This document shows, piece after piece, positions 1 through 58,214 of a stretch of DNA of 58,214 nt. Position 1 is the stretch's first letter, and each line of letters begins with the position of its first letter. Under the pieces are notes generated by a model, which did not search any database, was not told where the DNA came from, and worked only from the letters and a program-made list of their open reading frames with translations. Both the position numbers and the translations under genes were made by a program. Source of the DNA: Flavobacteriales bacterium (GTDB taxonomy: Bacteria; Bacteroidota; Bacteroidia; Flavobacteriales_D; Sanyastnellaceae); the NCBI GenBank assembly GCA_027491215.1, contig JAIXWP010000097.1:1-58214 (forward strand), read 5' to 3'.

Positions 1-1533
1 CGGATGATGGTTTCAATGATTGCCGTGGATGAATCGCATTGTATCTCTCAATGGGGATATGATTTTCGTCCCTCATATCTTGAAATAGCTGCCATACGAG
101 AGTTTCACCCCACTGTTCCGGTGCTTGCTCTAACCGCTAGCGCCACTCCAGCTGTCGTTACAGACATCCAAGCGAAACTTCATTTCAAATTGGAGAATGT
201 GATCGGTACGAGCTTCGCTCGTCCGAATCTCGCATATGTAGTCATTGAACACGAGAATAAAGAAGATAAGCTTCTTGATATTTTGAAAAATGTTCCGGGC
301 AGCGCGGTGGTGTATTGTGGCACTCGTGCTCGCACCAAAGAAGTGGCTGAATTTCTCTACAGAAGAGGACACAGTGCTACCTTTTACCACGCAGGTCTAA
401 CGCATCAAGAAAAAGATGCGGCATTTAAACGATGGCTCAGAAATGAATCTCGCATTATCTGCGCGACCAATGCCTTCGGAATGGGCATCGACAAACCGGA
501 TGTACGCGTAGTCGTTCACATGGATGTACCAAGCACTCCCGAAGCATACTTCCAAGAAGCAGGGCGTGCAGGAAGAGATGGAAAAAAAGCCTACGGTGTG
601 TTGCTCTACAACAGGGGTGATTTAATTTCTCTTCGTGAAAAAGTAGAAGCAAAGTTCCCTCCTATCGATACCATTCGCCGCGTTTATCAAGCGCTGGGAA
701 ATAATTTCCAACTAGCAGTAGGCGCTGGAAAAGATGTACAGTTTGAGTTTAATCTTGCTGCATTCGTAAAGTCATTTCATCTCAAAGCTGCAGAAACAAT
801 GCATGCCTTGAATATTCTGGAAGCTGCGGAATACATAGCCCTTAGCGATAGCATTCACATGCCTTCGCGATGCACTATATCCATAAGTAAAGGAGATTTA
901 TATAGCTTTCAAGTAGCGCATGCCCAAATGGATGGTTTCATAAAGCAGTTGCTTCGCATGTATGGCGGACTATTCGATAATTATGTGCCTATCAAAGAAA
1001 GCGAAATTGCAAAGCAAATTCGAACATCCGATAAGGAAGTCATAAGCTTATTGTATTTATTACAAAAACAGAATGTGATCGACTACATTCCAGCAACGGA
1101 TACACCTAAGATTACCTACCTCACTGCTCGCGAAAGCGCAGAGCATTTGCGCTTATCAAAAGAGGTTTACGAAGATCGTCTCAAAGCAGAAACCGAACGC
1201 ATGGAAGGTATGATTCGCTACATGCAGCGCGATCGTTGTCGCAGCGTTCAACTTCTTGAATATTTCGGAGAAAAAGAGCCAGAAGCTTGCGGCAAATGCG
1301 ATATCTGTCGCGATAGAGCGAAGAAAGGTTTGGAGACCAAACAATATGAGCACTTATGGGAAGCGCTATCTGCTCAGCTCTTACATACTGCTCCTACTTT
1401 GGATGAAGTAGATAAACTGCTCCCTCAATTTGATGGTGAACTTTTACATAAAATGATTCGCTGGAAACTCGATCATCAAGAGCTCGTGCTTGATGACATG
1501 TTGCGCCTCTCGTTACCGGGGCTCGACGATTAG
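1..1533 (+). CDS. recQ: ATP-dependent DNA helicase RecQ (5' truncated)
   Basis: This is the 3' part of a RecQ-family 3'-5' DNA helicase used in recombinational repair. The frame is open to the left edge, so the Walker A region lies outside the window. The visible part begins just before the Walker B box (DESHCISQWGYDFRPSY, near residue 9 counted from base 4). It continues through the second RecA lobe, including QEAGRAGRDGK near residue 185. A RecQ zinc-binding domain follows with Cys at about 412, 429, 432 and 435 (C-x16-C-x2-C-x2-C), and then a winged-helix RQC region. It ends soon after RQC, and no HRDC domain is evident. The next gene starts 23 nt downstream on the same strand. Family assignment is secure; only the true start is unknown. 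Confidence 0.96.
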   Translation, partial: RMMVSMIAVDESHCISQWGYDFRPSYLEIAAIREFHPTVPVLALTASATPAVVTDIQAKLHFKLENVIGTSFARPNLAYVVIEHENKEDKLLDILKNVPGSAVVYCGTRARTKEVAEFLYRRGHSATFYHAGLTHQEKDAAFKRWLRNESRIICATNAFGMGIDKPDVRVVVHMDVPSTPEAYFQEAGRAGRDGKKAYGVLLYNRGDLISLREKVEAKFPPIDTIRRVYQALGNNFQLAVGAGKDVQFEFNLAAFVKSFHLKAAETMHALNILEAAEYIALSDSIHMPSRCTISISKGDLYSFQVAHAQMDGFIKQLLRMYGGLFDNYVPIKESEIAKQIRTSDKEVISLLYLLQKQNVIDYIPATDTPKITYLTARESAEHLRLSKEVYEDRLKAETERMEGMIRYMQRDRCRSVQLLEYFGEKEPEACGKCDICRDRAKKGLETKQYEHLWEALSAQLLHTAPTLDEVDKLLPQFDGELLHKMIRWKLDHQELVLDDMLRLSLPGLDD

Positions 1534-1544
1534 TCGCTTTGCCT

Positions 1545-1552
1545 TAGATTTG
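1545..1552 (+). promoter_or_regulatory. Bacteroidota -7 box (TAGATTTG) for the methyltransferase
   Basis: TAGATTTG matches the Bacteroidota -7 consensus TAnnTTTG and ends 4 nt before the ATG at 1557. If initiation occurs a few nt downstream, as is usual, the mRNA would have almost no leader. The -33 element would lie within the end of recQ, and no clear TTG is visible there. Confidence 0.55.
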
Positions 1553-1556
1553 CGGC

Positions 1557-2747
1557 ATGAATTCATTTGTCCAAATCAGCCTTAAGTCAGGAAAAGAACA
1601 CAGTATCCTTCGCCAACACCCTTGGATTTTTAGTGGTGCTATTCAAAAAATGGATGGTCTGCCAAAAAGCGGCGATATCGTAAACGTGCTTGACCACAAG
1701 GGAAATCAACTGGGAACGGGGCACTACTCGGAGGGAAGCATTGCTGTGCGCGTGTTTGCTTTTGGTAAAAACTACAATAACTCTACTGATTTCTGGATTC
1801 AAAAGATTCAAAACGCTTATGATGTAAGGAAAAATTTAGGGTTTGTCGATTCTGCAAATACTTCTATTTATCGATTAGTGCATGCTGAAGGAGATGGACT
1901 TCCAGGGTTAATCATCGACATCTATGGGAAGACAGCTGTTATTCAAAGCCACAGCGCTGGAATGCACCGTTTGAGAAATGAAATAAAAGACGCGCTCCTT
2001 CATGTTTACGGAGGCAAATTGGAAGCAATCTATGATAAGAGTGCGGAGAAGCTTTCCAAGAACTCATCAGAAACATCGAGCGATTCATATTTACATGGAA
2101 GCAAGCTTGACACTATCGCTTTAGAGCATGGTTGCAAGTTTCATATCGATTGGGAAGAAGGTCAAAAGACAGGATTCTTTATCGACCAACGTGAGAACAG
2201 AAAACTATTAGGCGAGCTTTCACAAGGAAAAAAAGTCCTCAATACTTTCTGCTATACTGGCGGATTCTCGGTGTATGCCCTCCGAGGCGGAGCAGAGATT
2301 GTTCACAGTCTTGACAGTAGTCAAAAGGCCCTAGACCTCACAGAATCTAATATCATCCTCAATGGCTTTGAAAATGCGAATCACAAAGTGATAAAAGCAG
2401 ATGCTGTGGATTACATGAAAAATCTGGAAGTGGATTATGACATCATCGTACTCGACCCTCCTGCATTTGCGAAGCATCTAAGTGCGCGTCACAAAGCGGT
2501 TCAAGGATATAAGCGTATAAATGAGGCCGCAATTAGTCAGATAAAACCAGGTGGAATTATTTTCACTTTCTCTTGCTCACAAGCGGTAGACAAACAACTC
2601 TTCACCAACACAGTGATTGCTTCAGCGATTAGTGCGGGAAGAAAAGTGCGTATCCTTCACCAATTGCACCAACCAGCAGATCACCCGATCAATGTATTCC
2701 ACCCAGAGGGAGAATACTTGAAAGGATTGGTATTGATGGTCGAATAA
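1557..2747 (+). CDS. Class I SAM-dependent 23S rRNA methyltransferase, RlmI-like
   Basis: The product has 396 residues, the usual length for the RlmI/RlmK family that methylates 23S rRNA cytosine C5 from S-adenosylmethionine. An N-terminal PUA-type RNA-binding segment (about residues 1-75, including HPWIFSGAI) is followed by a Rossmann methyltransferase domain. That domain has SAM motif I (FCYTGGFSVYALRGG, near 231), motif IV DPPAFAK (near 299) and a Cys-containing TFSCS segment (near 336) where the catalytic Cys of this family lies. The start is ATG 1557, placed directly after the TAGATTTG box. The stop is immediately followed by the stop of convergent hisS, with no gap. RlmI-like is the best call; the exact target base is inferred from the family. 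Confidence 0.88.
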   Translation: MNSFVQISLKSGKEHSILRQHPWIFSGAIQKMDGLPKSGDIVNVLDHKGNQLGTGHYSEGSIAVRVFAFGKNYNNSTDFWIQKIQNAYDVRKNLGFVDSANTSIYRLVHAEGDGLPGLIIDIYGKTAVIQSHSAGMHRLRNEIKDALLHVYGGKLEAIYDKSAEKLSKNSSETSSDSYLHGSKLDTIALEHGCKFHIDWEEGQKTGFFIDQRENRKLLGELSQGKKVLNTFCYTGGFSVYALRGGAEIVHSLDSSQKALDLTESNIILNGFENANHKVIKADAVDYMKNLEVDYDIIVLDPPAFAKHLSARHKAVQGYKRINEAAISQIKPGGIIFTFSCSQAVDKQLFTNTVIASAISAGRKVRILHQLHQPADHPINVFHPEGEYLKGLVLMVE

Positions 2748-4112
2748 TTATTTCAATTGCGCAATCAATTCTTCGAGTCGAAGATTGGCTTGCTCGCCTG
2801 ATTGCATATTCTTCAAAGCGATAGTGCCGTTTGCCATTTCATCTGCACCGATGATGGCTACAAACGGAATCTTCTTGTCATCTGCATATTTGAATTGCTT
2901 CTTCATCTTAGCAGCTTCAGGATAAATCTCTGCATTGATGCCTGCTTGTCTAATTTGGCGCAGGATGGGAAGCGAATAGATCTCTTCTGTTTCTCCGAAA
3001 TTTGCAAAAAGCAATTTCGTGGTTGCCCCAATTTCTTGTGGGAAAAGTTGAAGCTCTGTCATCACATCATAGATACGATCTGCACCGAAAGAAATACCAA
3101 CGCCGCTCAGGCCGGGCAATCCAAAAATACCAGTGAGGTCATCATAACGACCGCCGCCGCATATACTTCCCATTTGTACGCCGTTTGCTTTCACTTCGAA
3201 GATCGCTCCGGTGTAGTAATTCAATCCACGTGCTAGTGTAAGGTCCAATTCGAGCTTCGCTCTCTCTAGACCAACACTTGAAACTCTTGTCAATATATAT
3301 TGCACCTCTTCGATGCCTTTCATTGCTATTTCACTGGCTGAAAGAATGCCTCTGAGTTGCGTCAGTTTTTCTTCGTTGGATCCCGAAATATTCAATACCA
3401 AATTAATTACTTTCAATTGATCATCGTTGAATCCCTTTTCTCGCAACTCCTTCTCTACTCCATCCACTCCGATTTTATCCAGCTTATCGATGGCGATCGT
3501 CATATCCATCATCTGCGCCGCAGCGCCTGCCACTTCGGCAATGCCGCTGAGTATTTTTCTATTATTTAATTTTATGGAAAAATCAGGAAGTCCTAAATTG
3601 GTAAGTACTTCATCAAAAATCTGAATCAGTTCTACCTCGTTCAATAAACTATTGCTACCCACAACATCGACATCACATTGATAGAACTCGCGGTAGCGGC
3701 CCTTCTGAGGACGATCTGCACGCCATACAGGTTGAATTTGATAACGCTTGAACGGCAATGCCAATTGATTGTGGTTCATCACCACAAAGCGCGCAAAAGG
3801 AACTGTTAGGTCATATCGAAGAGCTCGGTCACAAATACTAAAACTCAATTTGCGCGAATCGCGCTGACTCAAAGCCGCGTCATCCGCGTCTTTTAAGTAG
3901 TCACCATTATTGAGCACTTTGAAAATAAGTTGGTCTCCTTCCTCTCCATATTTTCCTGTCAGTGTAGAAAGATTTTCCATTGTAGGTGTTTCCAATGGCA
4001 AATACCCAAAACGCTCGAATGTCTTTCTGATCACAGAAAAAATATAATTTCTCTTGACCATTACATCTGGTCCAAAATCTCTTGTTCCCTTCGGAATTCC
4101 AACTTGACTCAT
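2748..4112 (-). CDS. hisS: Histidyl-tRNA synthetase
   Basis: HisS charges tRNA-His with histidine in the cytosol. The 454-residue protein is a full-length class II synthetase. It opens with the expected PKGTRDFGP segment and carries the Arg-containing motif 2 region ([18 protein letters not shown]). It also has the HisA motifs [12 protein letters not shown] and [11 protein letters not shown] and an anticodon-binding domain over about the last 95 residues. The ATG at 4112 gives the canonical N-terminus. A tiny ORF (4135-4212) ends 22 nt upstream and a -7 box lies at 4228-4235, so the two are probably co-transcribed. Confidence 0.97.
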
Positions 4113-4134
4113 ACCCTTGCTTCCTTATTATTGA

Positions 4135-4212
4135 TTATCGACGATTGCTGAACTTGTTCTTTGCAAAAACAATGATTAAAAGCAGCGCCAATCCTAGAAA
4201 TACGTAGTTCAT
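4135..4212 (-). CDS. Tiny single-pass membrane protein (25 aa), candidate
   Basis: A 25-codon frame begins with ATG at 4212 and ends with TAA at 4135. It encodes MNYVFLGLALLLIIVF followed by the basic tail AKNKFSNRR: one hydrophobic helix of about 15 residues and then a positively charged end. It is the first start codon downstream of the TATCTTTG box at 4228-4235 and lies 22 nt before hisS. The layout fits either a real small membrane protein or an upstream ORF influencing hisS. I recognise no family. The call rests on composition and position only. Confidence 0.45.
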   Translation of the reverse strand: MNYVFLGLALLLIIVFAKNKFSNRR

Positions 4213-4227
4213 TTGATATAATTTTTA

Positions 4228-4235
4228 CAAAGATA
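4228..4235 (-). promoter_or_regulatory. -7 box (TATCTTTG) for tiny ORF and hisS
   Basis: Read on the minus strand this is TATCTTTG, an exact TAnnTTTG match, 15 nt before the ATG at 4212. It lies one base pair from the plus-strand -7 box at 4237-4244, so the two promoters are back to back. Confidence 0.6.
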
Positions 4236-4236
4236 G

Positions 4237-4244
4237 TAAGTTTG
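4237..4244 (+). promoter_or_regulatory. -7 box (TAAGTTTG) for the WD40 gene
   Basis: TAAGTTTG is followed by 4 nt and then the GTG start at 4249. A TTTG at 4212-4215 lies 21 bp upstream, a suitable distance for the Bacteroidota -33 element. The promoter therefore predicts a leaderless transcript starting at or near the GTG. Confidence 0.6.
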
Positions 4245-4248
4245 TAAA

Positions 4249-5142
4249 GTGAAAGTCCTACGAACCAATACGGAACATGCGGCCTCTGTCTATACTCTGA
4301 CAGCAGGAAGCGACCGCGCATCATTCTTCAGCGGTGCGGGAGATAAGTTCGTTGTCAAATGGAATAGCGATACATTGCAGCAAGACGCTTTCGCTGTAAA
4401 ACTGGAGCAACCTGTTTTTTCTCTTCTTCATATTCCATCCTTTCAACTGCTTGTCATTGGTACCTCTCAAGGAGATTTGCATATTGTTGATCTAGTAGAT
4501 AAAAAAGAGATCAGACATTTCACCACGCATCGACTCGGAATCTACTCTTTGCTTTATAATGAAAAAGAAAAGCAATTAATTGTCGCGGCGGGAGATGGAA
4601 GTTTTAGCATTTGGCACCTGCCCTCATTTGAACTCGTACGCCACATTCCACTTGGAGAGTTTAAGCTTCGAGCATTAGCGCTAACGGTGGATGGTTATCA
4701 ATTAGCCATCGCTTGCGGAGATGAGAAAATCAGAATCTTCGAGACTTTTTTCTACAATGAAATATATACCCTTCAAGGGCATAAGGACGGAGTGACCAGT
4801 CTGTGTTATCACCCGACAAAAAATGCATTGATGAGTGGTGGTAAAGACGGACTGCTAAAGATTTGGAACACAAAAGAGGATTATAAACTCTTGCTAGAAC
4901 TACCAGCGCACTACAGCACCATCTACCACATCTCTTTTTCTCCGAACAAAAAAAATATGCTGACTACCTCGCGGGATAAGTCATACAAACTGTGGGATGC
5001 AGAAACTTTGGAAGTGAAAGCTAAACAAGAAGCAAGCGGAACAGGACATACACATAGTGTGAATGCTGCATTGTGGCTCGACGACGAGCATTTCATCACC
5101 GCAGGTGATGATCGTAAAATCACATTAAATCAAGTAGATTAA
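4249..5142 (+). CDS. WD40-repeat protein
   Basis: The 297-residue protein consists almost entirely of WD40 blades. Clear late repeats end in LKIWNTKED, YKLWDAETLE and ITLNQVD, each preceded by an H-x-x-x-V/I opening such as HKDGVTSLCYHP and HYSTIYHISFSP; about seven blades fit the length. There is no signal peptide or attached enzyme domain, so it is a free-standing cytosolic scaffold. The start is GTG, supported by the -7 box 4 nt upstream. Its stop overlaps the convergent stop of the next gene (shared TTAA). The binding partner is unknown. Confidence 0.88.
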   Translation: MKVLRTNTEHAASVYTLTAGSDRASFFSGAGDKFVVKWNSDTLQQDAFAVKLEQPVFSLLHIPSFQLLVIGTSQGDLHIVDLVDKKEIRHFTTHRLGIYSLLYNEKEKQLIVAAGDGSFSIWHLPSFELVRHIPLGEFKLRALALTVDGYQLAIACGDEKIRIFETFFYNEIYTLQGHKDGVTSLCYHPTKNALMSGGKDGLLKIWNTKEDYKLLLELPAHYSTIYHISFSPNKKNMLTTSRDKSYKLWDAETLEVKAKQEASGTGHTHSVNAALWLDDEHFITAGDDRKITLNQVD

Positions 5143-6272
5143 GGGCTCACCAAATTGATGGTGAACATCGTATAGAAGCTATTCGTCAGATCATTCTCGA
5201 TAGCGAACGGCTGTTCTCCAAAGAAGCCTCTGAAGAAGTCTTGACCATCTGCTAACTCATCTACGTTATAGCTGTAATTGTATCGATATCCCACTTGCCA
5301 TGATAGCCAAATGAAGCTTTTGATAGAGCGTTCATAAACTGCTCTGAATCGCAATTCACTTCTTCGAAGCACAAAAGTTGATTCACTTTCTTGAAACACA
5401 CTTGGCTTAGATAGCACATAAGAATTTCCTTCTAGTTCATATCCAATTAAAAGAAGACTGCGGCTAGAGAACGTTCTGCGGTAGTGTCCACGGGCTGGAG
5501 CGAGAATTTCCACTCCCCATTTACGCGAAGGTGCTGTCCAGTTGAGAAGGAACACTGGAATGTAGTTTAATTCCCCTGCACGATAATTTCTTGTAGCACC
5601 AAAACCGATCATTTTGCGATCACTTGGTTTCCATCCAAAGATTCCCGCCGCCGAAAAAGTAGGCATGTGCATGTCTTGGAAGTCACCGAAATTATAATCG
5701 CCATTCCAATCTTGAGAAGCTTGTAAAATTAAGAACTGACGTTCATTAAGAGGCTTAAATACTGTAGCGCTAAAACCCATGGATCGAAGGGTTGACTCTT
5801 CGATCGTTTGTTGCATAGGTGGATATAAGATCGGATTTTGAGCTGGATTTCGATCTACAGGATTTACGAGGGTATAATCATTCTGAAGATAGTTCGCACC
5901 GAGTTGAATGATGATGTTGTTTCTAGATATTACCGGAATATTAGCGTTGAAACGTGGACCACCGCTGCTTTTGATAGCAGTGGATTGCCCGGGATAATTA
6001 ATCGTTGTATTTAAAATAGATGCATTATAGGCACCACTATTTAATTGATGTCTTGCTTGATAATCGTATCCAATTGTAATGAATTTAGCAGGACTGAGGT
6101 CAAGCACTTTGCTCGTGCAAAAGCGCTTGACACCAGGATCTGCAAAGTCCACATTATCGTACATCGAGAAGTCTTCTTCTTCTACGAGCGTGTCAGTAGC
6201 AAGTGAGTCCACTTGTGCGTGCAATGAAATGCTTGCTCCCAGAAGGAGAACAATAGAGAGAATACGATTCAT
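5139..6272 (-). CDS. Outer-membrane beta-barrel-like protein (DUF6268-like)
   Basis: I start this gene at 6272 (MNRILSIVLLLGASISLHAQ), which gives a clean signal peptide cut after HAQ. A longer in-frame ATG at 6305 would bury the signal peptide. The mature part has alternating strands rich in aromatic residues (KFITIGYDYQARHQLNSG, WKPSDRKMIGFGATRNYRAG, WLSWQVGYRYNYSYNVDE), as in a beta-barrel. It resembles Bacteroidota DUF6268 outer-membrane proteins. It is last in a minus-strand unit with the DUF2147 protein and a lipoprotein. No substrate can be assigned. Confidence 0.75.
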   Translation of the reverse strand: MNRILSIVLLLGASISLHAQVDSLATDTLVEEEDFSMYDNVDFADPGVKRFCTSKVLDLSPAKFITIGYDYQARHQLNSGAYNASILNTTINYPGQSTAIKSSGGPRFNANIPVISRNNIIIQLGANYLQNDYTLVNPVDRNPAQNPILYPPMQQTIEESTLRSMGFSATVFKPLNERQFLILQASQDWNGDYNFGDFQDMHMPTFSAAGIFGWKPSDRKMIGFGATRNYRAGELNYIPVFLLNWTAPSRKWGVEILAPARGHYRRTFSSRSLLLIGYELEGNSYVLSKPSVFQESESTFVLRRSELRFRAVYERSIKSFIWLSWQVGYRYNYSYNVDELADGQDFFRGFFGEQPFAIENDLTNSFYTMFTINLVSP

Positions 6273-6277
6273 AAAAA

Positions 6278-6736
6278 CTATTTCTTGATTTCTAAGCGCT
6301 TCCAAACATCCGTTCTACCAAGCGCTTCAACGCCGATATACCCGCGGATTTCAAGGGTGTTGTCGTCCTTCATACGAATCACACATTTATAGGTGCTGCC
6401 GTTTTCTGGATCGTAAATCGTGCCCTCAGACCACTCCTTATTTCCTTTGTAGATGAAGTCTTTCAACAATCTGTAACCCTTAAGAGGTGTATTTCTTAGC
6501 GCTTCTTCAGGATTGTTTTTATCCACTTTTGGCTTTCCTGTTTCAGGATCATTTGGCTCTTTTAACCAAACAATTTTACCATAAAATTTAGTTCCAATTT
6601 TTTCCACCTTCACACGAGCCTTGCCGTGACTGGGTTCCCATACTCCAACTAATTTATCCGCGTTGGCATCTTGCGCACTAGCAAATACTGGCAGCATGAG
6701 CGCCATTGCGAAAAACAAAATCATTCTCTTCATCAT
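6278..6736 (-). CDS. DUF2147 secreted protein
   Basis: The 152-residue protein has a signal peptide (MMKRMILFFAMALMLPVFASA, cut before QDANAD) and then a single DUF2147 domain. That domain is recognisable from VGVWEPSHGKARVKVEK, FYGKIVWLKEPNDPETGKP and LEIRGYIGVEALGRTDVWKR. DUF2147 proteins are small periplasmic or exported proteins of unknown biochemical role. It begins 4 nt after the upstream lipoprotein stop, and the beta-barrel gene follows 5 nt downstream, so the three are an operon. Either of the two adjacent ATGs could be the start. Confidence 0.88.
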   Translation of the reverse strand: MMKRMILFFAMALMLPVFASAQDANADKLVGVWEPSHGKARVKVEKIGTKFYGKIVWLKEPNDPETGKPKVDKNNPEEALRNTPLKGYRLLKDFIYKGNKEWSEGTIYDPENGSTYKCVIRMKDDNTLEIRGYIGVEALGRTDVWKRLEIKK

Positions 6737-6740
6737 AGGA

Positions 6741-7238
6741 TTAATCTTTTAATGTTAATTCAAATTCAACAACTGCCTTGTATGAAATGTTGCCGTCCTT
6801 ATCAGCACGCAATTCTGCATCGGCAACGAATAGCATTTCCTTTTGCTTAAATAATTCCACCAAATCCGCCTCTGCTGAAGGTATGAGTGAAATGCTTGAA
6901 GCCCCTTCTGGTACTGGATTAAGCACAGCAGATTGAATCATACTTGCATCATTCGAAGTACATTGTAAGGTGATGTTTGAAATCTCGTTGAACATTAACG
7001 AGTCAGTAGAAGTAAGCTTAACGCTTTTAATTTTCACACTCTCAACATTCTCAGCGGTTGTTCCTGCTTTAATTTTATTTAAATCAATAAGCATAGAACC
7101 CTGCAAAGTGTTAGATCCCTCGAATAACGGGCCTTCTGCACTGAGTGTGATTTCTTCAGATGTAAAGACAACCTTCTCTTCATGACCGCATGAAGTGAAT
7201 AGGATTGCACAAATAGATAGAATGGATAGGTATTTCAT
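6741..7238 (-). CDS. Hypothetical lipoprotein
   Basis: The 165-residue protein begins MKYLSILSICAILFTSCGHEE, a type II signal peptide with lipobox FTSC, so it is membrane anchored at Cys17. The mature part is predicted all-beta with no cysteines or obvious active-site motif (SKVTF-type strands such as EEITLSAEGPLFEGSNTLQGS). No family is recognised. It is first in the unit with the DUF2147 and beta-barrel genes. A -7 box (7256-7263) lies 17 nt upstream of its start. Confidence 0.8.
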   Translation of the reverse strand: MKYLSILSICAILFTSCGHEEKVVFTSEEITLSAEGPLFEGSNTLQGSMLIDLNKIKAGTTAENVESVKIKSVKLTSTDSLMFNEISNITLQCTSNDASMIQSAVLNPVPEGASSISLIPSAEADLVELFKQKEMLFVADAELRADKDGNISYKAVVEFELTLKD

Positions 7239-7255
7239 AAGTCTTGTTTACTTTT

Positions 7256-7263
7256 CAAATATA
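7256..7263 (-). promoter_or_regulatory. -7 box (TATATTTG) for lipoprotein operon
   Basis: On the minus strand TATATTTG is an exact TAnnTTTG match ending 17 nt before the ATG at 7238. It drives the three-gene unit running down to 5139. Confidence 0.55.
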
Positions 7264-7309
7264 TTAATTTGAGCCATACACAAGACCGTGCCAAAAGAAA
7301 TGACGGTTT

Positions 7310-7384
7310 TTAGCGAGCCATCAAAAGGTAAAAGCTAATAGCGGTAACTGCGAACAGCAACCATTTTTTTGTTCTCGGATGCAT
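7310..7384 (-). CDS. Tiny single-pass membrane protein (24 aa), candidate
   Basis: An ATG at 7384 opens a 24-codon frame, MHPRTKKWLLFAVTAISFYL then LMAR, stopping with TAA at 7310. It has a basic N-terminus (R, K, K) and one hydrophobic segment of about 15 residues, so it resembles a small inner-membrane protein. It stands alone in a 334-nt interval between divergent genes. I see no TAnnTTTG box upstream. I do not recognise a family; evidence is composition alone. Confidence 0.38.
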   Translation of the reverse strand: MHPRTKKWLLFAVTAISFYLLMAR

Positions 7385-7572
7385 AATTTGAGCATTGGTT
7401 AAAGCTTCAACAGGTTATTCCTGATGCCTTACAAAAGTGTTGGCAAAAGCCCAAGATATTAACACGATATACAGGAGTTATCAAAAGTCAAAAGTGAAAA
7501 ACGAACAATTGAAGAATCCTGCCGTTTATGGGCATCTTTTTTGTTTCTTTACTGCATCAATTACTTCTAATA
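7385..7572. other. Intergenic region upstream of the SIMPL gene
   Basis: This interval lies between the tiny ORF and the SIMPL protein start. It is AT-rich and contains no convincing TAnnTTTG box on either strand, no hairpin with a T-tract and no RNA gene that I can recognise. Confidence 0.5.
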
Positions 7573-8298
7573 ATGAAACAAGCCTTAGGTTCTATTTTTA
7601 TTGCAGCATCAGTTGTTATCGCAGCCGCTCTTTTTTCTTATACCTACGCCAATCGCCATAAAGCAGAAGATGTTATCTTCGTTACAGGTCTTGGTTCAAA
7701 AGATTTCATTTCAGATTTAATTGTTTGGGAAGGTTCATTTTCAAGAACCAGTTTCAATCTTGCAGAGGCCAGTGAAGAACTTAATAAAGATCGTGAGATC
7801 ATCAAAGAATTCCTTTCTTCGAAAGGTGTACCAGCAGAATCTATCATTTTTTCAGCAGTGAATATTGAAAAGCAATTCGACTCTCGCTATGAAGGCGAGC
7901 GATACATTTCCATTTTTGCTGGATATGGTCTTACCCAACGAGTGACTATTGAATCTAATGAAGTAGATAAAATTGAAAGCGTATCTCGTGAGGTTACAGA
8001 ACTCATTAATTCAGGAATAGAATTTTATTCCAGCGAGCCGCAATACTACTTTACTAAACTTGCTGAACTTAAAATCGAAATGATTGCTGCTGCAACGCAA
8101 GACGCAAAAGTGAGAGCAGAACAAATAGCATTGAATGCAGGTGGAAACCTTGGTAACTTAAGAAATGCCAACATGGGTATATTTCAAATTACTGCACAAA
8201 ACTCATCAGAAGATTATAGCTGGGGCGGTACTTTCAATACATCATCCAAGAGAAAAACTGCATCTATCACCATGCGCTTGGAATACCAAGTGGATTAA
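7573..8298 (+). CDS. SIMPL domain (DUF541) membrane-anchored protein
   Basis: I start at ATG 7573 (MKQALGSIFIAASVVIAAALF), which puts a single N-terminal membrane anchor at residues 5-24; the longer frame upstream adds 15 unlikely residues. The rest matches the SIMPL/DUF541 fold: VTGLGSKDF..SDLIVWEGSFSR, then SKGVPAESIIFSAVNIEK and a long helix (KLAELKIEMIAAATQDAKVRAEQIA), ending with beta strands (ASITMRLEYQVD). SIMPL proteins are periplasmic or outer-membrane proteins of poorly defined function. The LysM gene begins 6 nt after its stop, so the two form an operon. Confidence 0.82.
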   Translation: MKQALGSIFIAASVVIAAALFSYTYANRHKAEDVIFVTGLGSKDFISDLIVWEGSFSRTSFNLAEASEELNKDREIIKEFLSSKGVPAESIIFSAVNIEKQFDSRYEGERYISIFAGYGLTQRVTIESNEVDKIESVSREVTELINSGIEFYSSEPQYYFTKLAELKIEMIAAATQDAKVRAEQIALNAGGNLGNLRNANMGIFQITAQNSSEDYSWGGTFNTSSKRKTASITMRLEYQVD

Positions 8299-8304
8299 TA
8301 GCCT

Positions 8305-9798
8305 ATGACGCGTTTTATCATCTTATTCTCTCTTGTTTTAATTTCTTACTCGTCATTCGGGCAATTAGTATTTTTAGCAGAACAAGAAGAAGTATTTAAA
8401 AAATCTACAGAGCAATGGTTGGTTCAGGAACTGACTAAAAATCATCCGAGCCATTTCGCCGATCGATCCTATTCAGATAAGACTACCTTATTCGCACCTC
8501 CTACAGATAACGAACCTGTATTAGGTATAGCTGTCAAATATGGATATGAAGAAGCTCTTATCTTTCAAAACCTTTATTTCCCAGATCACAAAGTGGAGCG
8601 ATATATCCAGCTGCATTCTATTTGTGATTTATACTTTCCACTGATTGAAAAAAAATTAAGTCTTGCGGGTCTTCCGAAAGAATTCAAATTCCTTCCACTT
8701 CTTATGAGTGGAATGAATCCAGCTCACACGGACAACCGCGATCGAGCAGGTCTTTTTGGGATGGATTACCTCAGCGCACGCTACCAACAATTGCGCATGG
8801 ACAGCGTGGTAGATGAACGTCGTGGTGGTGACTTCGCAATTGATGCGGCCATCAAAGAATTAAAATCCATTCACCAAAGTTTTAATGGCAACGCAGAACT
8901 CACTTTGAAAGCATGGTACGTGAGTAGGGCCTACGCAAAAAGAATTTCATCAGATCAAGCAAAAGAATGGCAGTCCATCGATGATGATGCGGATTTCTTC
9001 GTACAGTTCTTTGTTTACTCGAATAAGCTTTTCAAACAAACCTATAATCGGGTCAATAATCAATTGCATCATTATTTCGATATTCTTGGAAACTATGAAA
9101 GCATCAACTTCACTCAACCTGTTTACTTTGAAGGTTTGAGTACCTTGACTGGTGCGGATATCGTGGCAATGAAAAAACTCAATCCTATTTTCATCGGTGA
9201 TCGAATTGAGGCAAACTATAAAAAAGTGTCCTTCATATTAGATAATCGATACACCGGGAAATTCAAGGCACTGGAGGATAGCATTTACAAATGGACCCCA
9301 AAGCCAAAAGTGATTCCAACAGAAACCATGGTGATTGAAGAGAACGTTTATCATGTAGTGCGAAAAGGTGAATCATTGGGAGTAATTGCTCGTAAGCACA
9401 AAACTACCATTGCTCAAATCAAAAAGTGGAATAAACTTCGTTCTGATAAAATACGTGCGGGGCAGCGTTTAAAGATTGTAAAGACCACGCGCAAGCGCGT
9501 TCCGAAGGCGGAGGAGCCTGAAACAAAAGAAGAACAAAATATAGACCCGACAGCGGTGCCTGATGCTGTTTTACTCGATAACGCTAATAAGCCCGACACA
9601 ACAAAAGTGACTCCCCCACCGAAACCAAAACCAGTGGCTCCAAAGCAAGACGAGATTGTCAACTACAAGGTTAAAAATGGAGACACACTTTGGGCAATCG
9701 CCAAAAAACACAAGGTGTCGCCAGAGGATATTATGAAGTGGAACAAGTGCGGAGAAAAAATCCGCCCTGGACAAGTCTTGAAAATTCACACGAAGTAG
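8305..9798 (+). CDS. MltD-like LysM protein with degenerate transglycosylase domain
   Basis: The product has 497 residues and a signal peptide (MTRFIILFSLVLISYSSFGQ). Residues about 95-250 align with the SLT lytic transglycosylase domain of MltD-type murein hydrolases (LAGLPKEFKFLPLLMSGMNP, then AGLFGMDYLSARY). Two LysM peptidoglycan-binding modules follow, at about 349-393 (YHVVRKGESLGVIARKHKT) and 452-496 (YKVKNGDTLWAIAKKHKV), joined by a Pro/Lys-rich linker. In active enzymes the strand reads VESAF with a catalytic Glu; here that position is Met134 (LLMSGM), and the usual GLWQFMP is GLFGMDY. I infer a cell-wall-binding protein that has lost muramidase activity. Confidence 0.85.
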   Translation: MTRFIILFSLVLISYSSFGQLVFLAEQEEVFKKSTEQWLVQELTKNHPSHFADRSYSDKTTLFAPPTDNEPVLGIAVKYGYEEALIFQNLYFPDHKVERYIQLHSICDLYFPLIEKKLSLAGLPKEFKFLPLLMSGMNPAHTDNRDRAGLFGMDYLSARYQQLRMDSVVDERRGGDFAIDAAIKELKSIHQSFNGNAELTLKAWYVSRAYAKRISSDQAKEWQSIDDDADFFVQFFVYSNKLFKQTYNRVNNQLHHYFDILGNYESINFTQPVYFEGLSTLTGADIVAMKKLNPIFIGDRIEANYKKVSFILDNRYTGKFKALEDSIYKWTPKPKVIPTETMVIEENVYHVVRKGESLGVIARKHKTTIAQIKKWNKLRSDKIRAGQRLKIVKTTRKRVPKAEEPETKEEQNIDPTAVPDAVLLDNANKPDTTKVTPPPKPKPVAPKQDEIVNYKVKNGDTLWAIAKKHKVSPEDIMKWNKCGEKIRPGQVLKIHTK

Positions 9799-9838
9799 TC
9801 TACGTAGTTTACCGTATAGATAAGAGTTTTCTTCAAAA

Positions 9839-9846
9839 TAGCTTTG
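9839..9846 (+). promoter_or_regulatory. -7 box (TAGCTTTG) for the WG-repeat gene
   Basis: TAGCTTTG matches TAnnTTTG and ends 20 nt before the ATG at 9867, giving a short leader of about 15 nt. Confidence 0.5.
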
Positions 9847-9866
9847 CTTTACTCAACCTCAAAGCA

Positions 9867-12218
9867 ATGAAATCTCTTATTACTACCCTACTTTCTATAG
9901 TAGCAATCAGCGCTCTCAGTCAGGGCACCATTACCTATGACCCCGGAACATACAAGTATGGGGTAAAAAACAATGATGGAAAAATAATTGTGCCCTTCCA
10001 ATATCAAACCCTCTACACAGGACTCGAAGGACAGTTGATTGCCGAAAAGTGTCAGGACGGTGGTAAAAACTGCTTGACTGGAATTATTGACTACAATAAT
10101 AATTTAGTAGTCAATTTTCAGTACGATGAAGTTTATCTAGACGGACCTCTCTACCGAGTGCACCAGGGCTGTCAACAAAATTATTTCTCCGGCTGTATGG
10201 GTGGTACCATTGGCTACATTAATTCCACAGGAACAGTTGTAGTACCATGTATTTATGACAATACCGATTCTGGATTATGGGCCTTCGACTGGGACGATAA
10301 TTATCGTGATTTTGAAACAAAAGCTCAGGATGGATATATCAATCTTTCACTGAACGGTCGTTGGGGTTATGTGAATTATCAAGGAGTAGAGCAAATCCCA
10401 TTTCAATTTGATGCAGGCAGTAATTTCTTGAAAGACTCAGCGCTGGTGACATTCGGAAGTACTGAGTTTTTCATTAATAAGCAAGGGCGATGTATCAAGA
10501 ATTGTCCTGACAATCTCAATTTTAAATCAAAAGAGCAATTAGCAGATCAGTCCTCGAACTTCAATCTGGTTGTGAATCGTATGATGCAATTCGAAGAAAA
10601 TGAACGTAAGAATTATGCGGGAATTGATTTGGCTAGAAAGGAGGATAAACTCTACAGAGAACTACTGTCTACGATGCAAGAAATAGTAGCATACGGTACA
10701 CTTGAACAACAAAAGCTAACGCGATTCTTCTTGCTTAAATCAGCCATTGGAGCTTCAGAAAAATCGGATACCGTTGCTGTTATTTTCCCCTACCTTAATG
10801 GTGTACGCTATATCGCTGATAATTTAAAAGAATCAGACTTCCCCATTCGTTTTACATATAACAATTCCAACAAGCAATACAGTGTAGATGCATACAAAAC
10901 GACCATTGCGTCTTATTACCAAATCATCGCGGAGTGTGAATACCTTATGAAAAATGGTCGTGCCGAAGCTGATTTAAAAAAAGCAATTTCACTTGCTTCT
11001 ACCAACAATTTCAATAACGCATTGAATTGCGCATATCTGATTGATTTCAAACAGGAGTTTAAACATTACGATACAGAGATTCTAGAATACAGCAACAAAT
11101 GTTTGGAATACTATCTGAAGTTAAATGAAGAAGAGCGCAACAAACTGAATGATTTGAAGCTCTGGACAGGCAATCAACCCGCGGCTATTGAAGCGGCATT
11201 TACTTCGATGAGCAAAGAAAAAGTGCCGAGTACATTTTACATTACTGGAGCTAGATTGTATAAGGAATTTGGCAAACCTGATTACGCGCTTGACTTTATG
11301 AATAAGGCCTACAACGGCGGATATGATGAAACATCATTCCTCTGGGAATACATTGAACTCTGTAAACAAAATGGCAATACTTCAAAAGGAATTGAAGTAG
11401 CGGATAAGCTTGCTATTAAAACGTCTATTACAGATTGCACCAATCTTCAAAAGCTGGCAGATTACTATGTTTCATTTGGGAATATGAGTGCCGCGAAAGA
11501 AACAAAATCAAAGGCAGATGAATGTGTCGAGGATCAATTGAAAGCACAGAAAAAAGCAGCTCGACAAAACAATAGCGGCTCTCGCACATACTCTGGCAGC
11601 GGCGTCAATGGCGGAGTGTACATCGGTGTCGATTTATTTCCGCTCATGCGTATCGATAATTCTAAACGCGACTATGGCGTAAAAATCGACTTCATCGGAA
11701 AAAACATTGGACATGAATTTTATTTCAAAATGCACAACAACGACCGAGACTTCATGTGGGACTTGTCTTCAAATGATGCCGTAAACAATAACAAGGAAAT
11801 TCTTTGGAACGGTTACACTGCTGCATACGGACTTAAATTTTATGATAATGAAGGAGAAAGCATGACCTACTTCGTCGGCCCAATGTTTCGCTATCGCTCT
11901 AAAGAGTACGCAGCCGTAGATACTCTGGCATACGATCCGCTCAACCTCAATGATAATTTCAACGCTCAATTTTTACCAAAAGAAGAACAATACGAAGTAC
12001 TCCTTAACTATGGATGGCAGACCACAAAACCAGGCTTCTCAAGTGAATTCTACTTTGGTATTGGTCCGAAATACAGCGTGTTTACTGCCAATCCAATCAC
12101 AGCTAATTTTGACAATGTAAAATACTTCGTTGAAAATCCAATCATCGAAGGACGCAAAGAAACGCGCTGGGGCGTTGGCTGTCGCGTTGGATTTACAATT
12201 GGCATCAAGTTGTTCTAA
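9867..12218 (+). CDS. Exported WG-repeat / TPR-like protein
   Basis: I start at ATG 9867 (MKSLITTLLSIVAISALSQG), a clean signal peptide behind the box at 9839-9846; an upstream in-frame ATG at 9690 lies inside the previous gene. The 783-residue product begins with WG-type beta repeats over roughly residues 20-210 (KYGVKNNDGKIIVPFQY, GIIDYNNNLVVNFQYDE, GYINSTGTVVVPCIYD, RWGYVNYQGVEQIPFQFD). A helical TPR-like middle follows, then a strand-rich C-terminus (GVYIGVDLFPLMR ... VGCRVGFTIGIKLF) that may insert in or pack on the outer membrane. Cys pairs in the repeat part (GCQQNYFSGC) suggest disulfides. Function is unknown. Confidence 0.75.
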   Translation: MKSLITTLLSIVAISALSQGTITYDPGTYKYGVKNNDGKIIVPFQYQTLYTGLEGQLIAEKCQDGGKNCLTGIIDYNNNLVVNFQYDEVYLDGPLYRVHQGCQQNYFSGCMGGTIGYINSTGTVVVPCIYDNTDSGLWAFDWDDNYRDFETKAQDGYINLSLNGRWGYVNYQGVEQIPFQFDAGSNFLKDSALVTFGSTEFFINKQGRCIKNCPDNLNFKSKEQLADQSSNFNLVVNRMMQFEENERKNYAGIDLARKEDKLYRELLSTMQEIVAYGTLEQQKLTRFFLLKSAIGASEKSDTVAVIFPYLNGVRYIADNLKESDFPIRFTYNNSNKQYSVDAYKTTIASYYQIIAECEYLMKNGRAEADLKKAISLASTNNFNNALNCAYLIDFKQEFKHYDTEILEYSNKCLEYYLKLNEEERNKLNDLKLWTGNQPAAIEAAFTSMSKEKVPSTFYITGARLYKEFGKPDYALDFMNKAYNGGYDETSFLWEYIELCKQNGNTSKGIEVADKLAIKTSITDCTNLQKLADYYVSFGNMSAAKETKSKADECVEDQLKAQKKAARQNNSGSRTYSGSGVNGGVYIGVDLFPLMRIDNSKRDYGVKIDFIGKNIGHEFYFKMHNNDRDFMWDLSSNDAVNNNKEILWNGYTAAYGLKFYDNEGESMTYFVGPMFRYRSKEYAAVDTLAYDPLNLNDNFNAQFLPKEEQYEVLLNYGWQTTKPGFSSEFYFGIGPKYSVFTANPITANFDNVKYFVENPIIEGRKETRWGVGCRVGFTIGIKLF

Positions 12219-12258
12219 GTGACAAAATGTTGTTACTTCGCTGAGCTAAATCGTTTAT

Positions 12259-13485
12259 ATGACCAACGAAACTCAGACGAAGGGTATCTGGATGGCGGTG
12301 CTTGTTGCAGCCCTCGGCTACTTTGTGGATATTTTTGACATCGTACTCTTTGGCGTTCTTCGCCAAGATAGCCTAACGGAACTTGGCTATTTAGGAAAAG
12401 CTAATGGCGAAATGGGCATGCTGCTTACCAATCTACAAATGGTGGGAATGCTCGTGGGTGGTGTCCTATGGGGCATGCTGGGCGATAAACGCGGAAGAAT
12501 ATCAGTCCTATTCGGATCAATTATTCTTTACAGCTCCGCTAACATTGCCAACGGCTTTGTTCAAGAAATTTATTCCTACGGTGTTTGTCGTGTGCTCTCT
12601 GGTCTCGGACTGGCGGGCGAATTAGGTGCGGGTATTACCTTGGTGAGCGAGCTTATGCAAAAAGAAAAGCGGGGCATCGGAACGATGATCATCGCTTCTG
12701 TGGGTGTCAGCGGAGCGATTGCTGCAACCTTGATTGGGAATAAATTCGATTGGCGTATCACATACTTCATTGGGGGCGGACTAGGACTCGCTCTTCTCTT
12801 CTTACGCGTGAGTGTTCACGAGAGCGGTATGTTCAGAGCCACGGCAAGTTCTAATGTTTCTAAAGGAAATTTCTTTATGCTGTTTAATAATCGCTCCCGA
12901 CTAAAACGTTACATGAGCTGCATTCTAATGGGAATGCCTGCATGGTTTGTGGTCGGTGTGCTTATTTATCAAGCCCCTGAATTCGGCAAGTCACTAGGGA
13001 TTCAAGAAAATCTAAGCGCTGGTATAGCCATTCGAAATTGCTATCTCGGCATGACTTTCGGTGATCTTACGAGTGGGCTTTTGTCCCAATTGATGCGCAG
13101 CAGAAAAAATGTCTTGCTCATCTTTTTCTGTCTAACAGGCATCTTTATGTCATTCTATCTTTTCCTACCTATGAAGAGCGCTGATATGCTCTACTTCGCC
13201 TGTGGACTATTAGGCTTCGGGGTGGGCTTCTGGGCGATTTTCGTGACCGTTGCCGCTGAACTATTCGGTACCAATCTCCGCGCATTGAGTGCCACAACCG
13301 TTCCTAACTTTGCTCGTGGGATGATGGTTCCTCTTTCTGCTTTATTTGTGTATCTAATGGGATTACTTGAAAGCCGCATTGAAGCAGCAATAGTAGTGGG
13401 TGCCTTGTCATTGGTGCTCGCTTTCATTGGTTGGTCAATGCTTAAGGAAACCTATGGAAGAGATTTAGATTTTGTAGAAAATTAA
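12259..13485 (+). CDS. Major facilitator superfamily transporter
   Basis: The 408-residue protein has twelve hydrophobic segments and the MFS motif A between helices 2 and 3 (GMLGDKRGRISVLFGS). A charged first helix (YFVDIFDIVLFGVLRQD) and RVLSGLGLAGELGAGITLV in helix 4 resemble the metabolite/H+ symporter branch of the sugar-porter-like carriers. That branch moves organic acids or sugars with protons across the inner membrane. The substrate cannot be read from the sequence. The prolyl oligopeptidase gene starts 9 nt after its stop, so peptide or amino-acid uptake is a possible link. Confidence 0.85.
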   Translation: MTNETQTKGIWMAVLVAALGYFVDIFDIVLFGVLRQDSLTELGYLGKANGEMGMLLTNLQMVGMLVGGVLWGMLGDKRGRISVLFGSIILYSSANIANGFVQEIYSYGVCRVLSGLGLAGELGAGITLVSELMQKEKRGIGTMIIASVGVSGAIAATLIGNKFDWRITYFIGGGLGLALLFLRVSVHESGMFRATASSNVSKGNFFMLFNNRSRLKRYMSCILMGMPAWFVVGVLIYQAPEFGKSLGIQENLSAGIAIRNCYLGMTFGDLTSGLLSQLMRSRKNVLLIFFCLTGIFMSFYLFLPMKSADMLYFACGLLGFGVGFWAIFVTVAAELFGTNLRALSATTVPNFARGMMVPLSALFVYLMGLLESRIEAAIVVGALSLVLAFIGWSMLKETYGRDLDFVEN

Positions 13486-13494
13486 ATTATTCTC

Positions 13495-15627
13495 ATGAAA
13501 AAAATGTTATCCTTCATCTGCATTGCAGGCCTATTAGTCGCATGCTCTGAAGAAAAAAAACCGACGATTCAACGTATGAAAATTGAGAAGTATCCTATCA
13601 CTGCAAAGCAAGATTCCAACCTTACTTTCTTTGGGGAAAATGTTTACGATCCTTATCTATGGCTCGAAAACGACACCAGCGAACAAACAGCTGCTTGGGT
13701 GAAAGAACAAAACATTCTCACTCGCTCATATCTCGACTCTATTCCTCTTCGCGATTCAATCAAGTCGCGTATTACAGAATTGATCAACGTAGAAAAAGTG
13801 GGCATGCCTGTTCGAGTGGGCGAACGTTTTATCATTTATAAAAACAGTGGACTAGAAGCTCAAGGAAAATATTTCGTGAGAAACGGTATCAATGGCGCTG
13901 ACGAATTATTCTTAGATATCAACGCCCTTTCATCCAACGGTACCACTTCAGCATCACTCCTATCACCTTCAGATGACAACAAGCACATTGCATTCGCTAT
14001 CAGTGAAGGCGGCAGCGATTGGTCGAAGATTGTGGTGTATAACATTGAAACAAAACAACCAACAGGTGATGTCCTCGAGTGGGTGAAATTTAGCGATGCT
14101 TCATGGTTCAATGATGGATTCTTTTACAGCCGATACCCTGCTCCAGCTAAGGGTGAAGAGCTCAGTGGAAATAATATGTACCACATGGTGTACTATCACA
14201 AATTAGGTACAAAACAAGAACAAGACATACTTGTACACCGCGACAATGAACGCCCGTATATGTACAATAGTCTTTATCTGACCGAGAATAAAAAAATGAC
14301 TTTCTTGATTTCTTCACCTGGAACAGATGGATCAGAAATATGGTATCGCGAAGGTTCGGACTTAAAGGGAAAATTCACTCCGCTGTTCACTGATGTGACG
14401 CAACATAACTCACCTGTAGATGTAACAGATGATGGAAGAATTTTAGTGATGACAGACATCGATGCTCCGACCTATCGTTTGGTAAGCATTGACCCTAAAA
14501 ATCCAGCGAAAGAAAATTGGAAAGAGATTATTCCAGCTACTGAAAACTTACTTCAATCGGTGAGCACTGGAGGTGGTCAACTTACTGCGAGCTACTTGGA
14601 TAAAGCAAATACCCGCATCTTCACATTGGCGATGGATGGCTCTAATAAAAAAGAGCTTGTACTCCCAGACAAGACTGGTAGTGCAGGAGGATTCGGCGCG
14701 AAGAAGACCGACACTTATTGCTTCTATTCTTTCAGCTCATTTACTTATCCTGGGGTAATCTATAAGTATGATTATGCATCAGGAAAAAGCACAGAGTTTA
14801 GTAGAATGTCCTTGCCTTTCAAGCCAGAAGATTTTGAGAGCAAGCAAGTAATGTACAAGAGTAAAGACGGTACAGAAGTGCCCATGTTTATTGTATCGAA
14901 AAAAGGCATCAAACTCGATGGCACCAATCCTACTCTCCTTTACGGTTATGGTGGATTCAGCGTACCTATTCAGCCAGGATTTTCTGCCAGTAGAATTATG
15001 TTTTTGGAAAATGGCGGAGTCTATTGTATCGCTAATATCAGAGGTGGCAACGAATTGGGAGAAGCTTGGCACCAAGGGGGAATGAAGGATAAAAAGCAGA
15101 ATGTATTTGACGACTTCATTGCCGCGGCAGAATATCTCATCAAAGAAAAATACACCTCATCTGAACACCTTGCTATACAAGGTGGATCGAATGGTGGATT
15201 GCTCGTTGGTGCTTGCATGACCCAACGCCCGGAGCTATTCAAAGTAGCTTTACCAGCGGTCGGCGTTCTAGATATGTTGAGATACCACAAATTCACAGTA
15301 GGTAAAGGCTGGATTCCAGAATATGGTTGTGCTGATAGTTCTGCTACAGAATTCAACTACCTCAAGGCATATTCACCTTATCACAATTTGAAACAAGGCA
15401 TTTCATATCCTGCAACTTTGATAACTACAGCAGATCATGACGATCGCGTGGTGCCTGCACACAGCTTCAAGTTCGCGGCACGACTTCAAGAATATCACAA
15501 AGGTGAAAACCCTGTGCTCATCAGAATCGAAACCAGCGCAGGGCATGGCGCTGGAAAGAGCACACAACAGATGATCGAAGAACTCACGGACATCTACTCT
15601 TTCGTTCTCTACAATACAAAAGACTAA
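13495..15627 (+). CDS. Prolyl oligopeptidase (S9A family) lipoprotein
   Basis: This serine peptidase cuts short peptides after proline. Its N-terminus (MKKMLSFICIAGLLVACSEE) is a lipoprotein signal with lipobox LVAC (Cys17), so it is membrane anchored. Residues about 30-430 form the beta-propeller gate (ENVYDPYLWLENDTSEQTAAW is typical of S9A). The alpha/beta-hydrolase domain follows with the nucleophile in GGSNGG (Ser565), the Asp region ADHDDRVVP and the His in SAGHGAGKS. All three catalytic parts are present and the 710-residue length is normal. It forms an operon with the MFS carrier. A hairpin follows at 15657-15689. Confidence 0.94.
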   Translation: MKKMLSFICIAGLLVACSEEKKPTIQRMKIEKYPITAKQDSNLTFFGENVYDPYLWLENDTSEQTAAWVKEQNILTRSYLDSIPLRDSIKSRITELINVEKVGMPVRVGERFIIYKNSGLEAQGKYFVRNGINGADELFLDINALSSNGTTSASLLSPSDDNKHIAFAISEGGSDWSKIVVYNIETKQPTGDVLEWVKFSDASWFNDGFFYSRYPAPAKGEELSGNNMYHMVYYHKLGTKQEQDILVHRDNERPYMYNSLYLTENKKMTFLISSPGTDGSEIWYREGSDLKGKFTPLFTDVTQHNSPVDVTDDGRILVMTDIDAPTYRLVSIDPKNPAKENWKEIIPATENLLQSVSTGGGQLTASYLDKANTRIFTLAMDGSNKKELVLPDKTGSAGGFGAKKTDTYCFYSFSSFTYPGVIYKYDYASGKSTEFSRMSLPFKPEDFESKQVMYKSKDGTEVPMFIVSKKGIKLDGTNPTLLYGYGGFSVPIQPGFSASRIMFLENGGVYCIANIRGGNELGEAWHQGGMKDKKQNVFDDFIAAAEYLIKEKYTSSEHLAIQGGSNGGLLVGACMTQRPELFKVALPAVGVLDMLRYHKFTVGKGWIPEYGCADSSATEFNYLKAYSPYHNLKQGISYPATLITTADHDDRVVPAHSFKFAARLQEYHKGENPVLIRIETSAGHGAGKSTQQMIEELTDIYSFVLYNTKD

Positions 15628-15656
15628 GTCATTCTTTTTATTAACTACTAACTCAC

Positions 15657-15689
15657 AGTTAGAACTTCCTGTCATGGGAAGTTCTAACT
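15657..15689 (+). terminator. Perfect 13-bp inverted repeat overlapping the ndpA promoter
   Basis: AGTTAGAACTTCC and GGAAGTTCTAACT pair perfectly around a 7-nt loop (TGTCATG). The repeat follows the prolyl oligopeptidase stop by 29 nt and is followed by a weak U-rich stretch (TTGCTTTATT). The right arm contains most of the next gene's -7 box, so it could be a terminator, an operator, or both. Confidence 0.6.
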
Positions 15690-15692
15690 TTG
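15685..15692 (+). promoter_or_regulatory. -7 box (TAACTTTG) for ndpA
   Basis: TAACTTTG matches TAnnTTTG and ends 7 nt before the ATG at 15700. Its first five bases lie inside the hairpin arm at 15677-15689. Confidence 0.5.
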
Positions 15693-15699
15693 CTTTATT

Positions 15700-16746
15700 A
15701 TGATAGATGTTTCCTTAGCCATTATTAGTCAATTATCCGTTCATCGCGTGGGCAACAAGCACAATGGCGATGATATCTTTTTATCAAAGGCTCCCATCGC
15801 AGTTGATGATAATGCTATGCAAGAAAAACTCTTGCATTTCTTTTTATCCTCTATGCCATTGGTGGAGAAGTATTCTTTCAAAACAGAAATTGAGCACGAA
15901 CAAGAAAATCCGTTGCGCCAATTTTCTAAAGAAATATTTCAAAACAGAAGCAGTTTTCATCTGACATCTATACAGATAGCCAAGAGGCTTTTTGATGTCT
16001 CTATGCACCCTCAAATTAAACCAGGCGATGTATTCGTTGCACATCTAAAAAACATCGCTTTCGATGGTGAAAATTGCGAGGCGATTGGAATTTTCAAATC
16101 TGAAAATAAGCAGTCCTTCTTCCAAGTACTTGCCAATGGAGATCAGGCGGAACTCTATCTTTTGGATGGCATCAATCTCGATAAATTAGATAAGGGGGCC
16201 ATCATCTTCAACCAAGAGGCTGGTGACGGATACCGTGTCTGCATTCTTGATCGAAATAATAAAAGTACAGAAGCTGAATTCTGGAAAGATTTATTCTTGA
16301 ACATCACTCCTTGCAATGATGAATACCAACAGACCAAGCAATACATGAGCTTGGCCAAGACGTTCGTCACTACGCAATATGTAGAAGATTTTGAGGTAGA
16401 AAAACCCGAGCAAATTGAAATGCTTCAGAAGTCGGTTGAATACTTTAAAACGCATGACAATTTCGACAAGCGTGAATTTGAAGAGGAAGTTCTTCAATAC
16501 CCCGAAGTGATTAAATCGTTTCAAAACTTCAACCACCAATTTCAAGAAGACAATGAAATTGTTTTAGAGGATAGCTTTGAAATCTCTACTCCTGCCGTGA
16601 AAAAGCAACAGAGTATTTTCAAAAGCATTATCAAACTCGATAAAAATTTTCACATCTATGTCCACGGAAATCGTGAATTGATTGAAAAGGGTGTAGAACC
16701 AGATGGAAGAAAGTTTTATAAAATCTATTACAAAGAGGAAGAATAA
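15700..16746 (+). CDS. Nucleoid-associated protein, NdpA/YejK family
   Basis: The 348-residue protein matches the 37-kDa nucleoid-associated protein family (NA37/NdpA). It starts with an N-terminal helical and strand segment (MIDVSLAIISQLSVHRVGNK) and has the conserved central part VFVAHLKNIAFDGENCEAIGIFKSENKQSF. The ELYLLDGINLDKLDKGAIIF segment and the terminal FHIYVHGNRELIEKG-type strand complete the match. These proteins bind DNA and sit on the nucleoid; their precise role is not settled. The folate gene follows after 3 nt, forming a two-gene operon. The start is supported by the -7 box 7 nt upstream. Confidence 0.85.
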   Translation: MIDVSLAIISQLSVHRVGNKHNGDDIFLSKAPIAVDDNAMQEKLLHFFLSSMPLVEKYSFKTEIEHEQENPLRQFSKEIFQNRSSFHLTSIQIAKRLFDVSMHPQIKPGDVFVAHLKNIAFDGENCEAIGIFKSENKQSFFQVLANGDQAELYLLDGINLDKLDKGAIIFNQEAGDGYRVCILDRNNKSTEAEFWKDLFLNITPCNDEYQQTKQYMSLAKTFVTTQYVEDFEVEKPEQIEMLQKSVEYFKTHDNFDKREFEEEVLQYPEVIKSFQNFNHQFQEDNEIVLEDSFEISTPAVKKQQSIFKSIIKLDKNFHIYVHGNRELIEKGVEPDGRKFYKIYYKEEE

Positions 16747-16749
16747 TAG

Positions 16750-17298
16750 ATGGAAGATATATTGCTCGAAAAATCAAACCTGAGAAAGGAAATGCTTGCA
16801 TCAAGAGCAGCTATTCCTTCCGAATTAAAAGAGCAATACGACCTCGCAATTAATGCACAACTCCAAGATTGGATTACACTTCATCAACCCAAGGTGGTGC
16901 ATTGCTATTTGCCTATGGGCGCTGAAATAGACATCACTCCCTCTCTTCTTTTTTGTCTTTCAAAAGACATCAAAATAATCGCTCCAAAAACTTTAAATCA
17001 ACGCAAACTAGAGAATCGCATTTTGAATTCTTTAGATCAAGTCGAAAATGGCATCTGGGGTACTTTACATCCTACAGGCGAATTATATGAGGGCCCGATT
17101 GATATGATCATTGTGCCAGGCCTTGCCTATGATGAGCACCGTTATCGTTTGGGTTATGGAGGCGGATATTATGATAATTTCTTGGTGCAATATCCCGAAG
17201 CGAAAAAGATTGGTGTTTTCTATTTGATGCAAAAAAGAAATGCCGTTCCAAAGGAACGGCATGACATTTCATTAGATCTTATTTTCACCGAACAGTAA
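16750..17298 (+). CDS. 5-formyltetrahydrofolate cyclo-ligase
   Basis: The enzyme converts 5-formyl-THF to 5,10-methenyl-THF with ATP, returning folate to one-carbon metabolism. The 182-residue length is typical. The N-terminal helix carries the basic residues that bind ATP (EKSNLRKEMLASRAAI), and the hallmark RLGYGGGYYDNFL loop lies near residue 137. The end, DISLDLIFTEQ, matches the usual family C-terminus. It follows ndpA after 3 nt. A perfect 10-bp inverted repeat (17240-17262) lies within the coding sequence close to the 3' end. Confidence 0.93.
   Translation: MEDILLEKSNLRKEMLASRAAIPSELKEQYDLAINAQLQDWITLHQPKVVHCYLPMGAEIDITPSLLFCLSKDIKIIAPKTLNQRKLENRILNSLDQVENGIWGTLHPTGELYEGPIDMIIVPGLAYDEHRYRLGYGGGYYDNFLVQYPEAKKIGVFYLMQKRNAVPKERHDISLDLIFTEQ
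17240..17262. other. Perfect 10-bp hairpin inside the end of the cyclo-ligase gene
   Basis: ATGCCGTTCC, a 3-nt loop AAA, and GGAACGGCAT pair without mismatch 36 nt before the stop codon. No T-tract follows, so it is not a standard terminator. Confidence 0.7.
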
Positions 17299-17301
17299 TC
17301 G

Positions 17302-18915
17302 CTACTTCTTAGGTGGTGGATTCTGTCGAGGCTTCATATTTGTTGACTTCGATGGTGCGCCTGTTGGAGCATCTTCGTCCTCATATTCATGTTCCTTTAC
17401 ATTCTGAAGATTAATCTCTTTTCCATCCTCTAGTTTTTGTAGTAAATCATCAATCTGCTCTGCACTCAATTGCTTCGCAATAATCTTCATGTCTTTGTCC
17501 ATCAAGAAAACTTTCGGGGTACTATTCACATCCCAAGTAGTGCGGTAATTCAGACTCTTCAAAGTAGTGATGCCACTGTAGATCAATTTAGAGGCACTGT
17601 CTTGCTTCATAATTTCAGGAGTATCGCTGACGTTGATCCAGTCCAATTTATTTTCATCAATAAATTTAACCCACTTATCATTTTCAAGCTCATTACCCAC
17701 TGCATACACTACCAAGCCCTTGTCTTTCCATTTGTGATAAACATCTAGAAGTTTTGGCACTTCTTTTTTACAGTGACCGCAAGTAGATTCCCAAATCACG
17801 AGCAATGTGTATTTCCCTGCTGCATTCTTCATGCTGGTCCATTTCTGACCCGTTGCATCTGGAAGAATAATGTCTTGTGCAATTTCCCCACACATGCAGT
17901 TTCTTTTCTCATCCGCAGATTCTTTGATCTGCTTCATTTTCGCTTCATCCATCCAATCTACCTTGCCGGTGTTGTAGTAATTATCTACCATGTACACAAA
18001 CAAGCGATCCATACACATGATCTTAGAAGTCTCAGCTGTATAGGTGATGTAGTTCACGAAGTACTTAAACAAATCTGTATTTCCAGAAACGCGGTCGATG
18101 AGTTTTTTTGATTCGATACAAAGCGTATCAGGAATCTGAGGAAGTGTCTGCGTAATATAACGCTCAATCAATCTGTGGATGGTCTGATCGCGAATCATTC
18201 CAGGAGAAGAAAAATCAACGTTATCCCAATAGTGCTCACGGAACCAATAGTATTGGTAGCGCGCCTTTCCAACTTCGTCTAATGAATCTGGAGCGGTAGG
18301 TGTTTCGGGATCCAAGCTCATTTTTAAAAGCTTGGCAAAAAGTAGATTTGGATGATCTGTGATGATCTTTTTCTGATATGCAATGACCTCATCATTGAGC
18401 TTATTCAAAGATTCTTTTGCTGGTGCTTTCTCTTCCTCCGTCTTCAAGCTGTCATTCAAGATCTTGTCAATAGGTTCTCTTGACAGGCGTTTCGTATTGA
18501 TGTAGCGGATGTAATCAAAAAACATTTTATTGTTTTCCGATTCTTTGATAACGATTTTGTTGATGTCATTATCTGCGTTGGCTTGCAACACGATATTTTC
18601 CTGATCAACGATGATATCAAAATATTTTGGACCAGGCATAATGATGGCGTATTTACCTATCTGGTCTGGATTCTTTCCATAAAATTCAAAATTTCCATTC
18701 GCATCTACGCGAGTGGTATCGTTGTAATAAAGACTTTTTCCGTAGTAATTACCGAGATAGAGCACGGTATCTTTCAAACCTTCGATGCGACCTTTGATTT
18801 TGAACTTCGTGTTCACTGATTTCTTGGCTGGCGCGGCCTTCTGTGCTTGAACACTGATCGTCATCAGTGCCATCAATAAAAACAAAGCAATTTGAATGTA
18901 CTTGTTATTCTTCAT
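17302..18915 (-). CDS. TlpA-like thioredoxin (DUF4369 / DUF5106 type)
   Basis: I start at ATG 18915 (MKNNKYIQIALFLLMALMTI), which gives a signal peptide ending at VQA-Q; the longer frame adds 23 residues without a promoter. The 537-residue product has an N-terminal DUF4369-like beta domain (FKIKGRIEGLKDTVLYLGNY). A helical DUF5106-like middle precedes a C-terminal thioredoxin domain with CGHC (Cys379, Cys382 in WESTCGHCKKEVP) and a cis-Pro strand (NSTPKVFLMD). It is a periplasmic thiol-disulfide reductase. The tail is low complexity (Pro, Lys, Asn). It is monocistronic, with a -7 box about 51 nt upstream. Confidence 0.87.
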   Translation of the reverse strand: MKNNKYIQIALFLLMALMTISVQAQKAAPAKKSVNTKFKIKGRIEGLKDTVLYLGNYYGKSLYYNDTTRVDANGNFEFYGKNPDQIGKYAIIMPGPKYFDIIVDQENIVLQANADNDINKIVIKESENNKMFFDYIRYINTKRLSREPIDKILNDSLKTEEEKAPAKESLNKLNDEVIAYQKKIITDHPNLLFAKLLKMSLDPETPTAPDSLDEVGKARYQYYWFREHYWDNVDFSSPGMIRDQTIHRLIERYITQTLPQIPDTLCIESKKLIDRVSGNTDLFKYFVNYITYTAETSKIMCMDRLFVYMVDNYYNTGKVDWMDEAKMKQIKESADEKRNCMCGEIAQDIILPDATGQKWTSMKNAAGKYTLLVIWESTCGHCKKEVPKLLDVYHKWKDKGLVVYAVGNELENDKWVKFIDENKLDWINVSDTPEIMKQDSASKLIYSGITTLKSLNYRTTWDVNSTPKVFLMDKDMKIIAKQLSAEQIDDLLQKLEDGKEINLQNVKEHEYEDEDAPTGAPSKSTNMKPRQNPPPKK

Positions 18916-18966
18916 AAATCGTTCTAATATCTGAATGACTTCAAATTTGTGGTTTGTGTTGTTTCG

Positions 18967-18974
18967 CAAAGGTA
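18967..18974 (-). promoter_or_regulatory. -7 box (TACCTTTG) for the TlpA-like gene
   Basis: On the minus strand TACCTTTG is followed by GC and then a leader of about 50 nt to ATG 18915. Confidence 0.55.
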
Positions 18975-19070
18975 AGTTTAACATTTCCTTGAATTCTTAC
19001 CCCTATGTGAAATGATGCAAACCAACTATTGTTCCAAACATTTCCCTGAAAATCTTTGTTTCTTTGGCCT

Positions 19071-19784
19071 ATGAAATCTGTACTTGTCATCGGATGTGGC
19101 TGGCTTGGAATGCCCCTCGCTGTAGCACTTCAGCGCAAAGGTTATACCGTTACTGGCTCCACCCGCCAAGCCGAGCGACGCGCCAAGCTTGAATCAGATG
19201 GAATCCGAGCCATCGCGCAACATGAGGTCACAGAATTCTATGATACCGTAATCTGTACCCTTACTCCCCCGAAGACCGAAGCCGACCATGAGCTCCATCG
19301 CTCGATTGCTGCGTCTGCCGCCAAATTTGAAATCCCACAGCTTATTTATACGTCATCAATCTCTATCTATCCAGATATTCCACAACTCATGGATGAGGAA
19401 AAGGCGGATCGAAATTCAAACATGGGCCAACTCGAAGAACTCTATCGTCAAGAATACAAGGATGTGACCATCCTTCGACTAGGCGGTTTATATGGTGGCG
19501 AAAGACATCCCGCTTTTTATTTATCTGGAAAAAATGGTGTGCCCAAGCCAATGGCCGTTATCAATCTGGTCAGCCAAGAGCGCGTCATCACCGCTATTGA
19601 GCTAACCGTGGATAAGGGTATCAAAGGCGAATCGTTTAATATCGTCGATCCAGAACACCCCACCAGAAAAAAATATTATACGGAGGTTTGCGCCCAACTT
19701 GGAATTCCTGCACCTGAGTTTGAGAATTCCATCGACAAAGGAAAAGTGATCGATGACTCTAAATGGAAACTATGGTTTGATTAA
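19071..19784 (+). CDS. NAD(P)-dependent SDR / epimerase-like protein (YeeZ-like)
   Basis: The 238-residue protein starts MKSVLVIGCGWLGMPLAVAL, with a Rossmann dinucleotide motif GCGWLG at residues 8-13. It continues as an extended short-chain dehydrogenase: TSSISIYPD where the active-site Ser region lies, followed by LEELYRQEYKDVTILRLGGLYGG. The Tyr-x3-Lys of classical SDRs appears as YRQEY, so classical dehydrogenase catalysis is uncertain. It resembles the YeeZ group of nucleotide-sugar-epimerase-like proteins. I choose ATG 19071 over an upstream TTG because of the -7-like TTTCTTTG ending 4 nt before it. The product is cytosolic; its substrate is unknown. Confidence 0.78.
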   Translation: MKSVLVIGCGWLGMPLAVALQRKGYTVTGSTRQAERRAKLESDGIRAIAQHEVTEFYDTVICTLTPPKTEADHELHRSIAASAAKFEIPQLIYTSSISIYPDIPQLMDEEKADRNSNMGQLEELYRQEYKDVTILRLGGLYGGERHPAFYLSGKNGVPKPMAVINLVSQERVITAIELTVDKGIKGESFNIVDPEHPTRKKYYTEVCAQLGIPAPEFENSIDKGKVIDDSKWKLWFD

Positions 19785-19796
19785 GTGATAATCACT
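19784..19796. promoter_or_regulatory. 13-bp palindrome abutting a -7 box
   Basis: AGTGAT-A-ATCACT is a perfect dyad. It overlaps the last base of the SDR stop codon and the first base of the -7-like box TAATTTCG (19796-19803), which serves the T9SS gene at 19846. It sits where a repressor would block the promoter. Confidence 0.4.
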
Positions 19797-19845
19797 AATT
19801 TCGTACGACCTGTTTTTTTATAATTAACCCTTAACCAAAACGCGT

Positions 19846-20793
19846 ATGAAAAAATTATTACTTTTTTCTTCTTTTCTAATTCCTGTAATTTCTCAAGCAC
19901 AGCTAATTGTTGAAGATAATTTCGACAGCTACACTGCTGGCACTGGTGTTGCCGCTCAGTCTACTAATTGGGATACTTGGACTGGTGCAACGAATATCGA
20001 CGCACTTGTGAGTACCGAACAAGCATTCAGTACCCCAAACAGCATGAAGGTCAACCAAACAGGCAACGACATGGTGCTTCCACTCGGTCCTTACACAACA
20101 GGAGCCTATGAGGCTACTTGGAAAATGTACATTCCAAATGGCGAAGGCGGTTACTTCAATGCACTACATACTTGGGCTGCAAACAGCACCACCTATGAGT
20201 GGGCGGTGGATGTGTTCTTCTCTGCAAGTGGAGCTATCGCTACCGTTGCAGGAAGCGTAGAAGAAGCAAGTCCAGTTAACTATACTTCTGACACCTGGTT
20301 TGATGTAAAACTGTATGTCAACCTCACGGCAGATGTTGGAAAAGTATTCATTAATGGTACTGAGATTCGCAGTTTCCAATGGTCTTTAAATAATGCCAAT
20401 GGTCTTGCGGGTACAAATAGACTCGTTGCCATCAACTTCTACGGAACCGAAGGTCCAAACGGAGCAAATACTGGTGGAATCTACTATGTAGATGATGTGG
20501 CAGTTAACCAAGTTTCTGACGTCCTTGCAACCGAAGAAAAAGCGGATCTCGTGCTTACTCCAAGCTTTTACCCTAACCCAGTAAGCAGTGAATTGACACT
20601 TGAAACTCCTCCATCATTCAATGGCGGAACTGTAAGCATCTTTGACCTTACAGGAAAAGTAGTTTACACACACGCTATAGCTACCGAAGATCAAATTCAG
20701 CGCATCAATGTGAGTGACTTATCGCAAGGAATCTACATGATTCAATGGAAGAAAGCCAATATGGTGAAGACCATGCGCATGATCAAGAAATAA
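19846..20793 (+). CDS. Secreted protein with T9SS type A sorting domain
   Basis: The 315-residue protein has a signal peptide (MKKLLLFSSFLIPVISQA). A concanavalin/LamG-like domain covers about residues 22-225 (DNFDSYTAGTG, TWKMYIPNGEGGYFNALHTW, YYVDDVAVNQ). A C-terminal sorting domain spans about 240-315: SFYPNPVSSELTLE, then VSIFDLTGKVVY, and finally LSQGIYMIQWK with a basic end. That tail directs export through the type IX system and anchoring to the cell surface. The LamG-like part suggests carbohydrate or matrix binding; no catalytic residues are evident. A -7-like TAATTTCG lies 42 nt upstream. Confidence 0.88.
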   Translation: MKKLLLFSSFLIPVISQAQLIVEDNFDSYTAGTGVAAQSTNWDTWTGATNIDALVSTEQAFSTPNSMKVNQTGNDMVLPLGPYTTGAYEATWKMYIPNGEGGYFNALHTWAANSTTYEWAVDVFFSASGAIATVAGSVEEASPVNYTSDTWFDVKLYVNLTADVGKVFINGTEIRSFQWSLNNANGLAGTNRLVAINFYGTEGPNGANTGGIYYVDDVAVNQVSDVLATEEKADLVLTPSFYPNPVSSELTLETPPSFNGGTVSIFDLTGKVVYTHAIATEDQIQRINVSDLSQGIYMIQWKKANMVKTMRMIKK

Positions 20794-20794
20794 A

Positions 20795-21403
20795 CTAAGC
20801 GAGCTTTTGCTCGAGTAATTGGACAAACTCCATCTCCACCTCATGATGTTTATCACGAGCGTACCAGAGATGGAGTTTTTCTTTTATTACATCCATGTCT
20901 GCATTATCCGCTTTCAATTGATTGATGAGCTCTTGCGCCTTGTGCGGTCTCGGGCCATAGTGACCTAGGACTTTCCCGTGTTCATCGATCAGAATAAAAA
21001 TTGGAATAGATCTACCGGTGCCGGTGAGAAACATATCCATGATTTCCAAATTCTCATCGCGTAGAATATACTTGGTTTGAATCGATGAATTCAAATTCGC
21101 TATTTGCTGAATCACAGGCACGATCTGCGCCGCATCCCCACACCAACCCTCTGTCAACACAAGGAAGGTGAAAGGCTTATTGATTTTACCAACTGCCTCT
21201 TTGGTATGATCGGATAGATGCGTATGCTTGTCCCATCGATCCATACGATGAACATTCAGTTTGCTATATACGAGTAAATCTTCCGTTTGATTTGGTCCCG
21301 TTACCTTTCCTTCTTCGTGCAGTCGATCAATCTTCTCACGGTATTCCTTATAAGACAATGCTCCTTCAAAACCAGAAGCAATCATACTTTCCAATGCATT
21401 CAT
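20795..21403 (-). CDS. Thioredoxin-family protein with WCGD motif
   Basis: The 202-residue cytosolic protein has a thioredoxin fold. FTFLVLTEGWCGDAAQIVPV carries a single Cys in WCGDAAQ, where thioredoxin has WCGPC; the resolving Cys is absent. The cis-Pro loop is RSIPIFILIDEHG. This WCGD group is common in Bacteroidota and Bacilli and cannot perform a normal two-Cys exchange. The stop is 1 nt from that of the convergent T9SS gene. The first ATG is used, although ATG at residue 7 is also possible. No clear -7 box is seen. Confidence 0.83.
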   Translation of the reverse strand: MNALESMIASGFEGALSYKEYREKIDRLHEEGKVTGPNQTEDLLVYSKLNVHRMDRWDKHTHLSDHTKEAVGKINKPFTFLVLTEGWCGDAAQIVPVIQQIANLNSSIQTKYILRDENLEIMDMFLTGTGRSIPIFILIDEHGKVLGHYGPRPHKAQELINQLKADNADMDVIKEKLHLWYARDKHHEVEMEFVQLLEQKLA

Positions 21404-21488
21404 AAAACTAGATTAATATTGTACAAAGTTCAGCATTTATAACAAGCTTGGACTGTTAAAGATCATTGTATAATTCGATTTCTGACTG

Positions 21489-22307
21489 ATGAAAATCACC
21501 ACCAACCTCCGAAAGATGCGCACCACTCTTGATGGAACAGCGCAATACACTTTGCCTATTGTTGACATCCTAGATTATACAGGCACTTATTTCATGAATC
21601 CTTTGGTGGGCGAACGCATTGAACTTCAGTTCGAGAATGAAATTCACTGCGTGGAAACAGGAAAGAAAATCAAGAAGACTTTTGGTGAAGGTATGAGCTA
21701 TGAAGCATTTATGACCTCTCCTAGCGCTTCTCCAAGTATTGTGCGACCAGAGCTAAGTCGGATTCATGAAGGCATCGCACTTCGCGATGCTGCATGGGAA
21801 GAAGAGCATCATAATAAGCCACACTTTGTATACTTATCCCGCACTAGTGATATTAAAGTCGGTGTTACTCGCACCGGCAATGTGCCTAGCAGATGGATTG
21901 ATCAAGGTGCAAGCGAGGCGATCATTCTCGCCGAAACTCCCTACCGTCAACTCGCAGGACTTATAGAAGTTGCACTGAAAGATCATATGGCAGATAAAAC
22001 CAATTGGCAAGCCATGCTAAAAAATCTATCTAATGATAACACTCCGCTGGATGTAAAGAAAAATCAAGTGCTCGATTTCTTACCTGAAGAATATCACGAC
22101 TTTGTTTTCGACTCTGATGAAGTAACCAAGATTAATTATCCTGTATTAAACTATCCTCTTAAAGTGAAGTCACTGAAGTTAGACACTACTCCGCAGTATC
22201 AAGGAAAATTAATGGGCATTAAAGGTCAATACTTGATATTCGAAGATGGCACTGTTTTTAATGTACGATCACACGCGGGCTACAAAATGAGTCTGACCTT
22301 ATTGTAA
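21489..22307 (+). CDS. DUF2797 protein lacking the usual zinc cysteines
   Basis: The 272-residue protein matches DUF2797, including the core FVYLSRTSDIKVGVTRTGNV followed by RWIDQGASEAI and IEVALKDHMADKTNWQAML. The core resembles a GIY-YIG nuclease-like fold, but no nuclease activity is established for the family. Relatives I remember from Flavobacteriia carry a CxxC...CxxC zinc ribbon before this core. Here only Cys54 remains, and the other positions read Thr57, Ser70 and Ala73. It starts an apparent operon with the DUF1800 gene 2 nt downstream. Confidence 0.8.
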   Translation: MKITTNLRKMRTTLDGTAQYTLPIVDILDYTGTYFMNPLVGERIELQFENEIHCVETGKKIKKTFGEGMSYEAFMTSPSASPSIVRPELSRIHEGIALRDAAWEEEHHNKPHFVYLSRTSDIKVGVTRTGNVPSRWIDQGASEAIILAETPYRQLAGLIEVALKDHMADKTNWQAMLKNLSNDNTPLDVKKNQVLDFLPEEYHDFVFDSDEVTKINYPVLNYPLKVKSLKLDTTPQYQGKLMGIKGQYLIFEDGTVFNVRSHAGYKMSLTLL

Positions 22308-22309
22308 AA

Positions 22310-23674
22310 ATGACAAAAACTCAAGACATCCATCACCTCTATTCTCGAGCAGGCTTCGGATTACATCCACAGTATTGGCAAAACAGAGAAGCCTTATCAG
22401 CGGAGCAGCTCGTAGATCAATTATTTGAAGACAGCAAGAAGTTCACTTCCCTTCAGCGATTTGAAGATATTCGAGAAAGAAAGGAAGATGTTGGTGGATT
22501 AAAAATCTTGAAAATGATATTGAAAAGCCGAAAAGATTTACAAGAATTAAATCTTTCATGGCTTGATCACATGAGTACTACTGGTGCTCAATTGCGCGAA
22601 AAGATGACTTTCTTTTGGCATAATCATTTTGCCACGCAAGTACCTTTCCCAGTGCTGATGCAAGCACAAAATAATATGCTCAGAACGCATGCGCTTGGAA
22701 ATTTCAAAACGCTTCTCGAACAAATAGCTATGGATCCTGCAATGATTATTTATTTAAATAATCAGCAGAATAAGAAAAACGCACCAAACGAAAACTTCGC
22801 TCGCGAACTCATGGAACTCTTCACAATGGGAAGAGGAAATTATACAGAACAAGACATCAAAGAAAGCGCTAGAGCATTCACGGGATGGCATGTTGGTAAA
22901 GATGGCTATTTCAAATTCGAAGAAAAGCAACACGACTATGGACAAAAAACTTTCTTCGGTCAAACAGGAAATTGGAATGGACAAGATATCATTCGAATCA
23001 TTTTAGAGCAGCCTACGACAGCTGTTTTTATTTCAAAAAAGCTCTATCGACATTTCATACATCCCAACGTTGATCAAACTTTTGTAAACGAGATGGCACA
23101 AGTATTTCGAGTGAACAATTACGAAATCGAGCCTCTATTAAAGTTCATTTTTACATCAAAGCATTTTTATCGAAATGACAAAAAGGGAAGTTTAATAAAA
23201 TCACCTGTTGAGCTCATTGTATCATACAAACGTCTGTTTGGATTGCGTTTGAACAAGCCCGAAAACATGATCAAGCTTCAACGTGGATTAGGACAACTTC
23301 TCTTCTTCCCTCCTAATGTGGCTGGATGGCCGGGCAATCAGGCATGGATAGATAGCACATCTTTGCTCTTACGAATGAACCTTCCCTTTATTTTTCTTGG
23401 AAGAGATAATTTTGATTTAAAGGAAAAAGAACTTCCAGAAAGTGCATTGATAAAAAACAAAGAGAAGAAACCATTCTTAGGCACACTTCATTTTGAGCCA
23501 ATGCAAAAGAGTATTCCAGCAAACATTCAATCGCGCGAGGAACAGTATCAATATGTCTTTGGTTTATTGATGTCGCATACAGACCTTGTGGCTCCACCTT
23601 ACGATGCCCGCTGGACAAAATTCAGCGATGTTGTCACCGCCATTCTTTCACTTCCAGAATATCAATTGCACTAA
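22310..23674 (+). CDS. DUF1800 family protein
   Basis: The 454-residue protein is a clear DUF1800 member: HLYSRAGFGLHPQYW at the start, then MTFFWHNHFATQ, ARELMELFTMGRGNYTEQD and the WPGNQAWID segment near residue 343. These proteins nearly always sit next to a DUF1501 gene, as here with 2 nt between the genes. Their function is unknown; a redox or sulfatase-linked exported complex has been proposed for the pair. I see no signal peptide, so export may depend on the Tat-carrying partner. Co-transcription with DUF2797 upstream is likely. Confidence 0.93.
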   Translation: MTKTQDIHHLYSRAGFGLHPQYWQNREALSAEQLVDQLFEDSKKFTSLQRFEDIRERKEDVGGLKILKMILKSRKDLQELNLSWLDHMSTTGAQLREKMTFFWHNHFATQVPFPVLMQAQNNMLRTHALGNFKTLLEQIAMDPAMIIYLNNQQNKKNAPNENFARELMELFTMGRGNYTEQDIKESARAFTGWHVGKDGYFKFEEKQHDYGQKTFFGQTGNWNGQDIIRIILEQPTTAVFISKKLYRHFIHPNVDQTFVNEMAQVFRVNNYEIEPLLKFIFTSKHFYRNDKKGSLIKSPVELIVSYKRLFGLRLNKPENMIKLQRGLGQLLFFPPNVAGWPGNQAWIDSTSLLLRMNLPFIFLGRDNFDLKEKELPESALIKNKEKKPFLGTLHFEPMQKSIPANIQSREEQYQYVFGLLMSHTDLVAPPYDARWTKFSDVVTAILSLPEYQLH

Positions 23675-23676
23675 TT

Positions 23677-24849
23677 ATGAAAAGAAGAGATTTCATTAAG
23701 ACATCTGCTCTTGCCTCAGGAGCCTTGTTGCTTCCAGACATTTTACGTGCATCCGCGAACAATTTGCTTGCGGTGGAAGATAAAATTCTGATTGTAATTC
23801 AATGGAGCGGTGGAAATGATGGCTTAAACACTGTTATTCCGATAAAGAATGACCTCTATTACCAATACCGTCAAAAAATTGGCATTCGGGCCTCAGACGC
23901 ATTGGTTCTTAATACAGATATGGGACTTCATCCAAAGCTTTTGGCGTTGCGAGAAATGTTTGATCAAGGAGAGCTCGCTATTTTGCAAAATGTAGGATAT
24001 CCCGAACCCGACCGCAGTCATTTCCGCTCGATGGATATATGGCAAAGTGCTAGCGCGAGTGATGTATATTGGAGTGACGGCTGGATCGGTAGAATGCTCG
24101 ATGCTGGTTTTCTTCCTCAAGACGCGTTGGAAATTGATGATAGCTTGAGCCTTGCATTAAAGGGTAAGAACAAAAAAGGATTGGCTATTCGCGATATTCA
24201 GCAGGCACATCAATTAGCAGCTATTGGAAATCACATGTGTGATGGGGCGCACGATCATGACAATGTATCCTATTTGCGCACCACCTTGCGTGAGGCAACG
24301 AGTGGCATTGATTATATATACAGTCAGTCAAATAAGAAGACGAGTACCGCAGCTTATCCTTTAACAGAGTTTGGCCGACAAATGAAATCCACATCCGAGT
24401 TGATCATGTCTGGCTGTAAGACCAGAGTCTATTACCTGACATTGGGAGGATTTGACACGCATGCTGGTCAACCTGGAACACAAAATAGGCTATTTCAAGA
24501 GTATTCACAGGCCATTGGAGCACTGAAAAGTGACTTAAAGAAAGAAAATAGATGGAAAGATGTGGCGATTTTGACCTTTTCAGAGTTTGGCCGGAGAGTG
24601 AAGGAGAATGCTGGACGAGGGACAGATCATGGCACTGCTGGAGTTTCATTTGTGATGGGCGGAAGTATCAAAACACCAGGCCTGTATGGAGGAATGCCCA
24701 AATTGGATCAGTTGGTCGATGGAGATTTGGTTCATGAAATTGACTTTCGAAGAATGTACGCTACCCTATTAGATGATTGGATGGGGGTTAGCAGTGCTAA
24801 AATATTATCAGATAATTTTTTACGAATTCCTTTGTTTGTATCGAAATAA
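23677..24849 (+). CDS. DUF1501 protein with twin-arginine signal
   Basis: The 390-residue protein begins MKRRDFIKTSALASGALLLP, a Tat signal (RRDFIK), so it is exported folded. The remainder has the alkaline-phosphatase-like DUF1501 features: IVIQWSGGNDGLNTVIP near residue 40, HRSHF-type SHFRSMDIWQSAS near 112, GGFDTHAGQPG near 258 and TFSEFGRRVKENAGRGTDHG near 297. The last could ligate metal. It is the standard partner of DUF1800 upstream. The operon appears to end here; the RNA-binding gene's promoter begins 3 nt after its stop. Confidence 0.93.
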   Translation: MKRRDFIKTSALASGALLLPDILRASANNLLAVEDKILIVIQWSGGNDGLNTVIPIKNDLYYQYRQKIGIRASDALVLNTDMGLHPKLLALREMFDQGELAILQNVGYPEPDRSHFRSMDIWQSASASDVYWSDGWIGRMLDAGFLPQDALEIDDSLSLALKGKNKKGLAIRDIQQAHQLAAIGNHMCDGAHDHDNVSYLRTTLREATSGIDYIYSQSNKKTSTAAYPLTEFGRQMKSTSELIMSGCKTRVYYLTLGGFDTHAGQPGTQNRLFQEYSQAIGALKSDLKKENRWKDVAILTFSEFGRRVKENAGRGTDHGTAGVSFVMGGSIKTPGLYGGMPKLDQLVDGDLVHEIDFRRMYATLLDDWMGVSSAKILSDNFLRIPLFVSK

Positions 24850-24852
24850 GAT

Positions 24853-24860
24853 TATCTTTG
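24853..24860 (+). promoter_or_regulatory. -7 box (TATCTTTG) for the RRM gene
   Basis: TATCTTTG lies immediately after the DUF1501 stop and implies a leader of about 95 nt before ATG 24961. It is embedded in CTTTG-A-CAAAG, a short dyad. Confidence 0.55.
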
Positions 24861-24905
24861 ACAAAGCATATCAGTTTTCAACACGTTTTCTGTAGTTATG
24901 TGGTT

Positions 24906-24954
24906 AATGTTTGTTGGAGTATTAGATATGTAAACCAACAAACGTTTTTTTTTT
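24906..24954 (+). terminator. Terminator-like hairpin in the leader of the RRM gene
   Basis: AATGTTTGTTGG (24906-24917) pairs with CCAACAAACGTT (24935-24946), giving 12 pairs with one G-U around a 17-nt loop. It is followed by a run of ten T (24945-24954). Only AATCAC separates the T-run from ATG 24961. It may end DUF1501 transcription, but it also lies between the RRM gene's own -7 box and its start, as an attenuator would. Confidence 0.7.
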
Positions 24955-24960
24955 AATCAC

Positions 24961-25311
24961 ATGAACATTTTTGTTTCCGGGCTTAATTACAGCCTATCGA
25001 GCGAGGAGCTCACTGAAATTTTTTCACAGTATGGATCTGTTACATCTGCAAAGGTGATAATGGACAAAATGACCGGCCGTTCACGCGGATTCGGATTCGT
25101 TGAGATGTCTTCTGACGAAGAAGGTCGCAACGCAGTATCAGCGCTTGATCAAAGCGACGTTAAAGGAAGAAAGATCAACGTTAAAGAAGCGGAAGATCGT
25201 CCACAACGTAGCAATGATCGCCCACAACGCAGCAGCTTCGGCGGTGGCGGACGTGACGGTGGTCGTGATGGTTTCAAGCCTCGCTTCAACCGCGATAACA
25301 ACCGCTACTGA
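24961..25311 (+). CDS. RRM-type RNA-binding protein
   Basis: The 116-residue protein is a single RNA recognition motif (residues 1-80) plus a basic Gly/Arg tail. RNP2 is IFVSGL at residues 3-8, and RNP1 is RGFGFVEM near 43-50, both with the aromatic residues that stack on RNA. The tail (SSFGGGGRDGGRDGFKPRF) is typical of the small Rbp proteins of Bacteroidota and cyanobacteria, which bind single-stranded RNA and affect many transcripts. The gene has its own promoter and a terminator-like hairpin in its leader, which suggests self-control. A strong terminator follows at 25337-25367. Confidence 0.95.
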   Translation: MNIFVSGLNYSLSSEELTEIFSQYGSVTSAKVIMDKMTGRSRGFGFVEMSSDEEGRNAVSALDQSDVKGRKINVKEAEDRPQRSNDRPQRSSFGGGGRDGGRDGFKPRFNRDNNRY

Positions 25312-25336
25312 TAAAAATATTTTTATCGAAAAAATC

Positions 25337-25367
25337 TGGGCTGTCCTTTGGGCAGCCCATTTTTTTT
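25337..25367 (+). terminator. Rho-independent terminator of the RRM gene
   Basis: TGGGCTGTCC pairs with GGGCAGCCCA around a TTT loop (ten pairs, one G-U) and is followed by eight T. A second perfect palindrome, GATAAAAATATTTTTATC, lies just before it, right after the stop codon. Confidence 0.88.
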
Positions 25368-25382
25368 GAGGGAATTTTTAAT

Positions 25383-25547
25383 CGCCGCGACGATGCAATG
25401 CAATTAAAAAATATTGGGCAGCCGCATCGGATTTAAAAAAATATGAGCAGCCGCATCGCAATTAAAATCACGTACAGCCGCGTTGCAACGCGGCTCTGCA
25501 GTGCGGCTCTGCGGTGAGGCGCTACTACAGCAGAGCTGCAGCTCGGC
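25383..25547. repeat. Intergenic repeat cluster: 29-nt tandem units and palindromes
   Basis: This gene-free stretch of about 180 nt holds two near-identical units beginning GCAGCCGCATCG (25418-25446 and 25447-25474), each followed by an A/T-rich segment, and a diverged copy before them. Next comes a perfect 20-bp palindrome, AGCCGCGTTGCAACGCGGCT (25476-25495). Two direct copies of GCGGCTCTGC follow (25490-25499, 25503-25512), then the palindrome GAGCTGCAGCTC (25533-25544), which ends 5 nt before the neighbouring stop codon. It differs in sequence from the four arrays further right but shares the habit of abutting a stop. Confidence 0.8.
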
Positions 25548-25548
25548 T

Positions 25549-26577
25549 TTACCACAACTCCCGCATCACTTTCTCCGCTTCTTTCTGCTGGGGGGTGAAA
25601 TGATCTTGCTCTGCTTTTGATTGCTCGATGGTAGGGAACCACTTCCAAACGAAGCCCCCCATAAACCAATCTTCATTATAACAATTCTCGATCAACGCAC
25701 GATAACAATTTGCTTGCGCTTCATAATTGATATTGCCATGCAGCGTATCTGCCCATGGATTGCGTCCACAATAATCGTCGCTTCGGTAGCCCCACTCGGT
25801 GAAAATGATTTCTTTCTTCAATGAATCACTCACTTGCTTAAAATGTGCTTTGTATTTCTTCCAACTCGCGTTCAAGGTATCCATCGTTGGAGTCGCCTCA
25901 TGCGACACTGGACCATACATATCGACTCCGATATAATTCAAATCATTCCATATCGGCAATGATTTTTCACTCCCCCAATTGCATGCGTAAATTAAATCGC
26001 CGTGATAAACATTGCGAACTGCCTTGATCAATCCTCTCCAGTAATCCGGGCGCTTTCGCGCCCATTGATCTACCTCTGTACCGATGCAAAACAATGGCAA
26101 TCGATTCTTCTCACTCAGTGCTGCAAACTCTAATATGAATCGAGTATAATCTTCTTCAAAGCTTTTCCATAAACTATCACTAGGATGATCGAGATAACCA
26201 ACAAATACTCCTCCTTGGAGCCATATCTGAGGCTTTATCATCGCTATAATGCCTTTTTCTTTTGCTAAATCAATACACACCTGTACACCTTCTGGCGTCT
26301 CTCCCCACCATTGTCCTCCACCACCCCAGATTAAATCCCCAGATCCATTTACAGAAAATGAAAAAGGCATCAACGAAACAGCATTGACGTTGTTATTTTT
26401 TAAATCTATAAATGAGATTAAATCGACACGATCTGGTCCGCCCACAAAACTGACGCCCTTCAATTTTTTTATCGGTGCCTTCTTTCCTTCATTTGATGAT
26501 GAAGAGGAATTACACATTAAAAAAAATGCTGCTATTGAAAATAGCAGCATTGTATAAATCAATTTTATCTTATTCAT
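25549..26577 (-). CDS. GH113-like TIM-barrel glycoside hydrolase lipoprotein
   Basis: The 342-residue protein has a lipoprotein signal (lipobox FLMC at about Cys22 followed by a Ser-rich tether). Its TIM-barrel resembles GH113 beta-mannanases and the phage GTA TIM-barrel domain: VSLMPFSFSVNGSG, IAMIKPQIWLQGG, FCIGTEVDQWARKRPDYW and IIFTEWGYRSDDY. The Glu in GTEVDQW and the Glu in FTEWGYR fit the acid/base and nucleophile of this clan. It is probably a surface or periplasmic mannan-active enzyme; the substrate is inferred. The ApaG stop lies 1 nt upstream of its start, so they are an operon. A perfect hairpin (26525-26551) lies in the signal-peptide codons. Confidence 0.82.
   Translation of the reverse strand: MNKIKLIYTMLLFSIAAFFLMCNSSSSSNEGKKAPIKKLKGVSFVGGPDRVDLISFIDLKNNNVNAVSLMPFSFSVNGSGDLIWGGGGQWWGETPEGVQVCIDLAKEKGIIAMIKPQIWLQGGVFVGYLDHPSDSLWKSFEEDYTRFILEFAALSEKNRLPLFCIGTEVDQWARKRPDYWRGLIKAVRNVYHGDLIYACNWGSEKSLPIWNDLNYIGVDMYGPVSHEATPTMDTLNASWKKYKAHFKQVSDSLKKEIIFTEWGYRSDDYCGRNPWADTLHGNINYEAQANCYRALIENCYNEDWFMGGFVWKWFPTIEQSKAEQDHFTPQQKEAEKVMRELW
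26525..26551 (-). other. Perfect 12-bp hairpin in signal-peptide codons
   Basis: AATGCTGCTATT, a 3-nt loop and AATAGCAGCATT pair without mismatch, about 27-53 nt inside the GH113-like gene. In mRNA it would lie at the edge of the initiating ribosome and could affect early elongation or secretion coupling. Confidence 0.65.
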
Positions 26578-26578
26578 C

Positions 26579-26965
26579 TTAGTTCATACTGAATGGCACT
26601 TCCAACTTGAATTTTGGAACGCGTACATGAAACAGTTGCGCATCACCCACTTTTTGCATCGAGTAAAAACCTTGCATAGTTCCTCTCAACGATTTCAAAT
26701 CACATGCCGACTGATACGTGTAGAATTCTCCAGGTAAAATAACTGGCATCTCACCCACTACTCCAGGACCTTCGACTTCACGCTTGATAGCTACTGAATC
26801 GAAGATGTACCAATGTCTACGAAGCAACTGCACAGGGAAATCATTTTGATTCTCGATGATAATCTGATATGAAAACACGAAATTATCAGCCAATGGATTA
26901 CTAATCCCTGGCTCGTATCGAGGCACCACGCTGATTCTTACACCTGATGTTACTTCTGTTAACAT
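26579..26965 (-). CDS. apaG: ApaG family protein (Co2+/Mg2+ efflux protein)
   Basis: I start at 26965 (MLTEVTSGVRISVVPRYEPG), the usual ApaG beginning, rather than 11 codons earlier. AGGAG lies just upstream, one of the few Shine-Dalgarno-like sites in the window. The 128-residue protein is a fibronectin-III-like beta sandwich with FSYQIIIENQ, LLRRHWYIFDS, EGPGVVGEMPVILPGE and the Gly-rich MQGFYSM segment. ApaG affects Co/Mg resistance in enterobacteria; its biochemical role is unsettled. A -7 box lies 32 nt upstream. The GH113-like gene follows directly. Confidence 0.92.
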   Translation of the reverse strand: MLTEVTSGVRISVVPRYEPGISNPLADNFVFSYQIIIENQNDFPVQLLRRHWYIFDSVAIKREVEGPGVVGEMPVILPGEFYTYQSACDLKSLRGTMQGFYSMQKVGDAQLFHVRVPKFKLEVPFSMN

Positions 26966-26997
26966 TAAAACTCCTATTCTTTTTGAATCGTAGACCA

Positions 26998-27005
26998 CAA
27001 AGGTA
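26998..27005 (-). promoter_or_regulatory. -7 box (TACCTTTG) for apaG
   Basis: On the minus strand TACCTTTG ends 32 nt before ATG 26965 and is the promoter for apaG and the GH113-like gene. Confidence 0.55.
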
Positions 27006-27065
27006 ACCGACGATTGTTAATAACTTCAATTTTTCCCAAAAAAATGTTTAATCCTCGATTCCTAT

Positions 27066-27073
27066 TACCTTCG
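27066..27073 (+). promoter_or_regulatory. -7-like box (TACCTTCG) for the DPP III gene
   Basis: TACCTTCG differs from TAnnTTTG at one position and ends 25 nt before ATG 27099. An A/C-rich leader (TAACCACCAAACA) precedes the start, as is common in this phylum. Confidence 0.45.
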
Positions 27074-27098
27074 GGCCACATTTTTTAACCACCAAACA

Positions 27099-29150
27099 AT
27101 GAAATTTAGTCGTTATGTCATTATCGGTAGCTTAGCATTGATGGCGTGTGGGTCAGGTGATCAACAACCGGCCGCAACCCAAGAGGCTAAAGCTCCAGCA
27201 GCTTGCGTAGACAATGATTCTACGTTCAAGTATGAAGTTGAAAGTTTCGCTGACATCCGCATCCTGCGCTACCGCATTCCATGCTGGGATCGTCTGACTC
27301 TGAAACAACAAGAACTTGTTTACTATCTCACTCAAGCAGGACTAGCAGGTCGTGACATCATGTGGGATCAGAACTACAAGCACAATCTTGAAATTCGTTC
27401 AATCCTTGAAAAAATCTACACCACTTACTCTGGTGATAAAACAGTAGCTGAATGGGTAGCCTTTGAAACCTATCTCAAGCAAATCTGGATGAGCAATGGT
27501 ATTCATCACCATTACAGTAATCTAAAGCACACTCCTAAATTCACTAAGACATACTTCTCTTCGCTTCTTTCAGCAACAACTACAGAATGTAGCCCTGAGA
27601 TTATGGAAGTTATTTTCAATCCGAAAGTAGATGCTCGCAAAGTTGAAAAAGACGCTGCTAAAGGTCTTGTAGAAAACTCTGCAGTAAATATGTACGGTGA
27701 TGATGTGACTACCAAAGAAGCACAAGAATATTATGCGTCACTTGCGAAGCCTGGCGACCGCGCTCCTCTATCGTATGGTATCAATGCGAAATTGGTAAAG
27801 AAAGATGGCAAACTCACTGAGGAAGTCTATAAGGTAGGCGGTCTCTATGGTACTGCTCTTGAAAAAGTAGTTTACTGGTTGGAGAAAGCTGAGAAAGTTG
27901 CTGAAAATGATCAGCAAGCTGCTGCACTTCGCAAACTAGTGAAATTCTACCAAACGGGAGATCTTCGCACATGGGATGATTTCAATATCCAATGGGCTGG
28001 CGCTACTGAAGGGGATATCGACTACATCCACGGTTTCGTGGAAGTTTACAATGACCCACTTGGAAACAGAGGTTCTTATGAAGCAATCGTTCAAATCAAC
28101 GATTTCGAAGCTTCTGATCGCATGAAAGTAATGATGCAGAATGCTCAATACTTCGAAGACAATTCTCCAATCATGTCGCAACACAAGAAGAAAGAAGTAA
28201 AAGGTATTACTTACCGCGTAGTAAACGTGGCGGGTGAATCTGGAGATGCTTCTCCTTCTACTCCAATCGGTGTGAATCTTCCAAACGCGCAATGGATCCG
28301 CACCACTCACGGTTCGAAGTCTGTGAGCTTAGGAAACATTGAAGATGCATACAACAACGCTCCAGGCGGTGGTATGCTCGAAGAATTCGCTAACGATGCT
28401 GAAGAAGTAGAACGCGCTAAGAAATATGGAAACATCGCTGGTAAACTTCACACTGCAATGCACGAAGTAATTGGACACGCAAGTGGCCAATTGGAAGAAG
28501 GCGTTGCTCCATCTTCTCAAACATTGAAAGAATTTGCATCAACGATCGAAGAAGGTCGTGCAGATCTAGTAGCGCTTTACTATGTAATGGATCCTAAATT
28601 GGTTGAGCTCGGATTGATGGAAAACCTAGAAATCGGTAAAGCTGAATACGATGGATACTTAAGAAATGGTATGCTCGTGCAATTGCGTCGTTTGAAACTA
28701 GGTGAAGAGATCGAAGAGGCTCATATGAGAAACCGCGCTTGGGTTAGCAACTGGATTTATGAAAAAGGACTTGCTGAAAATGTAATCGTGAAAGAAGTTC
28801 GTGATGGCAAGACTTTCATCGACATCAAGGATTACGATAAAATGCGTGTTCTTGTAGGAGATCTATTAAAAGAAGTTCAGCGCATTACTTCAAGCGGTGA
28901 CTATAATGCAGCGAAAGCTCTTGCAGATGGTTACGGTAAAAAAGTAGACGCTAAAATCCACAAAGAAGTATTGGATCGCAGCGACAAGCTCAACATACCA
29001 GCATACGGTGGATTCATGAATCCTGTTTTGGTTCCAGAGATGGATGCTGCTGGAAAAATCACTAAGATCAATGTAACTTACCAAGATAAGTTCGCTGATC
29101 AAATGTTGATGTACAGCAAAGAATACGGATTCCTTGCCCCTAAGAAATAA
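27099..29150 (+). CDS. Dipeptidyl-peptidase III (M49) lipoprotein
   Basis: This zinc exopeptidase removes dipeptides from the N-terminus of peptides. The 683-residue protein has a lipobox (SLALMACGSGD, Cys17). Its M49 zinc site is HEVIGH at residues 455-460, with the third ligand in EEGRAD (Glu484/485). The eukaryotic form has HELLGH and EECRAE, so the variants are conservative. Other family marks are TYSGDKTVAEW near the start and GSYEAIVQINDFEASDRM, the segment before the active site. Being a lipoprotein, it acts in the periplasm or on the surface. A strong terminator follows at 29177-29211. Confidence 0.95.
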   Translation: MKFSRYVIIGSLALMACGSGDQQPAATQEAKAPAACVDNDSTFKYEVESFADIRILRYRIPCWDRLTLKQQELVYYLTQAGLAGRDIMWDQNYKHNLEIRSILEKIYTTYSGDKTVAEWVAFETYLKQIWMSNGIHHHYSNLKHTPKFTKTYFSSLLSATTTECSPEIMEVIFNPKVDARKVEKDAAKGLVENSAVNMYGDDVTTKEAQEYYASLAKPGDRAPLSYGINAKLVKKDGKLTEEVYKVGGLYGTALEKVVYWLEKAEKVAENDQQAAALRKLVKFYQTGDLRTWDDFNIQWAGATEGDIDYIHGFVEVYNDPLGNRGSYEAIVQINDFEASDRMKVMMQNAQYFEDNSPIMSQHKKKEVKGITYRVVNVAGESGDASPSTPIGVNLPNAQWIRTTHGSKSVSLGNIEDAYNNAPGGGMLEEFANDAEEVERAKKYGNIAGKLHTAMHEVIGHASGQLEEGVAPSSQTLKEFASTIEEGRADLVALYYVMDPKLVELGLMENLEIGKAEYDGYLRNGMLVQLRRLKLGEEIEEAHMRNRAWVSNWIYEKGLAENVIVKEVRDGKTFIDIKDYDKMRVLVGDLLKEVQRITSSGDYNAAKALADGYGKKVDAKIHKEVLDRSDKLNIPAYGGFMNPVLVPEMDAAGKITKINVTYQDKFADQMLMYSKEYGFLAPKK

Positions 29151-29176
29151 ATCGAAAGAACAAATTTTGATCATAC

Positions 29177-29211
29177 AAGAGCCCTCCCAATTTCGGGAGG
29201 GCTCTTTTTTT
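29177..29211 (+). terminator. Rho-independent terminator of the DPP III gene
   Basis: AAGAGCCCTCCC and GGGAGGGCTCTT pair perfectly (12 bp, 6-nt loop) and end in a run of seven T. The last T is also the first base of the next gene's -7 box. Confidence 0.92.
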
Positions 29212-29218
29212 ATCTTTG
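29211..29218 (+). promoter_or_regulatory. -7 box (TATCTTTG) fused to the preceding T-tract
   Basis: TATCTTTG is an exact TAnnTTTG match that begins at the last T of the terminator and ends 4 nt before ATG 29223, predicting a leaderless transcript. Confidence 0.55.
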
Positions 29219-29222
29219 AATC

Positions 29223-29753
29223 ATGTCATCTACTACTCCATCTTCTGACTTGTTGTATTTCCTACAAAAAGGTCTTTCTAAAGTACAAGTGGACGAATTA
29301 GCAAGGCTCATTCGCGCTGATCGCAAAGCAATGAAGCAAATGGTAGAATATGCTACCATGTATGAAGACACAGTGGGTATGAAGGCTTCATGGATTATGG
29401 GCGCCGCATCGGTGCAAGAGAATAATTGCGCACACGCTCACCTTCCCCAAATCATTGATCGATTAGGCGCCGTGCAGACCATGGGCATCAAAAGAGAACT
29501 TATCAAAACAATGATGTTTTCGAATGTAATGGATTGCGAAAATTTAGGAACGCTTGTCGATACCTTATTTATGTTTCTGCGGTCCGCTAGCGAAGACATC
29601 AGCGTGAGTTATAATTCTATGAAGTTGATGAATAAGATTGTCAAACATATTCCAGAACTCAAAGAAGAATTCCATGACACCCTTTCGCATCAAATGGAAT
29701 ATAAATCTCCCACATGGCGTAAGTGCGCGCAGAAAATCACCAGAAAAAAATGA
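29223..29753 (+). CDS. HEAT/ARM-like helical repeat protein, hypothetical
   Basis: The 176-residue protein has no signal peptide and is nearly all alpha helix, with helix pairs of about 30-40 residues (ARLIRADRKAMKQMVEYATM, MKASWIMGAASVQENNCAHA, GIKRELIKTMMFSNVMDCEN, SYNSMKLMNKIVKHIPELKE), as in HEAT or ARM repeats. Such small proteins act as adaptors. I recognise no named family. The start is fixed by the -7 box 4 nt upstream. The convergent T9SS gene ends 8 nt away. Confidence 0.7.
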   Translation: MSSTTPSSDLLYFLQKGLSKVQVDELARLIRADRKAMKQMVEYATMYEDTVGMKASWIMGAASVQENNCAHAHLPQIIDRLGAVQTMGIKRELIKTMMFSNVMDCENLGTLVDTLFMFLRSASEDISVSYNSMKLMNKIVKHIPELKEEFHDTLSHQMEYKSPTWRKCAQKITRKK

Positions 29754-29760
29754 CGAAAAT

Positions 29761-32700
29761 CTATCGCAATATCAATAGATGTCCTTCATAGAGCTTAGGA
29801 GCTTCTGTAGTTATAAATCGAATACGAGCTTGCCAGAAATAAACGCCATCTGGAATAAAGTATCCCTCAGCACCTTGCTTATCTCCCACCCAAGCATCAC
29901 TTGGATCATGCGACTTGAATACAATTTCACCCCACTTATTGAAGACTGTAAATGTGTATTCATAAACTTCATCTCCACTCACACCTTGCACACTTGTTTT
30001 AAATACATCATTCACGCCATCACCATCAGGAGTGAATGTATTTGGTACGTAAAAGAAAAAGACTTCTGGAATAGTGATCTCCTGACAATCTGTGCTGATA
30101 CATCCAATATCATTCATTGCCTCGAGACAAACTGTAAAATCATTACCATCAACGGTATAAAATTCGAATGTTGGATCGGTTTCAGAAGTCGACCCCTGCC
30201 CCGCGAAGTCCCAATAGTATGACGTTGCGCTTTCGCTAAAATTCAAAAATGAAATGGTAGGTTCAAGAACTGTTGCTGCTCCCATCACGGCTGAGAACGA
30301 AGCCACAGGCGGGGATTGCACACATATCATCTGATCAATAGTTGCACTATTCACACAACCGTGAATATCGGTAATCTGTAGTGTAATATCATGACATCCC
30401 GTCGCATATAAAATAGTGTCAGCTAATCCACACCCCGATACGAGATATTGATCATTCATGTAGTACAAACAAGACACGCCTTGCGAAGCTCCTTCGTAAG
30501 TAAACTTAACCGGAAGAGGCGAACAGCCTTCTGTTACATCAACAGAGAAATTCGTTTCAGGATAGCCATTCACTTCAATGACCGTATCATCTGTATCACT
30601 GCAATATCCGCTTATAGTATAAGTTACCGTATGACTACCTACACCTGCAACCTGCGGATTGAATGTACCCTGAACACCGCTTGTGATGCCCAATCCAGAC
30701 CATTGCCCTCCTGTATCGTATGCTTCCAAATCAGCGATTGGATCGTAAATACAAAGCGGATTAATATTCGTAATCGTCGCATTTGGTTGATACAAAACTT
30801 CAACTTGCATAGTTTGGGACACCGCGCAACCAGCAGGTAAATAAGAGACTGTATGTGTTCCAACTCCTGCTACTTGTGGATTGAATAATCCTGCTCCATT
30901 TACAGCAGTTCCGGACCACGTCCCACCGGCTGGAGTTGCTTCAAGATTGAACGAAGCATCTAATGAGCAGGCATCTGCTGCAGGAGTGAGCACCGGTATT
31001 ATTGGGCCAATAAAAGGACCACCTTGTGCACTACCACTACATCCATAAGCATCAGTAATAGTAACAGAATAATTGTCTCCATCTACCAATCCACCGACGG
31101 TTCCAGTTCCTGCACTATTAAAAGAGTTTGCCAATGCATTTGCAGAGCTTGGAGTAAACGCATCTATATAATATGGATTTGTACCAGCGGTAGGTCCGCC
31201 GCCAGTAGCAGAAATATTCACTTCTCCTGCCGGACAATCTTCGGTAAGAATTACCTCTATTTCTTCCAATAAAGTGAAGCGAATCCACTGCCCGACGCTA
31301 AAACAATCGCCTACCCAATTGGTAACAGATAAGTCCTGAGAATTTTCATTGTACATCGTAATGGGCAATACATAAAATTGCCCTCCTGTAAAAACACTAC
31401 CTGTAAATTGAGCTAGAAAACTTCCATCGTTAATAGCGGTTGCAGTTGTACCTGCCATCCAATAACCCGCATAGCATGGATCGTTCAAGGGGTCAAGTAG
31501 ATTCGTAGGCTCACATGTGTAAATGAAATATCCTATATTGGGTTGGTAAGTAATTGTAGGGTCACTTACATCCACTGGAGGTACATATCCTCCCAAATTC
31601 TCAATTGTAAAGTCAGCACCAAAACAAACATGCGGATGCACTTCTACTTGACCATTAGTAGATGCTTCGTAAGTTCCTATTTCAGCAGGACAAGAACATG
31701 GAAATGGCTCTTGTATCGTGAACGTATAAACACATGCTGGATCTCCTGTAAAAGAAACATCTATGTCACATGGTGCATCATTCGGAACTAAGGAAGGAAA
31801 ACTATAATTGATAGGAGAAACAAATGGTGCATTGAATGTCTGTGTCTCGCCACTGCACGTTTGTACAATCATCTGCCCAGTTGAAGGAGCAAAGGAAAAA
31901 TTAATTTGTCCGCTTACTCCAAAAGTGACCGTTGTAGGATCACAACCAGTAACGTTGGCTGTATGGCTGTTAATGATACAATCAGGGACAAAGCAAGTTG
32001 GAGGTGCCGTGTAATTGGTTGTTACCACGCATGTAGGATCGGCCGAAAAGACAGCAGTAACATTGCAACTAGCTCCATTCGAAGTCAGATTCGGGAATGA
32101 ATATGAAATGTTGTTTGCAAATGGTGCATTGTATGTTTGTGTTGCGCCGTTGCAACTATTGGTAATAGTCAAAATACCACTCGTCGGAGCTGTTGACACC
32201 ACAATGTTTCCACTCAAGTCGAAACTATCATCAAGAGGATCGCATGCACTTGGAACAGCCGTCAAAGAAGAGATGGCGCAAAGAATGTCACAATTGGTAA
32301 CCCCCGAGCCTCCTGTTTGATTTGCTGTGATATTAGTTGGCTGATTGGAGAAATTGGTAATCATTAGCATATACCATTGCCCAGCTTGAGCATTTGGAAT
32401 ATCTACAACCTCTGTTGATGCGGTTGCATAAGAGCAATCAACACTAGCTGCACCGGCAAAGACTCCTGCACACATACTCGCTTGATCCGCAAAAGGCCCC
32501 CAAATAATAAAGTCAATATCTACACTTGCTGAGTTGGTCAGTGTAATTGTAACTGGACCTGTGCTACTCATATTCAAATAAAACCAAGCTGGATTCGGGC
32601 GCGTGAAAAGGCACCCGTAATTTGGACCCGCAGGAGCTGCTCCCGCACCAGTACTCGCTGGATATGTCACCCCACCATTGGAACAAAAAGGCTCCGCGTC

Positions 32701-32772
32701 AGCACAATTGGCTTGGGCAAACGAGCTTATGGAATACATCCCTAAAAGGAGAGCGAGAAAGTACTTTAGCAT
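29761..32772 (-). CDS. Giant secreted protein with gliding-type (T9SS type B) C-terminal domain
   Basis: The 1003-residue protein has a signal peptide (MLKYFLALLLGMYSISSFAQ). An N-terminal beta domain follows (ANCADAEPFCSNGGVTYPAS), as is common in Bacteroidota adhesin-like proteins. Two tandem Cys-containing modules of about 85 residues come next (roughly 170-355). There are then two GTWSG/FNPQVAGVG repeats near 595-730, a PKD-type domain, and a C-terminal CHU_C-type domain. The last begins FYVPNTFTPDGDGVNDVF and includes FNKWGEIVFKS and IPDGVYFWQAR. That tail is the type B signal for T9SS export. A role in adhesion, gliding or polymer binding is inferred. A -7-like TATTTTCG (32802-32809) precedes it. 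Confidence 0.88.
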   Translation of the reverse strand: MLKYFLALLLGMYSISSFAQANCADAEPFCSNGGVTYPASTGAGAAPAGPNYGCLFTRPNPAWFYLNMSSTGPVTITLTNSASVDIDFIIWGPFADQASMCAGVFAGAASVDCSYATASTEVVDIPNAQAGQWYMLMITNFSNQPTNITANQTGGSGVTNCDILCAISSLTAVPSACDPLDDSFDLSGNIVVSTAPTSGILTITNSCNGATQTYNAPFANNISYSFPNLTSNGASCNVTAVFSADPTCVVTTNYTAPPTCFVPDCIINSHTANVTGCDPTTVTFGVSGQINFSFAPSTGQMIVQTCSGETQTFNAPFVSPINYSFPSLVPNDAPCDIDVSFTGDPACVYTFTIQEPFPCSCPAEIGTYEASTNGQVEVHPHVCFGADFTIENLGGYVPPVDVSDPTITYQPNIGYFIYTCEPTNLLDPLNDPCYAGYWMAGTTATAINDGSFLAQFTGSVFTGGQFYVLPITMYNENSQDLSVTNWVGDCFSVGQWIRFTLLEEIEVILTEDCPAGEVNISATGGGPTAGTNPYYIDAFTPSSANALANSFNSAGTGTVGGLVDGDNYSVTITDAYGCSGSAQGGPFIGPIIPVLTPAADACSLDASFNLEATPAGGTWSGTAVNGAGLFNPQVAGVGTHTVSYLPAGCAVSQTMQVEVLYQPNATITNINPLCIYDPIADLEAYDTGGQWSGLGITSGVQGTFNPQVAGVGSHTVTYTISGYCSDTDDTVIEVNGYPETNFSVDVTEGCSPLPVKFTYEGASQGVSCLYYMNDQYLVSGCGLADTILYATGCHDITLQITDIHGCVNSATIDQMICVQSPPVASFSAVMGAATVLEPTISFLNFSESATSYYWDFAGQGSTSETDPTFEFYTVDGNDFTVCLEAMNDIGCISTDCQEITIPEVFFFYVPNTFTPDGDGVNDVFKTSVQGVSGDEVYEYTFTVFNKWGEIVFKSHDPSDAWVGDKQGAEGYFIPDGVYFWQARIRFITTEAPKLYEGHLLILR

Positions 32773-32825
32773 GGTTACGGTAAGGTCTAACTATGTAAAG
32801 ACGAAAATATTAAATGACAGGTTGC

Positions 32826-34154
32826 TTATGCTCCGCTACTGGGTTTTCCCTGACGATTGGCATTTCCGCCTGGTCGCTTTTTGAAAAACTTCTTTTTGCC
32901 ACCGCCACCACCAGGGCGACGATCATTTCGAGGTCCACCACCACTACCACCACTGAATGGTTTGTATTCAGGCTGTTCTCCAAGCTCAGGGGCAATGACT
33001 AATTTATCTACTTCTTTACCAATCAAGGTTTCGATGCGTCCAAATTTACTTTGTTCATGTTGACCTATTAGTGTAAATGCTTCTCCCTTTCGCTGTGCAC
33101 GGGCAGTTCGGCCAATACGGTGAACATAGTCCTCCGCATCACCGGGTACATCAAAGTTGATCACACAGTCGATAATATCTATGTCAATTCCTCTGCTGAC
33201 AACATCTGTAGCCACTAGAGCACTGATTTTTCTACTTCTAAAATCTAACATCACTTGCTCACGTTCCCCCTGCTCCAAATCACTGCTGATCATTCCTACA
33301 TTCCATTTACGAGACTTCAAATGATTATATAGCTTCGCTACATTTTGTTTTGTTGAAGCAAAAATGATGGTGCATCCATCCAATCTTTCTCCAAGCAATT
33401 GTGTGATGACTGGAATTTTTTGTTCTTCCTTCAACACATATGCACCTTGCGTAACACCTTCTGCAGGCTTACTAAGAGCAATATTTACTGTCACTGGATC
33501 TTTCAACAAACTTTTTGCAAGTCTCAAAACGCCATCTGGCATAGTCGCAGAAAAAAGTAACCCCTGTCTATTCGGATTAAGAGTACGAATAATGCGATTC
33601 AAATCGGGTGCAAATCCCATGTCTAACATGCGATCTGCCTCGTCTAGAACAAAATAATTCAATCTTGAAAAATCCACATATCCAACATTCATATGCGAAA
33701 TCAAACGACCTGGTGTAGCGATAATAAGATCTACACCTGAAGTGATAGCTCTCTTCTCATTGTTGAATGCATCTCCATCACCACCTCCATATATAGCAAT
33801 CGAACTCACTCCAGTAAAATAGGAGTACGCCTCAACGGCTTGATCTATCTGCATTGCAAGTTCTCTTGTTGGAACAATAATCAATGCTTTGGTAAAACCT
33901 TCTTCTCTGTTGGTAACAATCTTATGAATAATGGGCAGAACGAACGCTGCCGTTTTCCCTGTGCCAGTCTGTGCAATACCGATCACATCTTTACCTGATA
34001 ATACATGTGGTATGCTCTCTTGCTGAATCGGAGTGGGTGTAATAATATTCATGGAATCCAATCCATCCAATATCTCCTGCGCGAGTCCTAAATCCTTAAA
34101 ATCCAATGTGCTTCTTTTAATTAATATCCTCAAAGGTCTGAAAAAAAAAGCCAT
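32826..34154 (-). CDS. DEAD-box RNA helicase, RhlE-like
   Basis: The enzyme unwinds RNA with ATP, for example in ribosome assembly or RNA decay. All DEAD-box motifs are present: Q motif (TPTPIQQESIP), AQTGTGKT, PTRELAMQ, TPGRL, DEAD (VLDEADRMLDMGF), SAT and HRIGRTARAQ. The tail is Gly/Arg/Lys-rich (RPGGGGGKKKFFKKRPGG), as in RhlE for RNA contact. The start is uncertain: ATG 34154 gives an odd basic leader (MAFFFRPLRILIKRS), while TTG 34106 would give the family-like beginning M-D-F-K-D-L-G-L and sits behind a -7-like GACCTTTG (34131-34138). Confidence 0.9.
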   Translation of the reverse strand: MAFFFRPLRILIKRSTLDFKDLGLAQEILDGLDSMNIITPTPIQQESIPHVLSGKDVIGIAQTGTGKTAAFVLPIIHKIVTNREEGFTKALIIVPTRELAMQIDQAVEAYSYFTGVSSIAIYGGGDGDAFNNEKRAITSGVDLIIATPGRLISHMNVGYVDFSRLNYFVLDEADRMLDMGFAPDLNRIIRTLNPNRQGLLFSATMPDGVLRLAKSLLKDPVTVNIALSKPAEGVTQGAYVLKEEQKIPVITQLLGERLDGCTIIFASTKQNVAKLYNHLKSRKWNVGMISSDLEQGEREQVMLDFRSRKISALVATDVVSRGIDIDIIDCVINFDVPGDAEDYVHRIGRTARAQRKGEAFTLIGQHEQSKFGRIETLIGKEVDKLVIAPELGEQPEYKPFSGGSGGGPRNDRRPGGGGGKKKFFKKRPGGNANRQGKPSSGA

Positions 34155-34261
34155 TTGACTCTTTTGCAACGAATAAAGTCAGCACACCCTTATTAAAAGC
34201 CCCGAAATCATTGAAGATTACCGCTCAAATGATTGTATGCTGTGCATATCCTATCCTCCCC

Positions 34262-34269
34262 TATTTTTG
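34262..34269 (+). promoter_or_regulatory. -7 box (TATTTTTG) for the outer-membrane protein gene
   Basis: TATTTTTG is an exact TAnnTTTG match ending 6 nt before the TTG start at 34276. It supports that start over the ATG at 34237, which would lie upstream of the transcript. Confidence 0.5.
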
Positions 34270-34275
34270 CAGCGC

Positions 34276-37246
<2,971 letters not shown>

Positions 37247-38080
37247 TGTATTTTTTACAATAAGCAGTATTTGTTTTTCTCAAGGTTCTTTGGAGCATAT
37301 TTCGAAATTTGAAAGTCGTTTTGCTGAGGCTCGAGATATTGATGTCTGGTTACCGAATGATTATTCGGTTGATAAAAAATATGCCGTGATGTATATGCAT
37401 GATGGGCAGATGTTATTTGATGGCAAAAACACATGGAATCATCAATCTTGGGAAGCGGATTCCACTATGCAAGCAATGATCAACGCCAACAAAATAGAAC
37501 CGACAATCATCGTTGGGATTCACAATAGTGGCGCGCTTCGTAGACCAGAATACTTCCCACAAAAAGCATTTAACCTCCTCCCCTCTTCGACACAGGATTC
37601 ACTGAAAAATATCGAGTGGAAGTCTGGTCCACTCGCAGATAATTATTTGAAATTTATTGTTACCGAACTCAAACCATACATCGATTCACATTACAGCACT
37701 TACACAGATCAAGGGCATACGAGTATTGCAGGCTCGAGCATGGGAGCTTTGATTTCCATGTATGCTTGCTGCGAGTATCCACAAGTATTTGGGAAGGCCA
37801 TTTGTATGTCAATGCACTGGCCTGGAAGTTTGCTTATAAAAACAGACATAATCCCTTTCGCTCTACTCGATTACTTCGAGCAAAATCTTCCCGCCCCTGG
37901 TACTGTTCATTTCTATTTTGATCACGGAACACAAGGCCTAGACGCACGATACGGCCCTTACCAAAAGCAGGCAAACAAAATTCTAAAAAAGAAAGGCTAC
38001 AAGAAAAGACACTTCACCTCTCGAGTATTCAAGAACACCGACCACAGTGAAAACGCGTGGAGAAAGAGATTTCTGGATCA

Positions 38081-38250
38081 ATGACAAGAGACAAATGACA
38101 AGGGACAAATGACAAATGACAAATGACAAGGGACAAATGACAAATGATAAATGATCTCTGCGAAGCAGAACCCGTCACGAGCGTTAGCGAGTACCTGTCA
38201 GCGAAGCTACCCGACACCGAAGGTACCAGACACGAGCGTTAGCGAAGTAC
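38081..38250 (+). repeat. Composite micro-hairpin array 2 (esterase-GH39)
   Basis: The leader consists of about ten 7-nt units (ATGACAA, GGGACAA variants, 38081-38155). Units follow: TCTGC-GAA-GCAGA (38157-38169), GC-GTTA-GC (38181-38188), AGC-GAA-GCT (38200-38208), ACC-GAA-GGT (38216-38224) and GC-GTTA-GC (38236-38243). The TTA of the last unit is the TAA stop of the minus-strand GH39-like gene, and the leader's first TGA is the esterase stop. Confidence 0.88.
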
Positions 38251-40311
38251 TTGGATGGAGTGTAGTTCGTGTTTGGATTCTTGGGTGATGAGGACTTGAT
38301 ATTGTCCATTAGTTAGATTAGAGATATCTATCGCTTTCCTCTTTTCGTTTGGGGCAATGTTCGTTTGTAACACAACCTTTCCCTGCATATCGATCATCAT
38401 AATTTTCCCTGAAGAAATATTTTCTTGATGGAAGGAAATATTCATGACGCTTGAAGCAGGATTTGGTGAAATAGAAAAATCTACTTCATTTCTCATATCC
38501 GATACACCTTCAATTATGACATGCTCCAATTCAATTCTATCACTAAATGGAGCCGCACAAGGAAGGTTTAAGATATGATTCTCGGTGTCCAAAACTCCGG
38601 TTGTCAAAACCTCATTTAAATGAGTACTATCAGCTCTGAAAACAGTGTATTCATAGATTTCATTAGAAGCGATGTTTTCCACATCAACACTGTAACTTGA
38701 ATGAGCCGACCCATTATTAGCTACTAAGAATTGAAGGTCGCCTTCCAATTGATTTTTGCCCGCGAGAATTGTAAATCCTAATGAATCGCCACCAGTGGAA
38801 TGCAAACGTGTTGGATGCTCAATAAACTTACTGAATTGTTCGTACGCCAATCCAGAGTATGTGATATTGCTGTTATCATCAAACATCCCAAATAAAAATT
38901 CATTCGCACGATAGCGATGCGCTCGCTCTACTTCTGTATCCTGATAATAAATCAGTGCTGCTGCTGTAGAAGCGCCTGAGTATGGATCATTTCTCCAAAT
39001 TTCTGTTGTACCATTTGAACTGTATGCGTAGTTATTCCACTCAGTCACATAATGAGGAATGTCTTCCAAGCCATATTGAGCAAGCTTAGCTTCTGTACGT
39101 TGATCCATTAATGCGAATCCGAATGGATTGGCCATGTAATAAATGTGATACGAAAAACCATCTAAAGGATAATTGAATTGACTAACACCAGCTAAAAATT
39201 CATCTACAAACCACTCACTAATCATACTCGAAACTGCAGGACCGATTATCTTGAGCTGAGGATTGTATGCCTTCAATTCACTAGCAATTACGCCATACAT
39301 AGTAGTGAATTCAAGAGCTGTACCACTCCAAAAATGATAAAGATCTGGTTCGTTCCAGATTTCCCAATATTCAATTCCGTAATTGAATCCATTGTTCCAG
39401 CCATCATTATAGTGGCGTACAATATTTTTACAAATCTCAGCCATCTTCTGATTATCCGAAGGAGGAGCGTTGTATAGAGATTGAGAGTTGAAGCTTTCTC
39501 CTAAACGAAAAAAAACCTCAGCACCAGTTGCAATGATTGATTCGATGACCTCATCAGTTGATTCAAAATTATAATTTGCAGGATCGCTTGCATCTGCATT
39601 AAAATCGGGGAATATGGTATGAATATCACAGGGACCATAGAAGTCATGTGTGCGCACACTTTGAATACCGAGACTTTGAAACTGACTACTGATGTCTGAT
39701 GAAAATCCTGGTTGCAATGGACCTGCATTCACGTGCATCAATGGACGAATCAATCCAATTTCGTTTAGGGGGTCAACAGAGAAATTTGCTCCACCAATAT
39801 CTAGTATTCTTGTAAATGTGACATCATCGAAATAAGCTATGCCACTATTTCCCTGAACGAATAAGAAGAACGTTGCATTGGTCACATCATCAGGACAAAT
39901 GAAACGAGATGTTGCTTCATACCAATCCGTAGTACCACTGATCGGTAATATTCCAAATTCCAAGAGGAGATTGTTGTCATTCAAATTGAGATAAGGCAAT
40001 GCTAGACCATCCAGCGCGTCAGTCTTACAGCGACAACGCACCTCATAGCTTTCTCCAGCGACAAGGGCAATATTTTGTGCAAATCCTCCGAGAGCGCCAC
40101 CTTCATTCAAGGTCACCTTTCCACAGCTACTTCCAGAAAAAAACATGGTGTTGTCAACCTCCATCGTTGCAGAAGTAGTCCCTTCATTGACTTGCCCCCA
40201 GCCGGATAGTCCGTTTTCGAATCCAGAATTGATCATTGCATTTTGAGCCATCAATTGCCCAGCGCAAAGCATGCCCGTAAGCATAAAAGTAATAGCAGTG
40301 TTTGATTTCAT
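38239..40311 (-). CDS. GH39-like glycoside hydrolase with CBM and T9SS sorting domain
   Basis: I start at 40311 (MKSNTAITFMLTGMLCAGQL), a signal peptide. The 690-residue protein has an N-terminal jelly-roll CBM4/9-type module (MINSGFENGLSGWGQV ... GIAYFDDVTF). A TIM-barrel like GH39 (beta-xylosidase/iduronidase type) follows, with acid/base Glu in YWEIWNEPDLYHFW and probable nucleophile Glu in YVTEWNNYA. A beta domain and a type A sorting tail end the protein (FSISPNPASSVMNISF, QGKVVLQT, LTNGQYQVLI). It is a surface-displayed polysaccharide hydrolase; the substrate is not determinable. The final stop codon lies in array 2. Confidence 0.85.
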   Translation of the reverse strand: MKSNTAITFMLTGMLCAGQLMAQNAMINSGFENGLSGWGQVNEGTTSATMEVDNTMFFSGSSCGKVTLNEGGALGGFAQNIALVAGESYEVRCRCKTDALDGLALPYLNLNDNNLLLEFGILPISGTTDWYEATSRFICPDDVTNATFFLFVQGNSGIAYFDDVTFTRILDIGGANFSVDPLNEIGLIRPLMHVNAGPLQPGFSSDISSQFQSLGIQSVRTHDFYGPCDIHTIFPDFNADASDPANYNFESTDEVIESIIATGAEVFFRLGESFNSQSLYNAPPSDNQKMAEICKNIVRHYNDGWNNGFNYGIEYWEIWNEPDLYHFWSGTALEFTTMYGVIASELKAYNPQLKIIGPAVSSMISEWFVDEFLAGVSQFNYPLDGFSYHIYYMANPFGFALMDQRTEAKLAQYGLEDIPHYVTEWNNYAYSSNGTTEIWRNDPYSGASTAAALIYYQDTEVERAHRYRANEFLFGMFDDNSNITYSGLAYEQFSKFIEHPTRLHSTGGDSLGFTILAGKNQLEGDLQFLVANNGSAHSSYSVDVENIASNEIYEYTVFRADSTHLNEVLTTGVLDTENHILNLPCAAPFSDRIELEHVIIEGVSDMRNEVDFSISPNPASSVMNISFHQENISSGKIMMIDMQGKVVLQTNIAPNEKRKAIDISNLTNGQYQVLITQESKHELHSIQVLR

Positions 40312-40340
40312 CGCTGCTAAAATATGAAACTTACTCAATA

Positions 40341-40530
40341 AGTGACTAGCGGCTAGATTCTAGTGACTAGAGTAGTGACTAGTAAGACAGAATAAATTTG
40401 AATCATTGGTCAAACAATACCCAAGCAGTAGTCTCTGCGAAGCAGAACCCATCACGAGCGCAGCGAGTACCCGTCACCGAAGGTACCCGTCACGAGCGCA
40501 GCGAGTACCCGACACGAGCGTTAGCGAGTC
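40341..40530 (+). repeat. Composite micro-hairpin array 3 (GH39-mazG)
   Basis: The leader (40341-40390) is built of AGTGACT-type 7-nt units and nearly matches array 4 (shared GAGTAGTGACTAGTAA). A non-repeat gap follows (40391-40431). Units are TCTGC-GAA-GCAGA (40434-40446), GC-GCA-GC (40458-40464), ACC-GAA-GGT (40476-40484), GC-GCA-GC (40496-40502) and GC-GTTA-GC (40518-40525), linked by TACCCGTCAC-type spacers. The last unit holds the TAA stop of mazG. Confidence 0.88.
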
Positions 40531-41294
40531 TTTTTGGCAGCGTTCCAGTAGGCGTCCATTTCTTCGAGGGTCATTTCGCCTAATTTCTTACCGTCTTTTG
40601 CACTCTCCGTTTCCATGTATTGGAATCGATAGATAAACTTTCTATTCGTCTTTTCTAGTGCGTCTTCTGGATTGATCCCTTTGAAACGAGCGTAGTTGAT
40701 GAGAGAGAATAATAGATCTCCGAATTCATCTTCCATTTTATCAGAATTCATATCTGCTTCCGCCTTGAATTCTGCTAACTCTTCATTCACTTTTTCCCAA
40801 ACTTGTGATTCATGATCCCAATCAAATCCGACACCACGAGCTTTGTCCTGCATTCGTTGCGCCTTTACCATAGCAGGCAAAGACTTAGGAACACCTTCAA
40901 GCACGCTCTTCTTCCCTTCTTTCAACTTGAGCTTCTCCCAATTTGACTTCACTTCTTCTTCATCCTGAACGGTCACATCACCATAGATATGTGGGTGACG
41001 AGAAATCAATTTATCGCAAATAGAATTCAAGGAATCTGCGATATCAAAATGACTTGTTTCGCTCGCGATTTTTGCATAGAAAACCATATGAAGAAGAATA
41101 TCTCCAATCTCTTTTTTGATCTCCTCCATGTCACCATCAAGAATGGCATCTCCGAGTTCATAAACTTCTTCTATCGTTAAATGACGAAGGCTTTCCATCG
41201 TTTGCTTCTTATCCCATGGACAACCCGCTCTGAGTTCATCCATGATGATAAGCAAACGCTGGAAAGCCTCTTTCTTTTGTTCCATTGAATTCAT
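40521..41294 (-). CDS. mazG: Nucleoside triphosphate pyrophosphohydrolase MazG
   Basis: MazG hydrolyses (d)NTPs to monophosphates and pyrophosphate, limiting damaged nucleotides and alarmone signalling. The 257-residue protein has the tandem MazG domain layout: CPWDKKQTMESLRHLTIEEVYEL near the start, with the metal-binding EExxE...ExxD set in EEVYELGDAI and KKEIGDILLHM. A second domain carries NEELAEFKAE and EDEFGDLLFSLINYAR. The start is ATG 41294, 4 nt after the minus-strand TACCTTTG box. The stop falls inside the last hairpin unit of array 3, so the terminal Thr-Arg is array derived. Confidence 0.95.
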   Translation of the reverse strand: MNSMEQKKEAFQRLLIIMDELRAGCPWDKKQTMESLRHLTIEEVYELGDAILDGDMEEIKKEIGDILLHMVFYAKIASETSHFDIADSLNSICDKLISRHPHIYGDVTVQDEEEVKSNWEKLKLKEGKKSVLEGVPKSLPAMVKAQRMQDKARGVGFDWDHESQVWEKVNEELAEFKAEADMNSDKMEDEFGDLLFSLINYARFKGINPEDALEKTNRKFIYRFQYMETESAKDGKKLGEMTLEEMDAYWNAAKKTR

Positions 41295-41298
41295 GAAA

Positions 41299-41306
41299 CA
41301 AAGGTA
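41299..41306 (-). promoter_or_regulatory. -7 box (TACCTTTG) for mazG
   Basis: On the minus strand TACCTTTG ends 4 nt before ATG 41294 and lies in the 13-nt gap between mazG and the upstream receptor gene, predicting a leaderless mRNA independent of the receptor. Confidence 0.55.
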
Positions 41307-41307
41307 A

Positions 41308-43488
41308 TTAGAACTTCAATCCTACTGTGGCAAAAATCGTACGTGCATTAGCTGGCAATAGTCCTGGGCCTGGATAACCGCCGGCTCTGCGTGTTGCGTA
41401 GCGCTCATCGGTCAAGTTATTCGCTCCAATACTGAAGAGATAATTTGGTGTTGGTTTAAATGACAATGTCAAATCTGAAACTTGATATCCATCCAATTTC
41501 CCTGATTGTGCATTTGTCGTTGGCTCTTCTGTATTATTTGCATCAGTATAGAAATCGCTGCTCATATTCCACTGATAGGTGATAGCAAACTTGCGATATG
41601 CATATGTGAATCCCGCTCTATGAATTTGCTCTGGAGCATATTCCACTTTGTTTCCTACGATGCTCAAAGCTGTGTTTTCAACCGCTGCTGGATTGTTCCA
41701 TTCCGTATACTCTGCATTGGTAAAACCAGCAGAGATAAATAGATCAAGACAACCAAAACGATTTTTATCTACATCGAATGCTTTGCACGGCGACCACTCT
41801 AAATACGCTTCTACACCAGTAGTTTCAGTAGCTCCAACATTGCGTATGTTAACTACGCCATTCTCCGTGACACGACCAATTCGATTATCATAAAGCATAT
41901 AATAAGCACTTACATCGTAGCTGAATCCACGACCGATTTTGCCTCTTACACCAAAGTCAGTAGAATATCCCGAAGCATCTTCAAGATTAGGATCAACAAC
42001 ATCTGTTGTAGCAGATGGAGTTAGATCCGAGAACATTACAGGGCGGTAGGCTTTTGCAAAACTCGCATAGATTTCTGCAACTTTCTTAATATGATATTCC
42101 GTACTGATACCGTAGACAAAAACATTTCTTGTGCGGCTATCATTTAGTTGGAAATCTGTTCCAGAAATGGTAGTGTAGCCGCTGGCAGTGCTTCCGATCG
42201 TTTCCAAACGCACACCAGGCGTTATGATGAAGTTCTTTCCAACATGGAAAATATTCTCTACAAAAACTGCGGTGTTATTTGTTTCAAATTCCAATGCTCT
42301 TCCCCACTTAGGATTTACAAGTGACAGATCAAAATCATTTCCTGCTGTTCCTGTTCCGCGCTGTTTGCGCTCGGTAACGCCATTAAAATATCTCACACCA
42401 CCCGTGAGCACGTGCTCAAGTCCAAACAAATTATAGAGTTTCTTGTAACGCGCTTCAGCACCAACGTTGGTATAGAAATCACGATCTACGGTGCGAGCGA
42501 ACTGCGCAGAATCAATAACTGTTACAGCGCTAGTAAATCCAACGCTATTTCGTTCCGAGATCATTCCAAATATTTTCACATCCACTTCATTGCGGGGGTT
42601 TATAGCATAGTTGTATGTGATTGCTGCAACATTCCATGGAGTGCCCATCCAGTTTCTCTCACGACTCGACTGGCGCGCATTGGTGTTGAATTGTGCGTCA
42701 GTCAATCCTCCTGGTTGTTGACTTTCGTAATCCATGTGAGTGAATTCAACTCCCACTTTCATTTTACTTGAAATAGCATAGCCAACATATGCATGACCAT
42801 TAAAGATGTGGTATCGGCTATTCTCTCTCCAGCCTTCAGCACTGCGTGAATGCAAATAAGAATAGACCGTAAATTTCTTTATTGTCGCACCAACACCAAC
42901 AAAAGTATTAGTGAGTCCATAAGACCCAAACGTTTGTCTTGCCTCTACTTCAATTGGCTTTAACTTGTTTGTATTTCCTTTTTTCAAGACATAGTTCAAA
43001 GACCCCCCGAATTGAGGACCGAATGCTAAAGAAGAAGCTCCGCGTAGAAACTCGATGCGCTCTACCGCTTCCATAGGAGGAGCGTAATAAGCTTCAGGAT
43101 ATCCAAATGGATCAGCCGCTATATCATATCCATTTTGACGAACGTTGAATTCCCATGATCGATTGGGACTGAGTCCACGAGTGGCGATACTTGTTTGAAT
43201 GCCCGAGCCATCGCTCTCCCAAACGTTTACTCCCGGAACTCTACCAAAAATTTGACGACTGTTATTGATAGAAAGGTCTGCATTTAAATTGTTGGGGCGA
43301 ATGAGTTCATTCTTTTTCCCTGCGTAGATAATAGCACCCACTACTTCATCCATTCTATCACGACCTATTGGAGTTTGGGTGACAACTTCGATGGTTGGAA
43401 GGTTCACCAAACTGATGGTATCCAATTGTGCCCATGAAGCCATTACCCCCCCACAAATCCCTATAATCAGCGCTAATGCCTTTTTCAT
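41308..43488 (-). CDS. TonB-dependent receptor, FecA-like
   Basis: I start at 43488 (MKKALALIIGICGGVMASWAQ); the longer frame crosses a probable promoter. The 726-residue protein has a signal peptide and a TonB-box region (IEVVTQT). The plug domain follows (NLNADLSINNSRQIFGRVPG, then IATRGLSPNRSWEFNVRQNG and VERIEFLRGASSLAFGPQFG), then a 22-strand barrel ending in FATVGLKF with terminal Phe. The plug matches FecA and other ferric-siderophore or ferric-citrate receptors. Iron uptake is inferred. A 20-bp palindrome at 43545-43564 lies in the divergent promoter region. Confidence 0.9.
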   Translation of the reverse strand: MKKALALIIGICGGVMASWAQLDTISLVNLPTIEVVTQTPIGRDRMDEVVGAIIYAGKKNELIRPNNLNADLSINNSRQIFGRVPGVNVWESDGSGIQTSIATRGLSPNRSWEFNVRQNGYDIAADPFGYPEAYYAPPMEAVERIEFLRGASSLAFGPQFGGSLNYVLKKGNTNKLKPIEVEARQTFGSYGLTNTFVGVGATIKKFTVYSYLHSRSAEGWRENSRYHIFNGHAYVGYAISSKMKVGVEFTHMDYESQQPGGLTDAQFNTNARQSSRERNWMGTPWNVAAITYNYAINPRNEVDVKIFGMISERNSVGFTSAVTVIDSAQFARTVDRDFYTNVGAEARYKKLYNLFGLEHVLTGGVRYFNGVTERKQRGTGTAGNDFDLSLVNPKWGRALEFETNNTAVFVENIFHVGKNFIITPGVRLETIGSTASGYTTISGTDFQLNDSRTRNVFVYGISTEYHIKKVAEIYASFAKAYRPVMFSDLTPSATTDVVDPNLEDASGYSTDFGVRGKIGRGFSYDVSAYYMLYDNRIGRVTENGVVNIRNVGATETTGVEAYLEWSPCKAFDVDKNRFGCLDLFISAGFTNAEYTEWNNPAAVENTALSIVGNKVEYAPEQIHRAGFTYAYRKFAITYQWNMSSDFYTDANNTEEPTTNAQSGKLDGYQVSDLTLSFKPTPNYLFSIGANNLTDERYATRRAGGYPGPGLLPANARTIFATVGLKF

Positions 43489-43544
43489 GCTATTTAGACC
43501 TATTCTAATTTGCTGCAAAACAACAGCCGAGTCCTTTGTGTGAC

Positions 43545-43564
43545 AATACCACAATTGTGGTATT
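43545..43564. promoter_or_regulatory. Perfect 20-bp palindrome, candidate operator
   Basis: AATACCACAATTGTGGTATT is a perfect dyad in the region between the divergent FecA-like receptor (start 43488) and the giant T9SS gene (start 43644). It lies upstream of both presumed -33 regions. It has the form of a dimeric regulator site; I cannot name the regulator. Confidence 0.6.
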
Positions 43565-43602
43565 TGGCTAAAACTGACATTTCCATTACAATGCAAATAC
43601 CC

Positions 43603-43610
43603 TATCTTTG
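43603..43610 (+). promoter_or_regulatory. -7 box (TATCTTTG) for the giant T9SS gene
   Basis: TATCTTTG ends 33 nt before ATG 43644, giving a leader of about 28 nt. It argues against the TTG at 43608 as start because that codon overlaps the box. Confidence 0.55.
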
Positions 43611-43643
43611 AAATACCAAAATCAACTATCTAAACAACCACGC

Positions 43644-46600
43644 ATGTCAAAGTTTCATCACTACTGCATTGCATTTGTAATCCTATTCTCGACCATTGCC
43701 TCTAGAGCGCAAGATTGTGGCGGAGTATCAGGTGAATTATCCATTACAGGTTACTCCAATATGGATGGAGGCTATTTCCAAGTCTGTCAAGGAGATACTG
43801 TTAACTTCACATTATCCAACGCTGTTCTGCCAAATGGCGAAGCCAATTATGTTTACACCTGGGCTATCGGCGGTTTTATAATACTTACAGACAATCCAAA
43901 CCTCGAGTATATTGCTTACCAAGGTGGCGTAGTGAATGTAAGCTTGAGTGTATCTCTTCCATTTTTATGCGAAAGCGTATTTACCTTATCCAATGCTTTG
44001 TCTACAGTAGCATATCCCGTCATCACTACATCAGATGAATTAGGAGGCTGTATCAACGGTGAATTAATCTTAGAAGGAACCTATACCCAACCTTTGCTTT
44101 CAGGAAATAGTATTACATCTAGCAACGGAGGTTGGCTAATGGATTCATCTCAGGAAATTTTCACGTTGGATGTTGTGACTGCTCTGCCGGGATCTACTAT
44201 TCAAGATTGTAGTCAATTCGTAAGTGTTGATATGAATGCTGAGCACAGTTATATGGGCGACCAAATTGTGACGATTACTTGTCCCAACGGAACATCCGTT
44301 GTGTTGCATCAACAAGGGGGCGGTGGCACGTATTGGGGCGAGGCACAAGATGATGTTTCTGGTGTGCCTGGGATTGGATATGACTATTCGTGGTCAGCAA
44401 ACTCTACACTTGGCACCATGGAATCGAATGGTTTTGGAGGCATACTACCATCTGGAACATATCAACCAGTGGGTGACCTTTGTGACCTAGTTGGCTGTCC
44501 TGCAAACGGAACATGGACGATTAGTTTTGCAGACGTCTTTGCTGCGGATGATGGACAGCTTTTCAGCTGGGGAATCACGCTAGATCAATCACTTTTCCTT
44601 ACAGTTGGAGAATATGTTCCTACCATTGATGCAGGGCCTACTGATACCTATTGGTATGCAACAGATGAAGGATTTGCAGATGAAAACCTTGATTTATTAA
44701 TCGCAAACACAAGTCAGAATGGAATTACTGAATACATCTACCACGTTGAAAACAGTGCTGGATGTGTTACAGAACAAATCGTTGAAGTAGAAATTCAGTC
44801 ACCAGCAGAAGATATTATTGTGAATGCGGGTTATGATTTTGTCGCGGAAAATGTATTTTTTCAATTAGATGGAGAAGTGAGCACCACTGCTGAATGCGGC
44901 GACCCTATTCAGTTTGAGTATTGCTTGAGAAATAATTCGAACTTTTCTGTCACATATCAACCGTCTATCTACTTCAATTGCAATCAGCCGATAACATTAA
45001 CGGTAATCAGTGGCACTCTCGAAACAAACTTCGACAACCTCACTATCTACAATGGCCCAACAACTGATGATGTAATTTTTGGAAGTTTCGACGGAAATTT
45101 CAGTGGTCTGTTCTTTACTTCTACTCACCCCTCTGGTGCAATTACAATTCAATTTACTACTGATGGTTCTGTAAGCTGTTCAGACGGAAATCAACCTCCG
45201 GTAGTGCTACAAATCGCTACTTCAGGGGAAACACAAATTATATATTCCTGGTCTCCTCCAACAGGACTCACAGACACTGATGTTCTAAATCCTAATGTGT
45301 TCGAACCAGCTCCTGTTCAATATGTATTAACAGCCTATTCACCATCTGCTCCCTATTGCACTGTAACCGATACTGTCAATGTTTATACTGACACATTTGA
45401 ATTTATAAGCGTCGTTTTCAATGACCTGAATGGCAACGGTATTCAAGAGGCCAATGAACCTGGTCTTGACAATATTGATGTTGCTTCAAATGATATGATC
45501 ATGTCTTCGATGTTTGACGGAGATATCGTCATTCCAATTGTTTACGGAAATAATGAGGTGGAACTCTTGTATGATTCTGAATTATGGGTGCCAACTACTC
45601 CAACCACTCAAACGTTTATTGCCGATGCGACAATGACTGCATACAATGGAGCCTCCTTCGGACTTCAAAGCATAAGCAATGTACCTACTGGCTCCGTTTC
45701 ACTATTCCAAGGTCAGCCTGTTTGTGGTCAATCGGAAGTACTTTTTGTAAATTATACAAATACTGGTTCTACAACATTCTCAGGGCAAATTGAGGTGACC
45801 ATTGACCCTCTTGTTACAGTGATTGGTGGTGACCCATTTCCATCATCCATCGATGGAAATGTCCTTACTTTCAACGTGAGCAACCTCGCACCAGGAGAAG
45901 AAGGTGTTATCACAATGACCTACAATAATCCAGTTATCGATGGCTTCGCTCCTTTCTTGACTTTCTCCGCTGAATTTATTTCAAGTGGAAATGTTTTAGA
46001 TCAAATGAGTTTCACCAATCAATTGAGCTGCACCGAAACACTTACCAATCTCCAAGAAGAAACAGGTCTAGGTGAATTAGGACTTGTACTTCCAGAGTCT
46101 ACATTACAATACTCACTAGAATTTGCGACTACTATTATAGGACCTGCTGGATTGTGTACCATTCAAATGCCCTTGTCAGAACATATTGATGTGACATCGA
46201 TTGAAGTTTCAGCCAACTCAACCATATACTCCACATATGTTCTTTCAGACAACACTCTTCAAATACACTTGTCTTATGTAGGTTTAGACTACGTAAACAA
46301 TACTGTTCAAATCTCTGCACAGCTGCTTCCATCTGCAGTACCTGGAACATTGATTGAGCACACCTATACTGTTTTATATGACGACTATTCTACGACCACA
46401 TCCAATCTTGAGAGCAATCTTGTGATGGATTGTGAAACGCAACCTGTTATCATTTACCAAGACTCTAATAATCCAGCATACTACTACACCAACGTTACAG
46501 GTGCGGAAATTAACTGGTATAACAATGGAGAATTAATTGCTCAAAATGTGCCGTACGTTTTTGTAAACTTTAGTGGAGCATTGACTGCAACAGCAAGTTT

Positions 46601-46898
46601 AGATGGAGCATGTGATATGATTTCAGCTCCTGTCGTTGTTACAAACATTAATGAAATCAATGCAAGTTCTTTAGTATCACTTTTCCCTAATCCAACTAGT
46701 AACAGCTTCACTTGGAATAGCAAGGAAAATATTACAGGCATAGAAGTCTACAATTCAATAGGTCAGCGCATTTTCCAAAACACAAATGTTCTCTCAAACC
46801 AAGTATCGACATTGGAGTGGGCTGTAGGAACATATCATGTAGTGATGGAAACCACGACAGGCCAACGATTCCACCAATCTCTGGTGGTGACACGTTGA
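43644..46898 (+). CDS. Giant secreted protein with P-like and CUB-like domains and T9SS type A tail
   Basis: I start at ATG 43644 (MSKFHHYCIAFVILFSTIAS), a signal peptide. The 1084-residue product has a PKD-like beginning. A proprotein-convertase P-like domain lies at about 180-330 (MGDQIVTITCPNGTSVVLHQ ... NGTWTISFADVFAADDGQLF). A CUB-like segment lies near 450-530 (NFDNLTIYNGPTTDDVIFG). A calcium-loop element, FNDLNGNGIQEANEPGLDN (near 600), precedes beta-sandwich repeats of the DUF11/DUF7619 kind. The type A sorting tail is SLFPNPTSNSFTWN ... WAVGTYHVVMET. It is probably an adhesin or matrix protein. The only catalytic hint is the P-like domain, and no protease domain is present. Confidence 0.86.
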   Translation: MSKFHHYCIAFVILFSTIASRAQDCGGVSGELSITGYSNMDGGYFQVCQGDTVNFTLSNAVLPNGEANYVYTWAIGGFIILTDNPNLEYIAYQGGVVNVSLSVSLPFLCESVFTLSNALSTVAYPVITTSDELGGCINGELILEGTYTQPLLSGNSITSSNGGWLMDSSQEIFTLDVVTALPGSTIQDCSQFVSVDMNAEHSYMGDQIVTITCPNGTSVVLHQQGGGGTYWGEAQDDVSGVPGIGYDYSWSANSTLGTMESNGFGGILPSGTYQPVGDLCDLVGCPANGTWTISFADVFAADDGQLFSWGITLDQSLFLTVGEYVPTIDAGPTDTYWYATDEGFADENLDLLIANTSQNGITEYIYHVENSAGCVTEQIVEVEIQSPAEDIIVNAGYDFVAENVFFQLDGEVSTTAECGDPIQFEYCLRNNSNFSVTYQPSIYFNCNQPITLTVISGTLETNFDNLTIYNGPTTDDVIFGSFDGNFSGLFFTSTHPSGAITIQFTTDGSVSCSDGNQPPVVLQIATSGETQIIYSWSPPTGLTDTDVLNPNVFEPAPVQYVLTAYSPSAPYCTVTDTVNVYTDTFEFISVVFNDLNGNGIQEANEPGLDNIDVASNDMIMSSMFDGDIVIPIVYGNNEVELLYDSELWVPTTPTTQTFIADATMTAYNGASFGLQSISNVPTGSVSLFQGQPVCGQSEVLFVNYTNTGSTTFSGQIEVTIDPLVTVIGGDPFPSSIDGNVLTFNVSNLAPGEEGVITMTYNNPVIDGFAPFLTFSAEFISSGNVLDQMSFTNQLSCTETLTNLQEETGLGELGLVLPESTLQYSLEFATTIIGPAGLCTIQMPLSEHIDVTSIEVSANSTIYSTYVLSDNTLQIHLSYVGLDYVNNTVQISAQLLPSAVPGTLIEHTYTVLYDDYSTTTSNLESNLVMDCETQPVIIYQDSNNPAYYYTNVTGAEINWYNNGELIAQNVPYVFVNFSGALTATASLDGACDMISAPVVVTNINEINASSLVSLFPNPTSNSFTWNSKENITGIEVYNSIGQRIFQNTNVLSNQVSTLEWAVGTYHVVMETTTGQRFHQSLVVTR

Positions 46899-46911
46899 TG
46901 ATTTGTTCGGA

Positions 46912-46951
46912 CGGGTGCGAAAGTGCTTTTTTAGAAGTATTTTCGCGCCCG
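46912..46951 (+). other. Hairpin spanning the prfC promoter/leader
   Basis: CGGGTGCGAAAG and TTTTCGCGCCCG pair over 12 positions (two G-U) around a 16-nt loop. The right arm contains a -7-like TATTTTCG (46938-46945), and prfC starts at 46964. No T-tract follows, so it is not a canonical terminator. Confidence 0.5.
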
Positions 46952-46963
46952 ATTTGAACAGAG

Positions 46964-48541
46964 ATGAGTACACAAAACGAAATTAACCGCCGTCGCACCT
47001 TCGCCATCATCAGTCACCCCGATGCTGGTAAAACGACACTTACAGAAAAACTTCTTCTTTTCGGAGGAGCTATTCAAACTGCAGGTGCGGTAAAAAGCAA
47101 TAAAATCACAAAGACCGCAGCGTCCGACTTCATGGAAATCGAACGCCAACGTGGTATCTCTGTTGCTACTTCGGTAATGGTTTTCGAGTACAATGGCAAA
47201 CAAGTCAACCTACTCGACACTCCTGGTCACAAGGATTTCGCTGAAGATACCTACCGAACGCTCACAGCGGTGGATAGTGTTATCCTAGTAATCGACAGTT
47301 CTAAAGGGGTTGAGGAACAAACCAAGCGATTGATGGAAGTATGTCGCATGCGTGATACCCCTGTGATCGTATTCATCAATAAAATGGACTTAGAAGGTCG
47401 TGATCCATTTGATCTATTAGATGAACTTGAAGAAACCCTCAACATCAAAGTTCAACCTCTTTCTTGGCCTATAAGCAAAGGCTATTCTTTCAAGGGTGTC
47501 TATAAGCTTTATGACAAACAACTTCACTTATTCGAATCATCTAAAACTAAGATTGCTGATGAAGTTGTATCGATTGATGATTTGAACGATCCAATGCTCG
47601 ATCAATTGGTTGGAGAATATGCTAGTCAATTGCGAGAAGATGTTGACCTAATCGAGAATGTATATGATCCATTTAGTGAACAAGCTTATCTAGAAGGCAA
47701 GCTCGCTCCTGTTTTCTTTGGATCTGCTATGAATAATTTTGGTGTAAAAGAATTGCTCGACAAGTTCGTAGAAATCGCACCAGTCCCTCAAAGTAGAGAC
47801 ACCACCTTGCGTGAAATCAAACCAGAAGAAGCTAAGTTTTCTGGATTTATTTTCAAGATTCACGCGAATATTGATCCTCGCCACCGAGACAGAATTGCTT
47901 TCTTACGCGTCTGCAGTGGGCGTTTCGAAAGAAACAAATTCTATCATCATGTTCGTTTAGAAAAAGATTTTAAATATCCCAACCCTGCAACATTCCTCGC
48001 ACAAGCGAAAAGCACCATCGACGAGGCCTATCCTGGTGATGTAATTGGATTGTATGATACTGGAAATTTCAAAATCGGTGATACACTCACCGAAGGAGAA
48101 AAATTCATGTTCAAAGGTATTCCATCGTTCTCTCCTGAAATCTTCAAAGAGTTGATCAATAAAGATCCAATGAAGACAAAACAGTTGGATAAAGGAATTC
48201 GACAGTTAACAGAAGAAGGTGTTGCTCAGTTATTTTTACAAGAACCTGGATCTCGTAAAATCGTTGGGACTGTAGGAGAACTTCAATTTGAAGTTATTCG
48301 CTACCGACTCGAGAATGAATACGGTGCGAAGTGTGAATTTGAATCGAAAGTGTTTTACAAAGCTTGCTGGATTACAACTGACACTCCTGCAAAATTGGAC
48401 GAATTCAAGCGTATCAAAGGAAACAACATGGTGAAAGACAAAGAGGAAAATGATGTATTCCTCGCACCATCAAAGTTCATCTTAGATATGGAACAAGCCA
48501 ACTACCCTGAGCTTCAGTTTCACTTTACTTCTGAGTTTTAA
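46964..48541 (+). CDS. prfC: Peptide chain release factor 3
   Basis: RF3 is the GTPase that recycles RF1/RF2 from the ribosome after peptide release. The 525-residue protein has G1 ([13 protein letters not shown], near residue 17), G2 ([10 protein letters not shown]), G3 ([13 protein letters not shown]), G4 ([18 protein letters not shown]) and the RF3 linker and domains II-III ([40 protein letters not shown]). Length and order are normal. The coding end overlaps the convergent HD gene by 17 nt. ATG 46964 is the only good start. Confidence 0.97.
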
Positions 48542-49178
48542 CCTCCAAATAAAACTGCGTAAGGTACGCTTCCATAAAGGCGTGGCGCTGCTCGGCTAGG
48601 GCCTTGCCTGTGGGGGTATTCATTTTGTCTTTTAATAAAAGTAACTTCTCGTAGAAGTGATTGATGGTAGGCGCTGTGGAGTTTTTATACTCTTCTTTCG
48701 ACATGTTTAAATTTGGCGCAATGGACGGATCGTAGATCGCGCGATTTTTAAATCCACCATAATTGAACGCGCGAGCGATACCTACTGCTCCTATCGCATC
48801 TAGTCTATCAGCATCTTGAACTACGTCTAATTCTTTCGATTTATACACTCCAGAGGAATGACCTCCTTTGAAAGAAATATGCTTGATTATACTTACTACC
48901 TCACTTTTTACATGATTAGAAAGCCCAATGCTATTCATGTACTCCAATGCTCTTTGTGGCCCCAATTCTTCATCTCCATTATGAAACTTTGAATCCGCTA
49001 TATCATGCAATAAAGCTCCTAGCTCAATAATGAGCATATCTCCTCCTTCCTCTACTCCTATTGCTTTTGCTGTATTCCAAACCCGCTCGATGTGATGCCA
49101 ATCATGTCCTCCCTCTGCTTCACGGAGGGCATCTTTTACATGACTTATAGTATTATTTATAATAACTGAATGATCCAT
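48525..49178 (-). CDS. HD-domain phosphohydrolase
   Basis: The 217-residue cytosolic protein has the HD metal site: H in [11 protein letters not shown], the HD pair in [13 protein letters not shown] and a later Asp in [15 protein letters not shown]. It matches the small YedJ-like uncharacterised phosphohydrolases. The substrate is probably a nucleotide. It is last in the metal-uptake-like operon, and its ATG overlaps the stop of the preceding lipoprotein gene (TAATG), indicating translational coupling. Why an HD enzyme is coupled to that operon is not clear. Confidence 0.9.
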
Positions 49179-49939
49179 TATTCAACTGTTAAACGTGCTT
49201 GAACTTGATTCTCTTTTGATAAACTATTCTTCACTCTCATTACAAGTGTGTATGTTCCTGTAGAGGTAATTTCAGGAAAATCAAATGATGTCAATTCAAT
49301 ATTCATTTCTCCTTGAAATGGTAATGTATCATTCACTAATGTTAGTCCTGTTTTTGATAAAGAATAAAAAACAGTATCGATTCCTGTTGCATCTGTGATA
49401 TTTCCCAAAAGCTGAATATCCGCTGGCGCAGCGGCTGTCCAAGAAGTAACTCCTTCATCTGTAACAAGCGATGGTGCCACATTTCCAATCACAAATTGAG
49501 GTCTGGTTGGGTCAGATATATAGACATTAAATTCTTTCGACCCTTCGTTTCCCTCGATATCAATTACACTTGAACTCACCTTCCAAAAACCTTGAATATT
49601 TTCAGGTAATCTCATGGTCCAAGAGAGCACATCTGATTTACCAGCTATATCCGCAACATAGCTACTGTCCCATTCTAAATAGTTCGGTGAAGTAAAAATG
49701 GAAGCAATAGAATCTGTATAAAAGGCAGTCCCTATACTCCAATAAAAACGTGCTTGATTCAATTCTTGATCATCAGTGAATGCTGCATTCAAAGTCAACA
49801 ACTCTCCAGCTTGAAAATCTTGATTATTGTTTTCCACATCATTTATTCTAAACTCCGAAATGATAGGATCCATATCATCCCCTTTGTGACAAGCAACAAA
49901 AGCAGAGGCAATGAAAGCAAAGTAAAATAGCTTTTTCAT
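49178..49939 (-). CDS. DUF4625-like lipoprotein
   Basis: The 253-residue protein has a lipobox (FVACHKGDD, Cys17) followed by two Ig-like beta domains. Its order (PIISEFRINDVE ..., DQELNQARFYWSIG, then GFWKVSSSVIDIEGNEGSKEF) mirrors the neighbouring DUF4625 protein. It lacks that protein's His-rich loop, so it may be a diverged duplicate. It is an outer-membrane or periplasmic lipoprotein of unknown partner. A hairpin (49953-49978) separates it from the upstream gene. Confidence 0.75.
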   Translation of the reverse strand: MKKLFYFAFIASAFVACHKGDDMDPIISEFRINDVENNNQDFQAGELLTLNAAFTDDQELNQARFYWSIGTAFYTDSIASIFTSPNYLEWDSSYVADIAGKSDVLSWTMRLPENIQGFWKVSSSVIDIEGNEGSKEFNVYISDPTRPQFVIGNVAPSLVTDEGVTSWTAAAPADIQLLGNITDATGIDTVFYSLSKTGLTLVNDTLPFQGEMNIELTSFDFPEITSTGTYTLVMRVKNSLSKENQVQARLTVE

Positions 49940-49952
49940 TTTGCTAAAATAA

Positions 49953-49978
49953 TGAACCCCGCCAAATGACGGGGTTCA
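49953..49978 (-). other. GC-rich hairpin between the two DUF4625-type genes
   Basis: TGAACCCCG and CGGGGTTCA pair perfectly (9 bp, 8-nt loop). Read on the minus strand the stem is followed by TTATTTTAG, a weak U-rich stretch, so it may partly terminate transcription between the two lipoprotein genes. The plus-strand side has seven T. Confidence 0.65.
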
Positions 49979-50002
49979 ATATTTTTTTCTGAGAAAATAT
50001 AA

Positions 50003-50770
50003 TTATTCTACATGAACATCTACCGCCCACTCTCCCATGTAATTGAGTGCATCTGTAGCGTGCAGATGAAGATGATAATGACCAGCAGTTGCAATAGGTC
50101 CGATGTTAATCGTTCCTAGGTCGAATGATGTACCTGTAACTCCAATGAGCTCTTGTTCGAAGATAACTTCTCCTGTTTCTTCGTTTTCCAACTCAACATG
50201 AATGTCAGTTAAGCCGTCTGGATCAGCAACTGTTCCCGTTAGAACTACTGTTCCGCCAACCACCGTTTCAATCTCGTAATTTGTAACTGCAGGCGTTGCA
50301 GTAATTGCAAATGTTGGAAGATTTGAGTTTTCAACGTGTAATGTTGTCACGTATTCAATCGCTTCATTGCCATCTTTATCGATCAACAATACTTCCACGT
50401 GCCAGTGACCAGCAATCGCTGCAGGAATGGCAAACTCCACCGTATTCGTTGAAGATGTTCCGCTCAACGATATAATACGTGAATCACTCCATACTCCAAT
50501 GTTAGGAGGTAGCACCTCCTCTGTGCTTCCTTCCGTGTGAGAGTGGCCATCATCCGCTGAGTGTATCTCAACTTTCAACTGATTTAGTTCTTTATTGTCG
50601 GTTGAATAAACCTCCACCGTCACTGTCTCACTTGCATTTACATCATGCTCCGTTGAAACCGTTCCGTTCACTTTTACGCTGCTGATGACAGGACGTGCTG
50701 TATCCTCGTCGTCTTTCTTACATGCTACTACAGTAGCCGCAATCAAAAATAAAAATGCTAATTTTTTCAT
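50003..50770 (-). CDS. DUF4625 lipoprotein with His-rich loop
   Basis: The 255-residue protein has a lipobox (VVACKKDDE, Cys17) and two Ig-like domains of the DUF4625 type (RPVISSVKVNGTVSTEHDV, AGHWHVEVLLIDKDGNEAIE, AGHYHLHLHATDALNYMG). His residues cluster in the loop SADDGHSHTEGS and in the HWHVE and HYHLHLHA strands, consistent with metal binding. It is encoded 12 nt downstream of the ZnuD-like receptor. I infer that it captures or hands over a divalent metal such as zinc. Its exact ligand is unproven. Confidence 0.84.
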   Translation of the reverse strand: MKKLAFLFLIAATVVACKKDDEDTARPVISSVKVNGTVSTEHDVNASETVTVEVYSTDNKELNQLKVEIHSADDGHSHTEGSTEEVLPPNIGVWSDSRIISLSGTSSTNTVEFAIPAAIAGHWHVEVLLIDKDGNEAIEYVTTLHVENSNLPTFAITATPAVTNYEIETVVGGTVVLTGTVADPDGLTDIHVELENEETGEVIFEQELIGVTGTSFDLGTINIGPIATAGHYHLHLHATDALNYMGEWAVDVHVE

Positions 50771-50782
50771 AATGTTTTGTGT

Positions 50783-53155
50783 TTACTTACCAATGGGTAA
50801 TTGAATTAATACCGAGATATTTCTTCCCTGCTCGGGAAGGTTTAATTGTCTATATGCACTTAAATGATTGAGATAGTATCTATCCAATAAATTATTCAAA
50901 GCGACTTTTACTACAAGCTCCTGAGTACGCCATTTCCAAGTGGTTTGAGCGAACAAATCAATCGAATAAGCTCCCATGGTCGGATTCTCATTTCGATCTA
51001 CATTAAACTGTGAGCTCCAAACTAAATAGGTCGTTCCAAACTCATAGCCTGATAATCTGCGCTCTTTTAGATCACGCTCAAACGTGGTTTGAAGTCGACC
51101 TCTCACCGGAGGTGTGAAAGGCAATGGCAATGTGGTGATCAAGTTGTAAGAGTACACTCCATCAATACTTCCTTCAAGATGCAGAGCTTCAATCGGATGC
51201 CATTCGGCATAAAGCTCTGCTCCTGTGAATATGGCATCGTGCTGTGTGTATTGATATACTTGACCTCCATCGGGCAGCGTCGAAAATTGCGCTGTGGGTC
51301 GCAAGTAGATGAAGCCTTCGAAATAATTGAAATAAGGTGTCATTTTTACATAAAACGACTTCGACTCAAACAAGGCTGTAAAGTCCGCTTGATATCCTAT
51401 TTCATTATTCAAACTTGCATTTCCTTGTTCGTGTCTGAAAGTACCATGATGCACACCATTGATAAATAATTCAGCTTGATTGGGCACTCTGAAACTACGA
51501 GCAAGATTCCACTTCAAATTCCATCTTTTAGAGGGAGTGTAGCTGAGACCTGCGCTTCCTGACCAACTATAAAACTCGCGATCATTGTTGGCTACACGAA
51601 GATCATAACCTACAATCTCCTGTGCACTCGACCAACTCGCAGTTGAATAAGATTCGCTGGAAACACGGGCCCCATCCACACGTAAACCTCCGTTGATAAT
51701 TATATTTTTCGATTCAAAATTTCGTTCCGCAAATAAGAATGTTCCCGCAGTAACCGAACGATCATTCGGTAGTAAAAACTCCCATCCTGCTCTGTTGTTT
51801 TGTTGCCATGAGGCAGATGCTCCAGGAATAAAACGCCAGTGCTTCATTTCATGCCGGTGCCAACGTACAGAAGCTTGATAGGTGGTCAATACTAGTCGAT
51901 GGGCATTTGCATCTGTTGGCAAGGGGGCATATCCTTGCTGATGCGGACGAATCATTTCTCTTCGTGTATTTTGCTGAACACCAGCATCTATTTGAAGCCA
52001 TCCCTTCTCACGCGTCAATGAAGCATTCAGGGCCCACTTCAAATGATCCACCACTTGGTGCGGCAAATCTATGTCTCGGCGATTGCCATCATCCGCCACA
52101 TTCACTCCAGTGGGAATGCCTACAATACCGGGAAACAATCCATTCTTTTGATGAAAGTGAGACCATGTCGATTTAACAACGCCGCGTTTTCCTGCCCAAC
52201 CAATAGTGGTCTGGTAGTGCAACTCCTTGCCAGAAGTGTTGCGCAATCGGTTATTGTAAATCGGTAATGTTCTGTTTAGATATGTGAATGTTTCCGCAGG
52301 TATCTTATAATCGCCAAACTCACTCCATGTAACACGTGCCTTTGCAAAGAAGTGCTGCCTTGCCCCTTCCACTGATGCGCTGCCGCCTATATAATCATTA
52401 TTGCTGCGATACATCGATTGCACCTGACCACGAATGCCTTTTTCAGGAACTCCTGGAGTTTGCACCCGAATAACGCCCCCTAATGCATCAGAGCCATAGA
52501 GCAAAGAGGCTGGACCTTTTACCACCTCAATGCGATCGACACCGTAGGGATCGAGCTCCAAACCGTGATCGCTGCCCCACTGCTGACCCTCCTGCTTCAT
52601 ACCGAGATCGCTCACAAGGATGCGATTGCCCGATAAACCGCGGATCACTGGTTTTGCAATGTTAGCTCCTGATGAAAGTTGTGTCACTCCAGGAAGGCGT
52701 GACAGTTTTTGCGACAACGTCATGGAGGCCGATCCTCGCAAGTCATCTTTACCGAGCACCATCAAGTCGAGCGATTGGTGGGCGTAGTCACTTCGTGACA
52801 CCTCACTTTCGATCAAAACTTGCTGCAACTCGATATGAGAGGGCGCTAGCAAAATCAGCACATTGGTGATAGAAGAATCGGTTGTAGAAAAATAATCCGC
52901 ATAAGCCTTATAGCCTGTCATCTCCACATGGATGTGGTGCTTGCCCGACGGCAAATTCTCAAGAGTAAATACTCCCAATGAATCTGTAAACACCGCTACA
53001 GAAAGCTCATGACTTTCTATCACAGCACCTACGATTGGCTCATTTGAAATTTGATCTACAACTCTTCCTTGAATCGCATACACAGAAGTTTGTGCTGATA
53101 ATGATGTTGTAAATAACAACACGATTATCAAGCAAAAACCCGCTTGAATTTTCAT
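50783..53155 (-). CDS. TonB-dependent receptor, ZnuD-like, with carboxypeptidase-like domain
   Basis: The 790-residue protein has a signal peptide (MKIQAGFCLIIVLLFTTSLS) and a CarboxypepD_reg-like domain at about 28-110 (IQGRVVDQISNEPIVGAVIE). Its plug has the segments IAKPVIRGLSGNRILVSDLG, GQQWGSDHGLELD and VERIEVVKGPASLLYGSDAL, which resemble the zinc receptor ZnuD. The barrel ends ISVLIQLPIGK. With two His-bearing neighbours it forms a probable zinc (or copper) acquisition operon. Metal choice is inference from these marks. Confidence 0.88.
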   Translation of the reverse strand: MKIQAGFCLIIVLLFTTSLSAQTSVYAIQGRVVDQISNEPIVGAVIESHELSVAVFTDSLGVFTLENLPSGKHHIHVEMTGYKAYADYFSTTDSSITNVLILLAPSHIELQQVLIESEVSRSDYAHQSLDLMVLGKDDLRGSASMTLSQKLSRLPGVTQLSSGANIAKPVIRGLSGNRILVSDLGMKQEGQQWGSDHGLELDPYGVDRIEVVKGPASLLYGSDALGGVIRVQTPGVPEKGIRGQVQSMYRSNNDYIGGSASVEGARQHFFAKARVTWSEFGDYKIPAETFTYLNRTLPIYNNRLRNTSGKELHYQTTIGWAGKRGVVKSTWSHFHQKNGLFPGIVGIPTGVNVADDGNRRDIDLPHQVVDHLKWALNASLTREKGWLQIDAGVQQNTRREMIRPHQQGYAPLPTDANAHRLVLTTYQASVRWHRHEMKHWRFIPGASASWQQNNRAGWEFLLPNDRSVTAGTFLFAERNFESKNIIINGGLRVDGARVSSESYSTASWSSAQEIVGYDLRVANNDREFYSWSGSAGLSYTPSKRWNLKWNLARSFRVPNQAELFINGVHHGTFRHEQGNASLNNEIGYQADFTALFESKSFYVKMTPYFNYFEGFIYLRPTAQFSTLPDGGQVYQYTQHDAIFTGAELYAEWHPIEALHLEGSIDGVYSYNLITTLPLPFTPPVRGRLQTTFERDLKERRLSGYEFGTTYLVWSSQFNVDRNENPTMGAYSIDLFAQTTWKWRTQELVVKVALNNLLDRYYLNHLSAYRQLNLPEQGRNISVLIQLPIGK

Positions 53156-53219
53156 GTATAAATAATTTCTAAATCATCTGAATAGCCTTATGGAATAGCT
53201 GCTTGAGCAGCAGGCTGCA

Positions 53220-53615
53220 TTATCCCCAAACAGAAGGGGGACCGCGATGATTACGAACTTGATATAACTCAAAAGATTGAGTATATTGATACCAATAACT
53301 AAGTTCCTTTTGCTCGAAAATGCGAGGGGCCATCCATTCAAATGCTAATGGAGCATCAAAAGGAATGCTGATTAATTTACAAACCTCACAATCAACATCA
53401 TGGTGTTGAGCGTCGGTTGCTTGATAAGAAAAAGGCAGCGCTTCAGAATCATGGAAATGGGAATGACAATGCGCATGCCCATGGCAATGAGCGCTATCAG
53501 CATTTCCAGAACCGTGTTCAACGATGCGGTGATAGACTTGAAATGACATCAGCCATACTACTACCCCTAAGAGGAACAGTGCTTTCGCTTGAATATGTGG
53601 AGAAATCAATTTCAT
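53220..53615 (-). CDS. His-rich membrane protein, DUF2946-like
   Basis: I start at 53615 (MKLISPHIQAKALFLLGVVV), giving a single N-terminal membrane segment. The 131-residue protein then has a dense metal-binding stretch, HCHGHAHCHSHFHDSE, near residues 45-60, and a conserved DVDCEVCK pair. These resemble DUF2946 and other metal-linked small proteins of proteobacteria and Bacteroidota. It leads the receptor operon, behind a -7 box. It may act as a periplasmic metal buffer or chaperone. Function is inferred from composition. Confidence 0.72.
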   Translation of the reverse strand: MKLISPHIQAKALFLLGVVVWLMSFQVYHRIVEHGSGNADSAHCHGHAHCHSHFHDSEALPFSYQATDAQHHDVDCEVCKLISIPFDAPLAFEWMAPRIFEQKELSYWYQYTQSFELYQVRNHRGPPSVWG

Positions 53616-53625
53616 AGAATGGTTG

Positions 53626-53633
53626 CAAAGATA
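53626..53633 (-). promoter_or_regulatory. -7 box (TATCTTTG) for the metal operon
   Basis: On the minus strand TATCTTTG ends 10 nt before ATG 53615 in a 63-nt region shared with the divergent DPP IV gene. No obvious Zur or Fur palindrome is visible in the region. Confidence 0.55.
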
Positions 53634-53678
53634 AGCTGGATGGGAAAAATCCCTTATTTTTCGCAAAATTTCACAATA

Positions 53679-55805
53679 ATGAAAACCCTCTTTCTTTCAG
53701 TAAGTTTAATTCTTTCTACGTTTTTATCTCTCGCACAAAATCGTGCTCTCACATTAGAGGAATCTGTCATGGGACAATTCTCAACCTTCGGAGCAGAAAA
53801 TCTATCACGACTTTCCTTTTTACCCAATAGTGAAAATTACATTTATCTGAAGGATCAAACCTTGATCATGGGCAACGCGAAAGGGGTTGAGAAGCCTTGG
53901 TTAACTCTTGAAAGTTTCAAGGGTTTTGCAAATGCTCCTGAAAACTTAGAGCGCATGCCTGCATTCCAATGGCAAGATGCTCAGAATGCCTATTTCCAAG
54001 ATAAAGAGGGCAGATACTATTTAGTAAATTTCAAAGAACGCAAAGTCACCACTGGAATTAAGGAAGAAGGTGATGGAACGGTAAGTGACTATCATCCTGC
54101 ATCGCAAAGACTTGCGTATAGCTCAAAAAATAATTTGTTTGTACTTACATCATCGAAAGCCATTCAAGTAACAGATCAGCCAGCTGGAATTGTTAGCGGA
54201 CAATCAGTTTCTAGAAATGAGTACGGAATTGAAAAAGGAACCTTCTGGAATGACGAAGGAAGCATGCTGGCTTTTTATGAAAAGGATGAACGTAATGTAT
54301 CAGAATATCCATTGACCGATTACACTACGACTCCAGCTAGCACAAAAAACATTCGTTATCCAATGGCAGGAGCAACAAGCGAAAAAATTCGTGTAGGTGT
54401 GTTTAATGTTGCTAATGAAAAAACAGTGTTCCTTGAATTGAATAGTGAATACAACGATCAGTACTATGCTACCAATTTAGCTTGGAGCCCAGATAATACC
54501 TTGTACGTTGTTTGGATGAATCGTAAAACAGATGAGTGTAAACTAATCGCTTTCGATCCACAAACTGGAAAACAGCGTGCAGTCATATTTACAGAGAAAG
54601 ATGACAAATGGGTGGAGCCTTCTCAACCAATTATTTTTATTCCAGGACAACCAAATCAATTCTTATGGTATAGCTATCGCGATGGCTACCATCAGTGGTA
54701 TAAATACAATACATCAGGTACTCTTCTCGGCTCTATGAAAGTAGCATTCGAAATGACCGGATGGAAAGGATTTGATGCGAAGAACCAATATGGTTTCGCA
54801 ATGGGAACTGGCAGCAATGCTACAGAGAGCCACCTCTTCCGCATTAGACTTAGTGATATGTTCACCGAACAAATCACTCGCGTAGGCGGTGTTCACAACG
54901 TTAGTATTTCTGGATCCGGAAAAGTGGTCATCGATAATTATTCGAATCTCAATACACCTCGTCGCATCGATTTGATGGACATGACTGGTAAGATCATTAA
55001 GAATATGCTTACTTCGAAAAATCCTTATGAGGGTGTTCAAATAAGCAGCACGGAGCTATTAACCATTCCTTCAAAATCTGGAATGCCCTTGCATGCTCGA
55101 GTAATCAAACCAAGCAATTTCGATAACAAGAAGAAATACCCTGTCGTAGTGTACACCTATAATGGTCCACACGTGCAATTGGTGACCAACTCATTCTTAG
55201 GTGGCGCTTCATTATGGATGCACTATCTCGCTGAACAAGGATACATTGTATTTACTTTGGATGGTCGTGGTTCTATGAATCGTGGAAAAGCTTTTGAACA
55301 AGCCATCCACCGCCAACTTGGTACCGCTGAAGTTGAAGACCAACTCGCTGGTGTAGAATGGTTGAAGTCACAGAGCTATGTAGATGGATCTCGCATTGGT
55401 GTGCATGGTTGGAGCTTCGGTGGATTCATGACTACTTCACTCCTACTAAAATCGCCTGACACTTTCAAAGTAGGTGTTGCGGGCGGACCAGTAATCGATT
55501 GGAATTTATATGAAGTAATGTACACCGAACGTTACATGGACACTCCACAAGAAAACCCAGAAGGATACGCAAATGCAGACTTGACGAAATATGTGAAAAA
55601 TCTAAAGGGCAAACTTTTGATGATTCACGGAGCAGATGACGATGTGGTGGTGATGCAACATAATATGCGTTTCTTAAAAGCTTGTGTGGATAATGGAGTT
55701 CAAGTTGACTTCTTCACTTATCCTGGCCATCAGCACAATGTGCGCGGAAAAGACAGAGTTCACTTGATGAAAAAAGTGATCGATTATCTTACAGAGAACC
55801 TCTAG
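53679..55805 (+). CDS. Dipeptidyl-peptidase IV (S9B)
   Basis: I start at ATG 53679 (MKTLFLSVSLILSTFLSLAQ), a signal peptide; upstream ATGs would remove it. The 708-residue exported serine peptidase cuts X-Pro/Ala dipeptides. A beta-propeller with the DPP IV-type NEYGIEKGTFWNDEGSMLAF leads to an alpha/beta hydrolase. The hydrolase has GWSFGGFM (Ser579), GADDDVVV (Asp) and GHQHNV (His). The double-Glu propeller motif of eukaryotic DPP IV is not clearly seen. Its role is peptide nutrition in the periplasm. Confidence 0.93.
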   Translation: MKTLFLSVSLILSTFLSLAQNRALTLEESVMGQFSTFGAENLSRLSFLPNSENYIYLKDQTLIMGNAKGVEKPWLTLESFKGFANAPENLERMPAFQWQDAQNAYFQDKEGRYYLVNFKERKVTTGIKEEGDGTVSDYHPASQRLAYSSKNNLFVLTSSKAIQVTDQPAGIVSGQSVSRNEYGIEKGTFWNDEGSMLAFYEKDERNVSEYPLTDYTTTPASTKNIRYPMAGATSEKIRVGVFNVANEKTVFLELNSEYNDQYYATNLAWSPDNTLYVVWMNRKTDECKLIAFDPQTGKQRAVIFTEKDDKWVEPSQPIIFIPGQPNQFLWYSYRDGYHQWYKYNTSGTLLGSMKVAFEMTGWKGFDAKNQYGFAMGTGSNATESHLFRIRLSDMFTEQITRVGGVHNVSISGSGKVVIDNYSNLNTPRRIDLMDMTGKIIKNMLTSKNPYEGVQISSTELLTIPSKSGMPLHARVIKPSNFDNKKKYPVVVYTYNGPHVQLVTNSFLGGASLWMHYLAEQGYIVFTLDGRGSMNRGKAFEQAIHRQLGTAEVEDQLAGVEWLKSQSYVDGSRIGVHGWSFGGFMTTSLLLKSPDTFKVGVAGGPVIDWNLYEVMYTERYMDTPQENPEGYANADLTKYVKNLKGKLLMIHGADDDVVVMQHNMRFLKACVDNGVQVDFFTYPGHQHNVRGKDRVHLMKKVIDYLTENL

Positions 55806-55817
55806 TACTTGATACCC

Positions 55818-55825
55818 TATATTTG
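55818..55825 (+). promoter_or_regulatory. -7 box (TATATTTG) for gcvT
   Basis: TATATTTG matches TAnnTTTG and ends 20 nt before ATG 55846. Confidence 0.55.
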
Positions 55826-55845
55826 CCTTAATATTCAATTATAAT

Positions 55846-56949
55846 ATGACTACAGATACATCCGTATTAAAAACAACAGCACTCACCGATAAGCATATCG
55901 CGCTTGGTGGTAAAATGGTTCCTTTTGCTGGTTACAACATGCCAGTTCAATATAAGGGACTTCTTGATGAACACCATTGCGTAAGAAATAACGTGGGTGT
56001 TTTTGATGTTAGCCACATGGGTGAATTCTGGGTAAGCGGAAAACGTGTATTGGATTTTCTTCAATACATGACTAGCAACGACGTAAGCAAATTATTCGAT
56101 GGCAAGGTTCAGTATAGCTGCATGCCAAATGATAAAGGTGGAATTGTAGATGACTTATTAGTTTACCGCGTCAACGAACACAAATATCTTTTGGTAGTAA
56201 ACGCTTCTAACATTGAAAAAGATTGGAACTGGTTGATGACAAAAGCTAACGAGTATGGGGTGACTATGGAAAATAAAAGTGATGATACATCATTGCTTGC
56301 AGTACAAGGTCCAAATGCTGGTAAAGTGCTTCAAAAATTGACCAGCCTCAACTTAGAAATGGAATACTACACTTTCCAAATTGGAGAGTTCGCAGGCCAT
56401 TCAGATATTGTTATTTCTACGACTGGCTACACTGGTGCTGGTGGATATGAAGTTTATTTTCCTAACGAAGCAGCTGAAGATATTTGGAATAAAATATTCG
56501 CCGCGGGTGAAGAATTTGGAATTCAACCAATCGGTCTAGGTGCACGTGATACTCTGCGATTGGAAATGGGCTTCTGCCTGTATGGAAATGATATCGACGA
56601 CACCACTTCTCCAATCGAAGCAGGACTAGGATGGATTACTAAATTCACTAAAGAATTTATGAATTCCGCATATATCAAAGGACACAAGGAAAACGGCACG
56701 GCTCGCAAACTTGTCGGTTTTGATATGGTTGACAAAGGAATTCCGCGTCATGGTTATGAGATTGTGGATGCAAATATGAATCCTATTGGTGTTGTAACTA
56801 GTGGAACACAAAGCCCTAGTTTGAGCAAGGCAATTGGAATGGGATATGTTCCAACTGCTCTAGCAAAACCAGGAAACGAAATTTTCATCAACATTCGCGG
56901 AAAAGCAATCAAAGCTGTTACTGTTGCTATTCCTTTTTATAAAAACTAA
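55846..56949 (+). CDS. gcvT: Glycine cleavage system T protein (aminomethyltransferase)
   Basis: GcvT transfers the methylene of aminomethylated H protein to tetrahydrofolate, releasing ammonia. The 367-residue protein has the standard beginning ([20 protein letters not shown]), the folate site region [12 protein letters not shown], and [16 protein letters not shown]. It also has [20 protein letters not shown] and a C-terminal barrel ([11 protein letters not shown] ... [21 protein letters not shown]). ComB follows after 8 nt on the same strand. The operon promoter is the box at 55818. Confidence 0.97.
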
Positions 56950-56957
56950 TTGTATTT

Positions 56958-57698
56958 ATGTTTCCACTTGCTGATAGAAAACTAGTAGAGGTTTGTTACA
57001 CTCCAGGACAATATCATTTGTATAAAGAGCAATTTGAGATTGTAGTAGTGATTGATGTACTTCGCGCCACAAGCGCCATTGCATCTGCGCTTCACAATGG
57101 AGTGGACAAGATCATTCCTGTTAGTTCGGTAGAAGAGGCGCGAGCTTACCAAGCGCAAGGATATATCGCAGCAGCGGAAAGAGATGGACAAGTAGTAGAA
57201 GGTTTTCCTTTTGGAAATTCTCCCTATGCTTTTATGGATGAATCACTCAAAGGAAAAACAGTAGTGCTCACTACAACCAACGGTACGAAGGCCATACAAA
57301 TGGCATCGGATCGTAAAACTGTTGTCATTGGTTGTTTGAACAATCTTCAAGCACTTTGCGATTACTTGATCAAAGAACATAAAAACACATTGATACTCGC
57401 TTCCGGATGGAAGGATAAAATCAATTTAGAAGACACTATTTGTGGTGGTGCAATTGCAGACATCCTTTTAGAAAGTCGTAAATTCAGAGCTGACGAAGAC
57501 AGCACTGTTGCCGCGAAGTTTATCTACAGATCGGCAAAACAACATCTTTGGAGTTTCTTGAGATCAAGCTCTCATCGCAGAAGACTTATCAAATTGAATA
57601 TTCAAAAGGATGTAAAGTATTGTCTGACCCTAAACACGATTGATACGATTCCGATTTTGAAGGATGGAGCGATTGTGAAACTAGAGACTAACGACTAA
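56958..57698 (+). CDS. comB: 2-phosphosulfolactate phosphatase
   Basis: ComB hydrolyses 2-phosphosulfolactate to sulfolactate and phosphate with Mg2+. This step is known in coenzyme M synthesis and in sulfonate formation. The 246-residue protein shows VVVIDVLRATSAIASALHNG, EEARAYQAQGY, AERDGQVVEGFPFGNSPY and VVLTTTNGTKAI, all family marks. Bacteria lacking coenzyme M may use the product for sulfolactate or sulfonolipid-type metabolism. Its last residues (ETND) and TAA stop lie in the 7-nt repeat leader of array 4. Confidence 0.92.
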   Translation: MFPLADRKLVEVCYTPGQYHLYKEQFEIVVVIDVLRATSAIASALHNGVDKIIPVSSVEEARAYQAQGYIAAAERDGQVVEGFPFGNSPYAFMDESLKGKTVVLTTTNGTKAIQMASDRKTVVIGCLNNLQALCDYLIKEHKNTLILASGWKDKINLEDTICGGAIADILLESRKFRADEDSTVAAKFIYRSAKQHLWSFLRSSSHRRRLIKLNIQKDVKYCLTLNTIDTIPILKDGAIVKLETND

Positions 57699-57865
57699 CG
57701 ACTAGTGACGAGAGTAGTGACTAGTAAAACAGAGTGACAGTAACCGAAAGAGTAAAGTAGCACAAGCAGAAAACATCGCGAAGCGATACCAGACACGAGC
57801 GAAGCGAGTACCAAGCAGCGAAGCTACCCGACACCGCAGGTACGCGACACGAGCGAAGCGAGTAC
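57687..57865 (+). repeat. Composite micro-hairpin array 4 (comB-phospholipase-like)
   Basis: The leader (ACTAACG and GTGACTA 7-nt units) starts inside the comB stop region and nearly matches the leader of array 3. Units are ATCGC-GAA-GCGAT (57775-57787), GC-GAA-GC (57799-57805), AGC-GAA-GCT (57817-57825), ACC-GCA-GGT (57833-57841) and GC-GAA-GC (57853-57859). The array ends at GAGTAC, 4 nt before ATG 57870. The interval holds no -7 box. Confidence 0.88.
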
Positions 57866-57869
57866 AATT

Positions 57870-58214
57870 ATGAAATATACGTGGATCATTTTATTGCTTG
57901 TTTTTACCTCGTTTACAACGACGGATGGAAACACCGATCCTTGCTGCGAAAATCCAGCAGTGTGGGGTTTCTATGGCCACAAGCGATTGAATGAACTTGC
58001 GGTATATACACTGCCCGAAGAAATATTCGGTTTCTATAAATCGAATATGGATTTTCTCATCGAGCACTCCGTAGATCCAGATAAAAGAAGATATGGTGTA
58101 AAAGGAGAAGCAGAATGTCACTATATCGATATGGATAGATATTGCTTCGACTCTGCCGGTTGTGACCCGTTTAAAAATGTACCTAAGCACTGGAATGATG
58201 CAGTAGCCATGTAC
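57870..58214 (+). CDS. Exported zinc-dependent phospholipase C-like protein (3' truncated)
   Basis: An open frame from ATG 57870 runs to the window edge with no stop (115 codons seen). It starts with a signal peptide (MKYTWIILLLVFTSFTTTDG). It continues with WGFYGHKRLNELAVYTLPEE, FLIEHSVDPDKRRYGVKGEA and ECHYIDMDRY, which match the Bacteroidota group related to zinc-dependent phospholipase C / S1-P1-type nucleases. The His and Asp residues in WGFYGHK, EHSVDPDKR and CHYID fit metal ligands. It lies directly behind array 4 with no visible promoter, so it may depend on gcvT-comB transcription. Confidence 0.8.
   Translation, partial: MKYTWIILLLVFTSFTTTDGNTDPCCENPAVWGFYGHKRLNELAVYTLPEEIFGFYKSNMDFLIEHSVDPDKRRYGVKGEAECHYIDMDRYCFDSAGCDPFKNVPKHWNDAVAMY

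Follow-up and report, generated by a model that had tools for sequence, protein, structure and literature searches.

A hairpin that runs directly into a stretch of T just before a start codon raises the question of which gene it serves, the one that ends upstream of it or the one that begins downstream. Such an element precedes the gene for an RRM-type protein in Flavobacteriales contig JAIXWP010000097.1 (assembly GCA_027491215.1). The contig stretch analyzed here, 58,214 nucleotides in full, is called the window throughout.

The hairpin in front of the RRM gene

The gene downstream of the leader encodes an RNA-binding-type protein with an RRM_1 domain match (PF00076, E 2.3e-19), in which IFVSGL and RGFGFVEM are presumably RNP-like motifs. 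Among solved structures it matches the P. gingivalis RNA-binding protein 7jly (6.3e-25), and a search of its own genome with the protein gave one match. The upstream gene in the window encodes a DUF1501 protein and has its stop at 24849. The predicted promoter of the RRM gene consists of TTTG (24831–24834), an 18-nt gap, and TATCTTTG (24853–24860), boxes that we take to be of the Bacteroidota type; the combination TTTG-N17-21-TAnnTTTG has 2 occurrences on the + strand of the window, and from the predicted promoter transcription would be expected to start near 24866. A TATCTTTG box is also found at 29177–29223, where a terminator-like hairpin after an M49 peptidase gene leads into the box 4 nt from the ATG at 29223. 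Because the box lies only 4 nt before this ATG, the gene may have a leaderless transcript or one that begins within the frame.

The initial annotation had described a 12-pair hairpin with a 17-nt A/T-rich loop, placed downstream of a −7 box and followed by ten T that end 6 nt before the ATG, and all of this is confirmed by the sequence. The left arm AATGTTTGTTGG (24906–24917; RNA, AAUGUUUGUUGG) and the right arm CCAACAAACGTT (24935–24946; RNA, CCAACAAACGUU) form 12 pairs, among them 4 G-C and 1 G-U, around the loop AGTATTAGATATGTAAA (24918–24934). The first 2 T of the T10 run (24945–24954) sit within the stem, leaving 8 T after it and 6 nt from the end of the run to the ATG at 24961. The window leader has the layout of an intrinsic terminator, a stem of 12 pairs followed directly by a U-tract of 8.

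When the pattern was defined as a stem of at least 10 pairs, a loop of at most 20 nt, and at least 7 T among the next 8 bases, the + strand of the window contained 3 sites, including the RRM leader, whereas 40 dinucleotide shuffles of it contained none. The other two + strand sites have 7 to 8 G-C pairs and loops of 3 and 6 nt, compared with 4 G-C pairs and a 17-nt loop in the RRM leader, and a single − strand site of the same pattern also has 4 G-C pairs but a loop of 3 nt. The leader hairpin was absent from the output of a terminator scan that admits only loops of 3 to 8 nt. Because the fold energy of the leader is unremarkable (z −1.54, with 16 of 200 shuffles folding equally well), the argument for the hairpin comes from the T-run and from conservation, not from energy. 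In the window leader, the predicted fold can extend over 24900–24960 by pairing GUGGUUAA (24900–24907) with UUAAUCAC (24953–24960), up to the AUG.

Table 1. Positions of the leader elements and neighboring features in the window.
Feature	Position	Strand	Basis
Predicted Bacteroidota-type promoter	24831..24860	+	Sequence, counts, box aligned in relatives
Block 1 UUUCAACA, putative antiterminator strand	24876..24883	+	Conserved island; pairs with 24912–24919
GUUUUCU, conserved pyrimidine-rich stretch	24885..24891	+	Alignment columns 43–45, 1.6–2.0 bits
Block 2, left arm AAUGUUUGUUGG	24906..24917	+	Common to both structures
Short upstream ORF MFVGVLDM	24907..24933	+	Start within left arm; longer frame from 24898
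17-nt A/U-rich loop	24918..24934	+	Length and sequence vary among relatives
Block 3, right arm CCAACAAACGUU	24935..24946	+	Ten pairs with block 2 checked in alignment
T10 run, putative terminator U-tract and/or U-rich element near start codon	24945..24954	+	Sequence
Extended fold of window leader	24900..24960	+	Predicted folding
RRM_1 protein, 116 aa	24961..25311	+	Pfam PF00076, E 2.3e-19
Terminator-like hairpin downstream of RRM gene; GC-rich, 3-nt loop, T8	25337..25367	+	Scan, folding
DUF1501 gene, stop 3 nt upstream of TATCTTTG box	23677..24849	+	ORF, domain search

Conservation of the leader with the RRM gene

By protein search, 34 of 60 near genomes have relatives of the RRM protein; among family genomes, 35 of 114 do at 1e-20. 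The hairpin precedes the orthologous ATG in 15 of the 22 best relatives (E up to 4.3e-36): the window, G002, G018, G020, G022, two genomes of genus g8, and eight of genus g9, which make up six genera of one Flavobacteriales family. The promoter box and its rough spacing are retained with the hairpin in these 15 genomes. The TAnnTTTG box lies 102–121 nt upstream of the ATG in the nine clade leaders measured, and a promoter-like box aligns in all 15, five of the g9 rows being one base short, so that the position between predicted promoter and gene expected of an attenuator is found in 15/15 aligned leaders, with the start site placed from the promoter prediction. The G020 row of this alignment is out of register in the stem, and G020 forms its own, differently placed hairpin.

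The upstream neighbors of these leaders are not the same. In G002 the upstream gene is divergent, with 187 nt between its start and the RRM ATG; in 12 of the 15 genomes it is a same-strand gene with a DUF2797-like C-terminus (NVRSHAGY stretch), an assignment for which the Pfam check covers the window copy only; and in G020 it was left uncalled. In the window, a DUF1800-DUF1501 pair (22310–24849) stands between the DUF2797 gene and the RRM gene, which are adjoining in the 12 genomes with DUF2797-like neighbors. Because the upstream gene differs between genomes, the hairpin is seen to travel with the RRM gene, and comparison establishes both the element and its link to this gene. The initial annotation had assigned the leader to the RRM gene and proposed looking for the hairpin upstream of orthologs, where its absence was to speak against attenuation; its conservation in 15 genomes upholds that assignment. 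The other option raised there, a terminator shared with DUF1501, does not stand as the origin of the hairpin, and survives to the extent that read-through from DUF1501 would meet it.

The pattern TGTTTGTTG...CAACAAAC has one exact match in the window's own genome. Covariance-model searches, run with Infernal's stricter filters, recovered at E < 0.001 the 15 leaders from 114 family genomes, all of them from the training set, and 14 of the training leaders and no others from 249 order genomes, in both cases one per genome; matches above E 0.001 were in G066, G062, G033, G125, G365, and G385. The element goes with the RRM gene, and the covariance searches add no independent members. Rfam gave 0 matches in the window at gathering cutoffs. 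Seven orthologs in genus g20 (69–73% identity) lack the element. One g20 leader counted as lacking it (L041) shows traces of it by eye, namely GTTCAACCA, ATTTGTTGTTTG, and a short ATTTG/CAAAT stem. The idea that the hairpin is a general feature of RRM genes was dropped, as it was not seen by eye in the last 75 nt of 110 class RRM leaders.

Two predicted helices that share the left arm

Upstream of the hairpin lies a conserved 5' block absent from the initial annotation, block 1 (UUUCAACA, 24876–24883), which repeats the CAACA of the right arm and is complementary to the left arm. Column information picks out three conserved blocks, UUUCAACA, UGUUUGUUGG, and CCAACAAAC, between diverged stretches, and block 2 is complementary to both block 1 and block 3. 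This gives the 1:2 versus 2:3 layout of an attenuator, with the left arm common to both helices. When 8-mers were drawn at random with leader composition, about 2% matched the left arm no worse than block 1. In the alignment, standard pairs fill 95.3% of 149 cells for the ten block 2/3 pairs of the hairpin and 91.6% of 119 cells for the block 1/2 helix (24876–24883 with 24912–24919); controls slid out of register do not exceed 55.7% and 57.1%, respectively.

Because the arms hardly vary, neither helix shows significant covariation. The stem has no double compensatory change among the 15 leaders, its score being reached by 500 of 500 shuffles, and the antiterminator score is reached by 194–220 of 500. 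Informative substitutions are few: G002 has 4 of 8 block-1 bases changed, of which three still pair, with the two outermost pairs lost; block 1 of G077 has one U-A turned to A-U and two pairs lost; and G022 retains a U-G pair in the stem. Between blocks 1 and 2, GUUUUCU (24885–24891) is a possible protein-binding site. The exclusive alternative helix expected of an attenuator is conserved, though covariation is not significant and, at the decision point described below, four g9 leaders favor the hairpin instead.

Competition between the helices was assessed at a decision point, the fold stopped where the stem is just complete, at 20 °C and with equilibrium folds rather than kinetics. All 15 leaders are related, so the shuffle counts given here are not probabilities. 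For ten leaders, the left arm was paired upstream at 0.57 versus 0.12 (SD 0.065) in shuffles, and for the window alone at 0.63 versus 0.04, values reached by 0/100 and 2/100 shuffles, respectively. With one leader per genus, a set picked after the earlier competition results and in which g9 is represented by the favorable G010, the value was 0.71 versus 0.12 (SD 0.09; 0/100 shuffles); replacing G010 by the least favorable g9 member, G077, lowers the six-genus mean arithmetically to about 0.58. With the stem just made in the window at 20 °C, upstream pairing amounts to 0.63–0.78 and the hairpin to 0.01–0.20. In the whole leader, upstream pairing of the ten leaders was 0.46 versus 0.10 (SD 0.065) at 15 °C and 0.35 versus 0.08 (SD 0.055) at 37 °C, with 0/100 shuffles reaching it at either temperature. 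The ten-leader set had been fixed at an earlier test on truncated leaders and was then retained. In that test, the left arm and the block-1 region were joined by at least 5 expected pairs in 11/15 genomes, with lower values in G009, G020, G028, and G077, and the ten-leader mean was 8.0 pairs versus 6.4 in shuffles (2/300 reach it), a small effect for most single leaders. The effect is small in this earlier test and becomes large once the helices are allowed to compete.

Folding establishes this competition, and its outcome depends on the leader and on how much of it has been made. The completed window leader shifts to the hairpin after its U-tract and the bases preceding the ATG have become free, and among completed leaders the hairpin prevails in the window, in G077 (1.00), and in G002 (0.85–0.95) at each of four temperatures; one of the completed-leader comparisons covered 8/15 leaders. 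In genus g9, 4/8 leaders (G074, G079, G078, G077) prefer the hairpin at the decision point, and in the whole leader at 15 °C upstream pairing takes over in G074, G079, and G078, but not in G077. The predicted balance is close, as expected of a switch, and the variation of the default state between genomes in these models suggests that something else sets it. The expectation in the initial annotation that most transcripts should stop before the gene finds no support in that form: predicted folds favor the competing antiterminator, formed from the conserved 5' block, when the stem has just been made, and the hairpin in the completed window leader. A temperature sensor was considered and set aside; although the antiterminator gains in the cold in many leaders, the same is expected of any fold richer in pairs, and neither the window nor G077 shifts.

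A proposed switch and its alternatives

In the explanation that we prefer, approximately 24866–24960 would be a cis-regulatory leader with two exclusive folds. In the open form, block 1 would pair with block 2 as an antiterminator, and in the closed form block 2 would pair with block 3, setting the hairpin beside the U-tract and the start codon. With a long U-tract, as in the window, the closed form would end transcription and also crowd the start region; with a short one, the situation in genus g9, its main effect is probably on translation. Excess RRM protein would bind the single-stranded U-rich 5' part (UUUCAACA...GUUUUCU) and free block 2, so that the hairpin forms and negative feedback results. 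That this is a real bistable regulatory leader is very probable, and that it works as a bistable attenuation/occlusion switch of the RRM gene, whatever its effector, is likely. The RRM protein can be named as that effector only tentatively, by analogy; among the possible forms of control its feedback is plausibly the likeliest, judging from other RNA-binding proteins and from the RbpB site on rbpB mRNA. We regard as doubtful, taken as a whole, the further proposal that the RRM protein controls its own gene through the bistable leader and that within the family the same RNA moved between stopping transcription (long-U genera) and blocking translation (g9). The layout is classical, and the RNA is one without an Rfam match.

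How the closed form acts turns on the U-tract and the start codon. Among the 8 bases after the 10-pair stem, eight of the 15 leaders have 5–8 T and seven have 4; five (window, G018, G020, G028, G009) reach 7–8 T, and the seven with only UUUU, all in genus g9 (7/8 genomes), retain the hairpin. The 10-pair stem ends 9–23 nt upstream of the ATG in 15/15, and what all 15 leaders have in common is this proximity to the start codon. Because the U-tract is only UUUU in 7/8 g9 genomes, the leaders may have translation, not termination, as their shared output; termination in the window itself is somewhat favored. A switch of translation only, in which the hairpin covers the start region, the U-tract is incidental, and there is no regulated termination, would account for the stem retained with UUUU in 7/15 leaders, for its short distance to the ATG, and for the window fold that can reach the AUG, but we consider it unlikely given the textbook terminator layout of the five leaders with 7–8 T and the 22–23 nt between stem and ATG in G022 and G002. 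U-runs are also a wider feature of RRM genes. Runs of at least 6 T in −30 to −1 occur in 27/109 class RRM leaders (L128–L237), compared with 9/171 intergenic controls, whose background genes are uncurated ORFs of at least 120 aa, some of them behind terminators, and 0/27 GroES leaders (usable start in 27/30 loci). Cold-shock genes, with a usable start in 29/30 loci, cannot be distinguished from RRM genes at 6 T (3/29, p 0.13) and differ at 5 T (5/29 versus 46/109, p 0.017). Because U-rich stretches are enriched before RRM ATGs class-wide, the U-run is perhaps more than part of a terminator and may have a role beyond termination. It could even be the functional part, a site through which the RRM protein limits its own translation, with the hairpin as a lineage-specific addition, and the T8 before RRM genes of g6, g12, and g20, all without the leader hairpin, would fit this as the T-run counts do. 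This explanation is quite unlikely, however, in view of the intermediate cold-shock genes, the hairpin kept with four U only in 7/8 g9 genomes, and block 1, which it leaves unexplained.

The remaining alternatives assign the hairpin to something other than a switch of the RRM gene, or the switching to a ribosome. The DUF1800-DUF1501 genes upstream could have an ordinary terminator here that overlaps the RRM leader, as is suggested by the stop at 24849, by scans that give no other strong terminator before the RRM gene, and by another terminator close to the next ATG (29177–29206). As a sole role it is ruled out by the divergent neighbor in G002, and it is very improbable otherwise, since the hairpin also occurs in the 12/15 genomes with DUF2797-like neighbors, has a 17-nt loop and 4 G-C pairs where the other + strand sites have loops of 3 and 6 nt and 7–8 G-C pairs, and is positioned after the predicted RRM promoter. 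Slightly less improbable is an attenuated leader that serves as a small RNA of about 85 nt, composed of the single-stranded 5' part with UUUCAACA and the terminator, which the RRM protein might bind as RbpB binds the FopS sRNAs; its layout would be the same as in that case, but the U-tract of g9 is weak, pairing to block 2 already explains block 1, and Rfam has no match in the window. Leader-peptide attenuation, with a ribosome on the MFVG... frame blocking the hairpin, draws on an ATG (MFV...) that starts within the left arm in 13/15 leaders. This start is missing in G020 and G077, the frame ranges widely in length, with 4 codons at the short end (G028) and, in G002 and G010, no stop ahead of the main gene, the leaders have no codon run in common beyond the arm, and pairing explains the conservation of the left arm; with its variable length and its absence in two leaders, it was rejected as weak and is the least credible of the alternatives.

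Leader control has been reported for cyanobacterial cold-regulated rbp genes. These, like the gene in the window, are single-RRM genes (PMC9333190). The switch proposed here resembles the Bacillus subtilis trp leader with TRAP (PMC3913778), in that it lies between promoter and gene, has an exclusive antiterminator and terminator that share the left arm, and could be tipped to termination by binding upstream, and differs from it in that the gene encodes an RRM protein, the stem is A/U-rich, and the closed form also lies near the start codon. In the B. subtilis L10(L12)4 leader (PMC4538822), the gene after the attenuator likewise encodes an RNA-binding protein and autoregulation is reported; in the present case, the protein has an RRM fold, is not a ribosomal protein, and feedback is only proposed. 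RbpB, studied with the FopS sRNAs in Bacteroides, is likewise an RRM protein of Bacteroidota, and rbpB mRNA bears an RbpB site, but the part of that paper drawn on here does not describe a leader attenuator for it (PMC11697453). A survey of premature terminators gives attenuators as more common before genes for RNA-binding proteins (14% versus about 5% of B. subtilis operons, as data not shown), calls a switch combining a terminator with RBS sequestration realistic with no combined case shown as of 2010, and in the main text has no word starting with bacteroid or flavobacter (PMC2965389). In the open-licence literature searched, no leader attenuator of a bacterial RRM gene was found.

To our knowledge, control of the KH, RRM, and cold-shock-domain genes of Bacteroides has itself been little studied. 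Bacteroides is reported to have proteins of these types in place of Hfq, ProQ, and CsrA (PMC12119571). The RRM gene of the window is probably governed by an on/off switch of its own, which its protein perhaps operates, and a conserved leader switch that occurs once per genome is a small, testable target and possibly a natural RNA ligand. Genus g9, lacking a good U-tract, is a natural setting in which to ask whether a terminator hairpin can become a translation switch, and a second lead comes from the U-rich stretch that precedes RRM start codons across the class.

Several other RRM loci have structures or arrangements of their own. RRM leaders of seven g4 genomes (L012, L013, L042–L046) have, by eye, a small hairpin of another kind, CCUAC/GUAGG, followed by a U/A-rich stretch and then the ATG, and L043 has CCUAU/AUAGG instead, an apparent compensatory change. 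Five RRM leaders of family f28 (L138, L139, L146, L149, L163) have, again by eye, a hairpin near the predicted 5' end and no U-tract, with arms that vary yet match, for example, CUUUUCC/GGAAAAG. In genus g7, leader L023 (G027) has a strong, unrelated terminator-like hairpin with T8 directly before the RRM ATG, its last 70 nt folding at −18.5 kcal/mol. The RRM matches of G055 are clustered, four on one contig (C6:1436-2540, L030), three on another (C236:54-880), and one weak match elsewhere. In G166 (L309 109-894), a cold-shock-domain gene lies immediately upstream of the RRM gene on the same strand, with 27 nt between them.
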